Source of the DNA: Polytrichum commune
Lineage: Eukaryota; Streptophyta; Polytrichopsida; Polytrichales; Polytrichaceae
DNA length: 64,000 bases
NCBI GenBank assembly: GCA_950295325.1
Contig: OX485803.1
Location: forward strand, 39,199,554-39,263,553
Direction of reading: 5' to 3'
Positions 1 through 64,000 of the stretch are shown here, one piece after another; position 1 is the first letter of the stretch, and every line of letters begins with the position of its first letter. The notes under the pieces are model-generated. The model made no database searches. It saw nothing but the letters and a program-made list of their open reading frames with translations, and was not told the origin of the DNA. A program made the translations under genes and the position numbers.

Positions 1-141
1 ACACATGCGAAACAAAAATCAGCATTTCCACAATCCTGCAGCCATCCACACATCATGTTAATGGCGTAAACAATTGAAATAGAAACTACAAAGGTCATTG
101 ATGAAGCAACTCCTTTGAACTAACACAAAAAGGGATCGTAC

Positions 142-2757
142 CTGAAGGCAAACTTTGGCTGGATTTATTGCACATATCTTGCAAGGTTGAAGTATTTTTT
201 TTGCAATGTTGGGACTGGTCGCACTATTGGGTGAATCATCATGTGATAGATGAGGTGAATCATCAGGGGAATCTTGTTGTGACTCCTCAGGTATTTGGTG
301 AGGTGTGGGGAGTCCAGGTATATGAGCAGTAGCCAATGAATGTGGTGATGCAGTCGAAGGTGAGCTGGATGGAGCATAGCACGATGCCCCATGTTCCACA
401 ATAGTTCCTGAATCTGCAAAAACAACAAGTACTTGGAAATCAATTTTTTATTTATTGATTTTATGGTTCAAAGGATTTTTTCCTGAAATTTTTATGCAAG
501 GTAAAAGTAGTAAGTCAGGAATGTTAAAAGTACTTTGGCATGCAAAAGGAAGGCAACATGTCACTCAAGGAAAGTTCAGGAATTTGTGAACTAGTTTTGG
601 TATGATTTAGGACCTTTGAAGTACTTTAATATTGAGAGGAGGAAAAAAAAGTAAAGTACTTACAAGGCAAGTAATCTATGAAAATAAGAAATAAATAGCC
701 GGAAGTACCAAGTATTCATAAAGGACTTTGTGCCGATGGCAAAGGGTTTAGGAAGTTCCTGAAGATTGAAAAGGACTCCCATACATCCTTAGGCTTTACT
801 TTCGCCTAAACCCTAAACCCACAGAATTCACCCATGACTTCCAAGGAATTCATTGAACTCCAAACACATTCCATGCATGTCAAGAATGGGTTTTTTGTTC
901 TTGCATGAAGCATACAAAGAAAGGACTTTGTCTTGAATATACTCTAAAGCATGCAGAAGATATAAGGAGAAGGGAATGAAAACAAGTAGTACTAGGAATG
1001 TTTGCAAAGTTATTTAGGTCATTTATTTCACTAAACAAGAAATGAACACATAAAATAATGCAAGTTAGAGTAAGTGTGCTCACCAGATTGAGGAGATATG
1101 TTGTTTAAGGCAAGAATTGTAGGCTTCCGCCCATGTTCTCCATAAGGTCTTATTCCCCATGTTGTGAGGCATTTGATGTCAATATCTTCTCCACGATCAG
1201 GAACTAAACATGCTAGCGAATTTCTAGCATGTTATGTAAAAACACCGTGGATGGTAGGTGTGGCCACAACTAGCTGCCAAATGCTCATGACATTCATACC
1301 ACAAATTGCAAACACGACAAGGGTTGAGTATGGAAATACTCTCTTTTGGGGAGTCTGGATGTGAGGGAAGGGGTTGTGGATAGAGGATTGCACCTCCACC
1401 CTTCTCCATTCTCAAAATTCGTTGTTGGAAAGCAGGTTGCAAGGACTCCAAGGACTTCATGATGACCAAAATAGATTTGTATTCCTTCCCGTCTAAGCCC
1501 TCGCCTTCATGTAGGGCATCACACTCCTCTCTGGTAACCCTAAGCTTCTCTACTGCATACCTCTCAGTCATCCTTTCACATGCTTTCTGGCATTCTAATT
1601 CCTTAAGGGTTTCAGAAGCCAACCTCAGCGCATCTTTCTTTTGAGCAATTTCAGAATCAAAGTGCCCAATATCAGATCCACTGTATCCAATGTCTAAACA
1701 AGCGGATTTTTTTCACTAAAAGGTCTTTAAGCACGGTCTCTAAGTTCTCAACAACCACCTTGGCTGCAGTAACTTTAACATCATATTTCTCAAACTCAGA
1801 CAGGGTTGCATTGTAAATGGCTTCATGCTAGGATAACAAAAGTTGAATCCTTTGAGCCCCAATAGTTTTTTTTCTCTCCTTCTAATTTGAGGACCTCTGC
1901 CTTCTATTTTAGACTTGCACACAATTGTTCTTTACGAACCAATGTGGCTTTCATGCCCTCAATGTCCAGTACAGACCAATTAGGAGGTGTTATAACCTTC
2001 GCAGATGTCATTTTCCCTCAACCCATTCTAACCTCAGAAGGAACTCTAATAAGAAGTGGTGCCCACCTTGAAATGGGAGTAGAAGAACACGTCTTAGCTA
2101 CTACAGATCCCCTAATACCAGATGGTTTAGGGGGATGTGACATGACCCCACTAGACCCTTGCTCACGTTGTTTCTTATTAGTATTTTTTGCTTTTACAGA
2201 GCACACCTTCACTCTGTGAGAATGAAGATGTGCAGCAAAGGCCGCCCAATTGACTTCAACACCCCTACCCTCAAGAAGGAGTCCCCGAGCAAACTGTAGA
2301 GTAAGTTCATTGTTAGTAATTTTGTTTTTAGAAGTCACTATGCAATACAATTCTTCAACTTCTCTAGCCGCTTCCGGTGTGAGGCGGTAATCATAACGCG
2401 AGCCATTCTTACTGGACTTTGGACCAAATGCTTGTTCCAACTCTTCCTTGCTAACATCCCTCTGTGAAATCCTCAACACATCCAGTCTGTTATTGCGCAG
2501 ACCCTTCATTGCCTGAAACCATTGGGGCATTCTGAAGGTTGCCAATACTTTTTACCTGCACATGTGGTTTCTAAATACATTGTGTTATTGAAAAACTTGT
2601 ATAACTTCCAGAATACAAACAAAAGGATCACAAAAACATGTTTTCCACACAACTGAACAATAAACACAGTGTAATGATGAAAACCTAATGTAATTTTACT
2701 CACCTTTGTCAATGTTTGTGCAACCTTGCCAATGCAAAATGGAATGAGAATCTTCAT
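142..2757 (-). pseudogene. Decayed multi-exon gene with coiled coil and RING/PHD-like zinc cluster (continues past left edge)
   Basis: I do not recognise the family. Exon 1 (2757-2704) starts with ATG and ends at a GTGAGT donor. Exon 2 starts at 2512 after TTTCAG in matching phase and runs to a GTGAGC donor at 1084. Exon 3 (413-142) follows TTTTTGCAG in matching phase and ends at a GTACGA donor, so more exons lie beyond the window. Exon 2 encodes a charged N-terminal part (LTPEAAREVEELYCIV), a Glu/Lys-rich stretch that looks like a coiled coil, and a zinc-binding cluster with CRVC, YECHEH and CGHTYHPRC spacing near 1230-1320. Exon 3 is Ser/Pro/His/Asp-rich linker followed by CKICA. It is broken: in-frame TGA after VRMG (about 2018), TAG about 30 codons later (near 1909), frame changes at A-runs (about 1870 and 1710), and a frameshift just after the zinc cluster (about 1225). 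Matching intron phases make the gene model firm; the function is unknown. Confidence 0.7.
803..821. repeat. Short interstitial telomere-like motif
   Basis: CCTAAACCCTAAACCC is just over two units of the plant-type telomere repeat. A second short run in the other orientation lies at about 2932-2945 (TTTAGGGTTTAGGG). Both flank the decayed gene and are too short to mean an old telomere. They are weak support for a plant origin. Confidence 0.6.
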
Positions 2758-4001
2758 GGTTAAATGATTTGAAAGAACAGAGATTGGAGGGAAGCAAACA
2801 GGAGGGAGATTGCGAGGAGGGAGATGGCGACTTCAAATTAAAAGTTGGTGGGAAGCTTTGGAAGAGAGCGAGAAGAAAGTTGTGGAAACTGAGTCGGCAG
2901 AGGGCGGGAGGCGTTGGTCAGTCCATGCAGTTTAGGGTTTAGGGAATGGTAGTAGTCCCTCGGGCAGTGGAATATACATTTTTTTTAGTAATAAATCAAA
3001 ATACCCTAAACGTACCCATATATTGTGAGTCCTTAAGTCCTTTGTCCCAAAAGTAGTACCCCAACCGTGAATGGACCCAATGCAACACTATTATTGAGAC
3101 ATCAATCTATGTAACCACCCTTTAGCATCATAACCCTCATAATAATACATGGTATTGCATGTGTATACAGAACATAAGGGCAAGTGACCCCCCTACATGA
3201 GTCACTTATGAAGATTTCTCAAGCCGTTCAATGCACATTCCATGGGGGGGTGGACTCTTCATAGCACATCTAAACTAATGTGAGTGTAGAAAGGGGGATT
3301 ATTCAAGTCATTAGCGTACATAATATACACAAAGGAAATGTAAATTAAAAAAGGTTATTAAAAAAAATTTGAGGTAAAGGGAGCCCTAAGGATTAGACAA
3401 ATAAATGACAATAGATGTGCTAGATTGATCCAATTTACTTAGATTTAGTTCATACAAATGATGTATGTTTTAGGGTCAAGTACTATATGTATATCTTATG
3501 GTTGAAAAACTTCATGTTTAGAAAATGAAAGTGGATTATATATGTAATGAATGCCTATTATTTCATGATTTATATTTTGTGTTTGTAGTGGAGGAATTTA
3601 TCACATTAAATTGGAAAGCTTAGTGTAAATACATGAGTCCATTTTCTAGCTTATTATTAGTACATATACATTAGTTATTCTCTATATATTTCTTGTATAT
3701 AGGGGGTTTTATTTCATAGTCACCCATGCACGTCATTTAGGTTTCCATTGAAGAGTCTACCCCCGGGAGGCAATGATGTTTTAATGGCTTAGGGTTGTGA
3801 AGGTGGTAAAATATAGGACGAAAAAAATAGTTTGTAATAGCCTCAAGAGGGGCACATTCTTTGAAGATGACCGCTTGATCAAACGATGATTAGGTGGGCT
3901 ACATGATCACACTATTTTGGATAATTGAAGAATGTAATGCATTAATGTTCTAAGGGTACATAAGTCTCTCACCTACGTATGGTCCAATGATATGCGGGAT
4001 T
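2758..4001. other. Gene-free stretch upstream of the decayed gene
   Basis: Holds the presumed 5' flank of the minus-strand gene (purine-rich around 2770-2920) and then AT-rich DNA. I see no coding region, RNA gene or element ends. Confidence 0.5.
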
Positions 4002-4521
4002 CACGGGTAGATCACTTAGTGCATTTTAAAAATGGCGTGCGGCATAATATAGAGAGGATTAAAATCATTTGAACTAAAAATTATAAAGGAATTCCAAATA
4101 ATGAAGGGGCCATTAAATGTAGACAATCCCATTATAAGTAAGTTAGATGGACATAAAACGTGGGCCATTATTTTTTTGTAAAATTAATATAGGGGCTGAA
4201 GATAAGGATCCTAGAAGGTATGTTTAGTATGGTATGTAAATGGGTTTAGGACTCACGGGGATGGATGATAATTGGGATTTTTGTTTGTCCAAAAATGGAT
4301 GAAAAGGGAACGCGCCATCGTTAAAAGGAATATAGAGTACAAAAAATTGCAGTGACTTGGACAATATAAGTAATGGAAGGGTGCAAACAAATGGGCCATT
4401 TTTGAAATTTAAGTAATTATAGGGAGGCTTTAATTCAACTCTTGAAGGTAAATAGCCCCAAAACAAAAAAAAACCCAGCCGCACGTGGTGCACAAAAATG
4501 CCTTAGAGTGATCTACCCGTG
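4002..4521. mobile_element. Non-autonomous hAT-type element, 520 bp
   Basis: The ends are inverted copies of CACGGGTAGATCACT. The element is flanked by a perfect 8-bp direct repeat, GCGGGATT (3994-4001 and 4522-4529), the duplication size typical of hAT transposons. Similarity of the two ends continues inward for about 45 bp with mismatches (both reach a GTGCGGC motif). There is no transposase inside, so it is a deletion derivative or MITE. Confidence 0.85.
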
Positions 4522-4949
4522 GCGGGATTCTACATGACCGTTATCAAATAACACAAAGCCATGGATAAACAAATTCCACATTGTCATCATCATCATAGTG
4601 AAAAATATTCCTTTATCATGCTCAATACTTGGGGTCAATATCACATTGATATGTGTGTGTTCCAACCTTTATATAACGATTAGTGCATGCTACATACTAC
4701 GTTGGTAACGAGTTTAATGATACATGCACAACACTGGACAGGTGCTTCCAAGATCCATTGAACTTGCTTGCATCTATATGAGTTGTAGGGTTTATCGTTC
4801 CCAAAGTTAAGCCACTACGTTGAGGTTTCCCAATGTTGGCACACAACGCCCCTTAATAAATGAAATTGGTATGCAAGGTGTGCCATTTTGTGTTTGGATG
4901 TGCATTGTGTTTTGTCATTTTTGCGTGGTGTATGTCTTGTGTCTTTAGA

Positions 4950-5790
4950 TATGGCTTACCAATGCATGGCCAAGGCTATCATGGAAACCCCCACCGCTAA
5001 ATTTTATCCTATTGTTGTGGTTGAAAGCAAGCAATTCTTCTCCAAGGTGGGTCCCTACACTTCATACACCTAAAGAATAAAGCCATGTTCATGGGCCATC
5101 TTTGGATGTCAACCTTGATGAAATCTTGTCCCTTCCCCCACCTCCCCCCCCCCCCCCCCCCCGGTACTCCAACTACATGAACTTTGTTTAATTCCAAACA
5201 TTTCATTCCAAGGGGGTATGGGTATTGTGGACTGCCATTGGCTTCAAAAGACCACTTCAATTTGATAATTTAAAGGATTTGACCACACTATAGCCATGAG
5301 GATCATAAACATCAATATTTTTTTTATAATTTGTTGGTCAAATGCACCCAACATCTACAATATTCCCAAAGACACATGTCACCATTGCTGCAAATCCAAC
5401 ACGATTCTTTTCAAGGATATAAGAACACAATACATTGGAGGATGTTGAACTTGGTGGTTGGATCATGGTGTGGTCATGGAGGAGGGTTGCATAGCCTTTC
5501 GAAGTGATTGGGATTTGAGCACTTCCGTCATAGAAAATGGGTCGGTCACATGCTCATAGTAGGTTTAAATAATAATTAATTACAAATGCAAACACAAGTC
5601 ATTTGCATGACATTGCAAATATCAATGTGCATTGGGTTGAAGAGGGATGGCAATACGAGCAACCATGTGCCATTGGAATTTTGGCTTCACACCAACGGTA
5701 TCGAGTTTTGCGTTATAAGAAGGAAAAACAACTACATATTTGATTGGCCATGTGTTGCAACTACATGGCCAATGAAGATTGTGATTTATA
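4950..5790 (+). pseudogene. MULE transposase relic, two fragments
   Basis: Two stretches read as homologues of the transposase at 29284-35340. Around 4948-5045 the frame gives SLDMAYQCMAKAIMETPTAK, matching the segment just after the N-terminal zinc finger of the larger copy (SLDMAYQCVANEVLKTPTTK). Around 5675-5790 it gives EFWLHTNGIEFCVIRRKNN followed by IFDWPCVATTWPMKI, matching the segment before the SWIM finger (VLDWPIVPNTWPVKI). The catalytic core that lies between them in the larger copy is missing, since only about 600 bp separate the fragments here. The C-terminal end is at 8671-8740 and a terminal repeat at 9015-9053. It is dead. Confidence 0.8.
5144..5162. repeat. Poly-C run of 19
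   Basis: Uninterrupted C run. Other long C/G homopolymers lie near 23826-23834, 45757-45774, 52249-52262, 54581-54594, 56142-56151, 59764-59782, 60999-61013 and 61171-61180. Confidence 0.9.
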
Positions 5791-5799
5791 GTTGGATGA

Positions 5800-8418
5800 C
5801 CCATTGTTCCAATGCAAGAGAATGGACATACGTGTTTCTTTCACTAGTATGCCAATCTAGATAAAATATCTCCCCTTACATGACCTAATATTAAAGCAAT
5901 ATGTTGGAATACCCTCATATGATTTTGTGGAAACAAAATAGAAAATATTGGACATGTATTATGTTGTTTTTGTCATAGCCATTACATACCCATGATATGG
6001 AACCATCATAATTATCATGGGTATGGAATGTTTCAATGCCAATATCCAACAATGCACATGCCCTAAATTCATCAAGATGAGGAAAATATGTGCTTAACAT
6101 GGTATTCGTGAAAACGTCACTTGGTACGTAAAAATGTCACTCGTGTTGTTTTCTTGAATACAAGGAAGGTTGGCTTGAATTGGCTTTTGGAGGTAGCTTT
6201 TGCCAACTACATTTGGATGTATTTCCAAAATGCTAGTAACATGTGCAAGTGATAACTAGAAAAGAAGACTTTTGAATAAAACATGACAATGCTTGAGAAT
6301 TTGTAAATAGAGTTGGGTACTTCAAATATGTAATGACGCACATTTGAATGATGTATAGTTCCATGTATGTGTGTGTGTATGTTAATAGTAGAAGTTTTTG
6401 AGAAATTCACTTGTATAATGCACATGTTCTTCATTGTTACTTCAAACATTCTTGATAGCAATCAAATTATACATGATATAAAACAATTTCTTATTTACTC
6501 TATGAACTTGTACCATAGGTGCTCATACATAGTTATCTACAAAATGCAAGTTTTCTCAAAGTTTGAGTGCACTCACTGAGTCAACCTATAAAGAAAAATC
6601 GTTACATATGAATGTGATGTTTTCATGAATATTGTGTTTGCTCTATGAGGAATGGGAAATGGGTGCCTTGCAAACACCTTTAATATGAATTGAAATTTCT
6701 ATGCAAGGTGTGCTTCGACAATAGACAATCTTTGGTGGGTGACTCCATCGTCTTAGAAACCATGTGGGAAAAAGGTACGGTCATTTGTTAAGGGGAATTT
6801 ACTAGAGAGTGAATACCACATGCAATAGCAACCACAATATCAAAAGGTTCATGAAACTACTACAAGCAAATACCACATGTTATGCTAGGTATAACAATAG
6901 AAGGTATTTGCACTTACCACAAGGTATCATAGGGCTGGAAATTGGTAGGGGGACAAGGCTCAGGCTACTATATATGGAGCATTGAGCTTAGTTGTAAGGG
7001 ATAAGGTGGTAGGTAATTATTTACTATCACTTTTGTGAGACAGATAGGTAGGACCTCAGCGAATGGGTTGCATCGAGTTAAATAGGATAGTTTTTTTTAG
7101 TATTGTTTCTACCACACATCACTCTAACATGCTTAGAGGCCACAACACCCTCTCCTAAAAGTATATGAGCTTTCTTGTAGAAGAGATACGAGGGAGAAAC
7201 TCTAATAAGATAGAGGTGAGTTTGCATAGTGTGTGGATTTCATAAGTTGTAGGAGTTGATGGTTTGTTGTGGTGTGATTATTTTCCAACATTGTAGCCCA
7301 TACTACACGAACAATTTTTTTGTATTACTTTGTGAATGAACCGTGCTTTGATACTATGTCATGTGTTATGGTAGTCAAAGTATGTACTTAGTGAGGTCAT
7401 GAAGTCTTGTATGGGGATTTGGAATACCTACCAAAGTCAATGGTAGTACAACTAAGTAATATGAAAGCTCTATAGCACATGGTAGATATTTATGAGGGGT
7501 GTTGCCTATGTTCTATTGTGTATTTTTCTTCTCTTGGTACTATTCATAAGTGCTATGTTGTGGGAGTAACGGTAGGAGACTTAGTATTGGTTACATCATA
7601 GAGGTTAGGGTCGGTAATACTAGAGATAGAGTATACACCTATGGGAGTAGTAGCAACAATATCCTAACACCCTCCTATAATAATTCAACCTCTGTGTGTG
7701 CTTTTCAGAGATGTTGGTACTACATGTTCCAGTGGTGTTACCATGGGCAGAGCATAAAGTTCCACCTAGAGCAGAGTTGGTTGGTAAGGTTAGGTAAAGT
7801 TCAGTTACTGCAAGGAAGATTTTGGTAAGAGACTGGTATCATTAACATCAATCTTATTCCTTGCAGCTTAAATGTTAAAAAAGGTTAATAAAAAATTCTA
7901 AGGAAGGTTTGAAAAAATATTAAATGTGTAGGTATAAATAAGAGAGGATGAGTGCAAAAATCAAGTGGTAGGGAAATTGGTAAGTCTAAGATAGCATTGG
8001 ATATTAACGAAGAATGGATGGATGAAGTGTTTTGGATGTAATATCCTTTGTTGTGTATGAAACCTAGAAACGTTATAATATTTTGCTCAATATATTGTTT
8101 TGTAAGGTTAAATTTGTGCAACTAGGTGTTGGTTAGGCCGAGTATGCGTAGGGTCCCATGCACCTTATTATATACTAGGATTTGCATCTTTTGTTAATGG
8201 CTTTTGTGCTGCTCAATTTGTTGTCATAAGGGTTTAATGATTTCCATTGTGTGCATGCAAGGTTTTTTGCCAATCGGCTTTTTCTTTGTGATTGAGAGGA
8301 CCATTGCATATTTGGGGCATGACATGGAGTCTCCAATGTGACATTATCCATTTTTTTGGTTTGAATTGTGAGTGATGTCAACTAAGGTCTTATTGTCTAG
8401 TTGGTATTCCTTTCTTGG
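5800..8418. other. Gene-free stretch inside the relic MULE
   Basis: AT-rich sequence with no recognisable coding exon. Position implies it replaces, or was inserted into, the part of the relic transposase that should encode the SWIM finger. In the larger copy the same interval is about 0.5 kb; here it is about 2.9 kb. I could not find ends of a discrete insertion. Confidence 0.4.
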
Positions 8419-8560
8419 TTCAATATTGTCTACTTTTGGTTCCCAACATGTTATTGTACTTGTAAGTTGGGAAATGAAAGTGCATTTTGTTCAATATTGT
8501 CTACTTCTGGTTCCCAACATGTTATTGTACTTGTAAGTTGGGAAACAAAAGTGCATATTT
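8419..8560. repeat. 71-bp tandem duplication
   Basis: Two adjacent copies (8419-8489 and 8490-8560) of a unit beginning TTCAATATTGTCTACTT and containing CCCAACATGTTATTGTAC, with a few substitutions. Confidence 0.9.
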
Positions 8561-8670
8561 TGCATGTTATGAAAAGAAAAGAGAACTATAATGGGTCTCC
8601 TCTAACAAAATTGTGCATGTGGTTCCTTAACCTAAAACGAAGTGACATTCCTTAGCAAACAATTTATTCA

Positions 8671-8740
8671 CCCCCCAAGCTACACCTACAACGAGATTAT
8701 GCTACTCCTTAGCTTATCAAAGTCGTTGGAAACTTATACA
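8671..8740 (+). pseudogene. C-terminal end of the relic MULE transposase
   Basis: Reads SYTYNEIMLLLSLSKSLE, matching the extreme C-terminus of the larger transposase (TYTYNEVIRLLELAGIVECE). It lies about 0.3 kb inside the terminal repeat at 9015-9053, as expected for an element with the transposase C-terminus next to one end. Confidence 0.65.
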
Positions 8741-9014
8741 TTACTTTTATTTTTAATGTCATTTCATGATTTTTCAAAAATTACAATTGATGACATTAAA
8801 GGTTTGTAATCAGCAATGGTTACAACCAATAATCAATATGAGATTCTAACAAAATGCTTCATGATTTGACCACACACTATAGTGCATGGTAATAGGCACT
8901 CTTTCATGTTTAAAATTAATACTATAATATCCTTATCTTATAGCAAAGTTGTCAAACCGATTACAAAAGTAATGTTATAAACACACTATACTTGAGAAGA
9001 TTTATTTTGAACTC

Positions 9015-9053
9015 ACTGCTCACTACTCATCACTCGTGTCTTAGCTTCCCTCC
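9015..9053 (-). repeat. Right terminal repeat of the relic MULE
   Basis: On the minus strand it begins GGAGGGAAGCTA and continues with ATGAGTAGTGAGCAGTGAG, the same start and GAGC-type heptamers as the left end of the 15-kb MULE at 28386. With the plus-strand transposase fragments it marks the right boundary of a second, wrecked member of the family. I could not find its left end or target-site duplication. Confidence 0.65.
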
Positions 9054-10455
9054 ATCCTAACACATATTTTAGGGACCCAACAACCACATTATATTGGAAA
9101 ATGTCCATTAGTTGAATCATTGCATCTAAAATTAGTAAATGTTTTTGAGAGAAACAATGTTCAAAATTGTGGGCGTATATGCAAAGGCGAAAGAGTATAT
9201 TGTATGTAAGCCACATGAAAATGTAACTCTATGTTGGATGTGTTGTCGTGTAGGCTCCATGTCATTTTGGGGATTCACATTGGCTACTATTTTCCACATG
9301 CAAGCTTAAAGTGAAGTTGGACGGTCGTTTTGGCATGAGTGGTTTTTTTAGTGTAGGACATTCACTCGGTCCATGGGGTAGAAAAGTGGACCCGCGTCAT
9401 TGGTAGAGAAGTGTCCGAGGTGATATTGTGCAAAAGATTTCATGCAATGTATTGGACCAAGTCAAGGTGAGCCCCGTGTAGGTACATGTTTTCCCAAAAT
9501 CCTCTATTGCCATGAGTGCGCGTTGTGAAACATAGTGCGCATCATTTGAGTGGACGCTAGACTTGTTTATGGCCCCTTGGAGGGAGATGCCAAATAATTT
9601 AAGTGCTTGAATGAATGATGATAACGCTACTCTAGGGCAAGATGTTGCTTGCAAAATCGTTGGCAAACCTCTTTACAACAAAGTAATGCTTCTTTTTAAG
9701 ATTTGGGCCTCAACTTTTCTAGAATCCTTGTAGACCTAACAATCCCCAAATGGGACTTGCACTTTCAAATGGAGAGATCTTGCTTTCAAATAGGTGAATC
9801 TCAACAACTCTTTTTTAGCACACTTTTTTTTTAAAATTAAAAAAAAAAATCTACAACCTCCAAGTGCATGATCATGTGCATTCATTAATAATTATCTTTT
9901 ATGCTTCGTGATAGTTTAGCAATTTGGTCATTTGAAAAAATCATAATGTTTGTGGTTCCCCATTGCTCTATGACGATAATGGTCTATGTAGTCATATTAC
10001 TCTTTTAAAAGCTCACTTCGTGAGTGCACAAAAAAAATGCCCATTCCTAATAATGAGCAATGGACATTCTTGAGCAAAATTGAAGTTGCAGGGGAAAACT
10101 TCAACATTGAATATGTGAATAGTAGGTGTCAAGGCAATTGTGACCAAGTAACAATGTGACCAATATTGGTGAAGCTAATAATTGTTGTATAATTGTGGTA
10201 TTGAATGCCACCAGGGTTGATGTGAGATGTGGTTCTTCCTAGGGAAAGGTCATTTTAGTCCCATGGTCCCCATCACTTCCTTTGCAATTTCAAGAATAAT
10301 ATACTCATCAAATGATGGCCATTATGGGAGGAACTTCAAATGTTCATTATCATCATTCACTATACTACAATAAAAATAATAATAAAGAAATGAATCTTAA
10401 ATTAATAATGAAAAATCCACGAGAGAGGAAAAATGTTGTGCTATATTCCGTGATG
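9054..10455. other. Gene-free stretch
   Basis: No feature I can support. An open frame of 89 codons at 9397-9666 (minus) has no recognisable motif. Confidence 0.4.
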
Positions 10456-10614
10456 CATAACATTATTCATATCCATAACAATGTTATGTGGGACTAATAA
10501 TATTTCATGGAATATTCCGTGATTTTTTTTACATTCATTTTGAATGTGGATATTTCCTATCAAGGAATATTGTCTATCCCACATAACATTGTTATGGATC
10601 TGAATAATGTTATA
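10456..10614. repeat. Palindromic MITE (family 5), copy 1
   Basis: Imperfect inverted repeat of about 37 bp at the ends (CATAACATTATTCAKATCCA, then AACAATGTTATGTGGGA) around a short AT-rich centre. A second copy is at 15517-15645. Confidence 0.75.
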
Positions 10615-10619
10615 TGAAA

Positions 10620-10995
10620 CCTCAAATCAACATATGGTATTTTATGTTATTGTGGTTACTTCTCTAGTGACAATTTTTATTGATAAGTTTACAAGTGTTT
10701 ACATCCCAACTTACTTTCAGTTCATCCAAAAGCCAATTATTGAAACAAAGTTTTGCATCTTAACAATTCCCAAAATGAACTATTGTTATGGATGATTGGA
10801 AATGGGTGAAAATTCACTGAGGAAGGGATAGTAGTTGCAACATTGTATATCTATATTGCCCAAATTCTTTTACAAGGAATAACAAATATATTGTTTGGTT
10901 CACATTTAGTGTTGTTGACAATATATGGGTTGTTTACAATTGGTATTGCGCAATACAAATAGAATTGATAACATTAAATACAATATTTAGTGTAG
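10620..10995 (+). repeat. MITE family 4, left end lost
   Basis: Shares internal sequence with the complete copy at 62541-62919 (ATGGTATTTTATGT, TTTACAAGGAAT, ACATTTAGTGTTG) and ends in ATATTTAGTGTAG. The left end is missing where it abuts the palindromic MITE. Confidence 0.7.
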
Positions 10996-11547
10996 TGATA
11001 GCACACACGATGGCCTCATGTCAAAGATTCTATCCATCGGGTTGTAGGTCTTTGGTCCTATAATGCCAATGCACTCTACTTGACATCAACTAGTCAAATA
11101 GAAAAAGAAGGTGTGTGGTCTTATTGTGAGAACTTTCGGATTCAAAAAAACAAAATTGAGCATTTGATCAGCTAAATACTTGTCTCATCCAATTACAAAT
11201 TGCAAAGTATCACAAATGTTGTTGATTCAAGTCCTACAATTGGAATAGAGATGCAATAATTATTAGAGTTTAAAGAGAAAACAATGATTTTTAATTGCTC
11301 ACATGGACTCTCCCAATTGCGCTCACAACTAAACCTAGAATGGTGTTTGCAATTTGAGCATGTAGTCCAGTCTCTTCATGGTGGTTTTATTGGTGTCCGT
11401 TCTTGATTTGCAAGCTTTGCCATATACCACTCAAATAAAACGTGTCTAGTTAACAAAGGTGACTAGGTAAGGTCTACACAAGCCTTTATAGCTACATGTA
11501 GACTGTGAGTAATATTCTGACCATCCTTGTTGCATTATCTAGGAGGA

Positions 11548-11873
11548 CTACACTAAAAAGGATATTTAGTGTTTGATTATATTTGATGTTGTTACCACCC
11601 TACCGTGCTCAACACTAATTTTAAAGTTCTTAACAATTAGTGTTAGACATAAATGTGCTGCTACCTTCCATACTGCCACCTCCCTACCTATGAAGCATGG
11701 ATTTCATATCCTTACTAACACTAAGTTCAAACATGTAACTTCCACATATTACCATATTTGATATTTAGTGGTTGAGTGTACATTTAATGTTACTTACTTT
11801 CATAGGGTTAATGACATTTAGTATATGCGTTCGTATTTAGTGTATTAAACACCAAATATCCTTTTAAGTGTAT
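11548..11873 (+). repeat. MITE family 1, about 325 bp
   Basis: The ends are CTACACTAAAAAGGATATTT and its inverted counterpart at 11850-11873. The interior contains CAACACTAATTTTAAAGTTC and short echoes of the terminal motif. The same element in inverse orientation lies at 26738-27040, and a partial copy at 18459-18556. Confidence 0.8.
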
Positions 11874-12429
11874 TTTGAATATAAGATACGTGGGCCTTTA
11901 CCAAACACTTTGGACTCCAAATACACTTTGGGTTGCTGGATGGGATTGCAAATTGCCTCTTCTGGTTAGCAATTGTAAATTGTGACGATTGTTGTTCCAA
12001 GTGAGATGCATACTTGAGATGCATAGCTTATAAGCATTGAAAGTGAAGAATTTTCTTTCTCTTCAAAAATTCACGTAGTAAAACGGCACATATTTTGGTT
12101 TTGGTTTTTTTTATTTTTATTTTTAAAGGGCACTTATTGTAGTCAAGTTTTCATCTCTTAGTTATCAGAAATAAGTTGACCTATGTTGTGAATATGGGTT
12201 GGGAGAGAATATTGCCTTTGCAAATTTACAATACTTTCAGAACTTGGAATTAAATTGTAAATTTTCTATTAAACATTGTGATATCAATCTCCAGACTTGT
12301 AAAAAATCACTCCAGAATCACATTTGTACCATGGTTATGCAAAATTGCTTATGGTTAACATAATTGGGTTTGTTTACCTTAGTGGTCGACTAATGCTTGC
12401 ACAAACTGCATTGGTTTGTCTAATTGATG

Positions 12430-12603
12430 TTGGTTACTGTTTGGAGTTATGTGTTGCTATATCATTTTACTGAGAATATCATTTTTTACCCAAATTACAT
12501 GGGTAGTCAGTATGCATAACAAAGAATACGATATAACTTAGTTGGTAAAAAATGATATTGTCTGTAAAAAGTTATAGCAACGCATAACACCAAATGGGAA
12601 CCC
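12430..12603. repeat. Degenerate family 2 MITE
   Basis: Inverted halves (GGTTACTGTTTGGAGTTATG and GCATAACACCAAATGGGAACC) around an AT-rich centre match the interior of family 2 MITEs, but the usual CTACAC ends are not recognisable. Confidence 0.5.
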
Positions 12604-12713
12604 ACACTAATCAGACAAAACAATGAACCTTATGGATGGTGTATTGCTTGGGCACATTGGAGCATCTTATGAACATCGATTCAAAATGGAAAAAATCAAG
12701 GCATGTTACAATA

Positions 12714-13261
12714 CTACGACATTTATGGTATTTAGTGTCACATGCGTAATAGTGTCACTTACCCTATTTGGAGGCATATGCTAGATAACGTTGATGATTA
12801 ACAACTTCACCATAAGTGTCACCTGATGACTCTTTGTTGTTCAAGTGCATTTACTAATAAATTGGCATGAGTATGGTCAATAATGTTATGAGGTGCATGC
12901 CTATGTTACACAATGGTCTACAAGTTGACTAAAGTGGACACAAATGACAGTCAGCGTTAGTATGCTCCATAATATCTTCCTCTTGCATATTAAAATGTAA
13001 ATACATGACACTTGCCATTAGTACACATAAGAAATTTCTTCCCCTTGCATACCAAGTTGCAAGACTTATCATCTAAAATATCCCAATGTGCTACTCTAAA
13101 TGTCATAATGCATATTTATTTTTTTCACTTAAAGAAGCTACTTTTGTTGACGAATGAAATCATATTGGCAAATAACATGCGTGACACTTTGAGACCTCTA
13201 AGCATCTAGTTTGGCCCTTCGCAAATAGTGCATGTGAAACTAAATACCACAAATGATGTAC
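12714..13261 (+). repeat. MITE family 3, about 548 bp, copy 1
   Basis: Starts CTACGACATTTATGGTATTT and ends in the inverted motif near ATACCACAAATGATGTA. Nearly the whole length aligns with 17395-17935. Truncated relatives are at 21525-21885 and 26100-26225, and an inverted fragment at 21205-21370. Confidence 0.8.
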
Positions 13262-13958
13262 ACAACTCACTTCAATAAATGTACAACTCGCCAAGATATT
13301 TATCATCACCAAACTCAACAATGGACATGGTCTTCCTTCACACTTCCCTTATCTTAAAAAAAAAATGCCACCAGAGAGAAGCCATTTCAAGCAAGTTTGT
13401 TTTATGTATAGGGAATTGTTAAATCAACCACGTAGTTTGTTAAAACGGTCACAAAGACACGTTGCACAGTCACATGACTTGGCAAAATTTGATTTTTCAT
13501 CGCACACATGAAGAAGAGCAAGATATTAGCTTTATGTTAGAAGTGATAAACATGACCCACTTAGATGACAAGTCAGAGCCTAGTCGACACCTTGCATGTT
13601 GACTGAAGTCCATTGAAATAGTGTGATTGATTTAACTATGCCCTATATATACATACATAAAGAAGGTTGTCACAATTTGCCCGAGATGTCAAATTTTCTA
13701 TAGTCTCAGAAACCTGCTTTAAGGGAAATAAATGTATGTGGACTTGAATTGACACATTTCTGGTCTTTGCTCGGGAGTCAATGGCAGTGTCTGGGGAGAA
13801 TTTTTGGGTATAATCAGTCAAAACCCTAGTATTTCCAAGCCCAGCCGATTACATGTTGTGGTGAGATCTTTCCATTTTCCTTTATTAATTAGAAGTACAT
13901 TCAAAGGATTTCCTCTAAAATGATTGATATGTTTGTTGAAGGCTTGAACTTCAAGTTA

Positions 13959-14329
13959 GGGCTGGTTCACATGGGGTCCCAATTCCCACTCGCATTAGCA
14001 AGTCCCAATGTGGAGGAAAAGTCCCACCATGAAAACACGGTTAATTATCATTGAAGTCGGATCTTGATTATTTTATGCAAAACAATCCACGCGACTTGTG
14101 TTGAGAGTCGGGTCTAGCTTTTTGCTCAACCCAACTCTCAACACAAGTCTTGAGCCTCACCTCCAGAAATTGTCGCCATATGGGCATCTACATCATACTT
14201 GGGACTTAGGACTTGGGACCCGTGTGAAGGGATAAGTCCCAATTTCCTTGCTCTCAACGGCTATGATTGCACGGATTGACCTCGAGTGACTTGGGACTTA
14301 GTACTTGGGGACCATGTACGAACTAACCC
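13959..14329. mobile_element. PIF/Harbinger-type MITE, 371 bp
   Basis: Inverted ends (GGGCTGGTTCACATGG at the left, reverse complement of GGGTTAGTTCGTACATGG at the right) flanked by TTA on both sides (13956-13958, 14330-14332). It splits an older repeat whose two halves (AACTTCAA / CTTCAACCGGTT) resume on either side. It contains a perfect internal inverted repeat around CAACACAAGT. Confidence 0.8.
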
Positions 14330-14376
14330 TTAGTCTTCAACCGGTTGCTTCTCAAACTCAACTAGCTCATCTCTAA

Positions 14377-14602
14377 CTACACCATTTCTGGTATTTAGTG
14401 TCACTTACTATTTGAAGTTACGCACCACTATAACATCTTATTGTTAGTGTGATTATTTACTAAGTAAAGATTTTAATAATCTACATTGTCCAAGCAATCA
14501 ATTTGACCTTTGTTGGCAAAAAAAATGGATCTACAATAAAGAGTTATAGCACAATGTAAGTCCAAATAGTATAAGAGAGATTAAATACCAAAAACGGTGT
14601 AG
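14377..14602 (+). repeat. MITE family 2, 226 bp
   Basis: Starts CTACACCATTTCTGGTATTT and ends GGTGTAG. The interior has TCACTTACTATTTGAAGTTA and its inverted counterpart. Family members also lie at 14815, 44976, 50067 and 57476. Confidence 0.8.
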
Positions 14603-14814
14603 TGGTCGGTTCTCCCCGTTCATTGGTTTCAAGATACAAATATACGATCAATCTGACACTTAAAGAACGTACAATTGATTCAAACTGGAATAAGCTTAGA
14701 ATATAGTGAGTCCTTTGATTGCAGTGCTACATATTTTTGGCCCCTTTTGACCATCCAGGCTTAAATCAATGACTCGATTTTGAATAGACAACCTCGCCTA
14801 ATTTAGTTAACGTA

Positions 14815-15039
14815 CTACACTAACTATGATATTTAGTGTCACTTGCTACGTGGAGTTGCGCAATGCTATATCACTTTTTCTTATTGATGTACGTTTTTAT
14901 CAAGTAAGCTTGTCCATGTTTTAAAGTGTCTAAACAACGAATTTGACATTTGTTGCTAAAATATGAGACATACAAGAAAGAAATACAATATTATGTAATT
15001 CTAAATAGTAAGTGACATGAGAGACAATATCTAGTGTAG
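14815..15039 (+). repeat. MITE family 2, 225 bp
   Basis: Starts CTACACTAACTATGATATTT and ends ATATCTAGTGTAG, with the family's inverted interior. Confidence 0.8.
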
Positions 15040-15516
15040 ATCACTGAATGGGGAGATTTTCTCCCTGACTTGCTCTTCAAGAACTGGTTGGAGTGAACTC
15101 CAACCGTTTGGAGTCTAGACTTGCATAACATTATTAAGCAGTGTGTGTTCATTCATGTGGGCTTTGAGAGTATAACCATGAGATCCCCAACCTAGTGTAA
15201 GGAGGCACATATTAAGTCTTGTAAACCAAAATCCCAACACATCACAATTGAGTTCCCATTCACCACTATATTGAGCACATAACAAATAGCTAAACCAACT
15301 TGTTGAGAAGGCATGCTAGTCACATCCAATACTTTGAAGGTGGCCATCAAACCTATTTCCTAATGTTTTGCACACATGATTAGCAAATTGATTTGAAAAT
15401 GCCATTGCCTCTATTGGGTCACGCCCCGTTCTATCCCGTATGGTTTGCTCATTGTGGTATTTACAATCTCTAGTATCTTTGGAGATTTTTTTAAAATATA
15501 AATATCGTGGTCCAAA

Positions 15517-15645
15517 TTCATAACATTATTCAGATACATGACAATGTTCTGTGGGACTAATAGTATTCCACAAAATATTCCCCATATTTCAGTCTGAATG
15601 TAGGGAATATTCCATGGAATTATGTTAGTCCCACATACATGCCCC
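15517..15645. repeat. Palindromic MITE (family 5), copy 2
   Basis: Matches 10456-10614 through TCATAACATTATTCAGATA and TTCTGTGGGACTAATAGTAT, with the inverted half at 15590-15640. Confidence 0.7.
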
Positions 15646-15734
15646 AGAAACCTCAGGTGTTTACCTTGATGAATCGATCATAATCAACTTCTCATGTGTA
15701 AATGAAACATACACCATATTCAAAATCATATGTT

Positions 15735-16000
15735 GAATGGTCTGAGATGACCCTAAACTACTAGATGACAACGGAGAGGAACCCAATTCCAAATAGAGGG
15801 GTTGGCAATTCGGTTTCCGGCTATGAAATCTTCTCTCTACTTGATGGAAAAACCAAGAGCCCACCCACCACAAAGTAGGCAATACACCCCACCCTGCATC
15901 AAGGGGATCCTTGAGTAGGGTAGGGCCAACGGGTTCAAATTCACGTCGGATTACGTGATGTTGTATGTTATTATCATTATCATATGTGAAAGACAAAACC
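15735..16000 (+). mobile_element. tRNA-derived SINE, family A, copy 1
   Basis: Aligns over its full length with 24432-24672 (GATGACCCTAAACTA near the start, TTCTCTCTACTTGATG in the middle, CCCACCCTGCATCAAG near the 3' end). The pol III box B is worn here, but copy 2 shows clear boxes. The tail is ATTATCATTATCAT-like. Confidence 0.75.
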
Positions 16001-16739
16001 ACGTGCAGACACAATACCTAATTTCAACAATAAACAAACCTTTGTACATGAGATCTTTATTCAAATTTTGTACCAACTAAGTTAAGCTAGTTAATTGTCT
16101 CATTGGCAACTATGAGACAACAATCAAAATCATGCATGAGTCTGATGGACTCACATACGAACCCTTATTATTTGATTAAAAAAATACTAGGTTTGGCTAC
16201 ATGTTGAGTTTAGAAGCAGTCAAGGTGGCAAGCTTAAGATTTTTTTGGAGTTTAAAGTGGGCGCCTTCAAGCACCACCAATGTGTTCCACTTCAAAACTT
16301 GAATTTTGATACACAAAATTCTCAAATTCCATTACAATCAAAATGTTGCGCCACTATTCACCACTACATGAATAAAGAGGCTACAAGATACAAGCCGAGA
16401 GAGCAAGAGAGTGGCCATCATAGGGGTAGAGAATGGAGGAGACAATGGCGACACCACCCACCCCACCAAACTAAATCATAAGCGACGTGAGCCCTTGGAT
16501 GGGAAGACGGGCTTCCATCCATGGCTCATAGTGGAGCTTAGAGGTGGGCCCTGGTTTTTGGGTGACTCCACTTCACCCATGTGAAGCTACTTGGTGCCAC
16601 CTCTTACCCACAAAGAGTGGAGGTGGCACCTTACAAGGCAAAAAACCAATGTTTTTGAAATGTGTGTGTAAATAATTCACTTCACCATAGCAAAGTGCCT
16701 AATAATAGTTGGATAAAAGAGGGTTGTTACGTACCTTCA
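16001..16739. other. Gene-free stretch with hairpin
   Basis: Includes an 11-bp perfect inverted repeat, GGTGCCACCTC / GAGGTGGCACC (about 16594-16632). It starts with an old repeat also seen at 17160-17310 and 20490-20650 (FTTTATTCAAA-type sequence). No coding exon seen. Confidence 0.4.
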
Positions 16740-17075
16740 ATACATGAGTCAAGAATTGTGACCATGTAACTTGTGAGGACCCTTGATTCTCATGCAAAGG
16801 CCATACTACTTACATAGTCTGCTGGAATATGCGTTAGGCCCACCTCTTGAAGGTGGATCTAACAAAAAATTTGGCATATCATGAAACATTATTTGTAGTC
16901 TACCGCGTTGAAATCCATGTAGGCTTTTCATCCATGACAACTTATTTTGACCCTTAGACCTTCACCTTCCAATGGGAAGTGAACTTGACCGGTCTTGACC
17001 TTTTCGATCAATGAGAGATCTTAGAGTGCAATGGTCACGGGCCTTCAGTCTTGTGTGGGAAGTGGCCCTCACTCT
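16740..17075 (+). repeat. Dispersed repeat R2, copy 1
   Basis: Matches 45330-45610 in the same orientation, e.g. CCCTTGATTCTCATGCAAAG and CCCTTAGACCTTCACCTTC. No coding potential or ends recognised. Confidence 0.7.
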
Positions 17076-17394
17076 ACTTATGTCAGGTCAACATTGACAA
17101 ATGACTAAACTTAGAGATACATGTATGTATGATAACCACTTTTATTTTGTAGACCAAATACACACCATATTCAACATCATATGGGAGAGCGGGAATTGCA
17201 TCCATCCACAAACCCTAATCTCAACACCTAATGAATCTTTGTACTCGAGGCCTTTATTCAAACTTAGATGAACCTAAACCAGTTATTCACCTCATTGACA
17301 AATTTGAGACAACACAAATAATGCATCATTATGAAGGTTTCATATACCTTCAAAATCACTCTAGTATATATCTCATGTCCACATTGCTAGACAA

Positions 17395-17935
17395 CTACAC
17401 CGTTTATGGTTTTTAAAGTGACATGCATAATAGCGTCACTAACCCTATTTTGAGACGTATGTTATGTTCCACTAATGATCAACAACTTCACCGCTAGTGT
17501 CACCTCATCACACTCAACATTCGATTGTGCTCACTAATATTTCGACAAGAGTATGTTCAATAGTATTATGAGGTGTATGCCTTTGTTACACAAGGGTCTG
17601 CAAGTTGACCAAAGTGTGCACAAATGACACTTGGTGTCAGTGTGCTCAAGGTTATCTTCCTTTAGCATACTAGAATGTAAACACATAACACTTGCTATTA
17701 TTATGCTCAATAATATCTTCCACTTGCATGTTAAAATGCAGAACTATGATCTCAAGTATCCCAATGTCATACACTAAATGTCAAAATGTAAATATTTCTC
17801 TTTAAAAGAGTAGTTATGTTGACAAATAGAATCATATTGGCACTTAAACATATGTGACCCTCTAAGACCTCTAGGCATCTAGTTTATGCCTTTTGCAAAT
17901 AGTGTACATGACACTCAATACCATAATTGGTGTAG
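17395..17935 (+). repeat. MITE family 3, about 541 bp, copy 2
   Basis: Starts CTACACCGTTTATGG and ends ATTGGTGTAG. Collinear with 12714-13261 throughout. Confidence 0.85.
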
Positions 17936-18458
17936 ACGCAAAGGTACATACCTTGGCAACCATGGGTGTTTGGGTTGATGGTCAATTTCTCTTGTGTAAA
18001 CCAGTGTCTGGGAAGTTTTTGGGTATAGTGGGTCAAGATCTTAGGGGCGGTTTACACTATGGACCATGAAGTCGTCCCACGTAAGAGGCCTATTTTGCGT
18101 GGGACGACTTCCATGGGACGACTTCCATGGTCCGAGTTACTAAAATATTAGTTTTCATGGTTCATGAGCCCTTCACTAGGTGTAAACCGAATGTGGACCA
18201 TGAAGAATGACCATGCACCAAAAAGTGGAGGTGCTGATTTTTTTAATACATGCCCAAAAAGGGCAATTTTGAAAAAAAATTAAGTTTGATCATTCCTTGT
18301 CTTCTCTTGGGCTCCACTTGTCTTCACTTCTTGTTAAATGTGTCGAAGATGTGGCTTGCAAATCTTCTCACAACAATTTTTTTAAATAAAATAAAATGAG
18401 CAATTTAATTTGTACATGTGACATGTAATTTACATGTGACATGTACCTTGTATTGTCA

Positions 18459-18556
18459 CTACACTAAATAGGATATTTAGTGTTTGATTACATTTAATGT
18501 TGTTACCACCCTACCTTGCTCAACACTAATTTTCAATTCTTTGATAATTAATGTTA
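18459..18556 (+). repeat. Partial family 1 MITE
   Basis: CTACACTAAATAGGATATTT followed by sequence collinear with 11570-11650, then truncated. Confidence 0.7.
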
Positions 18557-18958
18557 GAAGATTTCCCATTGCACTTCTTTTGACTACCCTGATCTACAAT
18601 CACTAAACCACTACAGATTTTTGTTTTTTTGTTTTGCAACTGCATTTTGTAAGAATATTGGGGTGTGTAATATACCGTTGGATAGGTATTCCCAGGACCT
18701 TTCCAACGGTATATTACAAGCCCCAAAATTCCAAAAATTACATTTGGTAGACCAAAAAAACAAATCTGCACTTGAATTCTTGAGTTCTAGATGTCCCACG
18801 TTGTTTGGTGAAACACGTGTGAGCCGGTTTAAGGGGTAGGGCAAGGTAGTGTTGGTATGTCTCATGGGCTATGGTATAATTAAGGCGCTTAAAAGGTAGA
18901 TTCATTAAAAATTTATTGAAATGGTATTTCTCTGACATGGGCCCTTGCCTTTTCCTAC

Positions 18959-20062
18959 GGCAGACATTAAGTCCCCCCATACGAACTATGGGGGGTGTCA
19001 GATCCGGGCGGGGGCAGCCTCCTCGGAAATTTCTGAACCCGCCCGAAAACTGCTGCCCGCCCCGCCCAACTTCAAAAAAAATATTGTTCTTGCATTCTTG
19101 AAGGCCGCTTGACTACAAATCCCATATTAGTGCACTTCACCTTCAAGGTCTAAAATCCAATATATATGTGCACTTCCCACTAGTAAATAACAATTCATTG
19201 CCCGGAAGTGAAACCATCAATGAAGCATGTAATTAACTTGGAGGTCAAATAAAATTACAAAATCCTCATTAACATTAAGGTTATAATTTTTATGACTTAC
19301 CATTTGAAATTGTCTTTGTCATTCTAAAATGAGACCTAAATTTAGTGTGCTGATTTAGTATGTATATTTTATAATATTTTAGTAATGCCGTCTACTTTCA
19401 CAAGTATTCATACACATTCAAACCAATTAAGTGTGATTTAATGTAATTAAGTCTAATTAATTCTGATTAATTCTAATCAAACCCAAATAAATCAGAAAAT
19501 ATTCTTACCAAATTAAGTAAGACACTTTCAAATAATTACATTAAATCACACGTAATTATGAATTAATTAATTAATTCCAGTAATTACATTAATTGATTTG
19601 AGTGTGTATGAATACTTGTGAAAGTAGATAGCGTTACTAAATTAATTGTAAAATATACATACTAAATTAGCACACTAAATTTAGGTTTCACTTTAGAATG
19701 ACAAAGACAATTTCAAATGGTAAGTCATACAAATTATAACCTCATTGTTAATGAGGATTCTGTAAATTTATTTGACCTCCAAGTTAATTACATGCTTCAT
19801 TGATGGTTTCACTTCCGGGTAATGAATTGTTATTTACTAGTGGGAAGTGCACATATATATTGGATTTTAGACCTTGAAGGTGAAGTGCACTCAATATGGG
19901 ATTTGTAGTCAAGCGGCCTTCAAGAATGCAAGAGCAATATTTTTTTTGAAGTTGGGCGGGGCGGGCAGCAGTTTTCGGTCAGGTTCAAAAATTTCCGAGG
20001 AGGCTGCCCCCGCCCGGATCTGACACCCCCCATAGTTCGTATGGGGGGACTTAATGTCTGCC
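18959..20062. mobile_element. MULE-type fold-back element, 1,104 bp
   Basis: The two halves are inverted copies of each other almost to the centre (about 19510), so each arm is about 0.5 kb. It starts GGCAGACATTAAGTCC and ends with the inverse. It is flanked by a 9-bp duplication with one mismatch, TTTTCCTAC (18950-18958) and TTTTCGTAC (20063-20071), the size made by Mutator-like transposases. The outer about 110 bp are GC-rich, the inner arms AT-rich. There is no gene, so it needs a transposase in trans. Confidence 0.9.
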
Positions 20063-20291
20063 TTTTCGTACCAGACCACCTCTCTTGCCTCTCTCAACGC
20101 AAAACCCGTTGGACCATGTCAGTGCATTTATTAGGCCTTAAAATTTATATTTTGGGGACCTCGACCTGCATGGTCCCTCTGCCATTTTTTCCTTAGTGTA
20201 AACCGAAGTTGTCCCGGGAGAACTTCAGCAGCCAATCAGCTGCCTTGTAGAGCCCTAGTCCAACTTCATGGTCCATAGTGTAAACTGCCCC

Positions 20292-20700
20292 TTAGTGATT
20301 CTAAGTCTAGCCGGTTACATGTCAGCATCTTCCGGTTTTGCTTTATTCATTTGATGTATATTCCATAGATTCCTCTAAAATGATTGGTACTTCTCCTGAA
20401 GTCTTGAACTTCAACTGGTTAATTCTCAAACTCAACCGGTTCATATGCAACCAACTGACACTTCTCCCCGGACAGTGGTGTAAACATCCAGATACATATT
20501 CAATATTATATGTGAGAGATGAAAGCACATCCAGACACAAACATAATCTCCAAACTTAACCAAAATTTTGTACCCGAGGACTTCATTCAAACTCGGGGTA
20601 CAAGAGAAAAAAAAAACCAGTCAATCACCTCATTGACAATCATATACTGCATGATTGTGATGGACTTAACTTATATACTTCAAGACCACTGGTTAAGCAT
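20292..20700. repeat. Old dispersed repeat, resumed after the Harbinger-type insert
   Basis: Sequence such as GATTCCTCTAAAATGATTGG and CTTCAACTGGTTAATTCTCA recurs at 13895-13950 plus 14333-14370, and at 27740-27850. It is the shared substrate into which several elements inserted. No ends found. Confidence 0.6.
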
Positions 20701-21204
20701 CTTCTGATGAAGAAGGACCGCCTTCTTGACAAGGTCTTCAAGCCACTATCAAAGTTGAGGGCTTCAATTTGGAAACACTTTCAAGCACAATAAGGTAAGT
20801 TGTGTCTTGTGAGGTTTTAGGGTCTACATGAAACCCATTGTCATGTCACATATTTTGCCCATATTTTGCCCATATGTTGTCCACATGGTGCCAAAGTGTG
20901 TCACAACTCATTCCCAATTTCACATTTAGTTCAAAGGTAGTCAGTTGTGTAACAATGGTGGTTGTCAAGTGGGATTCAATGGGTTTGCAATTGTACCGAC
21001 TCTGCACAATTAAGGTCAAGCATGAACTAGTCTCATTTTCTTCAATTAACTTAAGCACAAAGCCCATGACATACACCCCATTGCGGAATACCTTAGATCC
21101 AAATTTTATGGGGTTTAGAGTCAAGAGTCATGGCCCTAGGGACATGCTTCCAACTCCCCGCAAGCTACCACTATCATTCACTGTCGTTGGGACTCTCAAG
21201 TGTC

Positions 21205-21885
21205 ATGTTTGCTAATTGCCAATACGATACTTTTTGTCAACATAAGTAACTTTTTGAAGTGAGTGATTATCAACATTATGACATTTAGAATAGCACATTG
21301 GGATACTTGAGATAATAGATTTGTATTTTAGTGTGTAACGGGGAAGGTGCTATTGAGCATACTAATGACAAGTGTGCATGTATTAGATTCTAGTAAATAC
21401 TAATGTGGGTCGCGGTGGCATTTGGTTCTTACACATATATAGTTGTTGTTAAATTGGTTTAATTGGTATGTAAGTCACTCATTTTTTTTATTTGCTACGT
21501 ATGGTAGCAAACATCAGATGCATGAGGTGTATGCCTATATTACACAATGGTCTACAAGCTGACTAAAGCGTACACACATGGCACTTGCCATTACTATGAT
21601 CAAGAATATCTTCCTCTAGCATACTAAAATGCTACCACATGACACTTTCCATAAGTATGCTCATTAATACCTTCCCCTTGCATATCAAAATGCAAAAATA
21701 TCATCCCAAGTATGCAAATGTGCTACACTAAATGTCATAATGTGAATAATTTTGTGTTAGACAACTACTTATGTTGACAAATAATATCATACTGACAATT
21801 AATGAACATGACACTCTGAGACCTCTAGGCACCTACTTGAGGCCCTTTACAAATAGTGTTCATGACATTAAATACCATAAGCAAT
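21205..21885. repeat. Two family 3 MITE fragments in opposite orientation
   Basis: 21205-21370 is an inverted piece (reverse of the CCCAATGTGCTACACTAAAT region). 21525-21885 is the right two-thirds in direct orientation, ending near ATTAAATACCATAAGC. Confidence 0.65.
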
Positions 21886-22225
21886 GTTTGGAATCTGCTA
21901 CGTATGGTAGATGGGTTCAAAATGGTTACATTTCTTGACTGACCCACTTCTAGGATATGAAAACATGATTAATACAAGATGGTTAGTAATTCCAAATCAA
22001 GGTTGTGGCCACTTTCCTTTGTATTTTTTGGGACTCATAATGTATTCATCATCAAACGAGGATTTTCATGCTCATGAAATGGTCATATACCCCTGTGAGG
22101 CCAAACCCACCACCCTTAAGCGTCCTAGTCCGGGTGGTGGTTTTGAGAATCACATGTGTCATACCAAAATTCGCGGTAACATGGAATGTAACTCCCATCT
22201 CAATGAACTCCCAACTTACTTAGAA

Positions 22226-22405
22226 TCATGATGTTTTATTGATGTTAGCCTCTTGAATAGGTAGAGCATTGGCCTTCTCAAGGGTCCACCCTGCGGCCTT
22301 GGCTACACATGCCCTTAGTGATATCCCTCTTGAGACCTTGACATTAGCCAAGACCTTCTCATTAGTGATCTTAGCCTCCGTGAGGCTATGGCTTGTCGAC
22401 TCCAT
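22226..22405 (-). CDS. Small 59-codon reading frame in the TGTGAG-type element, product unknown
   Basis: ATG at 22405 to TGA at 22228-22226. It resembles the frame at the same place in the other copy (30430-30218). Both start M(E/D)ST, both have VKV, then GIS, an AC(A/V) pair, K-A and WTLE. Basic, no membrane segment or known domain. Keeping the frame in two otherwise diverged copies suggests it was coding. It could instead be chance similarity of conserved DNA. Confidence 0.35.
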   Translation of the reverse strand: MESTSHSLTEAKITNEKVLANVKVSRGISLRACVAKAAGWTLEKANALPIQEANINKTS

Positions 22406-22825
22406 GTGACAATTAAATTTCTAATACCTTAATCTGCAATCGTCACCCAAGGCCGTCCTCTTTGTGGGGAACCACACAACTCACCCTGGTGCTTTACATC
22501 AATTTTAGCACATCAATTCATTCCATGATAAGGATACAAGTGTTAAAAAACACTTCTCTATCTTATCACTATCTTAGCATTCCTCTATTGCAAGTCACTT
22601 CTAAATTCACTCACAAGTTCACTCCCTAACATCAACAACCTCCAACTTAAGGGGTTCCTAATTGTAACTCCAATGCTAACCCCGCTAACTTCCTAAATTC
22701 TACCTAGCTACCCCCCTTAACTTATAACCCAGCTCCTACCTAAGCCCTAGTTCAAATGGCTCCCACTCCTTATTGTGGTTGCTACCCAACAACAGGCTGC
22801 AGTGACCGGGACTGCTCAACCCCAG

Positions 22826-23128
22826 TCCGGTGGCTGGCTAAGCCTTCAACCGAGTTGCAGTCTCGTCCAGGGGCTGGCTAAGCCTTCAACCCAGCTACAG
22901 TCTCGTCCAGGGGTTGGCTAAGCCTTCGGCCCAACTGCCGTTTAGTCCAGGGGCTTGCTAAGCCTTCAATCCAGCTGCAATCTCGTCCAGGGGTTGGCTA
23001 AGCCTTCGGCCCATCTGCCGTTTTAGTACAGGGGCTGGCTAAGCCTTCAATCCAGCTACAGTCTCGTCCAGGGGTTGGCTAAGCCTTCGGCCCAACTGCC
23101 GTTTTAGTCTAGGGGCTGGCTAAGCCTT
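22826..23128 (+). repeat. Dimeric minisatellite, about 43-bp unit
   Basis: About seven to eight units built on GGGGYTGGCTAAGCCTTC. Most neighbours alternate between a type with CAACCCAGCTACAGTCTCGT and a type with CGGCCCAACTGCCGT, giving an 85-bp higher-order period. It lies inside the TGTGAG-type element. Confidence 0.85.
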
Positions 23129-23294
23129 GCATGTGAATACTCAACTTAGCTAAACCACCATAAAACCATAAACACCATTCAAACTAAACTAAATCAAACT
23201 AGATTAAACTATAAGCCTAAACAACTAAGGACTAACAATCAAATGACTAACGCTCCTTTGGGTATCACCCACAACCCACACACACACCTCTACA

Positions 23295-23405
23295 CACAAG
23301 AGAGGGAAGGGGTGAGAGTGAAAAGACAAAGAGAGAGAGCATTGAGAGAGAGAGGGAAGGGGTGAGAGTGAAAAGACAAAGAGAGAGAGCATTGAGAGAG
23401 AGAGG
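23295..23405 (+). repeat. Purine-rich tandem duplication
   Basis: A block containing GGGAAGGGGTGAGAGTGAAA is repeated twice within GAGAGA-type sequence. Confidence 0.8.
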
Positions 23406-24431
23406 AAGATTTTGAAGAAGAGAGAAGAAAAGGTAAAAAGAGGGAACTTAAGGAGAAGAGAGGATAAGGGAGGAAGAGGAGAGATAGGGCATCCAATCAC
23501 AACCCCTTAACCTTCTCCCCCTTAGTAGGACCTCATCCTCTCCGCTAACCCTTCAACCCCTAAACCAACAAGAACACGTTCTAATTCAAACAATTAAATC
23601 AAAGGCACTTCCCCATGCCTCATCAAGCACTACTCCTCTAATCAAAACACTCCCTAATGTCACTAAGCTTCTAATTCACCACACAAAATGGCTTAAGGCC
23701 TAAACATAAATCCACACCAAGCCTCACTCTTTTTATACTTTTGATTGTTTCAATAACACTCCAATTGCAATTCTAATTAAATTCTAAACATAAAACAAAT
23801 ATGAGCACTCATTTTGGGCTCATAACCCCCCCCCCTCCCCCTATTGTATTGACTATCAAATGGAGAACATTTATTATATTTTGAACACGTAGTCCAATCT
23901 CTTTGAAGCACATGTCTTTTTATTGGATTTATTATCAAATTTCCACAAATATCGTAATAGGTGACTACATGCATGTTCGGGGGACATATAGGACCATTTA
24001 ACAAAGTTGCTAGTGTTCATAAGCATTTCAACTAATGAAATGTCTCATTTGGTAGGCAATTGAAAATCATAGAGATTGTCATTTGAAGTTCACATTTGAG
24101 GTGCAAAAAGTTTGTAGTGTCACATTATGAGTGGAAAGAGAGAAACACCATCAAACATGGGACTAAAGCCTTTCTTATAAAGACTTAGGAAATAACCAAG
24201 AAGATAAGAGACAATTAAATTCTTTGAGATGAATGGACAATCAATCCTTTGGATACATAAGATGGGTACTTAGAATTTGTAAAGCTTAGATTGCTTGAAC
24301 TGGAAGACACTTGTTGAAGGCCTATGACTCTTGGAATTTGAACAATTGAGCCATGTACGGAAGAATGGTAAGACATGGAAGTCCAAAATTACGTAGAATA
24401 AATAGGAACATACACTTGAGTTACTCAATTG

Positions 24432-24672
24432 TGGTCCGAGATGACCCTAAACTACCGGGTGATAGTGGAGAGGTACCCATTTCCGAATGGAGTGGTTGAT
24501 GGTTCGATTCCCATTGTGAAATTTTCTCTCTACTTGATGAAAAAACTAGCTAGGCAGGTAGGAGCCAAGAGCCCACCCATTGCAAGGTAGGCAGCAAACC
24601 CCACCCTGCACCAAGAGGATTATTGAGCAGGGGAAGACCAACAGGCTCAAACTCATATTAGATTGCCCGACG
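24432..24672 (+). mobile_element. tRNA-derived SINE, family A, copy 2
   Basis: Has a pol III box A match (TAGTGGAGAGG, 24463-24473) and box B match (GGTTCGATTCC, 24501-24511) at tRNA-like spacing, then a non-tRNA body shared with 15735-16000 and a TTATTTATTTAT-like tail. Confidence 0.85.
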
Positions 24673-25003
24673 TTGGTTATTTATTTATGTGAGGAGTACT
24701 AGAGCTTGAAATTTGAAGGCTAAAATAAAATGGCATAGGCAAGGTAAATACTTGAATATGTGGAACTCAAGATTCGAGACTTGGATGCCTAAAGTACAAA
24801 GTTACCCAGATCAATTGGAAACTTAGTCACTCATCATACACAATTAGAAATTAGATTTGATACTCAATTTGCTAATGGCTTGAGCACTTGATCGGAATAA
24901 GAGAGAGGTATTTAATCAACCAAGATACATGACCAAAGGTGAGGATCAATGATTAGATGACCCAAGATGTGAAGTGACCCACTAATAATAATAATATACA
25001 AGG

Positions 25004-25098
25004 TCGGGCAATCCAATGTGAATTTGAGCCTGTTGACCCTACCTTACAAGAATCTCCTTGGTACATGGTGGGGTTTACTGCATACCTTGCGGTGAAGT
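25004..25098 (-). mobile_element. tRNA-derived SINE, family A, 3' fragment
   Basis: Reverse complement of the 3' third of the family (AACCCCACCATGTACCAAGG), with a TATTATTATTATTAGT tail on the minus strand at 24986-25000. 5'-truncated. Confidence 0.75.
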
Positions 25099-25109
25099 GA
25101 CCTACTTAG

Positions 25110-26095
25110 GTCAAGTACTCAAATAAACTTAGATTCACAACCCCCTCAAGCGTGCCCAAAGAAACTTACAAGGAACTAATCGAAGAGTCGGAGGCTATCA
25201 TGCACCAAGGAATTCTAAGGTGGAAAGAAAATCGGGCTTACGTCTATTTATAATTGAGTGAAACTTAGAATTTCACTTCAAGAAGGTCTTTGATTTCAGC
25301 AAAGGAATTTGTGTAGTGATGTACACCTCCCCCCAAGTACATTCCAACCTTTACGAAGAATCTTAGACCAAATAAATTTAGAATTAAATAGGAAGAATTT
25401 TGTGTTGGACCCTATAGATTTACAAGAAGACAACATACTCAAAATTCATGCCCTACATTAAGGATGACTATTAGGAGCAATATTCTTTTGCTTAAATCAA
25501 AAGACACTAAACCTTGTAAAACTTGAGCACATGATTCCTCAAGGATTTCGGTGACGTATTTAAGGATTATAGTCTTGTGCCACATATAAGTTTTACAAAT
25601 CAAGCTATTAAATATAGGGATATGTGACTTTGGAATAGTCGAAAGGAGGTCATGGTATACCTAGGAGATATTATAACCCAAACAAAAACAAGGGGATTAG
25701 GACATCAAAAGGGTTGATCTACTCATGTAGAGTTGTAAGGCTTGTGTTCACTAGTGAATAACATGTTACACTATTAAGACTAGGAAATTTTTTTGACCTA
25801 AAAGGCGACCTCAACAAACTTACAAGGGACCAAAGTAACAAATCATTCTACCAATTCAACTAATCATGTAGACCCTTCCAGAATAATGTAACCATTTGAG
25901 GTTCAACAATCAACATGATCCAAGTGACCTAATATGACATTTCAAAGAACACAAAATCTTCCCTTTGACAATGGATAAGACATTCATGTGAGCTCCATGA
26001 GGGATATGGAAAGTTCCTACATCCTCAATGTAGAGTTGCTATCCATCTCGCACTAATTGTTTGTTACATACCCTAGGATAAATAGATGTTTATGA
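25110..26095. other. Gene-free stretch
   Basis: No supported feature. Short broken frames suggest an old coding relic (for example ELIEESEAIMHQGILR near 25175), but I cannot assign it. Confidence 0.3.
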
Positions 26096-26099
26096 AAAA

Positions 26100-26225
26100 G
26101 AATGTTTATGTTGAAGAATGAAATCACAGTAGCAATTCATAAACGAAACACTCTGAGACCTTTAAGCATCTAATTAAGCCCTTCGCAAACAATGTACATG
26201 ATACTTAGTAACACAAATGAGTTGT
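26100..26225 (+). repeat. Family 3 MITE, right-end fragment
   Basis: CACTCTGAGACCTTTAAGCA through GTACATGATACTTAGTA matches the right end of 12714-13261. Confidence 0.6.
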
Positions 26226-26737
26226 AACGAGCTGAAATTGGAATGAATTAGCAACCAACCGATCTATAGGGAGAGTTAGTTTTTACCATCACCCCTCGGC
26301 AGGTAGGTGGTAGAAAACCAAGCCGCTAATTGGCACATATATATATATGTCAGTGATTGCGTAGTCGAGGAAAATACTTAGTTAATCTCGAAGGTCCAGG
26401 GTGTGGGTGCCTTGGTTGCAGGAGAACTTTTGGTACATTCTCCGTGGGCTGTTGCAATGCAATGGGGGACCAAAACAAGGCTTGATGCTTGGAAATCAGA
26501 CCCATGAAATGTGGATGCAAAATGTAGGCGTTGTTTTGGACTGGCTTGTGTATCTTAATCCCAATTTAAGCTCCTTACAATAGCCTATAATATTGGGTGA
26601 CTAATTCTCCTCCTCCTCCTCATCATCATCCTATCATTCATATGCATATTCACTAAACTAATATGAACTCTCCCACCTGCATGCACCTTGGCTGCCAGTT
26701 TGTCTGAAGGTGAGGCTGGCCACACACGCTTGAACCA

Positions 26738-27040
26738 CTACACTAAATATGATATTTAGTGTTAGATACACTAAATACGAACACTACACTAAATATCACT
26801 AACTCTATGAAAGTAAGTAACATTAAATGTAAACTCAAACACTAAATATCATCTATGGTAATATGTGAAAATTACATGCACGAATTTAGTGTTTAGTAGG
26901 AAAGAGGTGGCAACAAGGAAGGCGGCGGCGGCGCATTTATGTCTAACACTAATTATCAAAGAATTGAAAATTAGTGTTGAGCAAAGTAGGGTGGTAAAAC
27001 ACTAAATCTAATCAAGCACTAAATATCATATTTAGTGTAG
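26738..27040 (-). repeat. MITE family 1, 303 bp, inverse orientation
   Basis: Perfect CTACACTAAATATGATATTT at the left and the inverted motif at 27016-27040. The interior is the reverse complement of 11548-11873, with a CGGCGGCGGCG insert. Confidence 0.85.
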
Positions 27041-27385
27041 TGCCCGGGAAGTAGTTTTTGGGCATAGTGGGTCAAGGTCCAAGTGATTCTAAATCCGTTA
27101 CATGTTGACATCTCTCCGGTTTGATTTGGGCAAATCGACCCATACACTCGTTCCTTGTTGGATGCCTAAACCCTTGTCTCCAGGGAACGAGTGTACGGGT
27201 TGTTTCGCCCCAGCCTTCCGGTTTTGTTTTATTGGCTCTATCTGTAGGACACATGCTATGCATCAACTTCTTCGTTCCAATAGCAAATTTCCTAACCGCT
27301 TTGCGTTCACACTTGGACGTTACTTGTTCTTGTTATTTTTGGTCCACTTTATTTAATGTGGATGTTAACTATAATTATATACGTA

Positions 27386-27462
27386 TATGTGTGTATACGT
27401 GTGTATACGTGTGTATACGTATGTGTGTACGTATATATATGTAGATGTAGATGTATATGTAT
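27386..27462. repeat. Simple repeat (GTGTATAC)n and (TA)n
   Basis: Alternating GTGTATAC units followed by TATATA-type sequence. Confidence 0.9.
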
Positions 27463-28385
27463 ATATAGAACTATAATTGCTCCCTAAAATGCATTGAAAG
27501 AAATCTAGTTAACTATAGTTATTTTGGTAGTTCTTGATTATTTATTCTAAAAATTTCAAGTGATATCAAAATCCTTGACCTGCATTTGAGAAGAAGGTGC
27601 ACAAAATCCAAGAAAGGTTTGGTATAGTAAATAGCCATGGATTGGCATGAGCAAAGTGGACAACTATAATTGTAGTCTTTCATAGTAAAGGACAGAGCCT
27701 CACAGTTCTACCGTTTTCTTGTATTCATTCGAGGTATATTGGATAGATTCCTCTAAAGTGATTGGTAATTCTCCTGAGGTCTCGAACTTCAACCGGTTAT
27801 TTCTTAGACTTGACCAATTCATCTGTAACTAATCACCGGTTCTCCCTGAGCATTGGCGCGAACACGCCAGTTTTTGAAATGAGGTTAGGCACCTGTCAAG
27901 GCCATCATTCTTTTACCTTGGCTTACTAGCTTTTGTTTCGAAACCCCGACATTTTCGAATGTGTGTGGCCTCCTCTTGAAAGAGAGAGTTCGAACAACAA
28001 CATTCTCGCTAGCAAATGCAATGAGTATGGATTTTTTAGTGTTCTTTTTTAGTTCTTTTGTTTGAGACGGAAGGCCAATGATGTTGGCTTGGGATTCGTG
28101 GCGTTTATGTAAACTCAATCATCGTAGATGTAAGGGCTTTGGGAAAACCAAGTTCCCTACAAGGTTGATGGTTGATTCATTCAAACTAGACTCCACTACA
28201 CTTGTTCGGGGTCTTTGATGTTTATATATCGGTCTAAATATAGTCAACTATAGACTATAATATAGTTCAATGTGTTTTCACCTCTGCTGTGAATGAGTTT
28301 AAGTATACACCACAAATCCCTAGCCAATAATTTCTCGCCGATACAAAGCAGTGTAAGTTTCTTCACTTTCTTGTAGTAGCCAAAG

Positions 28386-28472
28386 GAGGGAAGCTATCTT
28401 ATGAGCAGTGAGCGGTGAGCGGTGAGCAGTAACACATGAGCAATGAGCAGTAACATATGAGCAATGATTCCA
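28386..28472 (+). repeat. Left terminal repeat of the 15-kb MULE
   Basis: GAGGGAAGCTATCTTATGAG, then about seven 7-bp units (GAGCAGT, GAGCGGT, GAGCAAT), two of them extended by AACAYAT. Such subterminal repeats are plausible transposase-binding sites. Confidence 0.9.
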
Positions 28473-28619
28473 AATTTAGTAAAGACACACGGGTTTAGGG
28501 TACACAACCAAAATTTTGACAAATTAATTGCATATTTTCAATTGTAAATTGCCAATATTTTAAATGAAGCACAAGTGAAAGGGCCCTATTTCCATAGATC
28601 ATTTAAAACACTTTCAATT

Positions 28620-28842
28620 CATTGCTGATTTTTATTATAATAATCCAAACCAATATATGTCATTTATTGACATCCTTATACATGTAGTTACAACCAACAC
28701 TTGCACAACTACTCACATTCCACAACACCATCAAGCTCAAGTAGGTGCATAACCTCATTATACGTACATGTAGGTGCCATAATTGTGAGCCACTCAAACT
28801 GCTCACGGGTTGAATTAAGGCCCATAATCTACAAATGAAAGG
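28620..28842 (-). pseudogene. Tandem duplicate of the transposase last exon
   Basis: Reads APTCTYNEVMHLLELDGVVE followed by CE and a stop, against APTYTYNEVIRLLELAGIVE in the gene proper. The 3' flank is duplicated too (ATTGCTGATTTTTATTATAA at 28622 and 29202). A possible acceptor (TTTCATTTGTAG) lies at about 28830-28841 on the minus strand. It looks like a local duplication of the 3' end, about 0.5 kb apart, later separated further by the SINE. Confidence 0.75.
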
Positions 28843-28889
28843 AAATTAGATATTAGAAATAGTCAATATGTAGGTAACTACTAGGTTTT

Positions 28890-29095
28890 GAGACATCCGC
28901 CTGTGGATGCGAGTTGTGTAAGAGACTGGTATTAGGTCTGTATCAACCCGGGTTCGAATCCGGTTGGTTACATTGACTGGTGCTATCCCAAATTGAGCTA
29001 GTGATAAAGCAGGAATAATTTATAGGCGGATACCAAGAAGACGTTACTACGTGGATGTGCGTAGAATCTTCTCAATTATTTTTTATTTTTAGAAA
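28890..29095 (+). mobile_element. tRNA-derived SINE, family B
   Basis: A perfect box B (GGTTCGAATCC, 28951-28961) sits in a tRNA-like arm (CCGGGTTCGAATCCGG). A weak box A-like stretch lies about 30 bp upstream, followed by a unique body and an ATTATTTTTTATTTTT tail. It lies between the two copies of the transposase last exon. No clear target-site duplication. Confidence 0.65.
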
Positions 29096-30217
29096 CTTGT
29101 TATTATTTATCCATGTCAATCAATCAAACCGCTCACGGTTGGGTCGTAGTCTAAATAGAAATGAGTTACTGAATCATTTGAAATACTTCCAGCCCATTGC
29201 TGATTTTTATTATAAAAATCCAAACAAAAACATGTCATATTTTGACATTCAAATATATGGTACTTAATAGACCATTTGCAATACTACTCACACTCTACAA
29301 TACCAGCAAGTTCAAGTAGTCGTATGACCTCGTTATAGGTATATGTAGGTGCATGAATGAATTTGTCACTCTCGTAATCCACCTTGCACAAAAATCTAAA
29401 CACATAATAAAGATGTTTACAATACACCCATTTTCCTTTCTTTCCCAATGCATGAGAGGACATTTTCGTGAAATCCGGGCATGTGCAATGCGGGATGTCG
29501 CCAATTGTGACATGGTAGGTGATATCCTGCTTGGAGACAATGTTGATTATCACTCCAAAGCCCGGATATGGAATGGCAGTGACCCCAACCACATAGTAAC
29601 CCTCCATGAGCCCGGCGCTCTCCCATTTGTTTTTGTGATCCGCTAGCGGTGCTGTTGGATTACGACGCACTGTCTTTCCAAACCTGAATGTAGGGTGGGC
29701 GTCCGGGTTTGGTGGCATAGAAAAATGCGAGCGAGGGATGGGGAGAGTTGCGATTGTTGAAAGCCTACGACGAGGGGACAATGCCTCCCTCTGCTGTAGT
29801 TGAAATCCAGCATCTTCAAGTGCCAAAACCTCCTCTCGCGATAGATTGGTACCTATCTTCACCGGCCATGTGTTGGGTACTATAGGCCAGTCCAACACAT
29901 ATTTCTTCTTACTGCCACTCACACAACGTTTGATGTCGTCAGGGCAAAACCAAAATTCATACTCCACATTGTTGGGAGAGCGAAATTCCTTCCTGAGCCC
30001 TTTGTATGTTGGAGCAGGTGTGCCATGTTTCCCAGTCCCGACTTTGGCATTGCACATAGTCCCTGTGATGGCCTGCAGTGCCCAACATCGTTTGGCTGAG
30101 TTGGGTGGTAATCTTGCAATGTGCCACTTGGAAGCAAGACAATCTGTCTCTAACACGGATGTAGTATGAGCCACACCATGAATTGTAGAACTCAATGTGA
30201 GGCCAAACCCCCCACCC

Positions 30218-30430
30218 TTAAGCGTTCGTAGTCCGAGTAGTGGGTTTGGGCTCACATTCCTCCGTGGCATTGGCCTTAGGCTTGGATATGTCCTTTGATG
30301 ACTCAAGTGTCCAATTCCTTGCCTTGTACGCGCAAGCCCAAGCGGATATTCCCTTCTTCCTTTTACCAATGGTTACCTTCACTTCTTTAGGGTCCTTGAG
30401 CTCCTCACTAGGTTTGGTTGTTGAGTCCAT
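30218..30430 (-). CDS. Small 70-codon reading frame in the TGTGAG-type element, product unknown
   Basis: Counterpart of the frame at 22226-22405. Shared features in order are MDST/MEST, VKV, GIS, AC-x-x-KA and WTLE. Lys/Glu-rich with a basic GKRKKG patch; no recognised domain. It lies about 20 bp from the left end of the element. Confidence 0.35.
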   Translation of the reverse strand: MDSTTKPSEELKDPKEVKVTIGKRKKGISAWACAYKARNWTLESSKDISKPKANATEECEPKPTTRTTNA

Positions 30431-30904
30431 AGTGCAAGGATCAACTTTTTAACCTCTACTTAATAATTCAATACACCATGCATGGTATGGAAGCATCCAA
30501 ACACACAAATCTTTATTTGACAATCCAAGTGAATAGTATTAAGAAATACTTTTCTCCAAGGCTTATTGTCTCACAATCAAAGCATCAAGCCCAACGAGTC
30601 TACTCCTCAAGCTTCCTACCCTACCAATCACTTAAACACAACCACCCCAACCTCAAAAACTTAGGAATGTGGCTCTTGGTCCATCACAATCACCAAATCC
30701 TCATTTTTCTATCTTCCTCCATTTTTTTCATTCAAGGTGAGTAGATTCCCCCATAGAAGAACCCCGGCAGTCTCCAACAAGACCCTTCCCGAGGTCTCAG
30801 TCTCAAATCTCCGGGTGTAATTTTGCGCTGTTCTCCAATTGTTCTGCCCGTCATCGCCCGTCACTTTCTTCCTTGAGGCACCTGTTCCCCGCAGACAGAG
30901 ACCA

Positions 30905-31150
30905 GCTCCTTGTTAGCCCTCCTCTAGTTAGGCTAGCTTCGAATTAGCTAGCTCCTGCTTTGCTCGGCCCTTAATTAAGCTGCTCCTAAGTACGGTAGCT
31001 AGCTCCTGATTTGCTTGGCCTTGATTAGCCAGCTCCTACGTAGCTAGCTCCTCTCTGGCCTAACTTCAAATAGTCCGGCTTCTAATTTGCCAGCTCCTTA
31101 GTTAGCTCAACTCGCAATTAGCCTATCTCCTAATTAGCATGGCTCATGAT
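30905..31150 (+). repeat. Degenerate minisatellite
   Basis: Irregular units of about 25-30 bp built on GCTAGCTCCT and TTAGCCAGCTCCT. It occupies the same position in this element as the dimeric minisatellite in the copy at 22094. Confidence 0.7.
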
Positions 31151-32904
31151 TGGCCTAGATGTCCTTTAAACAATTTGTAACCAACTGCCGGTTCTCCCCG
31201 ATCATAGCCACCTTCCCCTAATTAGCTGTCGTCTGGTGATTCCTTTGATCTCAGCTTGGTTAGTGCAGCTCCCTTGATTTAATTAATGCAGTTCCCAGTC
31301 TCGGCTTTAGTTGCCACCAACAGTCTCGGCTCAACATTACAAGGTCACGGCTCTTGGCTCATGTGTGAAGTGGACCTGACCAGCAACTGCAGCTAACTAG
31401 GCCCAGCTGCAGAGCTAATCCCAGCTTACAGCTTACCCAGTCTCGGACTCCCAGCACCTTCTCCAAAAGTCCTGCTCCTTCTTCAACAATTCAGGCCTTT
31501 GGCCAAATATTAAACCATTCAAAATAAGTACCATCATCTAATACCAACTGAGTGCGCCAATTTAATGGTTCAAACTAAGCTCTATAAACTAAATGCTATG
31601 AGGTGAACACTATGAACTAAACACTATCACTAAATGCCTTAAGTCAAATACTATATCTAAGCAATGCAAAACCAATCTAAAAACTAGTTTGCCTCGGTTC
31701 TCTACCTAGAACCTTGCACCACACGTGCACCCTTCTTGCTCCACACACACCCACACACACCACATGAGGTGCCAAGAGGGCAAGAAGAAAAGAGAGCCAA
31801 GAGAGAGAGATTAACTAACTACACTAATTCACCCCACTAATTTCCCACACATTGCCTCTAAGTACAAGAGTTTTTCCTACTAACTAAGTCACATCCTCCT
31901 CATGAGCTCTAAGAGCTTCACTTCCTAACATCAACAAGAGAGAGCGAGAATGAGAGCAATCCCCCACCTTACCTCGGACCCCCTTGGGAGTGCTCAACCC
32001 AAACTTAGCCTCCTCCACTTTCCGCCGCCATAACTTTCTCCCCTTACCTTCCCAAATTGTCACTCACCACTTTAATTCAAACCACGATGCTTAAATCGTA
32101 ATTTGATTGGTGCTTTTAGAATTTGCTTATCCTCCATCTTGCATTCTTCGTTGGACCTTCCCCATTAAGTGGCCACGATGAGGTGGTCCACTTGTGCGCT
32201 CAATGTGATCCTCCATTCATCCCAATTCGAATGCACTTGCTTCTTGAGTCACCTTGGTTGTCTCCATCCATTGTACTAGCCTACTCACTAACCATTTGAT
32301 CTAAGCCTTTCCTATCTACCCTACTTCACTCCAATCCTTTTCTACGGTAAAAATACAATAACCACTCACATGCTAGCCTCTTACAACATTGTACTTCTAA
32401 GGCTAACATTTCACTCTTTTTATATTTTTGTGAAGTGATACACCACTTCAACGCACACCAACTAATATTTTCTAACGCTAAGACTAAATGTGGGCACCGC
32501 TTTGGGCTCACACTCAACGATTCCTCTATGCGTTGACGAGTTGCTCGGGTGTTCGGACGAGCAATGGAATAGTTCACTTTGTCGGGTCGATGAGAGTCAC
32601 AATCAGCACCCGGTGGTAGGTTGAGTTTGCGTTTGGTGGAACCAAAGAGCTCTGACCCTTCCAATGCACAATCTCTAGTGTTGACGTCTTCTGCCCCTGG
32701 ATAAGACTTCATGGCATCGGCCAACATTTTTGGATCTCCACACTTGGCAGCCGCTTTGAGTTTCAAGGATGCCGAATCAGGACCTTTACCATCAGACCCC
32801 CCTTTCAACCATGTCCGGTAATTTGCAATTTGCATGAAGGCACGGATCATGTTGTCCACTGTAGCTTCATATAAACAAATCATCTTGTTGCCGGACTGTT
32901 GGAG

Positions 32905-33300
32905 CCATTTGTTGTGTACAGTCTCTGCAAGGTTGCATGTTGGCATTTCCGCACGCTCTTCTATTGTCATATCCTATGAACAACACACAAATACAAGGAT
33001 AAGACAAACATAAGATAGATTATATATCTAGGTTTGGGTCGTTCAACCCAAAATGGCTGCCACGTTTGGGTCGAACGACCCAAACTGCCTACAAGGTTTG
33101 GGTCGTTCGATCCAAACTGCCTACAAGGTTTGGATCGAACAACCCAAATTGCCTACAAGGTTTGGGTCGAACGACCCAAACTGTTTGTTGTTTGTTATGT
33201 ACAGTCTCTGCAAGGTTGCATATTGGCATTCCCGCACGCTCTTTTATTGTCATATCCTATGAACAACACAGAAAGACAAAAATAAGAAAAACATAGGATA
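32905..33300. repeat. Duplicated exon-2 start flanking a palindrome array
   Basis: About 110 bp covering the splice acceptor and first codons of transposase exon 2 (32905-33012) is repeated at 33184-33300 (shared GTACAGTCTCTGCAAGGTTG). The array at 33031-33183 lies between the copies. The upstream copy could act as a decoy acceptor. The in-phase acceptor I used is at 32973. Confidence 0.8.
33031..33183. repeat. Tandem palindrome array D (GTTTGGGTCG half-site), 5 units, transposase intron 1
   Basis: Five units of about 32 bp. Each has half-sites GTTTGGGTCG and CGACCCAAAC separated by 2 bp, with the linker TGCCTACAAG. The same palindrome is tandemly repeated in the neighbouring gene at 37938-38090. 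Because it is palindromic it opens several reading frames, which are not genes. Confidence 0.92.
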
Positions 33301-35340
33301 TATTACATTGAATAATGAAGTTTGATATGTACTTACAAGTAGCATATGGCCACCCCATTGTCTGTAACGAAAGTGCCAAAATCCCAACCACTCTGAAAGG
33401 CCAAGGATGCCTTCTTCGGAGGCAGCTCCAGATGACAACCACCAAGAACGAATAACATGGTACTTGGTCTCAGCGTCGTCCATTGTTTTCGCGTCTTTGT
33501 AATCTTTGCATATTTGTTTGTGTTGAAATTGCAAGGATGGTTTGATATACTTTTGGGTCACCTTATCCAAGCTTGCGGACCAATGAAAAATACATGTACA
33601 TTCACGTGCAACCATGGGTAGACTTGGATCACCATCCCCGTAAATCGCCCTCACCGCATTCCAATTAGCTTGAGCACTATCAGCCATAAACCCTTTGAAG
33701 TTTACGTTTGGTACATCATTATCTGCCATGACAACATTCAAATTTTCCCAAAAAAAAATTTGCGCTGCACCATCTTCAGATTGCATGTCACAACACGCAA
33801 TAGTCAACACTTTACAGTATCGACTGTCGTACACATGGCAAGCCATGGTCGTCCAGTCCTTCAAACGTTTGGCATTGTCAAACATAATCCATGAATTCTC
33901 CATATCCCCACCAACTTGCATCCTCTTCACAAGCTCCACACCACTACCTGGAAGGTCTACAGACATCTTAAAAACAAACACATTGTCCTTTGACTGCCCT
34001 GGGAACCGACTACCATAGACGAATTTGAAAGCAGAGTGGTCTTTAAGCGCCATAATACTATCCATAGTTCCCATTCCACTACGCAAAAAACGCTTTGATC
34101 CAGATACAAAGTTACGACAATTTGGAGACACAAGAGTGCTGAATTTTTCCATGACGACCTCTAGGCATGAACCAACCAAGTGATGGCCTTCGACATTTGC
34201 GGGAGATTTGAGAAGGTAATCGGCCAAGAATTGTTTGCTCGCCGCCATAACTATGGCTGAATTTTTTGTTGTGGGTGTTTTCAATACTTCATTTGCAACG
34301 CATTGGTATGCCATGTCCAATGATTCACGGCATGTGCCATTGGCCACAGGGTGATCATGTACACCAAGATGAATGCAAGCCCTGGACATTCCAACGGATG
34401 TGGAGTGAATGTATATGATTCGAGCATTACACAAAGTAATGCACACAGGTGTGGAACGACATACCTTACACTCGACAGTGGACTTAGTAGGGGGAACAAC
34501 ACCCACAGCAAATGGGATAGGAGTTGAACCGGCCCATTCAGTGTTGTTCCGGAGGCCCCCATTGCGATTCATGTAATCACAGTAGTCATTATGACATTGG
34601 AGATGACCAGCACAAGTAGAGCGCCGGAAGGACAGTACAAAGTCATTTTGGATATTCGTGGTTTGGTGGTGCACCAAGGGTGACCGTCGCACATCTTGTC
34701 CATGCCGTCCATTGAGCGACCATACGTACTTGGAGCTTTGACTGCCATAGGAGGCAAGAGAAATAAAACATCACCATTAAAAGAAGATGGTAAGTATTTG
34801 ACTTCACGAACATCTATACTGTCAAAATCAATGGATGCAAGATCGGACTTTGATTTTTTTTCTTGACTTTGTCAGCTTCAAGGCATCAACTATAGTCAAC
34901 CCTGTAGATGAAGGTGAAGGGTGTAGTAGAGGACGTTGAGAAGGTGAAATTTGGAGAACCACCTTCTTGTACATAAGACCGCAAGGGGATTTGGTTACAT
35001 GCATAGGAAGTTGGGAAATAGTAGAATGAACACTTCTAAATGGAAATGGCGATGTGTTTGAAAGATCAACAGATGCACAAATGTCATCTTCTGAATCTGA
35101 TAGCACAAATACACTATTATCAAGGGGTTCCACCTTAACAGGTGTGATAGAGGGAATTCGAACTGTGGATGTACCGGATTCGTTTGTCAAAATGACAGTT
35201 GAAGCTTGCATTTGAAACTCAGAAAGTCCTATCACCCTAAATGAACCAGGTCCTAAGATCCACATAAAACCAACATCAGTTCTATTTTTTTGGAACCAAA
35301 ATCGTTTCATACACCTCTCCATCTGCAGAGTACATCTCAT

Positions 35341-35996
35341 GCTCTAAATACATGGTTCCTATCTAGAGGTTGAATCTCAAACTAAGTAAATCCTCTGAAA
35401 CATTCACATGACCATCATCTTGGAGTGGCAAGATGAAGGGAACAAAAGATCCATGAGCTCTAATGGTAGCCATAGAAAATCAAAAGACCATATGAACAAC
35501 ACATCACAAAAATATGGGTGAATGTTGCTTTTGTATAGAGTTGTGTGAAGAAATGAATGGAAATGAAAACGTGTGATACAATAATGGATGGAAATGAAAG
35601 CGTGTGATACATAACATCTAATAATATAGAAGTGGACATAATACAATAATAGTCAAAGACTATTTACGAGCAAGATATACACAAAACGGCGTCAAATACT
35701 AAAAGGATTGATAGAAATTTAAAATATATATATGTGTGGACTGACGCAGATGTAGAAAGAATTAAAATTGGTTGGAAAAATAAATTATTGATCATTATGA
35801 ATAGAACAAAGTAGGTGTCAGAAAATTTTGGCGGATATAACAAAAATAAACACATAATGACAAACGCGTTGAAATATCTCGTTCATTGAACGCCAATTAC
35901 AACATGTGATCGTAATATACGCCGGATTATGTGAGATAGATACATTGGAAGAATAAATGATAGTACCTGATAGAAAACATATCATAGACACCAACG
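35341..35996. promoter_or_regulatory. Divergent intergenic region of the MULE
   Basis: 656 bp between the start codons of the two divergent genes, AT-rich, with a TATATATATGTG stretch near 35728-35740. Position implies a shared promoter region. I see no further motif that settles the transcription starts, and upstream non-coding exons are possible. Confidence 0.45.
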
Positions 35997-36334
35997 ATGG
36001 TAGACGATGTAGAAAGAACACCCGTGAGGCCGAAGAGAAGACGTAGGAAAGCTTTGTATTTCACTTCCGAAAAAAAAAGATTCAGACTCAGTGTGGGAAA
36101 AAATGATGCAAAAAAAGAAGAGAAAAGAAACTTGTTGAGTATGGTAGAAGAAACTGTGAAGACACTGGATTTTGATGCGATGGAGGATGATGAAGGTGCA
36201 AAGAGCAAAGAAGATGTAGACGATCGTATATCAGAGTCCGAATTAAAGACGGGTTCAAAGAAGACAATAAACAAAAAGGTAAGTCGGTTCAACGTTCACA
36301 TAATTTGATAGTGCATAAGTTGTAAGTTAGGACG

Positions 36335-37095
36335 GAGAACCTTGTACGTTCACTCACATGTCATGTAGTACCAATTTATAGAGGTTATAAATTGGAGAGG
36401 AAAAACCCTATACGTTAATGCACATGGTATATAACAGAAATTTAGGAAGGCTAGAAGTCAGGAGGAGAACGCACTTAAGAGCAACTTAAGAGACGAGAAG
36501 TTGGGAGGCGAAATCATGTGCGTTAACGCACATGATTTATAAGAGCAATTTAAGAGGCGAGAAGTTGGGAGGTGAAACCCTGTACGTTAACGCACAGGGT
36601 TTATAAGAGCAACTTAGGAAGGCCAAAGTTGGGAAGAGAAACACTGTGCGTTAACGCACAGGGTTTATAAGCACAACTTAGGAAGGCCAAAGTTGGGAGG
36701 AGAAACCCTGTGCGTTAACGCATAGGGTTTGTAAGAGCAACTTAATAAGGCGAAAAGTTGGGAGAAAAAACCCTGTGCGTTAACGCACAGGGTTTATAAG
36801 AGCAACTTAGAAGGCAAAAAGTTGGAAGGCGAAACCCTGTGCGTTAACGCACAGGGTTTATAAGAGCAACTTAGGAGACAAAAAATTGGAAGGCGAAATC
36901 CTGTGCGTTAACGCACATGGTTTATAAGCGCAACTTAGGAAGGCCAAAGTTGGGAGGAGAAACCCTGTGCATTAACGCACAGGGTTTATAAGCGCAACTT
37001 AGGAAGCCCAAAGTTGGGAGGAGAAACCTTGTGCGTTAACGTACATGGTTTGTAAGCGCAACTTAGGAAGGCCAAAGTTGGGAGGTAAAACGACT
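36335..37095. repeat. Tandem palindrome array A (GTGCGTTAACGCAC core), about 11 units, intron 1
   Basis: Unit of about 64 bp: palindrome CCCT-GTGCGTTAACGCAC-AGGG, then TTTATAAGAGCAACTTAGGA and AGGCCAAAGTTGGGAGG. Cores are spaced about 64 bp apart from 36527 to 37035; the first two or three units (36340-36470) are worn. The palindrome centre is often perfect while linkers vary, as if the palindrome were the maintained part. Confidence 0.92.
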
Positions 37096-37504
37096 AGGAG
37101 AGCCTAAAATTAAAACAAATATCTATTGTATGAATTTAAATCGATGTTCAGAACATAGGAGCAAAAAAACTATTCAAAACGAGGTTAGAATGCAAGAAAT
37201 GACAAATATGACTACTCAAGTATTCATGCAATACGTTATAGGAGCTAGAAAATGACACAAAATAGCATAAATTTTTTTTTGCCCCGAAATCCAAAATTTA
37301 CGAGGTGGCCCAAAACAAGGAAATAGATAGAAGAATGAGAAAAGAAAATCATTTCAAACCAAAACAAAATATCAGAAGAATTTGTAGCTACGGAGATTTA
37401 GATAATATAGCATATTTTTGTTTTTTTTTTTATCCCATTAGCATTTTTTTCCAGATTTGACAAGTTTTGGCAAATCTACGAATTCCAGACCCTCAAATTC
37501 ACGT

Positions 37505-37735
37505 CTCGGCCCTGTGCGTTAACGCACAGGGTCTATGTGCTAACGCACAGGCCTTATGTGCTAACGCACAAGGTGTATGCGGTAACGCATAGTGGCTAGA
37601 AAGTTGCCAGCGCAGACCCTGTGCGTTAACGCATAGGGTCTACTTGCCTAGCTAGAGGCTTCGCAAAGTTGGGCAAGTAGACCCTGTGCGTTAACGCACA
37701 GGGTCTGCGCTGGCAAATTTCTAGCGGCTATGCGG
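37505..37735. repeat. Palindrome array B with 52-bp inverted repeat, intron 1
   Basis: Six more copies of the GTTAAC-type core (two of them GCTAAC, one GGTAAC). The last two lie in a larger inverted repeat: 37596-37647 and 37673-37724 are reverse complements with about three mismatches and a 25-bp loop, each containing a whole palindrome. This would extrude as a cruciform of nested hairpins. Confidence 0.9.
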
Positions 37736-37937
37736 GGCCACGAAGAGCCATGCTAAATATGGCTGCAGGGACAAGTAGTATAAATTGTCACAACCCCAAA
37801 GCATTTAGTCTTTTTTGTCTCCTCTGTCGGACCTGAGCTCATCGCTGCAAGCTCTCTCATCAACAGGTGCAGTACAAGGTTTGTTGGCACTTTCGTGGTG
37901 ACTGGGTAATTGCGCATAATCAGGCGTAAATTACGGA

Positions 37938-38090
37938 CAGTTTGGATCGGCCGACCCAAATTGTGTGCCTAGTTTGGGTCGATCGATCCAAACTGTGTGC
38001 CTAATTTGGGTCGGCTGACCCAAACTGTGAGCCTAGTTTGGGTCGGTCGACCCAAACTGTGAGCAGGGTTTGGGTCGTTCAACCCAAACC
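37938..38090. repeat. Tandem palindrome array C (GTTTGGGTCG half-site), 5 units, intron 1
   Basis: Five units of about 32 bp with half-sites GTTTGGGTCG / CGACCCAAAC and the linker TGTGTGCCTA or TGTGAGCCTA. Same palindrome as array D in the transposase intron. Confidence 0.92.
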
Positions 38091-38237
38091 TCGCGTCCAA
38101 CTTTGTTAGACCTGTAGTTGGACGCACAGGGTCTGGCCTTGTAGTTTTGGGGTGAGCGGCCACCCTAATCGTACAATATTTGAAGGTGCAAATGACTGTG
38201 TCTAGAATAATTTTTGTCATTCTTCCCTGTGTTCGTG

Positions 38238-38292
38238 GTATTCTGTTGTTATTGTTGTTGTTATTGTTGTTGTTATTGCTGTTGTTTTTGTA
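38238..38292. repeat. TTGTTA/TTG microsatellite in intron 1
   Basis: TTGTTATTGTTGTTGTTATT-type repeat. Confidence 0.9.
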
Positions 38293-38556
38293 ATGTTATT
38301 GCTAATGTGTTGCTACTGGTTTTGAAATATTTATGAAACTTATTTCATTTGTTTTAGGACCAATCAATGGATTTGAAAAGAACGACTCTTATTTCTACTG
38401 ATGATGATTCCACAATGCATTCAACTCAAGATCGTCCATCTCAATAAGTTCATCATCATCAGAACATATCATCAAATCTTCATAATAAAAAAAAGAAAAA
38501 AATAAATGAATCCCTCGATGATTTTGACTCGGATGAAGATAATGATGGTGACAATA

Positions 38557-39529
38557 TGTCGCAACCCTTGCTAGGTCCTTTAATAATCTTGCCAATTTTC
38601 AATTCTAGCAAAGGTTACGAGTCGCTAACCCTTCGCATTCCGCCATGCTAATGGATAGCTCCTCTTACCTCGGACCAATAGTTCATAGGAGGGAACCAAC
38701 CCTCCTACTTTGCTTTCGGGACTCACCCCTTAATCGGTAACCCATTTCCCCAATGTGGACTTCCATCCATGGAAGTCCAATCCTATGTTGATCATCGCGT
38801 TGCCGGAGCAACACTACAACAACCCGAACCATACTAGGCAACTATGGCCTCACAATAGGCCAAAGCCCATGGAGGCCTTGCCGTTCGGCCTCGGGTGGGT
38901 GAGGCCACACCACCTCACCCATATAAGCCTCTAGGACTCTACGCGGGGCCCCTACCCCACCGTCAACCAACCTCTTGTCTCTCTACCAAGAGTTGGGGCC
39001 AAGTGGACATTTTCCCTTAGCCGCTGGGCCTAGAAGCCCCCAGCAGCTTCAGACCATTATAACTTCCTTGTATGATGTCTGATTCCAGCAACCAACCACT
39101 CCATCTTTATCTACGCTTCACGTAGATGCCGATGGACTCCTCACTTGCCCCATTCGGGCAAGTGGTGAGGAAGTTATGCCTGTTTGAACCTTGGCAGTCC
39201 CGGGAATCACTCCCAGGCACTGCTGTAGCAGGGCGCTGTCCCGGGACAGCGCCCCACTCAAATGGCCATAACTCCTAGCTCACACCTCGGATTGAGGTGT
39301 TCTTGAGCATTCTAGGATCACCACGCCATGAGCTACGCATAGCTCATGGCCTTACCGTTGTGCCTCCTAGTCTTCGTGGATGGGAGGCGTTCCCAACGCC
39401 CGGGGACCTCATCCACACTTGGATCACTTGGGCCCTCTCACCAAAGGCGCCACAAGTCCCGGGTGTCACTCCGGGGTCCCCCTTGTGCCCATGGTGTTTC
39501 GGGCACTCCTCATGGAGAGGTGCGCGACA
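38557..39529. mobile_element. 973-bp solo-LTR-like insertion in the methyltransferase gene
   Basis: Starts TGTCGCAACC and ends GTGCGCGACA (TGTCGC/GCGACA inverted ends), flanked by a perfect 5-bp duplication, CAATA (38552-38556 and 39530-39534). Removing it plus one CAATA restores the frame across GDN|KSYQDKVW. It is clearly more GC-rich than its surroundings, with internal inverted repeats such as CTGTCCCGGGACAG. No internal coding region; the best reading is a solo LTR. Confidence 0.88.
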
Positions 39530-42500
39530 CAATAAATCTTATCAAGACAAAGTGTGGGAGCTTACGAACAAACGAAAGGTCAATTCCACTTCCACAATTT
39601 CTTCAATCCGTGCTGGACCTAATGCTCGCTTGCGTGTACCCTTATGTCGCATGGTTTCTATGCCGATTGTGCGTTCTGCTTTGAAGGGTAACATTACTAA
39701 ATTGGAGGCTGATTTTTTCAATGGTTATCGTGATGGTGACCGTGTGTTTTATATATCGGCCACCGATTCTAAGGAAAACTTTCAATTCGTGGATGATGAG
39801 GTTCGCGCATCTTGGAGCCCAAATTGGGCTCAAGCCAATGCCCTGTTTGAATCTCAATTGGATACAGATTTGTCATTGACGTCATACAAGAATAAGATAT
39901 TTTTTATATGGGATGGAAATCACAGATTTTTTGCTTGGAAAAATTATATTGACCGCGTATATACCGAAGATTATGAACGTCATGTCTTTGTGGATTCTAT
40001 CATTTTGGCGCCCCAGCCTGACGACATTCCAAGTTTGTTGACTGCTATGCATGACATCAATAAGTAATGTTCTTACCTATTTTTTTACACTTATTTCTAG
40101 TCTATATTTTGTTTCCCAAATTATATCATCATGAATCTAATCAATTTAATGTTTTTTTCAGGTCAACCGAAAATTCTCACGTATCCACCAATTTGGTACA
40201 TACTTTATATCGGATGCAAAGTATTGGCACCATGCCTTTGACTTCCTTCAGAAAGCAACTGGATCCAAAGAGTTATAAACGATGTGAGGAGAAGTCCGTC
40301 GAAACTTGGTATTCTTTGACACGACCAATTTTTTTGGATTACATGTACAGTGTAAGTTCTTCTACCATTGCTAATATGTGCCTTATGTTTATTCACCTTC
40401 ATTTTACATTACATCTATATGAACTTATAAATATTGACTTTTGTTTGATTTTTCAGCAAGAACTTGCTGAGGCTAGCGATATTGCTCTCAACCAGTACAA
40501 TGAAATTCATCCTCTTGAACGGACATCAGACGGAGTTTCAAAAGCAATGTCCGCAGCTGTCAACAAAAAACGTGCAATTTTATCTTCTAGTTTTACGAAA
40601 CAACTAGCGATTGCCGATATCAACCTTACCTCTGCTTTCCTTGAAGAAGTTAAGCACCATTGGGGTTCATTTTCGGTGCCTGAAATGCTACAAGAGAAAC
40701 TTCATCGTGTTGCTGTCAGTAATGTGGATACAGAAGTCAAAGTTGGATGGCTCAAGCTTTGGAATGACAATAGATTTGACAAAGATGCATTGCATTTCCC
40801 GAAATCGCCCCTCTCTGATTCTGCACTTGATGATTGGTTATCAAAATCTACATATTGGGCACAGTTGGAAAAAAAGACTATCGAAGAGCTTCAAAGTATT
40901 ATTTCATCTCCTCTTCAGTTGCCTGCAGATGTGCCTACTCTCTCCGAGTATATCCAAACCTGGAAGTTTGCGGCTTTCAATTCAATATTCTATCGTGAAT
41001 TCCAAAGCAGAAAAGTTAAAAAACACAACGGTTGGAATGAGCAACCTAATATTGATCTTGCTATGAAACGTGTATTATACAGATACAACCTAATCTTATT
41101 ATTTTTTTGATTTTTTTTTATTCCATTTGTCAAATTGTCATGGAATATTTGACTTACAATATTTTTGTGTGTAGGTATTTTCGATATGTTTTGATTCCAC
41201 ATAAATGCGTTATAGGGGAACCTCGTTTTTTCCCAAATTGGCGTGACACTGGTGCAGGAGATTCATGCATGTTCACTACTGAGATTTGTTTGGATTGGTC
41301 GCTCCCACACTATGAGGATTGTGGTTGGTATCTTGATTGTCCTAAGGATGCATGTCCGTCAAGTGAGAAGACAATCCGTCAGATAAATGATGCTAAAAAT
41401 GTGGATCCTCGTGATACTGCAATTTTGCAAGCACAAATTGTGCAGCTTAAACTTAGAGAGCCAGAACCAAAAGAGACAAAACATCGTTAGAGGAAACATG
41501 TTCTTGAAACCAAAATACAAGATCAATCGGAAATTTAACAACATGAAGAATTGCTTGTTCTTTCCAATGATTTGGATAAGAATCCACTTGGAGGCGAAAG
41601 TTCAAAGTCTGGGTGCGATGTATTGGAATTCCATTACTCGAGCACCTATGACGCTATTCATCGTGCGCCAAAGAATGTTTTGAGAAAAGAGTTATTCATA
41701 CTGAAAAACTTTCTCACGCTCTCTTTTGCTCGATCTACTGCTGTTAAGAACAAGTCTGAAGGGGTTGAAGTAGGCCCTCCTGAGTGGATCCAATGGCGGA
41801 CATTTTTTGAAAACGTAAGTATTATTGTTTTGGTATTTTCTGTAATGTTCTTACTTTCATTTGGATTTTATTTTGTGTCTTATATTGTGATATATTGTGG
41901 TATTTCAGTTCAAAGACAATCGCGAATTTCATGTCATGGGAAGTCCGACTCCATTTGCCGTTGACTTGGTTTTTCTGCAATTTCCCGACGGTCTTGACTT
42001 CAACCTCTCCAATAGACCTGCTGAAATTCCTCTTTGGAATAAATATGACAAGAACTGGATGGTTGCAACAATGTCCTTGTGCAAGTCCATCTTGTCTGAA
42101 GATGGCGTCCTCATAGTATTTTCTGCTATCGATATGCAAACCAAGAAGGTTTTGAATTCAACCTTACACAACGGCAACATGAAAGTTCTTAGGACTTTTA
42201 TTTGCCTCAATTCGTACATGGTGTTCAAGGATCCGGAGTCTCCAACCTACACCGTAAGTATAACATATCACAATTGTTTCTATTTAATTATTTTGGTGTT
42301 ATTTGCATTGTATATAGTTTTAACACAATTTATATTTTTTTGTAGACTCCGGCATTTATGGCTCATGTCTTGGTAAGGGATTTTACTACCACAAAATCCA
42401 CGAGACAACCAAACTCCATTTTTTTTGGCACTGGATTGAAAAGCAAAAACTTGCTTTTCAATTTTGTGGATGAAAAAAACATGCTTCTTCAAAAATCGGG

Positions 42501-43283
42501 AAGACCTTGGAGGGGGGCATATCAAAAATCGCCGCGTTTTTTTCAAGATCTTATTGAATTGTACACCATCGAATGGACGCGTTGTTGATTTGACATGTTC
42601 CACTGGAGCTTCTATCCTAGCAACACGCGCATGTGGCAGACATCTTCTTGCATTTGAGGGTGATAATGACATGTTTGAGCACATATTGAAACCGCTTTTG
42701 GAAAACGTTTTGAAAGAGGGGTCATCTAAGGAGAATATACAAGATCTCACAAAAGAAGATGATAACCTCTCAGATGAGGAGATGCTTGAATTTGAGTGTA
42801 AGTAAGTTTTAATACAATAAATTTTTATTCAATTCATTCGTTTCATTCAATTCATTGGTTCATTTTTATTTCTTCACATTATTTACATGTTTCATCGATT
42901 TGATTTCAGGAATACGATTGGAAAGAGGACATGTCTCCCGTTTTGGGCACATAGACAATTCCTACGAAGTCCAAGCCGTAGCCCGCGTCTCCCATCATAT
43001 GCCGAAAATGTTGCAATTGCAATGTTGAATCTCGAAGATTCGGATCCAAATGAAAAATCTTGCTATAGTTCCAAAATCAATTCGCAATGCAAAGGTGCTC
43101 GAATATATATAGATGACGAGGCAAAAGATAGTTTCATGTCTAGTGCTACTACTGATGAATAAATTTTTGGACTTCATGTTGTTTATCCCTCTCAACCCTC
43201 TTATTACTAAACCCTAAAATCATCATTTTTAAGGCCACAATTCCACGGTTATAGGATATTGGTGGCCCTATTACCAAAAATTT

Positions 43284-43359
43284 CATCTTCCTCACTGCTC
43301 ATAAGTTACCGCTCATCGCTCACCGCTCATTGCTCACCGCTCATAAGATAGCACTCCCC
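43284..43359 (-). repeat. Right terminal repeat of the 15-kb MULE
   Basis: Read inward on the minus strand: GGGGAGTGCTATCTTATGAG, then about six GAGCGGT/GAGCAAT heptamers, one extended by AACTTAT as at the left end. The first seven bases differ at four positions from the left end; GCTATCTTATGAGC is identical. Confidence 0.9.
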
Positions 43360-43369
43360 GTAGCCAAAG

Positions 43370-44192
43370 TGGTGTTCACCACACGACTCCTTGGTTGTAG
43401 ATTGTGGGACCAAGTAACATATGAACATAATTATCCTTTAATTCCGGGATTTCATGTTCATAGGGAGCACTCAAGCTGTGTACTTTTCAATAAAAAGCTA
43501 TAACTCATTTGAGTTTCTTAAATGTGCTCTCTTTCTTTGGAAAAAAAACCATCTTGTAGCTACATAATAATGTAATAACTATCATAATTCTTATTCCATG
43601 GCTTTCGTTTGATATTCATCCCTATTTCTATCAACAATGACATCATATGGTGAGTTTATTTTAAACTTGGATTCATAAATGGAAAGGGAAAAAAAATGGG
43701 CAAAAAAATAATTAACAAACTATCCTTGTTGGATTCTCAATTTATTTTAAAGGTTTTACCTCAAGAAATGAACTATTTATCTTTTTTCCAATATTCTCTA
43801 CAAATAAATTCTTTAACCAAAAACATAATAAGGGAATCAAGGTTATCGGTGAACATGTAGATGTATAGGTGTGGTTTTTCATAGTATGGGGGTTTCAAGT
43901 CAAGTTGTTAATTCAACATGGAGGATATCTTTGATGTTCAACCAATTCTTGTTTGTGTGTGTGGAGGAGGGGGGTAGAGTGAGGGTATCAAAATCATGGT
44001 GTGCAGCCAAGTGTGCATAATGGAGGGCTTCAAAGGAAGTTTGGACGCCCAGGTCAGAGTTGGGATGACAAAACCGGTATCTATTCATTTTGTGCACTTG
44101 GGTGGGTTGCAAAGACAATGTCACATGTGTGTGGGGAGTAGTATGTGTTGCATTGGATGGGAAATGTACTTAGTGGGCTTGAGTGGTATGAA

Positions 44193-44225
<33 letters not shown>

Positions 44226-44464
44226 GGAACCAAAGCTACCCATAATGACCAAAGATCATCCTCCACTACTCATGCCGAGCCAACTGTTCCTAGCATGGCT
44301 TAATCTCCACTTTCATTGCATGCTCCAATTAACCCTACAACAAAAGAATTCCTCTAGCTCCCCAAGTTTTATTGAAGTTGTTGGTGAACACCTGATTTTT
44401 ATTTAAGAAAAAAAGACAAAAAAAAGAAGAAGCCTACTTGAAGACATCTCCCATCTCATTGACC
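43370..44464. other. Gene-free stretch outside the MULE
   Basis: Contains a (TG)n run followed by (TA)n at about 44197-44226. No coding region seen. Confidence 0.5.
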
Positions 44465-44539
44465 ATGTTAAATATATCATATGGATGAGTATATTAATCT
44501 CATGATATATTAATCTCATCCATATGATATATTTAACAT
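44465..44539. repeat. Perfect 25-bp inverted repeat
   Basis: Arms 44465-44489 and 44515-44539 (ATGTTAAATATATCATATGG then ATGAG, and its reverse complement) are identical, with a 25-bp AT-rich loop. Small hairpin element or a recent inverted duplication. Confidence 0.9.
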
Positions 44540-44975
44540 TTTGGTGATGTATTAATTTTGGTTGAAGAAAACATCGTTTTGCTCAATCCAACATTCCAAA
44601 GAGTGCCACCATGGAGGAGGTGCCACGACCCCTTATGAATTTCCTTTTGAAAGTGGATTGTTACCGTGTCATTTCTTTACACTTACTCAAACTATTGAAA
44701 AGTAGAGATTTGCTCAATTTCTTCATAATGCGAGCTTTGGATGAAAGCTTGTCACCCGAAGTATAAACTCCCGTACATTGCAAGTTCAAGCTCTCAAGCC
44801 CAGCTCAAGTGTACCTTAAAGGGCTCCCAAGTTGGAGGTGATTGTGATTAGCTAAGGAGTGATAGAAGCCCATTGCTTTTGGGCCCACAAATCGTTCACT
44901 TACATCAACTCTCGAAGACCACGATGACTTAGTGTGACGATGTATACGGTATGGATTGAGTTCCAAGGAAATGGG

Positions 44976-45183
44976 TACACCAACTATGATATTGTTGTGT
45001 CACTTACTATTCGGAGTTACACATTCCTATATCTTTTACTATTGATGTAATTATGTTATTGTTCTATAATGTTCAAATAATTAATTCAACTTTCTCTTGG
45101 TAGAAAATGAGATATTTAATAAAAACTTATAGCGTTGGATAATCCTAAACAGTAAGTGATGCTAAATATCATATTTAGTGTAG
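44976..45183 (+). repeat. MITE family 2, 208 bp
   Basis: Starts TACACCAACTATGATATTG and ends ATATCATATTTAGTGTAG; interior TCACTTACTATTCGGAGTTA as in other members. Confidence 0.75.
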
Positions 45184-45329
45184 CTACTTCTAAGTTACCA
45201 TCATCATGTCTTCGTACCAAAGCTTGGTGTTCAAAGGTTACAGCTTTCAACTAGTTCCAAATTCATCAAGCTCTCAAATCATGTTCACTCATCGACCTCG
45301 TACTATGCTAGAGGCTTAGGACCACTTCA

Positions 45330-45610
45330 CACACAAGCCAAGGGTTGTGACCATGTATTTGTGAGGGCTCTTGATTCTCATTCAAAGGTTGTATGATGAG
45401 TTGTTATGAATCTATTATTGTTCAACTAACATGATTTGTCATGTAGGAATCCATACACACTTTTCACCCATGTTAATTTCTTTGGACCCTTAGACCTTCA
45501 CCTTCTAGTGTGAAGTGAACTTGGACGGTCTCCGCCTTTTCCACCAATGACAGATCTTAGAATGCTATGGTCATGGGCCTTCAGTCAGTGTTTGAAGTGG
45601 CCCTTATAAG
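45330..45610 (+). repeat. Dispersed repeat R2, copy 2
   Basis: Matches 16740-17075, e.g. CTCTTGATTCTCATTCAAAG and TTAGACCTTCACCTTCTAG. Confidence 0.7.
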
Positions 45611-47084
45611 GGCAGCAGGTCCACAGGAGTCGTAGAAAGAGGTGGTCGCCATGACGCGTTCATGGGATTCAAAGTCTTTTTTAAAAAGCCTGACACTCTC
45701 TACATCATCCCGGACCAACTCTAAGATGGCATCATTCTTGCTTTCGTTCTCTTTGCTCCCCCCCCCCCCCCCCCCAAAAAAAAGGTGATAACTTATAAGG
45801 TATCATGCCCTATTGGGGGGGAAATGTGAAGAATAGAAAAATAAAAATAAAAATTGAACTTTGATGACCAACGTGAATATGAGTTTGTAATTTCAATCAT
45901 GTTCAAGAGTCCCCTTGTTATTTGGTTGAGGGTATTGTTAACCGTTCGGTAGGCAGTTTCAGAAACTGGGGGTATACTCAACACCACACACACATGAATT
46001 TGACCGTAGGATTGGATTAGGACTTGCCCCATCTAATTAACAATTGTGAATCACAAAGATTGTCAATCAAAACTGGAGTTGGGATGCAAAAATTGTAGTA
46101 GTCAAAATGAAGGGTTTTCTTACTATTTGAGTGATGGCACATGTCCTCCCAAGTGTGCAAACTATAGAATGATGCTTATTTTATGAGCGCAAAGTCTAAT
46201 CTCATCGAAAGACATGTTTTTTGGATGTCCATTTTCCACTATAAGCTTTGCCACATACCATTTAAATGAGGTGTTGATTAAGAAGAATCACCACATAAAG
46301 TCCAAATACCTTGATCCTTAATGAATGTGGGGTTTCAATATACGGTCATATAAACAATATACATGGGCTTCACCAAGTTCATAAATCATATTTTTTTTAT
46401 ATTTATGTGTTTGAAACCTTATTATATACATTGTCTTCTGTAAGGGAGAAAGTAAAAATATACTCATACTAGGACATTGATGATCAAAATACAATTGTTT
46501 GTATGTGTCCAAGGGCACCCATGTTGCGTATTTGAATCTAAAACTTCAATAACATAATAATGTTTAACTTATTCAAATATTGCACTTGAAGAATAAGTTA
46601 CTTTTAGATATGTCCACTTTTGACAGTTAGCTAAAATGAACAGATGTAGCTCCAATACGATCTTTTTCTTCTTCTCTTGCTTAGAAAAGCCCAATTTGGG
46701 CCTCTTAGACACTTAGATGTCAAATAGAAAGTAGTTCCCACCGTAGCAAGCCTAGCACACATTCAAACTCTTTCCTTATAATGTAAGCCTCAATCCTTAA
46801 AGGACAAGGGAAAATTGCACACCTTAAGATGTGTTATATAAGCATTTTTCCAAGGGTTTTATTGGAACACGAGAGATGATGCGAGACACCATCAAAGGGT
46901 CACACCCACAATGTTAGAAGTCAATTTCACCATTTTTAAGTCTTAATTAGATGCTCAATATTTCTTCGTAAACACAAATCTCATTGTTTTGATGAGATGT
47001 TTGACACGATTGGCTAAATTGATACACGAGGCATAAGGGATTACCATTGATATATTCTTGTGATCAAGATTTTGGAAGTGAGAG
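45611..47084. other. Gene-free stretch
   Basis: Poly-C run of 18 followed by poly-A at 45757-45784. Otherwise nothing I can support. Confidence 0.4.
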
Positions 47085-47640
47085 TGATTCAAAACTACAT
47101 GGTAACTCTGAATTTTGTGAAGGAAAATATCATAAAATTTTGAAAAAAGCATTGATCTACAAAGTCAAGCAATTTATGTTGACAAAAATTAATTCAAGAA
47201 AAATGTACATGTTTTAGACGACAATGCAAGTAGTGTGCAAATAGATATATTGAACATTTAGTTGTCTATTATTTGTTATAACATGATACATTGATGTTTT
47301 CCTACAAATTTTTGTAATCGACCCCTCGATTTTAGAATGAATGCAAGAAATGTGAAGAAAAATATTCCAACTTCAAAATATTTAAGGTCATGAAATCTAT
47401 AACCAAAACTAGATTCAACCATTACCTTTTGAATGATACTTTTAATGATAAGCTTTGAAAATCTCATCTTGATATTTTATATTTGAGTACCTTACACAAC
47501 TATGGAAGGCGCCTTGGAAAACAAAATCCAATTTAAACAACACTCTGCTACTACTCTTAGGTGTTTGACTAAAAAATTACGGTTTGAATATACCGGAGCA
47601 CTTTTCCATATGCTTGACCATGCTTGCTCCCCATGATACA
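47085..47640 (+). repeat. Dispersed repeat R1, copy 1
   Basis: Collinear with 52485-53040: AGTGATTCAAAACTACAT, ATTTAAGGTCATGAAATCTA, ATATACCGGAGCACTTTT. No ends or coding motif recognised. Confidence 0.75.
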
Positions 47641-48044
47641 TTATAGTAAACTCAAAACTTTCATACCACCCTTGATGTTGTGTGTGCTTGAGCCCATTCA
47701 AGCCTCTTTTTTGTTCGTAGAATCAACCGCTTGTATGTCAAATCCATTATGTAGATGCGGGAAGAAAATCTCTCCATTTCAAGAAATTTTGTGAAGATCC
47801 AACTGTTTCAAAAGTTAGAGGCTTTAAACATTTGGGACAACTAATAAAAATCTTTATTCTTTTAATTTTAGATGATTCCTTGTATACAAATAATAAATAC
47901 TTGTATATAAACAAAGACACGTGTATGCAAGGGTTTGATTTTTGTAAATGTGGAGTCCATATGCCTAGTCATAATGTGGGTTCAAAGTTCATTGATGAGA
48001 TGATGGATGCCTCTCATATTGAATGTGGTTGCCATCAACGGCAA

Positions 48045-48368
48045 CTTGTACCCAATGCGTTATCCTAGATCTCATGGGAGCTCCAATACTAAGTAGTTAA
48101 GGTTGGAACAATGTTAAGATGGGTGGCCTTCCCTAAAATTTGGTTCTAGTGCAAACTATCACTATGGTCCATCCAATATTAATAGGCATATGTAGGTGAC
48201 ATGCATATTCTAAAACACCATGCCATGGACACATGTACATGTCAACTTTGAAAAGGACAATATTCTTTGAGTTCCCTTCAATTCTTGTGATGTCCGTTTT
48301 TGGGTTTAATATATAATTAGACCAACTCGAAGATGAAGCAACACCCTAATTCGCACCATCCACAACAT
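48045..48368 (+). mobile_element. 5S-rRNA-derived SINE (SINE3-like), copy 1
   Basis: The head reads ATCTCATGGGAGCTCCAATA through AAGATGGGTGGCC (about 48067-48128) and follows 5S rRNA from its mid-region to the box C motif GGATGGGTGACC. It then has a non-5S body (ATTCTTGTGATGTCCGTTTT, CAACACCCTAATTCGC) shared with copies at 50540-50905 and 58605-58975. 5S-headed SINEs are known mainly from fish. Confidence 0.7.
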
Positions 48369-48929
48369 TGCAATCATATCTCCCTCTTTCATTTCTTTCT
48401 CTTTTGGATGCGATCTTTGTAGTAAGTTAGGCTTGGGTGTTGCCCAAACTACTAAGGATAGTAGATATATTAATGGTCGACGTCGCTTTGTCATCACAAC
48501 CCTTGGCAATCTTTACCCTCATGAGATGTTTCTTTGACAAAGTCTTGTCAAGGATTTGTAAAGGTTTATTAGGCTTTGATTGCTAAGTTCAATGTCATGT
48601 TAATTTTTACTCAATAATAATACAATCATGAATGCACATGAGATACTAGTATTGAGAACTTCCAACTTAAACACAATGTTCTGATTGCTATGAGCTTGAA
48701 CCACCCGACCATAGGAGAGAAAACAATAAGATGATGCTCTCTCCTCCCCCAACCGCTCTCTTATACCCCAAAGGTACTCTTAGTCTTATCCATCTTTATC
48801 GATAGTATCCAAGAGACACGTTTAGAAGTCTCAAGTCTTACTAAATGTAGATTGAAGCTTTCTTATCTATACACATAGATCATTTCACTATGTGCTCCTT
48901 TCTTATCTTTTGGCTTAATCACAAACTTC

Positions 48930-49250
48930 TAAATGGAACTATTCAATTCCAACTTGATGCATTCATCTATTCTTCTAGTCAAAACTGTCTAATTCCAACT
49001 AGATTCATTAATCCATTCTTCCAGTTGGGAATTCTTTAATTTCAACTAGATTCAATTATTTCATTGAGAGTTGTCTAGCTCCAATGAATAACATCCATCC
49101 ACTAGGAGTTGTCTAACTCCAACACAAAGGTCTTTCAGAGGGAGGTGTCTAACTCCCAATTGCAGTTGTCTAACTCCCGTGCACAAATCCTTCACGGGTC
49201 ATCCAATATTTGTGCATCATTCTTTCTTTGGAGTTGTCTGACTCCAAACA
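48930..49250. repeat. Array of short hairpins, GGAGTTGTCTAACTCC type
   Basis: At least six variants of an inverted hexamer around GTCT (for example GGAGTTGTCTAACTCC, GGAGTTGTCTGACTCC, GAGAGTTGTCTAGCTCC) spaced irregularly at about 25-50 bp. The left ones are more worn. No reading frame. Confidence 0.65.
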
Positions 49251-50066
49251 CCGTTTGTTCACATGCTAAGTACAACAACTTATGATTAATTTGTCTTTCT
49301 TGCACAATCAAAAACATTAAATCTTTTGATCCACATATATCACATTTGGAGCTTCATTCTTGAAATAATTTTGGTGGGAGGTAAAGGCCTTATCAAACTA
49401 TGTTTGGAGCTTTGGTTGATTACAATATGCTTGAATTGGACTGCAGTTGTTAGCAAAGTATTCAAAAACAATCCATGTTGCCCAATGTGAAAGGTTGAAG
49501 GTCGTGTTATGGGTACCATTCTTGAACTTCCCTTCCCTTTGAGGTCCGCCGTGGGGTTTTGCCTCTTTGCGGTTATTTTCTTTCTCTTGCATGGATTCAT
49601 CATTTTTTTTCAAAACAAGTAGCATTTCAAAACATCATATGAAAGCTTGTCTCCTCTCCCAAATCTTCCCACTAACCTCTTACAAGTGTCCAATGCACTT
49701 ACGAACTCATTCTCCTTCAAATCGGTGCCAAAAGTTTACATAACTTGCACCTCTACATATTCTTTGATACAAGTCGTGTCATGTCATGTCAAAAGCAATG
49801 GACGAGTGGGGGAGAGAGAGAAGGAGAAGAGCAAAGACGACATGAGGTGGTGAGCTAGAGTTCTTTTCCCTCCAAGAGCAAGCGCCTTAGGGGAGCAAAG
49901 ACTAATAGGAAAGCCCTAGTGTAGGCTCCTCATTGCCTACCTTTGATGGAGGAGGACTTGGCCCCTCCAAAAGCAAACCCCAAAAGGCAAAAGCGTGCCT
50001 CGTTGGGCACATTGACACTTGATTGTTGTGGCCCACTCTATTGTTGTTGCTGCTAAGAAATTATAG

Positions 50067-50289
50067 CTACATTGGTTATCCCATTTACCACGTGTTATTA
50101 TTTGGAGTTACGCGGTGCTCGAACAATTTAGTGAGAATGTAGTATTTTATCAAGCAAATTCATCCTGGTTCTTTAATGTCTAAACAACCTATTAAACTTT
50201 TGTTAGTAAAAATTGAACTCATGGGGAAGATGTTATTGCACTGCGTAATTTCAAATAGTAAGATGCAATAATTGAGATAAGCGGTGTAG
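50067..50289 (+). repeat. MITE family 2, 223 bp, worn
   Basis: Starts CTACATTGGTTATCCCATTT and ends GCGGTGTAG. The interior TATTATTTGGAGTTACGCGG and its inverse match the family. Confidence 0.65.
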
Positions 50290-50539
50290 TGATAATGCAT
50301 TCAAACTTGAATTGTGATGAAGTTGCTGCACTAAAATTGGACATAAATTAGGTGCACCATTGGTCTTATGAAGCAAGTCTAATTCATCTACTCATCATGA
50401 ACAACCATCTATGTGTGAGCGGTGCATAATTAGGTATGGATCTAAGAATGAACACCAAAAAGGCATGTGTTCAGAAGAGATTGGTCTATGTGCTCAATTT
50501 TTTGTTTGAAAGCCATAAAAAGACAGAAAGAAAGAAAGA

Positions 50540-50905
50540 CAACTCTTATGTTGCCATCGGCGTGAATTATGATGTCTCTTCACTTTCAAGTTGGTCTATC
50601 TCTATGTGAAACTCTAAAACATGCATTGCGTGAGCTAGAGGGCCTCCTTTCGAGGACAAACACCTTGAACATGCACGGACAAGCCGGTCAGCACCTATCT
50701 CCCCCAAGGGCAAGCCCCTAGGCTCTCACATGGTTGGTTGAAAGTATCCAGTTCACCCAGATACCCCCACTATGATTGGGTGGATCATAGGTGTTAGGGT
50801 GGACCGGAAATCAAGTGCTAGGAAGGTAACCCATTCAAGTACTTTTTCCGACCCTCAGTGGCTTAACCTCGAAATACCCATGAATCATGGGTTAAGGACT
50901 TGGGT
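50540..50905 (-). mobile_element. 5S-rRNA-derived SINE (SINE3-like), copy 2
   Basis: On the minus strand the head reads CGAGGTTAAGCCACTGAGGG then AAGTACTTGAATGGGTTACC. Compare the 5S box A region (AAGTTAAGC) and box C region (AGTACTAGGATGGGTGACC). The body and the 3' end (ATAATTCACGCCGATGGCAA) match copies 1 and 3. Confidence 0.8.
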
Positions 50906-51324
50906 TTGAGCCACTCTTCTTCATAGTCTATATAGTTTGGAGGAGGGGGAGGGGGAGGGGGAGGGGCACATGATCGATTATAAAGAGAGAGAACCTTTGC
51001 TTTCACAATGACTAGGATATTCATACGAGCTCCAAATATAATGGAGAAAAATCTACTGGTGGTGATTTGGGTTTGGGAATCATCCTGCAGTAGTAGCCTA
51101 TTTCATATATATATGCTAAGAGAAGTGGGTCACATTCAAAAAATGTTTCTTTTTGTATGGTGATGTACCTTGCCATCCATGTGGGCATTGATGTTGTGAA
51201 AAAGTGTGAAATAAAAGCCTTGCAAACAATTGAAGAAGACAAAACACAAAATCTTGTTGAGGAATCATTGTAGACATCCCCCTGCTCTTTCTAAACTCTT
51301 CTCTGGAGAGTTTTTTCAAGTTGG

Positions 51325-51590
51325 TTGATATCCAGATGCTCCCCTCTGTGTTCATCCAAAGGGTCGTCGTGGTCGTCGTTGTTGACTACACAATGCTTTG
51401 ATCCAACAAGACTTTGGTCTTAGCAAGGTGGCCTCTTAGTCACACAAAGGACACGACGAACTTTTCATTCGGTTCACAAGTGGAATTGAACCCAAGACCT
51501 TGTGACACCAAAACCTCAAACCGTCCCTTGAGACCATCACACTTGGTCTCAAGTTTCACGAGTATAAGCGTTTCTAGATAGATATCCGCC
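51325..51590 (-). mobile_element. tRNA-derived SINE, family C, copy 1
   Basis: Minus strand box A match TGGTCTCAAGG (51536-51526) and box B match GGTTCAATTCC (51492-51482), then a body ending in GACGACGACCACGACGACC-like sequence. Directly followed by a diverged second copy in the same orientation. Confidence 0.7.
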
Positions 51591-51850
51591 GGATGCTCCT
51601 TTACATTGATCCAAAGAGGTTTCGCGATGCAACTATGTTTTGTCGCCGTCGTTGTTGTTGTTGTTGTTGTTGTTGTGAGTTATGAATAAACAATAGTCTG
51701 ACTCAACATGATTTTGATGTTGGCAAGATAACCTTTACATCAATAATACAACATGTTGGACTTTCAATGATCCACAAGCCAAATTACATCCGGGGCCTTG
51801 TGAAACCAAACCTCTAGACCATCACCCTTGAAGTCAAGTTTCGTGGGTAT
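51591..51850 (-). mobile_element. tRNA-derived SINE, family C, copy 2 (tandem)
   Basis: Box A match TGGTCTAGAGG (51821-51811); box B worn (about 51795-51785). Same body order as copy 1, with an expanded (GTT)n run at 51650-51675. Tandem arrangement suggests local duplication or repeated insertion. Confidence 0.65.
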
Positions 51851-52484
51851 AAGGTAGATGAGGCTAATTCGGTTAACTTCCTTAATCATACACCTTTTTT
51901 GGCTCCTAATTGGCGGTGCAATTAGTCCAATTTGGTGGGTGGGTAATACATGATGATTTAGCCGCCGCCTTGATGATATTTGGATTAAGATAGAGGGTGC
52001 TAAAAGAAACACTTATAAATGCCTCTCAATCACCAACACTCTACTACCTTGAACCATACCCTATGGAAAATGAGTGCCCATGTTCATGGAGTGATGGGTT
52101 TAGGTGCCATTAGTGGCGCCACCACATAGTGGCCTCCACTACTTACATATAGGGTAGGTAACATGCTCCACTATGTCTCAGGTCGGTTCAAGGTGAATTT
52201 AGGGTGGCTTGGCAATGTCTACTTTAGTCATTATTTTCAATGTGTGTGTGGGGGGGGGGGGGTCAAGCCCGAAAATCCAAGGGGGTCAGTTATGGGCACA
52301 AAGGGGGTTGGTTATGAGTAGCAAGGGGATTGGTACCCGGGATGCAAGGGACATGGTCTACAACCAAACCAAGTGGCATCATGGAGGTGGCCATGTTGGA
52401 CTTTGATCTAGATTGGGTCTAGTACCCAAGACGCAAGCATGGTCAAGTACACAACTCCACTACCCTCCATAGGTTTAAGTGAAA
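51851..52484. other. Gene-free stretch
   Basis: Starts with about 100 bp also found at 56335-56440 (CCAATTTGGTGGGTGGGTAATA), includes a G14 run (52249-52262). Otherwise nothing recognised. Confidence 0.4.
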
Positions 52485-53040
52485 GTGATTCAAAACTACA
52501 TACTAACTTTGAATTTGGTGAATGAAAAAATCATAAACGCTTGAAAAAACACATTGATCTACAAAGCCAAGCAAATTTTGTTGACAAAGACGACTTCAAG
52601 TAAAATCTACATATTTTAGTAGACGGCGCAAGTAGATATGTTGAGCACGTAATTGTCTAAAACTTGTTTACAACATGATAAGATAACATCAATTAAATTG
52701 ATGTTTTCTACACATTTTTGTTGCAGTGCCCTCAAGTTTATAATGAATTCAACGAATATGAAAAAAAATCCAACTTCAAAATATTTAAGGTCATGAAATC
52801 TATCTCCAAAACTAGATTTAGCCATTACCTTTTGACTAGTATTTTGAATGATAAGTTTTGAAGATCTCATCTTGATACTCTATATTTGAGTACCTAACAC
52901 AACAATAGAGGGCACCATGAAAAAAATAATCCAATTCAAACAACAAGTTGCTACTACTTTTAGGCGTTTGACCAAAAAGTTTATGGTTTTAATATACCGG
53001 AGCACTTTTTCCGTATACTTGACCGTGATTGCTCCCCCCA
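52485..53040 (+). repeat. Dispersed repeat R1, copy 2
   Basis: Direct copy of 47085-47640 with moderate divergence. Confidence 0.75.
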
Positions 53041-53289
53041 ACTATGTTGTGTTGGTTCTAGGCAATGAAGGTGGGGGTCCTCATCATATGCAAGGTTGTC
53101 ATACATGGGGCCTAGAGATCGGTTTTAGGAAGCTAGTGGTTTTGACTTTGAATATTCATCATATATTCGATCGAGGCTCAAATCCATTTACTATCATGTA
53201 TACCTATGTTTAGCCCAAACGCTAATATGTTTACATAAAGATAGTTTATATCACCCACAAAGCCATATGTATGTGCAATAGCTTGAAGT

Positions 53290-53830
53290 GTCAATTTAAG
53301 CGCTCTCTACCTTAGTCACCTTCACAAAAGTCAAACTACACCCATCACCCTCCATAATTAGGAGTGTTATCCACCGAGCTATGGCACGCTTGATTTTTGT
53401 GTGCGAGCCAGGCAAATTAGGAGGCGGCATGTGGCTGAGAGGTGCCGAGCAACTTGTGTTGTGGGTATTTAATAATGAAATACCCATTTGACAACAATTT
53501 GTCGTACTTGTGACCACTTTAGAGACACGACACAACCAATATTGGCATTTAACATGGTTTTCATCGGCAAATGGCCCATGTAGAATCTGCTATTGATGCC
53601 GTCCACTTACACGACATTAAACGGTGAAAGAGTCACACCAGCTTGGGAAGCAAAGAGCCTGAATCAACACCTTCCTCAACTCGATCTTAGCGATTTCGAA
53701 TTCTTTGATCCTAACTAGCAATTGCTCACATGCTCAAGCTTCTAAGGCTCGAATCCATCGGATGGATGATTACACATCACTTGAGATGTCCACATTAGCC
53801 TCATCTACCTTAATCGCACACAAGCACAAA
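53290..53830 (+). repeat. Dispersed repeat R3, copy 1
   Basis: Collinear with 56425-56965: AAAAGTCAAACTACACCCAT, AAATTAGGAGGCGGCATGTG, AATCCATCGGATGGATGATT. No ends or coding motif recognised. Confidence 0.75.
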
Positions 53831-55588
53831 CAAAATCAAGAACAAGGGATGTTACTATACGAGGCTTGGTAAAGGTGAGGGCAGTGGGTCCAGTGTAATT
53901 GGTCAACTGTGTGTGTTAGTGTGGCCAATGAATGGAGAGCTATGATGATGGTGAACCCACAACCGTCCAATTTATACTGACAATACTACTAGACGATGCT
54001 CTATATATAGAACCCAATACATGACCATGCCATCAAAAAATTTGGACCATTTGAATATATATTGGAGACTTGAGTCGACCCGGGGTCAGTAGGCGACTGT
54101 AGCTGCAACACAAAAAAAAAAAACTTCATTTCCTTTCATCGGCTGTGGGATTAAAATCCCATGGAGAAGTTACCTTGTGTTACTTGCTCTTTAGCTGGGT
54201 GCTTGGGACCGCCCTCTCACACTTTCCTTGCCTGACATTGGCAGCACCCTCGCAACATAATTGTGGCCAAAAGCAATTTGCACTTTCATGGTCTCATGCT
54301 TATCCGAGATGCAGTGTGCAATGGCCAGCAATGATTCGTCCCCAAGTGGCGAGATTCGGCAAGGAAACCATGTCCCAAACCCACAAATTTCAATATTTCC
54401 TTATGTTGCCAACCTGCATCTACGGTTCGCCTATTGCAAAATAGGAACTATAAGCCAGCCACACGGACATGAGGAGTAGGTGGTGACCAGACTTCACACG
54501 TCAGTGCATGAGAACATTGATGTTCCTTTTCTTTCTTTCTTACCAACATGCGTGTGTGGCATTGCAATGAAGAGCTTAGCCCCCCCCCCCCCCTTTTACA
54601 ATAGACATGCTTGAGAGCTTGAAGAATTGAGCCTTTGGCAACTTTTAAGAAGCTCTAGGTCAAAATCCTAAGCCTAGGATGTCAACAGTTTGAGCTCTCA
54701 TTTTGAAGGACGATGGGATTTCCAAGGTTTTTGGATTTGTCATGAATTCTCTTTTTGTTTAATATCTTGTGGATAAACACTTGTCAATCCAAGCCTCAAA
54801 TTATCGAACATTGCAAATACAAGCTTTCAACTCAAGTTCTAGTGTAAGGGCAATTTCATTGGATAATGCACCTTGTTATGAAACATGTATCCGTAGTATT
54901 GGGGAGCCCATTCCGAGTTTTTATTTTTATTTTTCTAATTTTAGAGGGGTCCACCGGAATCCCACCATTGGAATCCAATTGTGGCATGGGAATACCTCCC
55001 GGGGCCTCTCAAACACTACATTATGGCAATGTGTGTCGTGCCTTTGTCACTCCCGCCATACAAGTAGTCAATGACTCCGGTGCATGGAAGGAAGGAAGGA
55101 TTTGCAACAACACCATCGACAAAGTGATCATGGTTGCGCAATCAACACTTGTCATAACACTAGTGCATGAAGAAAGGCATGACGCAAAGAGTATCTTGTG
55201 GATTCACATGTTGGAGAAACAATCTCGCATGAATGAGTGGCTCCATGGGCTAGTTGGCCCCTCATTTTGTGTGCGTTGCCGATTCCAATGAGACTCCTAC
55301 CCATAACCGCTACACAACTCGGCACCAACTCCGGCTCCACCTTTATGTTGGCAATTCGGATTCAATAATCTGTGGAGATGCTAAAACGGGTCCTCATTGG
55401 TGAAGCTATTGGCCATATACACGAGATATTGGAATAGATTGAGGAGGAGGAAAACCTTTTTGGTCTCCTAACACCTACAAAGGGGGTAATAGTGAAAATT
55501 GACCTCCTAATAAGTTGATTGGCGATTCATCCATATTTAAAGCTCACTAAACTAATTCACAGTCTTTGATGTTGATTTAGGAATAAAC
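53831..55588. other. Gene-free stretch with uninformative open frames
   Basis: The longest frame is 141 codons at 54866-55291 (+). It has no recognisable domain and overlaps another frame of 101 codons, so I do not call it a gene. Poly-C at 54581-54594. Confidence 0.35.
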
Positions 55589-55591
55589 TTA

Positions 55592-56113
55592 TGCCCCCTT
55601 CCCACTTGACTTTAGCTATGACCAAAAGTTGGTTCTAACAACCTAGCCTTCACACCATCGACATTATCTAGTGGTGAGCCTAGGTGGCAAATGATGTGGC
55701 ATGGCTTTAAAGTGGAGGCTTTAAGCCTCAAGCACCGACCCTCCCATCGGTACCTAAACATGAGGCAAGAATATAGGACCTTTAAAAGTGTTGCCTCCCG
55801 CCCTTGTGATTGGTTGCTTTTTAGTCTTAGCTATGAGGGCACGAGGAGCTTCATCAACCAAAACCGATGGTAAGATAGGTGAGTAGTAAGGCATTTGGGG
55901 ATGGGACAAAAACTACCCAAGATTCATTGCTTGGTAGATAAAACAATGAACATGTGTGAAAGCTACTTAACGAAAAACCTACTTGACAATCTCTAGAGCA
56001 AATTCTTGTAGGTGCATTGGGATAGCCGGATGCCTCCTCTATAACTGAGGGAGCTTTACCCGGTTTTTATGAAATACTATGGTTATTTGATAAAGTCAAG
56101 TGGGAAGGGGGCA
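55592..56113. mobile_element. PIF/Harbinger-type MITE, 522 bp
   Basis: Perfect 22-23-bp inverted ends (TGCCCCCTTCCCACTTGACT, then TTA) flanked by TTA (55589-55591 and 56114-56116). No transposase inside. Perfect ends suggest recent activity. Confidence 0.88.
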
Positions 56114-56424
56114 TTAGATTATTTCCAATCAACGTTTTCACCCCCCCCCCTCCCCCTTGGTACGTGTTATGAACATTCACTTGAGAAAACTAGTTAGGAG
56201 ATGGAGTGAAGGGAGTGAACTCCAATGCTTTTGGAGGTAGTGTGTGTTGACTACTTTACATCTACCTTATTTGGTCAAGAATTTATGGTGCCAACACAAA
56301 TAATGATGTGCAAGGTATATATGGCCAATTTGGTCACGTATTTCAGCTCCTTAATCGGCAGTATAGTCGCTCTAATTTGGTGGGTAAGTAATACATGTTC
56401 ATTAAGCTGCCACCTTGATGATAT

Positions 56425-56965
56425 TTGGGTTGATCACCTTCGCAAAAGTCAAACTACATCCACCATCCTTCACAATTAGGAGTGATATCCACCAAACAAG
56501 ACATGTTTGATTTTTGTGGGCGAGGTGGGCAAATTAGGAGGTGGCATGTGGATGTAAGGTGCTGCCCAAGTTGTATTGTGGGTATTCTAAAATAAAAATC
56601 TAGTTCAACAACACTTTATCTGACCCGTGACCACCTTAGAGACATGACACAATCAATATAGGCATTAAAGTTGGGTTCATTAGCAAATAACCCATGGAGA
56701 TTATGCTAGTGATGTCATCCACGTACAAAAACATTGGACAATGAAAGAATTTTCCCCTATGATACCATATTGAGAAGCAAAGAATCTTGAATTCCAAAGC
56801 CTAGGTCAACACCTTCCTCAACCCCGTTTTCAATTATTTCAAATTCTTTGGTCTTGATTCAAAATTACTAACATGCTCAAGCTTCTAATGTTCAAATCCA
56901 TCGGTTGGATGATTCCACATGGTGGTGTCCACACTAGCCTCGTCTACCTTATATGGAGCTCGATG
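56425..56965 (+). repeat. Dispersed repeat R3, copy 2
   Basis: Direct copy of 53290-53830. The preceding 56335-56440 matches 51900-51985. Confidence 0.75.
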
Positions 56966-57163
56966 TTCAATGTTATGTACAATTATGTGTCGATTTTGAT
57001 CTAGGAGCCTTGCAATACATAGAACACATATAGGAAGAAAGCATGTTGAACAAGCCTTCAACAACTAACTTGACTTAGTTTGTTCATGTGCTTTCCAACT
57101 CCTTTCCAAGTTTGAAGGTGTCTATGGGGCTTATGTTGTCAATCTTCTTAATAAGAGCTCTAA

Positions 57164-57808
57164 GGGCGAGTTTCCATGTAGGCCACTAGCCCACTAGATT
57201 CTAGAAAATAGTGGGTTGGAGGTGTTCGCATGTTCTTAAGCACATGTTGCCATCCAACCACATTTTGGCGTTTGCTAAAATGTGGGAGGGTTGTGGACAC
57301 GGGGCGCTAGACTTCCATGCGCCCACTCAAGAATCTTTAACCTACAAATACCGGTCACCGAAGGATTAAGACCAGTTAAAGACTCAAGCGAACTAATGTT
57401 GGTCTAGAACGTCATCCTTGGTAACCGGGAGGGGGAGGTGAGTAGGTGGGCCTGAATTTTAGAAGATGGGAACAACTACATTACATATGATATTTAGTGT
57501 CACTTACTATTTGAAATCACACAACCCTAGAATTGTTTATTGTACATCTCATTTTTTTAACCAACAAAGGTCAAATTGGTTGTTTGGACATTACAAAACA
57601 TTAACATCTTTGCTTGGTAAAAATCTACATTAATTGTAAGAAGATATAGGAATGTGTAGGTGTGAATAGTAAGTGACAATAAATATCATATTTAGTGTAG
57701 TTGGCACATACAAACCCCACCCCACCAAGTTTCCTCTACATTTGGGTAGGTTTTTCCTTGTTCACAACTAGAATTTGGTGGTTGAGCAACCTACATGGAC
57801 ACTCACCC
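57164..57808. mobile_element. PIF/Harbinger-type MITE, 645 bp, with nested family 2 MITE
   Basis: Ends GGGCGAGTTTCCATGTAGG and the inverse of GGGTGAGTGTCCATGTAGG, flanked by TAA (57161-57163 and 57809-57811). Contains the family 2 MITE at 57476-57700, leaving about 420 bp of its own. Confidence 0.85.
57476..57700 (+). repeat. MITE family 2, 225 bp, nested
   Basis: Terminal repeats of about 39 bp (CTACATTACATATGATATTT ... ATATCATATTTAGTGTAG). Confidence 0.88.
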
Positions 57809-58604
57809 TAAGTGCTAGGTATATGGCAAACCTTGTAGTTAAGAATGGATACTAAAAGACACATGTTACAATGAGTTTGGACAATGGCCACAAATTACAC
57901 CAATCAAAATACATGTTCAACATCAACCACAATTGGGAGGGCATGTGTGATCGATTAAAGGGAAAAGGAACATTCGTTTTTTGATATTAGTAGATTTTGC
58001 ATCTCTTCAAGTCCAATTCTTAAACTTGAAGTGACAATATTTGTGATTCACAATTCCTATGAGGTGATTCTTGAGCCAACTCAACATCATAAAATGTATG
58101 TAGCATTGGAATCGCCCACATTAGTGTCACTACCTTGGGTAACACAGTAAATATGCTATGCAATTGAACTACATTATTTGTGATATTTGAAGTCACGTGG
58201 ACTATTTGTAAATGATATATAGAGCAAGACGATGCCAACCTCTAGTGTCAACATGAATGAGGGAGACGTTTACACAAATGCTTACACTAAATGATGCATA
58301 ACCTTGTAATTTACTTTCATTCATTATAAGCATGATATTATTTTTCAGAGTAATTTTTGTTTTTGTTTTTTTAAGAGATCATTTTGTACATTTTGGTGTT
58401 TAATATAAGTAGGGAGAAACTAGTTGGTGCCAACTTGGAGTTGATCCACTACATCTGCAAAACCGCTCCTTGTGCATCTATAGCATTACAAATATTATTT
58501 GAACTATTAAAGAATTGTAGTTGAATATCCAATTTGAGGTATATCGTGATACGGTATACATTGAATCTATTTATACAATTTATACATAACATAAGGGTGG
58601 GGTT

Positions 58605-58975
58605 GAACCCCATACCTAAATTGAATCCCTTGGGAATCCCAAGGATAAGTTGTATAAGGTTGGAGTAGTACTTGGATGGGTGACCTTCCCAACACTTGAT
58701 TTTTAGTGCACCCTACCATCTTTGATCCACCTTATTGTAGAGGGAGTATCAAGATAAACTACATACTTCAATAACCATGTGGGAACTTAGGGATTTGTCC
58801 TTGGGGGAGATAGGTGTTGGTTGGATTGTCCTCGCATGTTCAACCTTCAAAAGGAGGCAGTAGTCATTGAGACCCCTCCAATTCTCGTAATGCATGTTTT
58901 GAAAATACATATAGACTTAGACTACCTTGAAAATGAAACAACACCATAATTCACGCCAGTGGCAAAATTAAAGAT
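58605..58975 (+). mobile_element. 5S-rRNA-derived SINE (SINE3-like), copy 3
   Basis: The head contains AGTAGTACTTGGATGGGTGA followed by CC (box C GGATGGGTGACC perfect at 58674-58685), preceded by AAGTTGTATAAGGTTGG, i.e. the second half of 5S rRNA. The body and the 3' end AATTCACGCCAGTGGCAA are shared with the other two copies. It is not a functional 5S gene: the first half is diverged and there is no T-run terminator in place. Confidence 0.82.
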
Positions 58976-59800
58976 GTATTTCTTTCCTTTCTACATAACG
59001 TGTTTATTATAATTACATTTATACAAACATCAATAATAGTCATAACCACAACATACTGTTCTTGTTTGGAATTCCACCAATAGCACCGGGTCCAATCGGA
59101 ATTAGAAATCCATCCTTTATTAATAAAAGTAGTTTTATTTGTATCATGACACTAGTTAGAAAATACATAAACAATTTGTGTACCTCCACATAGGCTCCAA
59201 TATAAAATAACTAACACTATTGGACTGGTGACACTAAATACCATAAATATCATATTATTGATCACATACACATGATTTTTAACGGTTGGTGAACTTTATT
59301 ATACAACCTCTTTTTTGAAGCTCGTCTATTTTTTTCACTAGAAAAGTGGAACATGCTTTTTTTTAATTTCTATTGAATTTGAATTAAACTTGAGTTGTTG
59401 AATATCAATCATAAATAAACATAACGTCGGTTTATTACATTGACATGCGATGTCTGTTCACCTACTCCCAACCCATATCCGTATGGATTTGAGAAGTGAG
59501 AGTGACTTAATGCCTATTGGTAATAGGTGAACCATGTTGTTAATTCTATATCTATTATGCTAATATGTTTTAATCTAGTAGAACCGGAGCTTGTTTCTTT
59601 TCCAATTTCTTTTGTTGAGCATGATGTGTGTGAGGTATTGGATGGTTATTTGTGATATGTTCTCCATCAACTTGTTGATTTTATATTGGGGGGCTTTAAG
59701 TTATATTAGATGTTTGATGGTTGGTGTGTGCATGGAGCCTCTCATGCTCATTGGAATTATGATTGGGGGGGGGGGGGGGGGGGGATCGATCCACCCTTGT
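58976..59800. other. Gene-free stretch
   Basis: Contains a small piece of MITE terminal sequence near 59240 and a G18 run at 59764-59782. No gene seen. Confidence 0.4.
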
Positions 59801-59829
59801 TGGGTGAGAGGGGTTGTAGAATTGCCTAT

Positions 59830-62800
59830 TTATCCGGCTTGTAGGCGGTAGCAGCCTCAAGGAATCTATCGTTATAATATATGAATTCCAAGATTTGGAA
59901 TTTGGTGTTGGGGTTGGGTGTTAATGGGGATTTAGCGTATAGTGGGAAGCCTATTGGGCATAGGATGTCTGAATGTAGGCAAGTTGGGTAGTTACATTTT
60001 GGTAGGTAGCATGTGCATGGTATTAGCCATGACGAGACAATGTTATTTGGTGATTGGTCATTATGGATACCGGTATTTATTAATGTAAAACATTGTGTAT
60101 GAGGGTGTGCCTTCAGAGTGTTAGCCAGTGCATGGGTTGCTTTGTTGTCGCAGTGGGTACAGAGGTTATTTATATGTCAGTTGTGCAACATGATAGTAAA
60201 TGTTAGCATCTATCATTTTCTTGAAGGTTGTGGAGGCTGCATAATGGGGAAATGTCATATTTGAGTATGTGTTTTTGCCTATAGTTGCCCATGTATTGGC
60301 CATATTAGAATTTTAGTGTTTGTGATATTTGTGCACCGAAAATCCATTTGGTGTCCCAAAAGATGTTAGACCTGGTTGGATGGAGACCTTTGTTTGAGAG
60401 CCAATTGTTAGCATATGGGATGGTGTTTGTTGCTAGGGAGGTCAGTGGATTCTTGTGTTCCTTGTGTATGTATGGCTTGAGGTGGCATATAGAGCCATCA
60501 TGTTCAATGGATGTAGGCGGTATTGTGGGCCAAAATGGTGTTTGGTGTCCTATTAGGAGAGAGGGTGACTGGTATCTTTGGTTTTTGTGCCCTTTTTCTA
60601 GCTAGTTTGTTGGCATGGTTATTACCTACTATATTTGTATGGGCTCCAACTTTATAGATTGTGATATCATGTTTGGATGATTTAATGGTTTCAATGATTG
60701 AGCGACGTATAGTTTAGCATAAGATATATGTTGTTGAGGTTGTACCTGAATATAAATGTGTCCATGTTTAGAGATCTAGTGTGTTCTATTGCCAAAAATA
60801 ATGCATAGAGTTCGACCTAGAGGATATTTGAATATCCTAGGAGTTTAGCTGCTATGTGAATTTGGAGCGGACCGTTGTATACTCCCAAACCATATTTTTT
60901 CATTATTCGGGGATGTGAATGAACCATTTGTGTAGTCAAATTGGGTGGGAGGAAGCTTAGTGGATGATGGCTGTTGGTTTGTGGTGGGAGAAGAGTAGGT
61001 GGGGGGGGGGGGGTTATGATGGTTTGGAGTGATGGTTGGGCATTGTGCCATGCTTTCAGGGTTCTAATGTTTCGTGGTGGTGTTGTGTGGGAGGGTGGAT
61101 TGGGATATATTGTGTTGATGTGTAGGAGGGAATTGGGGAAATTCTAGAGGAAGGTGTGTATGTTTGTTTAGGGGGGGGGGGTGTTAGGATGGGGGTCATG
61201 TTTGGTTGATGAAGAAGGTTGATTTTGTTGTTTGTCCAGTCATTGTGTGTAATGACATTAGTGGTGGTGTTGTTGGGGTTGGTTTGTTGCGTGATTTTGG
61301 CCCACTTGATGACTTTGGGGATGTGGTCGATTTCGGTAATGTGGGCGCAACCGTGGCTGGACCATTGTGTGTTGAAGGCATGTCTCAAGGAGCCAAAGAT
61401 TTGGTCTCTTAGTAGGAGAGAGTAGGTTTCGATGCCAAACGTTGTCTTAGGTAGTTGTGTGAAGATTTTTGGAGTGCCAAGTGATCGTTTGCAAATTAGT
61501 TTGGTGAACCTGACGAGTAGTTTGTCCATTTTCAAATATTGGGAATTGAAAAGGGGGCAGTGCATATTCTTTGCCGGGCGGATTGTGGTGTCGAGGATTT
61601 TAATTTTTGTATTGATGTTGGCATAGTAATAGTGAGGCACTTTGTTTATTGTTTTTTTTCCTTCTATTATGGTTGCTTTTGGATTGCCCATTTGAGTGGT
61701 GGGACTAGTTGTATCCCTAGTTAGGTGTAGGGTTTGTTTTGGGATAAGATAGGGAGTTGTTGGTTCATGTAGTTGATGTGGTGAATGCCACAGGTTGGAG
61801 TTTGGATTTGTTAGGACAACCCGTGACCCCACATTTAGAGATGCCTAGGTCCATGTGAGCCCAATCCAAGTATTGTCTAATTGTACTATGCCGGAATTGT
61901 ATGAATATGATGTTGTCTATTAGTATGGCTAGGTCGTCAGCATAGGTGGATGTGGTCATGGTATTTGGTGATGTTTGAATGTATACCCCTTTGGGTTTTT
62001 TCGAGCCATTTAAGGAGGGGTTCAAGGAAAATGATGAAGGGGTACCTGTTGAGGATGTCTCCTTGGATAATGCCTCTCCTAATTTTTATGGGGGGTGTGG
62101 TCGTGATTTTTATGGGGGGAAGGAGGTGGTTGATTCGGAATATATGTTACATACCAGTTCTATTACATCTTGTGAGTATCCTAGGTCTTCCATGATAGTC
62201 AATAGTCATGGGTGTTTAACTAATCCAAAAGCATTTTTGAGGTCTATGTAAGTGATGTATAGTCTTTGTTTGTGAATTTGGCATCTTCCAATGTAGTCAT
62301 AATGGCTTGGATTTGTCTAACAATGTTTATAATGGGGCGGAAGCCTTCTTGGTTGTGATGTAGAATGTTGTGTTGTTCACTAAAGGTGGTTAGTAGGGAT
62401 GCTAGGGTGTTGGTGAAGAGTTAGTATATGATTCTTGCTAAGTGCTATGGGCATGTAATTGGTGATTGTTGTAAATGGGGCGAGGGGTTTTGTTTTGATT
62501 TGTAGGATTTGTAGGCATGGGGTTAGTTCTAGGGGTGTAGCTACACTAAATATGATATTTAGTGTCAAATGGTATTTTATGTCACTATGGTAACTTTCCG
62601 GATAACACTTCTTATAAATAAGTGAACAAATATTGTCATTGATGATGGATGAGCTCATCCATTGGCCAAAACCCCGCCTTCTCCTGTCAACTACTTGTGA
62701 TGAAATATTGTCATCAATAATTGAAATTTGGGTAAAAATCCACTTGGTTAAGTGACAGTAATTGCAATACTATAAATCTAGAATCCCCCAAAACATTTAC

Positions 62801-63250
62801 AAGGAATGACAAATAATGTTGGATCAACATTTAGTGTTGGTGACACCATACCATGGTTTACAATTAGTATTGAGCAAGACAAATAGAATTGGTGACACTA
62901 AATATCATATTTAGTGTAGTTTGGTGATGTTTCATGTAAAGGCGATTGTTTTATGTATTATGGTAATTATTCCTCTTCTTATGGGGACATATTGTATGTA
63001 TGGTCTTCGAAGACATGTAGTTGTATATAGTGTGTTATTATAAAATATTTTATAGGATGGAAATTGTATATTGATGTATTTGGTAGATATATCTTCGGGG
63101 ATTTTTGTTTCTTAGAGAAAAACGATCTTGCCAGGGAGATTGTGAATTGTGGAGGTCTTGAAGGCTTTTACTCAAGTGTCCATGTTAGGCATGTGAAAAG
63201 GGTCAGGTGATGTTCTATTGTTCTTGTTGTGGGTGGGAACCTGTGTTAGA
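59830..63250 (-). pseudogene. Degraded LINE (endonuclease, reverse transcriptase, RNase H)
   Basis: In minus-strand order: an AP-endonuclease-like start with GKIVFL(stop)ETKIPEDIST (about 63130); reverse transcriptase with QEGFRPIINIVRQIQAIM (about 62350), YIDLKNAFGLVKHP (about 62250), the catalytic STYADDLAILI (61950-61920) and LICKRSLGTPKIFTQLPKTT (about 61490); an RNase H start FDYTNGSFTSPNN (about 60940) and VELYALFLAIEHTRSLN (about 60800); and a C-terminal Cys cluster LCTHCDNKATHAL (about 60160). Most of the endonuclease is missing and several frameshifts and stops split the frame. Domain order fits L1-type plant LINEs with RNase H. The minus-strand 61832-61056 frame covers the RT thumb/connection part. 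No poly-A tail or target-site duplication found. Confidence 0.85.
62541..62919 (+). repeat. MITE family 4, 379 bp, inside the LINE
   Basis: Perfect CTACACTAAATATGATATTT at the left and the inverted motif at the right (62895-62919), with LINE sequence on both sides. Confidence 0.88.
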
Positions 63251-64000
63251 GGGTTTGGTTACATTGCTTTGGCAAGGGGTTGATTGAAATAATTAGTGTG
63301 TAGATGATATGTGTTGGGTGGTTGTTGTTTAGAATTTGTAGATGTCGGATGAGATGTGGAGATTTTTATTGTTGTGGTGGGGTTGTGCGTGGCATGTTGG
63401 TAAGTGGGAGAAATGTGTCAGATAGGTGGGTTTATTCATGTTTAAGGGTGGTTGAGTTTTTTAATGAAATATTGTTTTTGTGTTTGTCAAAAGGAGGCAT
63501 GCATATTTATGGGGCGTAGGTTAGGGGATATGTCTCCAGCTAGAAGTAGGACGGTAGGAGTATAAAAAGTATAAAAAGTTGTATTGTTGTATTTTGGGTG
63601 TTTGGAGTTTATTTGGGAGATATGGTAGAATGTGCACATATTTTGTGGACGGGAGTAGCTTATTTTTACTATGGCTTGGAAGATGGTGTTGGCATGGTTG
63701 TCTTGAACTATGTCACCTTTGATGCGAAGTCAAAGGTTTCGTGTGTTGGGTTGAGCTCGAAGTCTTTCTCCACCTTGCCAATCACCTTCTCACTGCCCTC
63801 CATCTCCATAACAAATGCTCGTTTTCCTTGAAGAAGTGTGATTCCATCCATGTGTGGTGATTAGAGATGAATTTTGATGAAACATGCCCAAGATTTGGTC
63901 ACCATGTTGATTTTGAACCGGTGTTGATGTTCAAGTGCTTGAGCCTCTTGATGCATAATACTCTTGCTTTTCCTCTAGAAATTTTGTTGAATCCAGCGTC
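63251..64000 (-). other. Possible 5' part of the LINE
   Basis: Minus-strand frames such as MEMEGSEKVIGKVEKDFELN (about 63810-63750) may be remnants of the LINE's first reading frame, but I cannot tie them to a named domain. Nothing else recognised. Confidence 0.3.

What the first reader, a model, noticed from the sequence alone, without database searches (positions are those of the whole stretch)
28386..43359. A 15-kb Mutator-like element that carries a ParB-like/DNA-methyltransferase gene beside its transposase
Seen: a perfect 10-bp target duplication, inverted ends with shared GAGC-type heptamers, a zinc-finger/MULE/SWIM transposase on one strand and a multi-exon ParB-like plus methyltransferase-like gene on the other, back to back. 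Known: some plant MULEs carry accessory genes (mudrB of MuDR; VANB and VANC of VANDAL, where VANC counters silencing by binding motif arrays). I do not know of a described MULE with a ParB-methyltransferase gene. Inference: the accessory protein could modify or bind the element's own DNA to help transposition or avoid silencing.
Basis: partly seen in the sequence, partly recalled or inferred. Interest (0 to 1): 0.95.

Follow-up and report, generated by a model that had tools for sequence, protein, structure and literature searches.

The report
Jumping gene with swappable methylase-like gene
A large, many-copy jumping gene in a green plant carries, besides its own mover gene, a conserved gene related to bacterial DNA methyltransferases that may recognise palindromic tags inside the element itself, and related elements appear to have exchanged this gene.

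Summary
The structure holds; two of the labels do not. Window 28386-43359 is one copy of a recent, many-copy DNA transposon with a 10-bp duplication (12 copies compared, plus four divergent lineages of the same genome). A transposase and, on the other strand, a methyltransferase-type gene are native to it: both occur in four of five lineages read (transposases about 50% identical), and in the window's lineage both show purifying selection. The methyltransferase domain is a beta-class N6-adenine type (profile relatives DpnA, CcrM) with an altered DPPY motif in every lineage, so binding without catalysis is plausible. 'ParB' failed every profile test; 'Mutator-like' rests on the duplication length and motifs. 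Two features are additional. The accessory gene's introns hold lineage-specific palindromes (TGTGCGTTAACGCACA here, TGTGCGCTRGCGCACA-type in the nearest sister). And the transposases of these two lineages are 89% identical while their accessory proteins are about 30% identical; 9 of 11 sister-type transposases sit with a sister-type accessory gene, so it was probably exchanged. The logic resembles VANC of Arabidopsis VANDALs. Accessory genes called ParB-methyltransferase are already reported in algal transposons. Function is inferred. New variant of a known kind.

The parts
28376..28385 (.). target site duplication, left copy GTAGCCAAAG
28386..28467 (.). left terminal inverted repeat GAGGGAAGCTATCTTATGAGC followed by GAGC-type heptamers
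29284..35476 (-). transposase gene (about 1,170 aa in the composite, several exons): conserved Cys/His positions, D..CxxH core, SWIM-like CxC..CxH C-terminal part; the start near 35476 is read by eye
   Evidence: ORFs; core exon in 11 of 12 copies; weak SWIM match E 0.06-0.07, below cut-off; homologues in F2, F3 and F4
30196..32511 (.). private insert splitting the SWIM-type exon of the window copy; absent from the 11 other copies
33030..33183 (.). 32-bp tandem repeat with GGGTCGNNCGACCC-type palindromes, in a transposase intron
35997..36278 (+). accessory exon A; all accessory exon borders are inferred without transcripts
   Evidence: conserved in copies
36476..37091 (.). 64-bp tandem array (9.5 units) around the palindrome AAACCCTGTGCGTTAACGCACAGGGTTT, in accessory intron 1
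37500..37725 (.). further TGTGCGTTAACGCACA-type palindromes with different flanks
37939..38089 (.). 32-bp tandem repeat with GGGTCGNNCGACCC-type palindromes
38358..40063 (+). accessory exon B with the region read as ParB-like (DGNHRxxAW motif); interrupted in this copy by the insert 38557-39528
38557..39528 (.). private insert; a 94% relative lies at another site inside copy C1_2119
40162..40351 (+). accessory exon C
40457..41079 (+). accessory exon D (end uncertain)
41175..41814 (+). accessory exon E (start uncertain; two stops in this copy)
41909..42253 (+). accessory exon F: methyltransferase domain with degenerate motif IV (VDLVFLQFPDG)
42346..42801 (+). accessory exon G: methyltransferase domain, motif I VVDLTCSTGAS; 1-bp frameshift in this copy; end uncertain by 4 bases
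42910..43162 (+). accessory exon H and stop
43292..43359 (.). right terminal inverted repeat with GAGC-type heptamers
43360..43369 (.). target site duplication, right copy GTAGCCAAAG

Best explanation
A two-gene Mutator-like transposon. SHOWN: a transposase and a methyltransferase-type accessory gene lie back to back between shared ends in many copies and in several lineages; within the window's lineage both are kept by purifying selection; lineages carry different palindromes in the accessory gene's introns; two lineages with nearly the same transposase have very different accessory genes. INFERRED: the accessory gene was exchanged between lineages; its protein is a sequence-specific DNA-binding protein, built on a beta-class N6-adenine methyltransferase fold with a degenerate catalytic motif IV, that binds the palindromes of its own element, probably as a dimer. 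In doing so it marks the element as self and keeps it expressible or mobile by opposing host silencing, the job VANC does for VANDAL elements. Exchange of the accessory gene and change of the array motif would let sister elements escape one another's or the host's control.
For: Both genes (ParB-like exon and transposase core) in 9 of 12 copies read, methyltransferase exons in 12 of 12, with the picking bias told in the observation check. pN/pS of the divergent copy C7_384 against the others: ParB-like exons 0.21, exon D 0.21, exon E 0.30, methyltransferase exons 0.48, transposase segments 0.50, 0.26 and 0.55, against 0.96 and 1.22 in two non-coding controls. F2, F3 and F4 have both genes in the same arrangement. 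F3 has ends of the same style and a 10-bp TSD GTAATTCACT, read by eye; for an F2-type copy the junction predicted from its right flank was found once without mismatch on the expected side. Palindrome: GCGTTAACGC 4-15 times in 12 of 12 copies; in 100 distinct units symmetry is 75-100% at each position out to +/-14 and 28% at +/-15; the core is kept in C7_384 although repeat unit and spacers differ; CTGTGCGTTAACGCACAG at 502 places in the genome, reversed control 0; 3 of 3 further clusters fetched lie in copies with both genes. F2-type: 16 related sites in 3 of 3 copies, 14 with centre [CT]TRG, no GCGTTAACGC. Exchange: F1-F2 transposase 89%, but ParB-like 35%, E block 29%, methyltransferase 30%, no closer than F1-F3 (transposase 52%; 42, 34, 25%); 9 of 11 F2-type transposases have an F2-type accessory gene 8.1-9.0 kb away on the same strand. 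Motif IV: QFPD (F1), DIPD (F2, 2 of 3 copies read), DIPD (F3), DLPE (F4), DIPE (F5).
Against: No binding, expression or methylation data. Nothing ties the palindromes to the accessory protein rather than to the transposase: F1 and F2, whose transposases are 89% identical, share the outer half-site TGTGCG although their accessory proteins differ; only F4 and F5, with near-identical E blocks (63 of 64) and the same palindrome, point the other way, and F5's transposase was not in the part fetched. One F2 copy (L045) reads DIPYG, so catalysis is not excluded. F3's palindrome evidence is thin (two CTCGTTGACGAG sites); F3, F4 and F5 rest on one copy each; an exact-palindrome shuffle test was clear only for F1 and F2 and found no exact site in two further F2-type copies. 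The unit set was chosen by its core, so positions +/-1 to +/-5 are biased, and units are related. None of the 12 F1 accessory genes is free of stops, frameshifts or lost exons, so F1 may be inactive now. Both structure models failed.
Confidence: 0.45

Rival explanations
1. Active self-marking: the accessory protein is a working N6-adenine (or N4-cytosine) methyltransferase with an unusual motif IV that methylates palindromes such as GTTAAC inside the element, and the mark protects or activates it.
For: Fold and SAM-site region recognisable; F2 keeps a near-canonical DLFVGTGAS; F2-F5 keep the first Asp of motif IV and one F2 copy reads DIPYG. Palindromes centred on TTAA in F1 are plausible adenine targets.
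Against: The aromatic residue of DPPY is replaced by Asp/Glu in every lineage (one F2 copy excepted); the window's lineage has also lost the Asp (QFPD); the first motif I glycine is lost in four of five.
Confidence: 0.2
2. Transposition cofactor, like mudrB (recalled): the palindromes are transposase or host-factor sites, or hairpin-forming intron RNA, and the accessory protein helps integration; there is no anti-silencing role.
For: F1 and F2 share nearly the same transposase and the same half-site TGTGCG despite different accessory proteins.
Against: The arrays lie in accessory introns, not near the ends, and the GAGC heptamers already look like end-binding sites; F4 and F5, with near-identical accessory E blocks, share their palindrome.
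Confidence: 0.25
3. Passenger: a methyltransferase-like gene captured once by a Pack-MULE-like event, without function for the element.
For: Many copies carry broken accessory genes; two of 12 copies lack the ParB-like exon.
Against: pN/pS well below 1 with controls near 1, presence across lineages at about 50% transposase identity, replacement by another version rather than loss in F2.
Confidence: 0.05
4. Unrelated neighbours: two overlapping mobile elements that happen to lie together.
For: The window copy does contain nested inserts.
Against: The same arrangement between the same ends in 9 of 12 copies and in further lineages, with TSDs.
Confidence: 0.01

Closest known systems
VANDAL elements and their VANC anti-silencing proteins (Arabidopsis; PMC5735166, passages read)
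   Same: Accessory gene beside the transposase in a plant DNA transposon; short motifs in tandem repeats in non-coding parts of the element; motif differs between related elements; related accessory proteins act on different spectra of elements.
   Different: No VANC sequence was compared. Here the accessory protein is derived from an N6-adenine methyltransferase, the motifs are long palindromes, and the accessory gene appears exchanged between lineages. Function untested.
Sola1-1_Ec32 of the brown alga Ectocarpus and the green and red algal transposons cited with it (PMC12477816; section 5 read, passages)
   Same: Large DNA transposon with a gene on the strand opposite to the transposase, 1104 aa there, described as ParB-like plus N4/N6 DNA methyltransferase.
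   Different: Different transposase superfamily (Sola1) and host. Palindrome arrays, motif IV degeneration and exchange are not mentioned in the section read.
Beta-class N6-adenine DNA methyltransferases (CcrM, DpnA, MboIIA, RsrI)
   Same: Profile hits DpnA 6e-7 (C-terminal quarter of the profile) and CcrM 4e-4 (profile positions 9-226 of 235); PF01555 above cut-off in F2 and F5; profile-profile match to the C-terminal parts of seven phage-type ParB or ParB-methyltransferase proteins, E 2.8e-9.
   Different: Motif IV DPPY altered in all lineages; motif I partly degenerate; fused to a long region for which no relative was found here.
Virus-integrated Mariner transposons with methyltransferase genes (PMC3627910, passages read)
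   Same: DNA transposons that encode methyltransferases.
   Different: Mariner elements in viruses; other methyltransferase types, beside an endonuclease gene.
MuDR with mudrB (maize), recalled, not searched
   Same: Two-gene Mutator element with about 9-bp TSDs, accessory gene of uncertain function.
   Different: mudrB is not recalled as a methyltransferase-type protein.
Fungal DNA transposons encoding TET/JBP dioxygenases (PMC12730594, search listing only)
   Same: DNA-modification enzymes adopted by DNA transposons.
   Different: Different enzyme and elements.

Membership tests
Mutator-like elements (MULE) | 8-11-bp target duplications (usually 9; recalled) | tested here: met
   8 of 12 copies 10 bp perfect, 2 of 12 9 bp; F3 10 bp by eye; one F2-type copy 10 bp by prediction
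Mutator-like elements (MULE) | MULE/Transposase_mut catalytic domain | tested here: inconclusive
   No Pfam MULE model matched F1, F3 or F4; a D..CxxHW pattern (FMADSAQANWNAV..CLFHW) is conserved, its MULE likeness recalled; structure model useless; no PDB relative
Mutator-like elements (MULE) | SWIM zinc finger in the transposase | tested here: inconclusive
   PF04434 E 0.06-0.07, 13 bits against a cut-off of 19.6; no match in the F3 C-terminal part; CxC..CxH pattern visible
Mutator-like elements (MULE) | Terminal inverted repeats | tested here: met
   52-nt arms, 81% complementary, with shared outer ends
Beta-class N6-adenine methyltransferase | PF01555 N6_N4_Mtase above curated cut-off | tested here: inconclusive
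   F2 38.3 and F5 30.5 bits pass the 26.7 cut-off; F1 21.8 and F3 19.9 do not; F4 was not scanned
Beta-class N6-adenine methyltransferase | Catalytic motif IV [DNS]PP[YFW] (recalled) | tested here: not met
   QFPD, DIPD, DIPD, DLPE, DIPE in F1-F5; one of three F2 copies DIPY
ParB N-terminal (ParB_N) | Profile similarity to ParB_N | tested here: not met
   No Pfam ParB hit for F1, F3, F5; no chromosomal hit in the genome at E 1 (4 matches, all on small contigs); hhalign against 10 prokaryotic-type ParB sequences E 0.6, Prob 0.1%; no ParB among PDB hits. Only the DGNHRxxAW motif recalls ParB box II (recalled)
VANC | VANC protein domain | not tested
   No VANC sequence was compared
VANC | Motif arrays in element non-coding DNA that differ between related elements | tested here: met
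   clear for F1 and F2, weaker for F3-F5
VANC | Causes loss of DNA methylation and silencing at cognate elements | not testable with these tools
   needs plants, methylomes and transgenes

The most novel reading that the evidence does not exclude
A self-recognition module in plant DNA transposons, evolved independently of VANC: a bacterial-type N6-adenine methyltransferase turned into a catalytically dead, sequence-specific reader of palindromic arrays, carried as an exchangeable cassette (accessory gene plus array) between sister transposons that keep the same transposase and ends.
Probability: 0.35. Interest if true: 0.87.

Novelty: new variant of a known kind. Interest (0 to 1): 0.73.

Why it matters
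If the inference holds, plant transposons have solved the problem of resisting silencing specifically for themselves at least twice with different proteins. The family also gives a natural experiment: two element lineages with nearly the same transposase and ends but different accessory proteins and different palindromes, in one genome, so specificity can be tested directly by swapping accessory proteins and arrays. It could also give a function to the ParB-methyltransferase genes reported in algal transposons, and a possible sequence-specific epigenome tool.

Tried and rejected
Rejected: chance neighbours or passenger gene. ParB homology: Pfam, genome-wide PF02195, profile-profile and PDB profile searches all failed; kept only as a motif resemblance. 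Empty site: the joined flanks of the window copy gave no spanning match; the right flank is itself repetitive. Very fast divergence of the accessory gene instead of exchange: disfavoured because pN/pS within F1 is low and F1-F2 is no closer than F1-F3. Structure prediction: both jobs gave mean pLDDT 35 and 32 and were not used; no fold search was run. Relatives of the accessory protein outside the genome: only weak methylase matches among phages (68 records, best listed E 4e-3), none confirmed in viral contigs. Padloc was not used. My estimate of the left end of the F2-type copy at C4:20.34 Mb was about 1.4 kb off; the stretch fetched on that estimate (L066) was not analysed, and the end came from the pattern search. 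The exact-palindrome shuffle test gave F1 6 and F2 4 sites (shuffle means 0.01 or less), but F3 0, F4 1, F5 1 and 0, and 0 in two other F2-type copies, whose sites are imperfect.

The literature was searched only in the held open-access library (one search was on the host). None of the listings or passages I saw describes this gene in a Mutator-like element. The two works cited for green and red algae were not read (Petroll 2025 not held; Iyer 2011 not tried). PMC6446971 (Mutator evolution) was seen in passages only; the word methyltransferase does not occur in its main text.

Full report
CHECK OF THE OBSERVATION. The element spans 28386-43359 with a perfect 10-bp duplication GTAGCCAAAG on both sides. 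It is not a single oddity: its left 1 kb has 40 scored loci, the window and 39 others at 95-99% (904 candidates), and its right 1 kb 40 loci, the window and 39 others at 98-99% (783 candidates); counts are lower bounds. Twelve left/right pairs lie within 16 kb on one strand: the window copy and the 11 copies fetched. The set was thus chosen for having both ends, and the right-end query contains accessory exons G and H, so it cannot show how often copies lack the accessory gene. Eight of 12 have a perfect 10-bp TSD, two a 9-bp TSD, one 10 bp with one mismatch, one none. All 12 have methyltransferase exons, 10 the ParB-like exon, 11 the transposase core exon, 9 both of the last two. The window copy is longer than most because of two private inserts.

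THE HOST. The genome has 408 Mb in 64 contigs, seven of them seen here as chromosome-sized. A 146.6-kb contig carries intact rbcL followed by trnR-CCG and what I read as the start of accD, so the host is a green plant, by my recollection of gene order probably a bryophyte or another early-diverging streptophyte. I did not identify the species.

THE TWO GENES. The transposase reads on the minus strand from about 35476 to 29284. Conserved Cys/His positions, a D..CxxH core and a C-terminal CxC..CxH pattern are visible, but Pfam gives only a weak SWIM match and no MULE model, so the superfamily label rests mainly on the 10-bp TSD. The accessory gene reads on the plus strand in about eight exons (35997-43162), roughly 1,170 aa in the composite; splice sites are inferred without transcripts. 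Its C-terminal part is a beta-class N6-adenine methyltransferase domain: PF01555 E 2e-4 in the window's lineage, below cut-off, above the cut-off in F2 and F5, below it in F3; a profile of five lineages finds DpnA (6e-7, C-terminal quarter) and CcrM (4e-4, nearly the whole profile) among solved structures; the profile-profile comparison with the C-terminal parts of seven phage-type ParB or ParB-methyltransferase proteins gives E 2.8e-9. The region named ParB-like has a conserved DGNH...AW motif but fails every profile test for ParB that I ran.

SELECTION. For the most divergent of the 12 copies (C7_384) against the others, pN/pS (uncorrected, Nei-Gojobori counting) is 0.21 for the ParB-like exons, 0.21 for exon D, 0.30 for exon E, 0.48 for the methyltransferase exons, and 0.50, 0.26 and 0.55 for three transposase segments (N-terminal, core, C-terminal), against 0.96 and 1.22 in two non-coding controls; a third control had one synonymous-class change only (ratio 4.1) and says nothing. 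Over all pairs the coding values are 0.39-0.53 except 0.82 for the transposase N-terminal segment, controls 0.94-1.00. The accessory protein has thus been kept by selection about as strongly as the transposase. This was measured in F1 only.

RELATED LINEAGES. PF01555 in the genome gave 83 matches, 80 of them on chromosomes C1-C7. Five lineages were read: F1 (window), F2 (C1:9.65 Mb), F3 (C2:37.59 Mb), F4 (C4:52.49 Mb), F5 (C7:23.0 Mb). F2, F3 and F4 have the same back-to-back arrangement with homologous transposases; F5's transposase was not in the part fetched. The F2 copy read lacks the left end, but four of four F2-type right ends seen match the window's style. F3 has ends of the same style and a 10-bp TSD, and F5's right end has similar heptamers. 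For an F2-type copy (L049) the ten bases beyond its right end predicted a left junction of TSD plus left end; that 25-mer occurs once without mismatch, at C4:20343622, on the expected side, about 1.4 kb beyond my estimate, giving an element of about 15.4 kb.

EXCHANGE OF THE ACCESSORY GENE. F1 and F2 transposases are 89% identical (391 of 439) while the other five transposase pairs are 49-54%. Their accessory proteins are 35% (ParB-like), 29% (E block) and 30% (methyltransferase) identical, no closer than F1 and F3 (42, 34, 25%). Exchange between elements explains this better than fast divergence; no tree was built.

PALINDROME ARRAYS. Intron 1 of the accessory gene holds a 64-bp tandem array around AAACCCTGTGCGTTAACGCACAGGGTTT. 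All 12 copies have 4-15 GCGTTAACGC sites. Among 100 distinct units, picked for a perfect GTTAAC and at most one mismatch in the ten-base core, symmetry is 75-100% at each position out to +/-14 and 28% at +/-15; at +/-13, 25 of 100 units show a compensated change (6.5 expected, at most 12 in 500 shuffles; units are related, so this is descriptive). In C7_384 the repeat unit is partly 53 bp and the spacers differ, yet the core is the same. The 18-mer CTGTGCGTTAACGCACAG occurs at 502 places in the genome, its reversed control at 0; three clusters outside the earlier lists were fetched and all three lie in copies with both genes. F2-type copies instead carry sites of the type TGTGCG[CT]TRGCGCACA (16 sites in 3 of 3 copies, 4-7 each, 14 of 16 with that centre; no GCGTTAACGC). 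F4 and F5 carry TGTCTCGGNNCCGAGACA (3 and 7 sites), F3 only two CTCGTTGACGAG sites; the F1 motifs counted are absent from F3-F5.

MECHANISM. Degeneration of motif IV in all five lineages (QFPD, DIPD, DIPD, DLPE, DIPE instead of DPPY; one of three F2 copies DIPY), together with a conserved fold and selection, suggests that the methyltransferase has become a binding module. Palindromes suit a dimer. Lineage-specific arrays in non-coding DNA and related accessory proteins with different specificity are the logic reported for VANC: VANC21 binds YAGTATTAY in non-coding tandem repeats of VANDAL21, and VANC6 acts through different motifs on different elements (PMC5735166, passages). The step from arrays to anti-silencing is inference. 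The main weakness is that F1 and F2 share the outer half-site TGTGCG along with their transposase, so the arrays could belong to the transposase.

WHAT IS KNOWN. [quoted passage not shown] The bare combination is therefore not new. New here, as far as the listings and passages I saw show, are its occurrence in an element with Mutator-type duplications in a green plant, the altered catalytic motif, the lineage-specific palindrome arrays and the exchange of the accessory gene between near-identical transposases.

Noticed in passing
window 38557-39528; copy C1_2119 (L016): The insert in exon B of the window copy has a 94% relative at a different place inside another copy of the same transposon, so it is probably mobile itself.
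   Followed up: partly
G000 chromosomes: Dozens of weak chromosomal methyltransferase-type matches (119-aa, 153-aa and 98-aa open frames among them) suggest more methyltransferase-bearing transposons in this genome; one locus each of the 119-, 153- and 98-aa types was read (F4, F5, F3).
   Followed up: partly
L041, L042, L043 (contigs C10, C12) and contig C23: Small contigs carry phage-like or bacterial genes, including a single-exon ParB-methyltransferase (501-aa open frame) on C12; probably contaminants or associated microbes.
   Followed up: partly
C3:14137891 and C2:70106055: Fragments of rbcL on nuclear chromosomes (one open over 181 aa), likely plastid DNA insertions.
   Followed up: no
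L046 1-372 (C5:16.86 Mb): An F2-type copy lies next to leucine-rich repeats of the type seen in plant resistance proteins (read by eye).
   Followed up: no
window 33030-33183 and 37939-38089: A second family of palindromic 32-bp repeats (GGGTCGNNCGACCC) occurs in both genes' introns in F1 but has no exact site in copy C7_384.
   Followed up: partly
window 41066-41180: The intron between exons D and E has no clear GT donor at the expected place in the copies read (ACAGATACAACC); the exon borders there are uncertain.
   Followed up: partly
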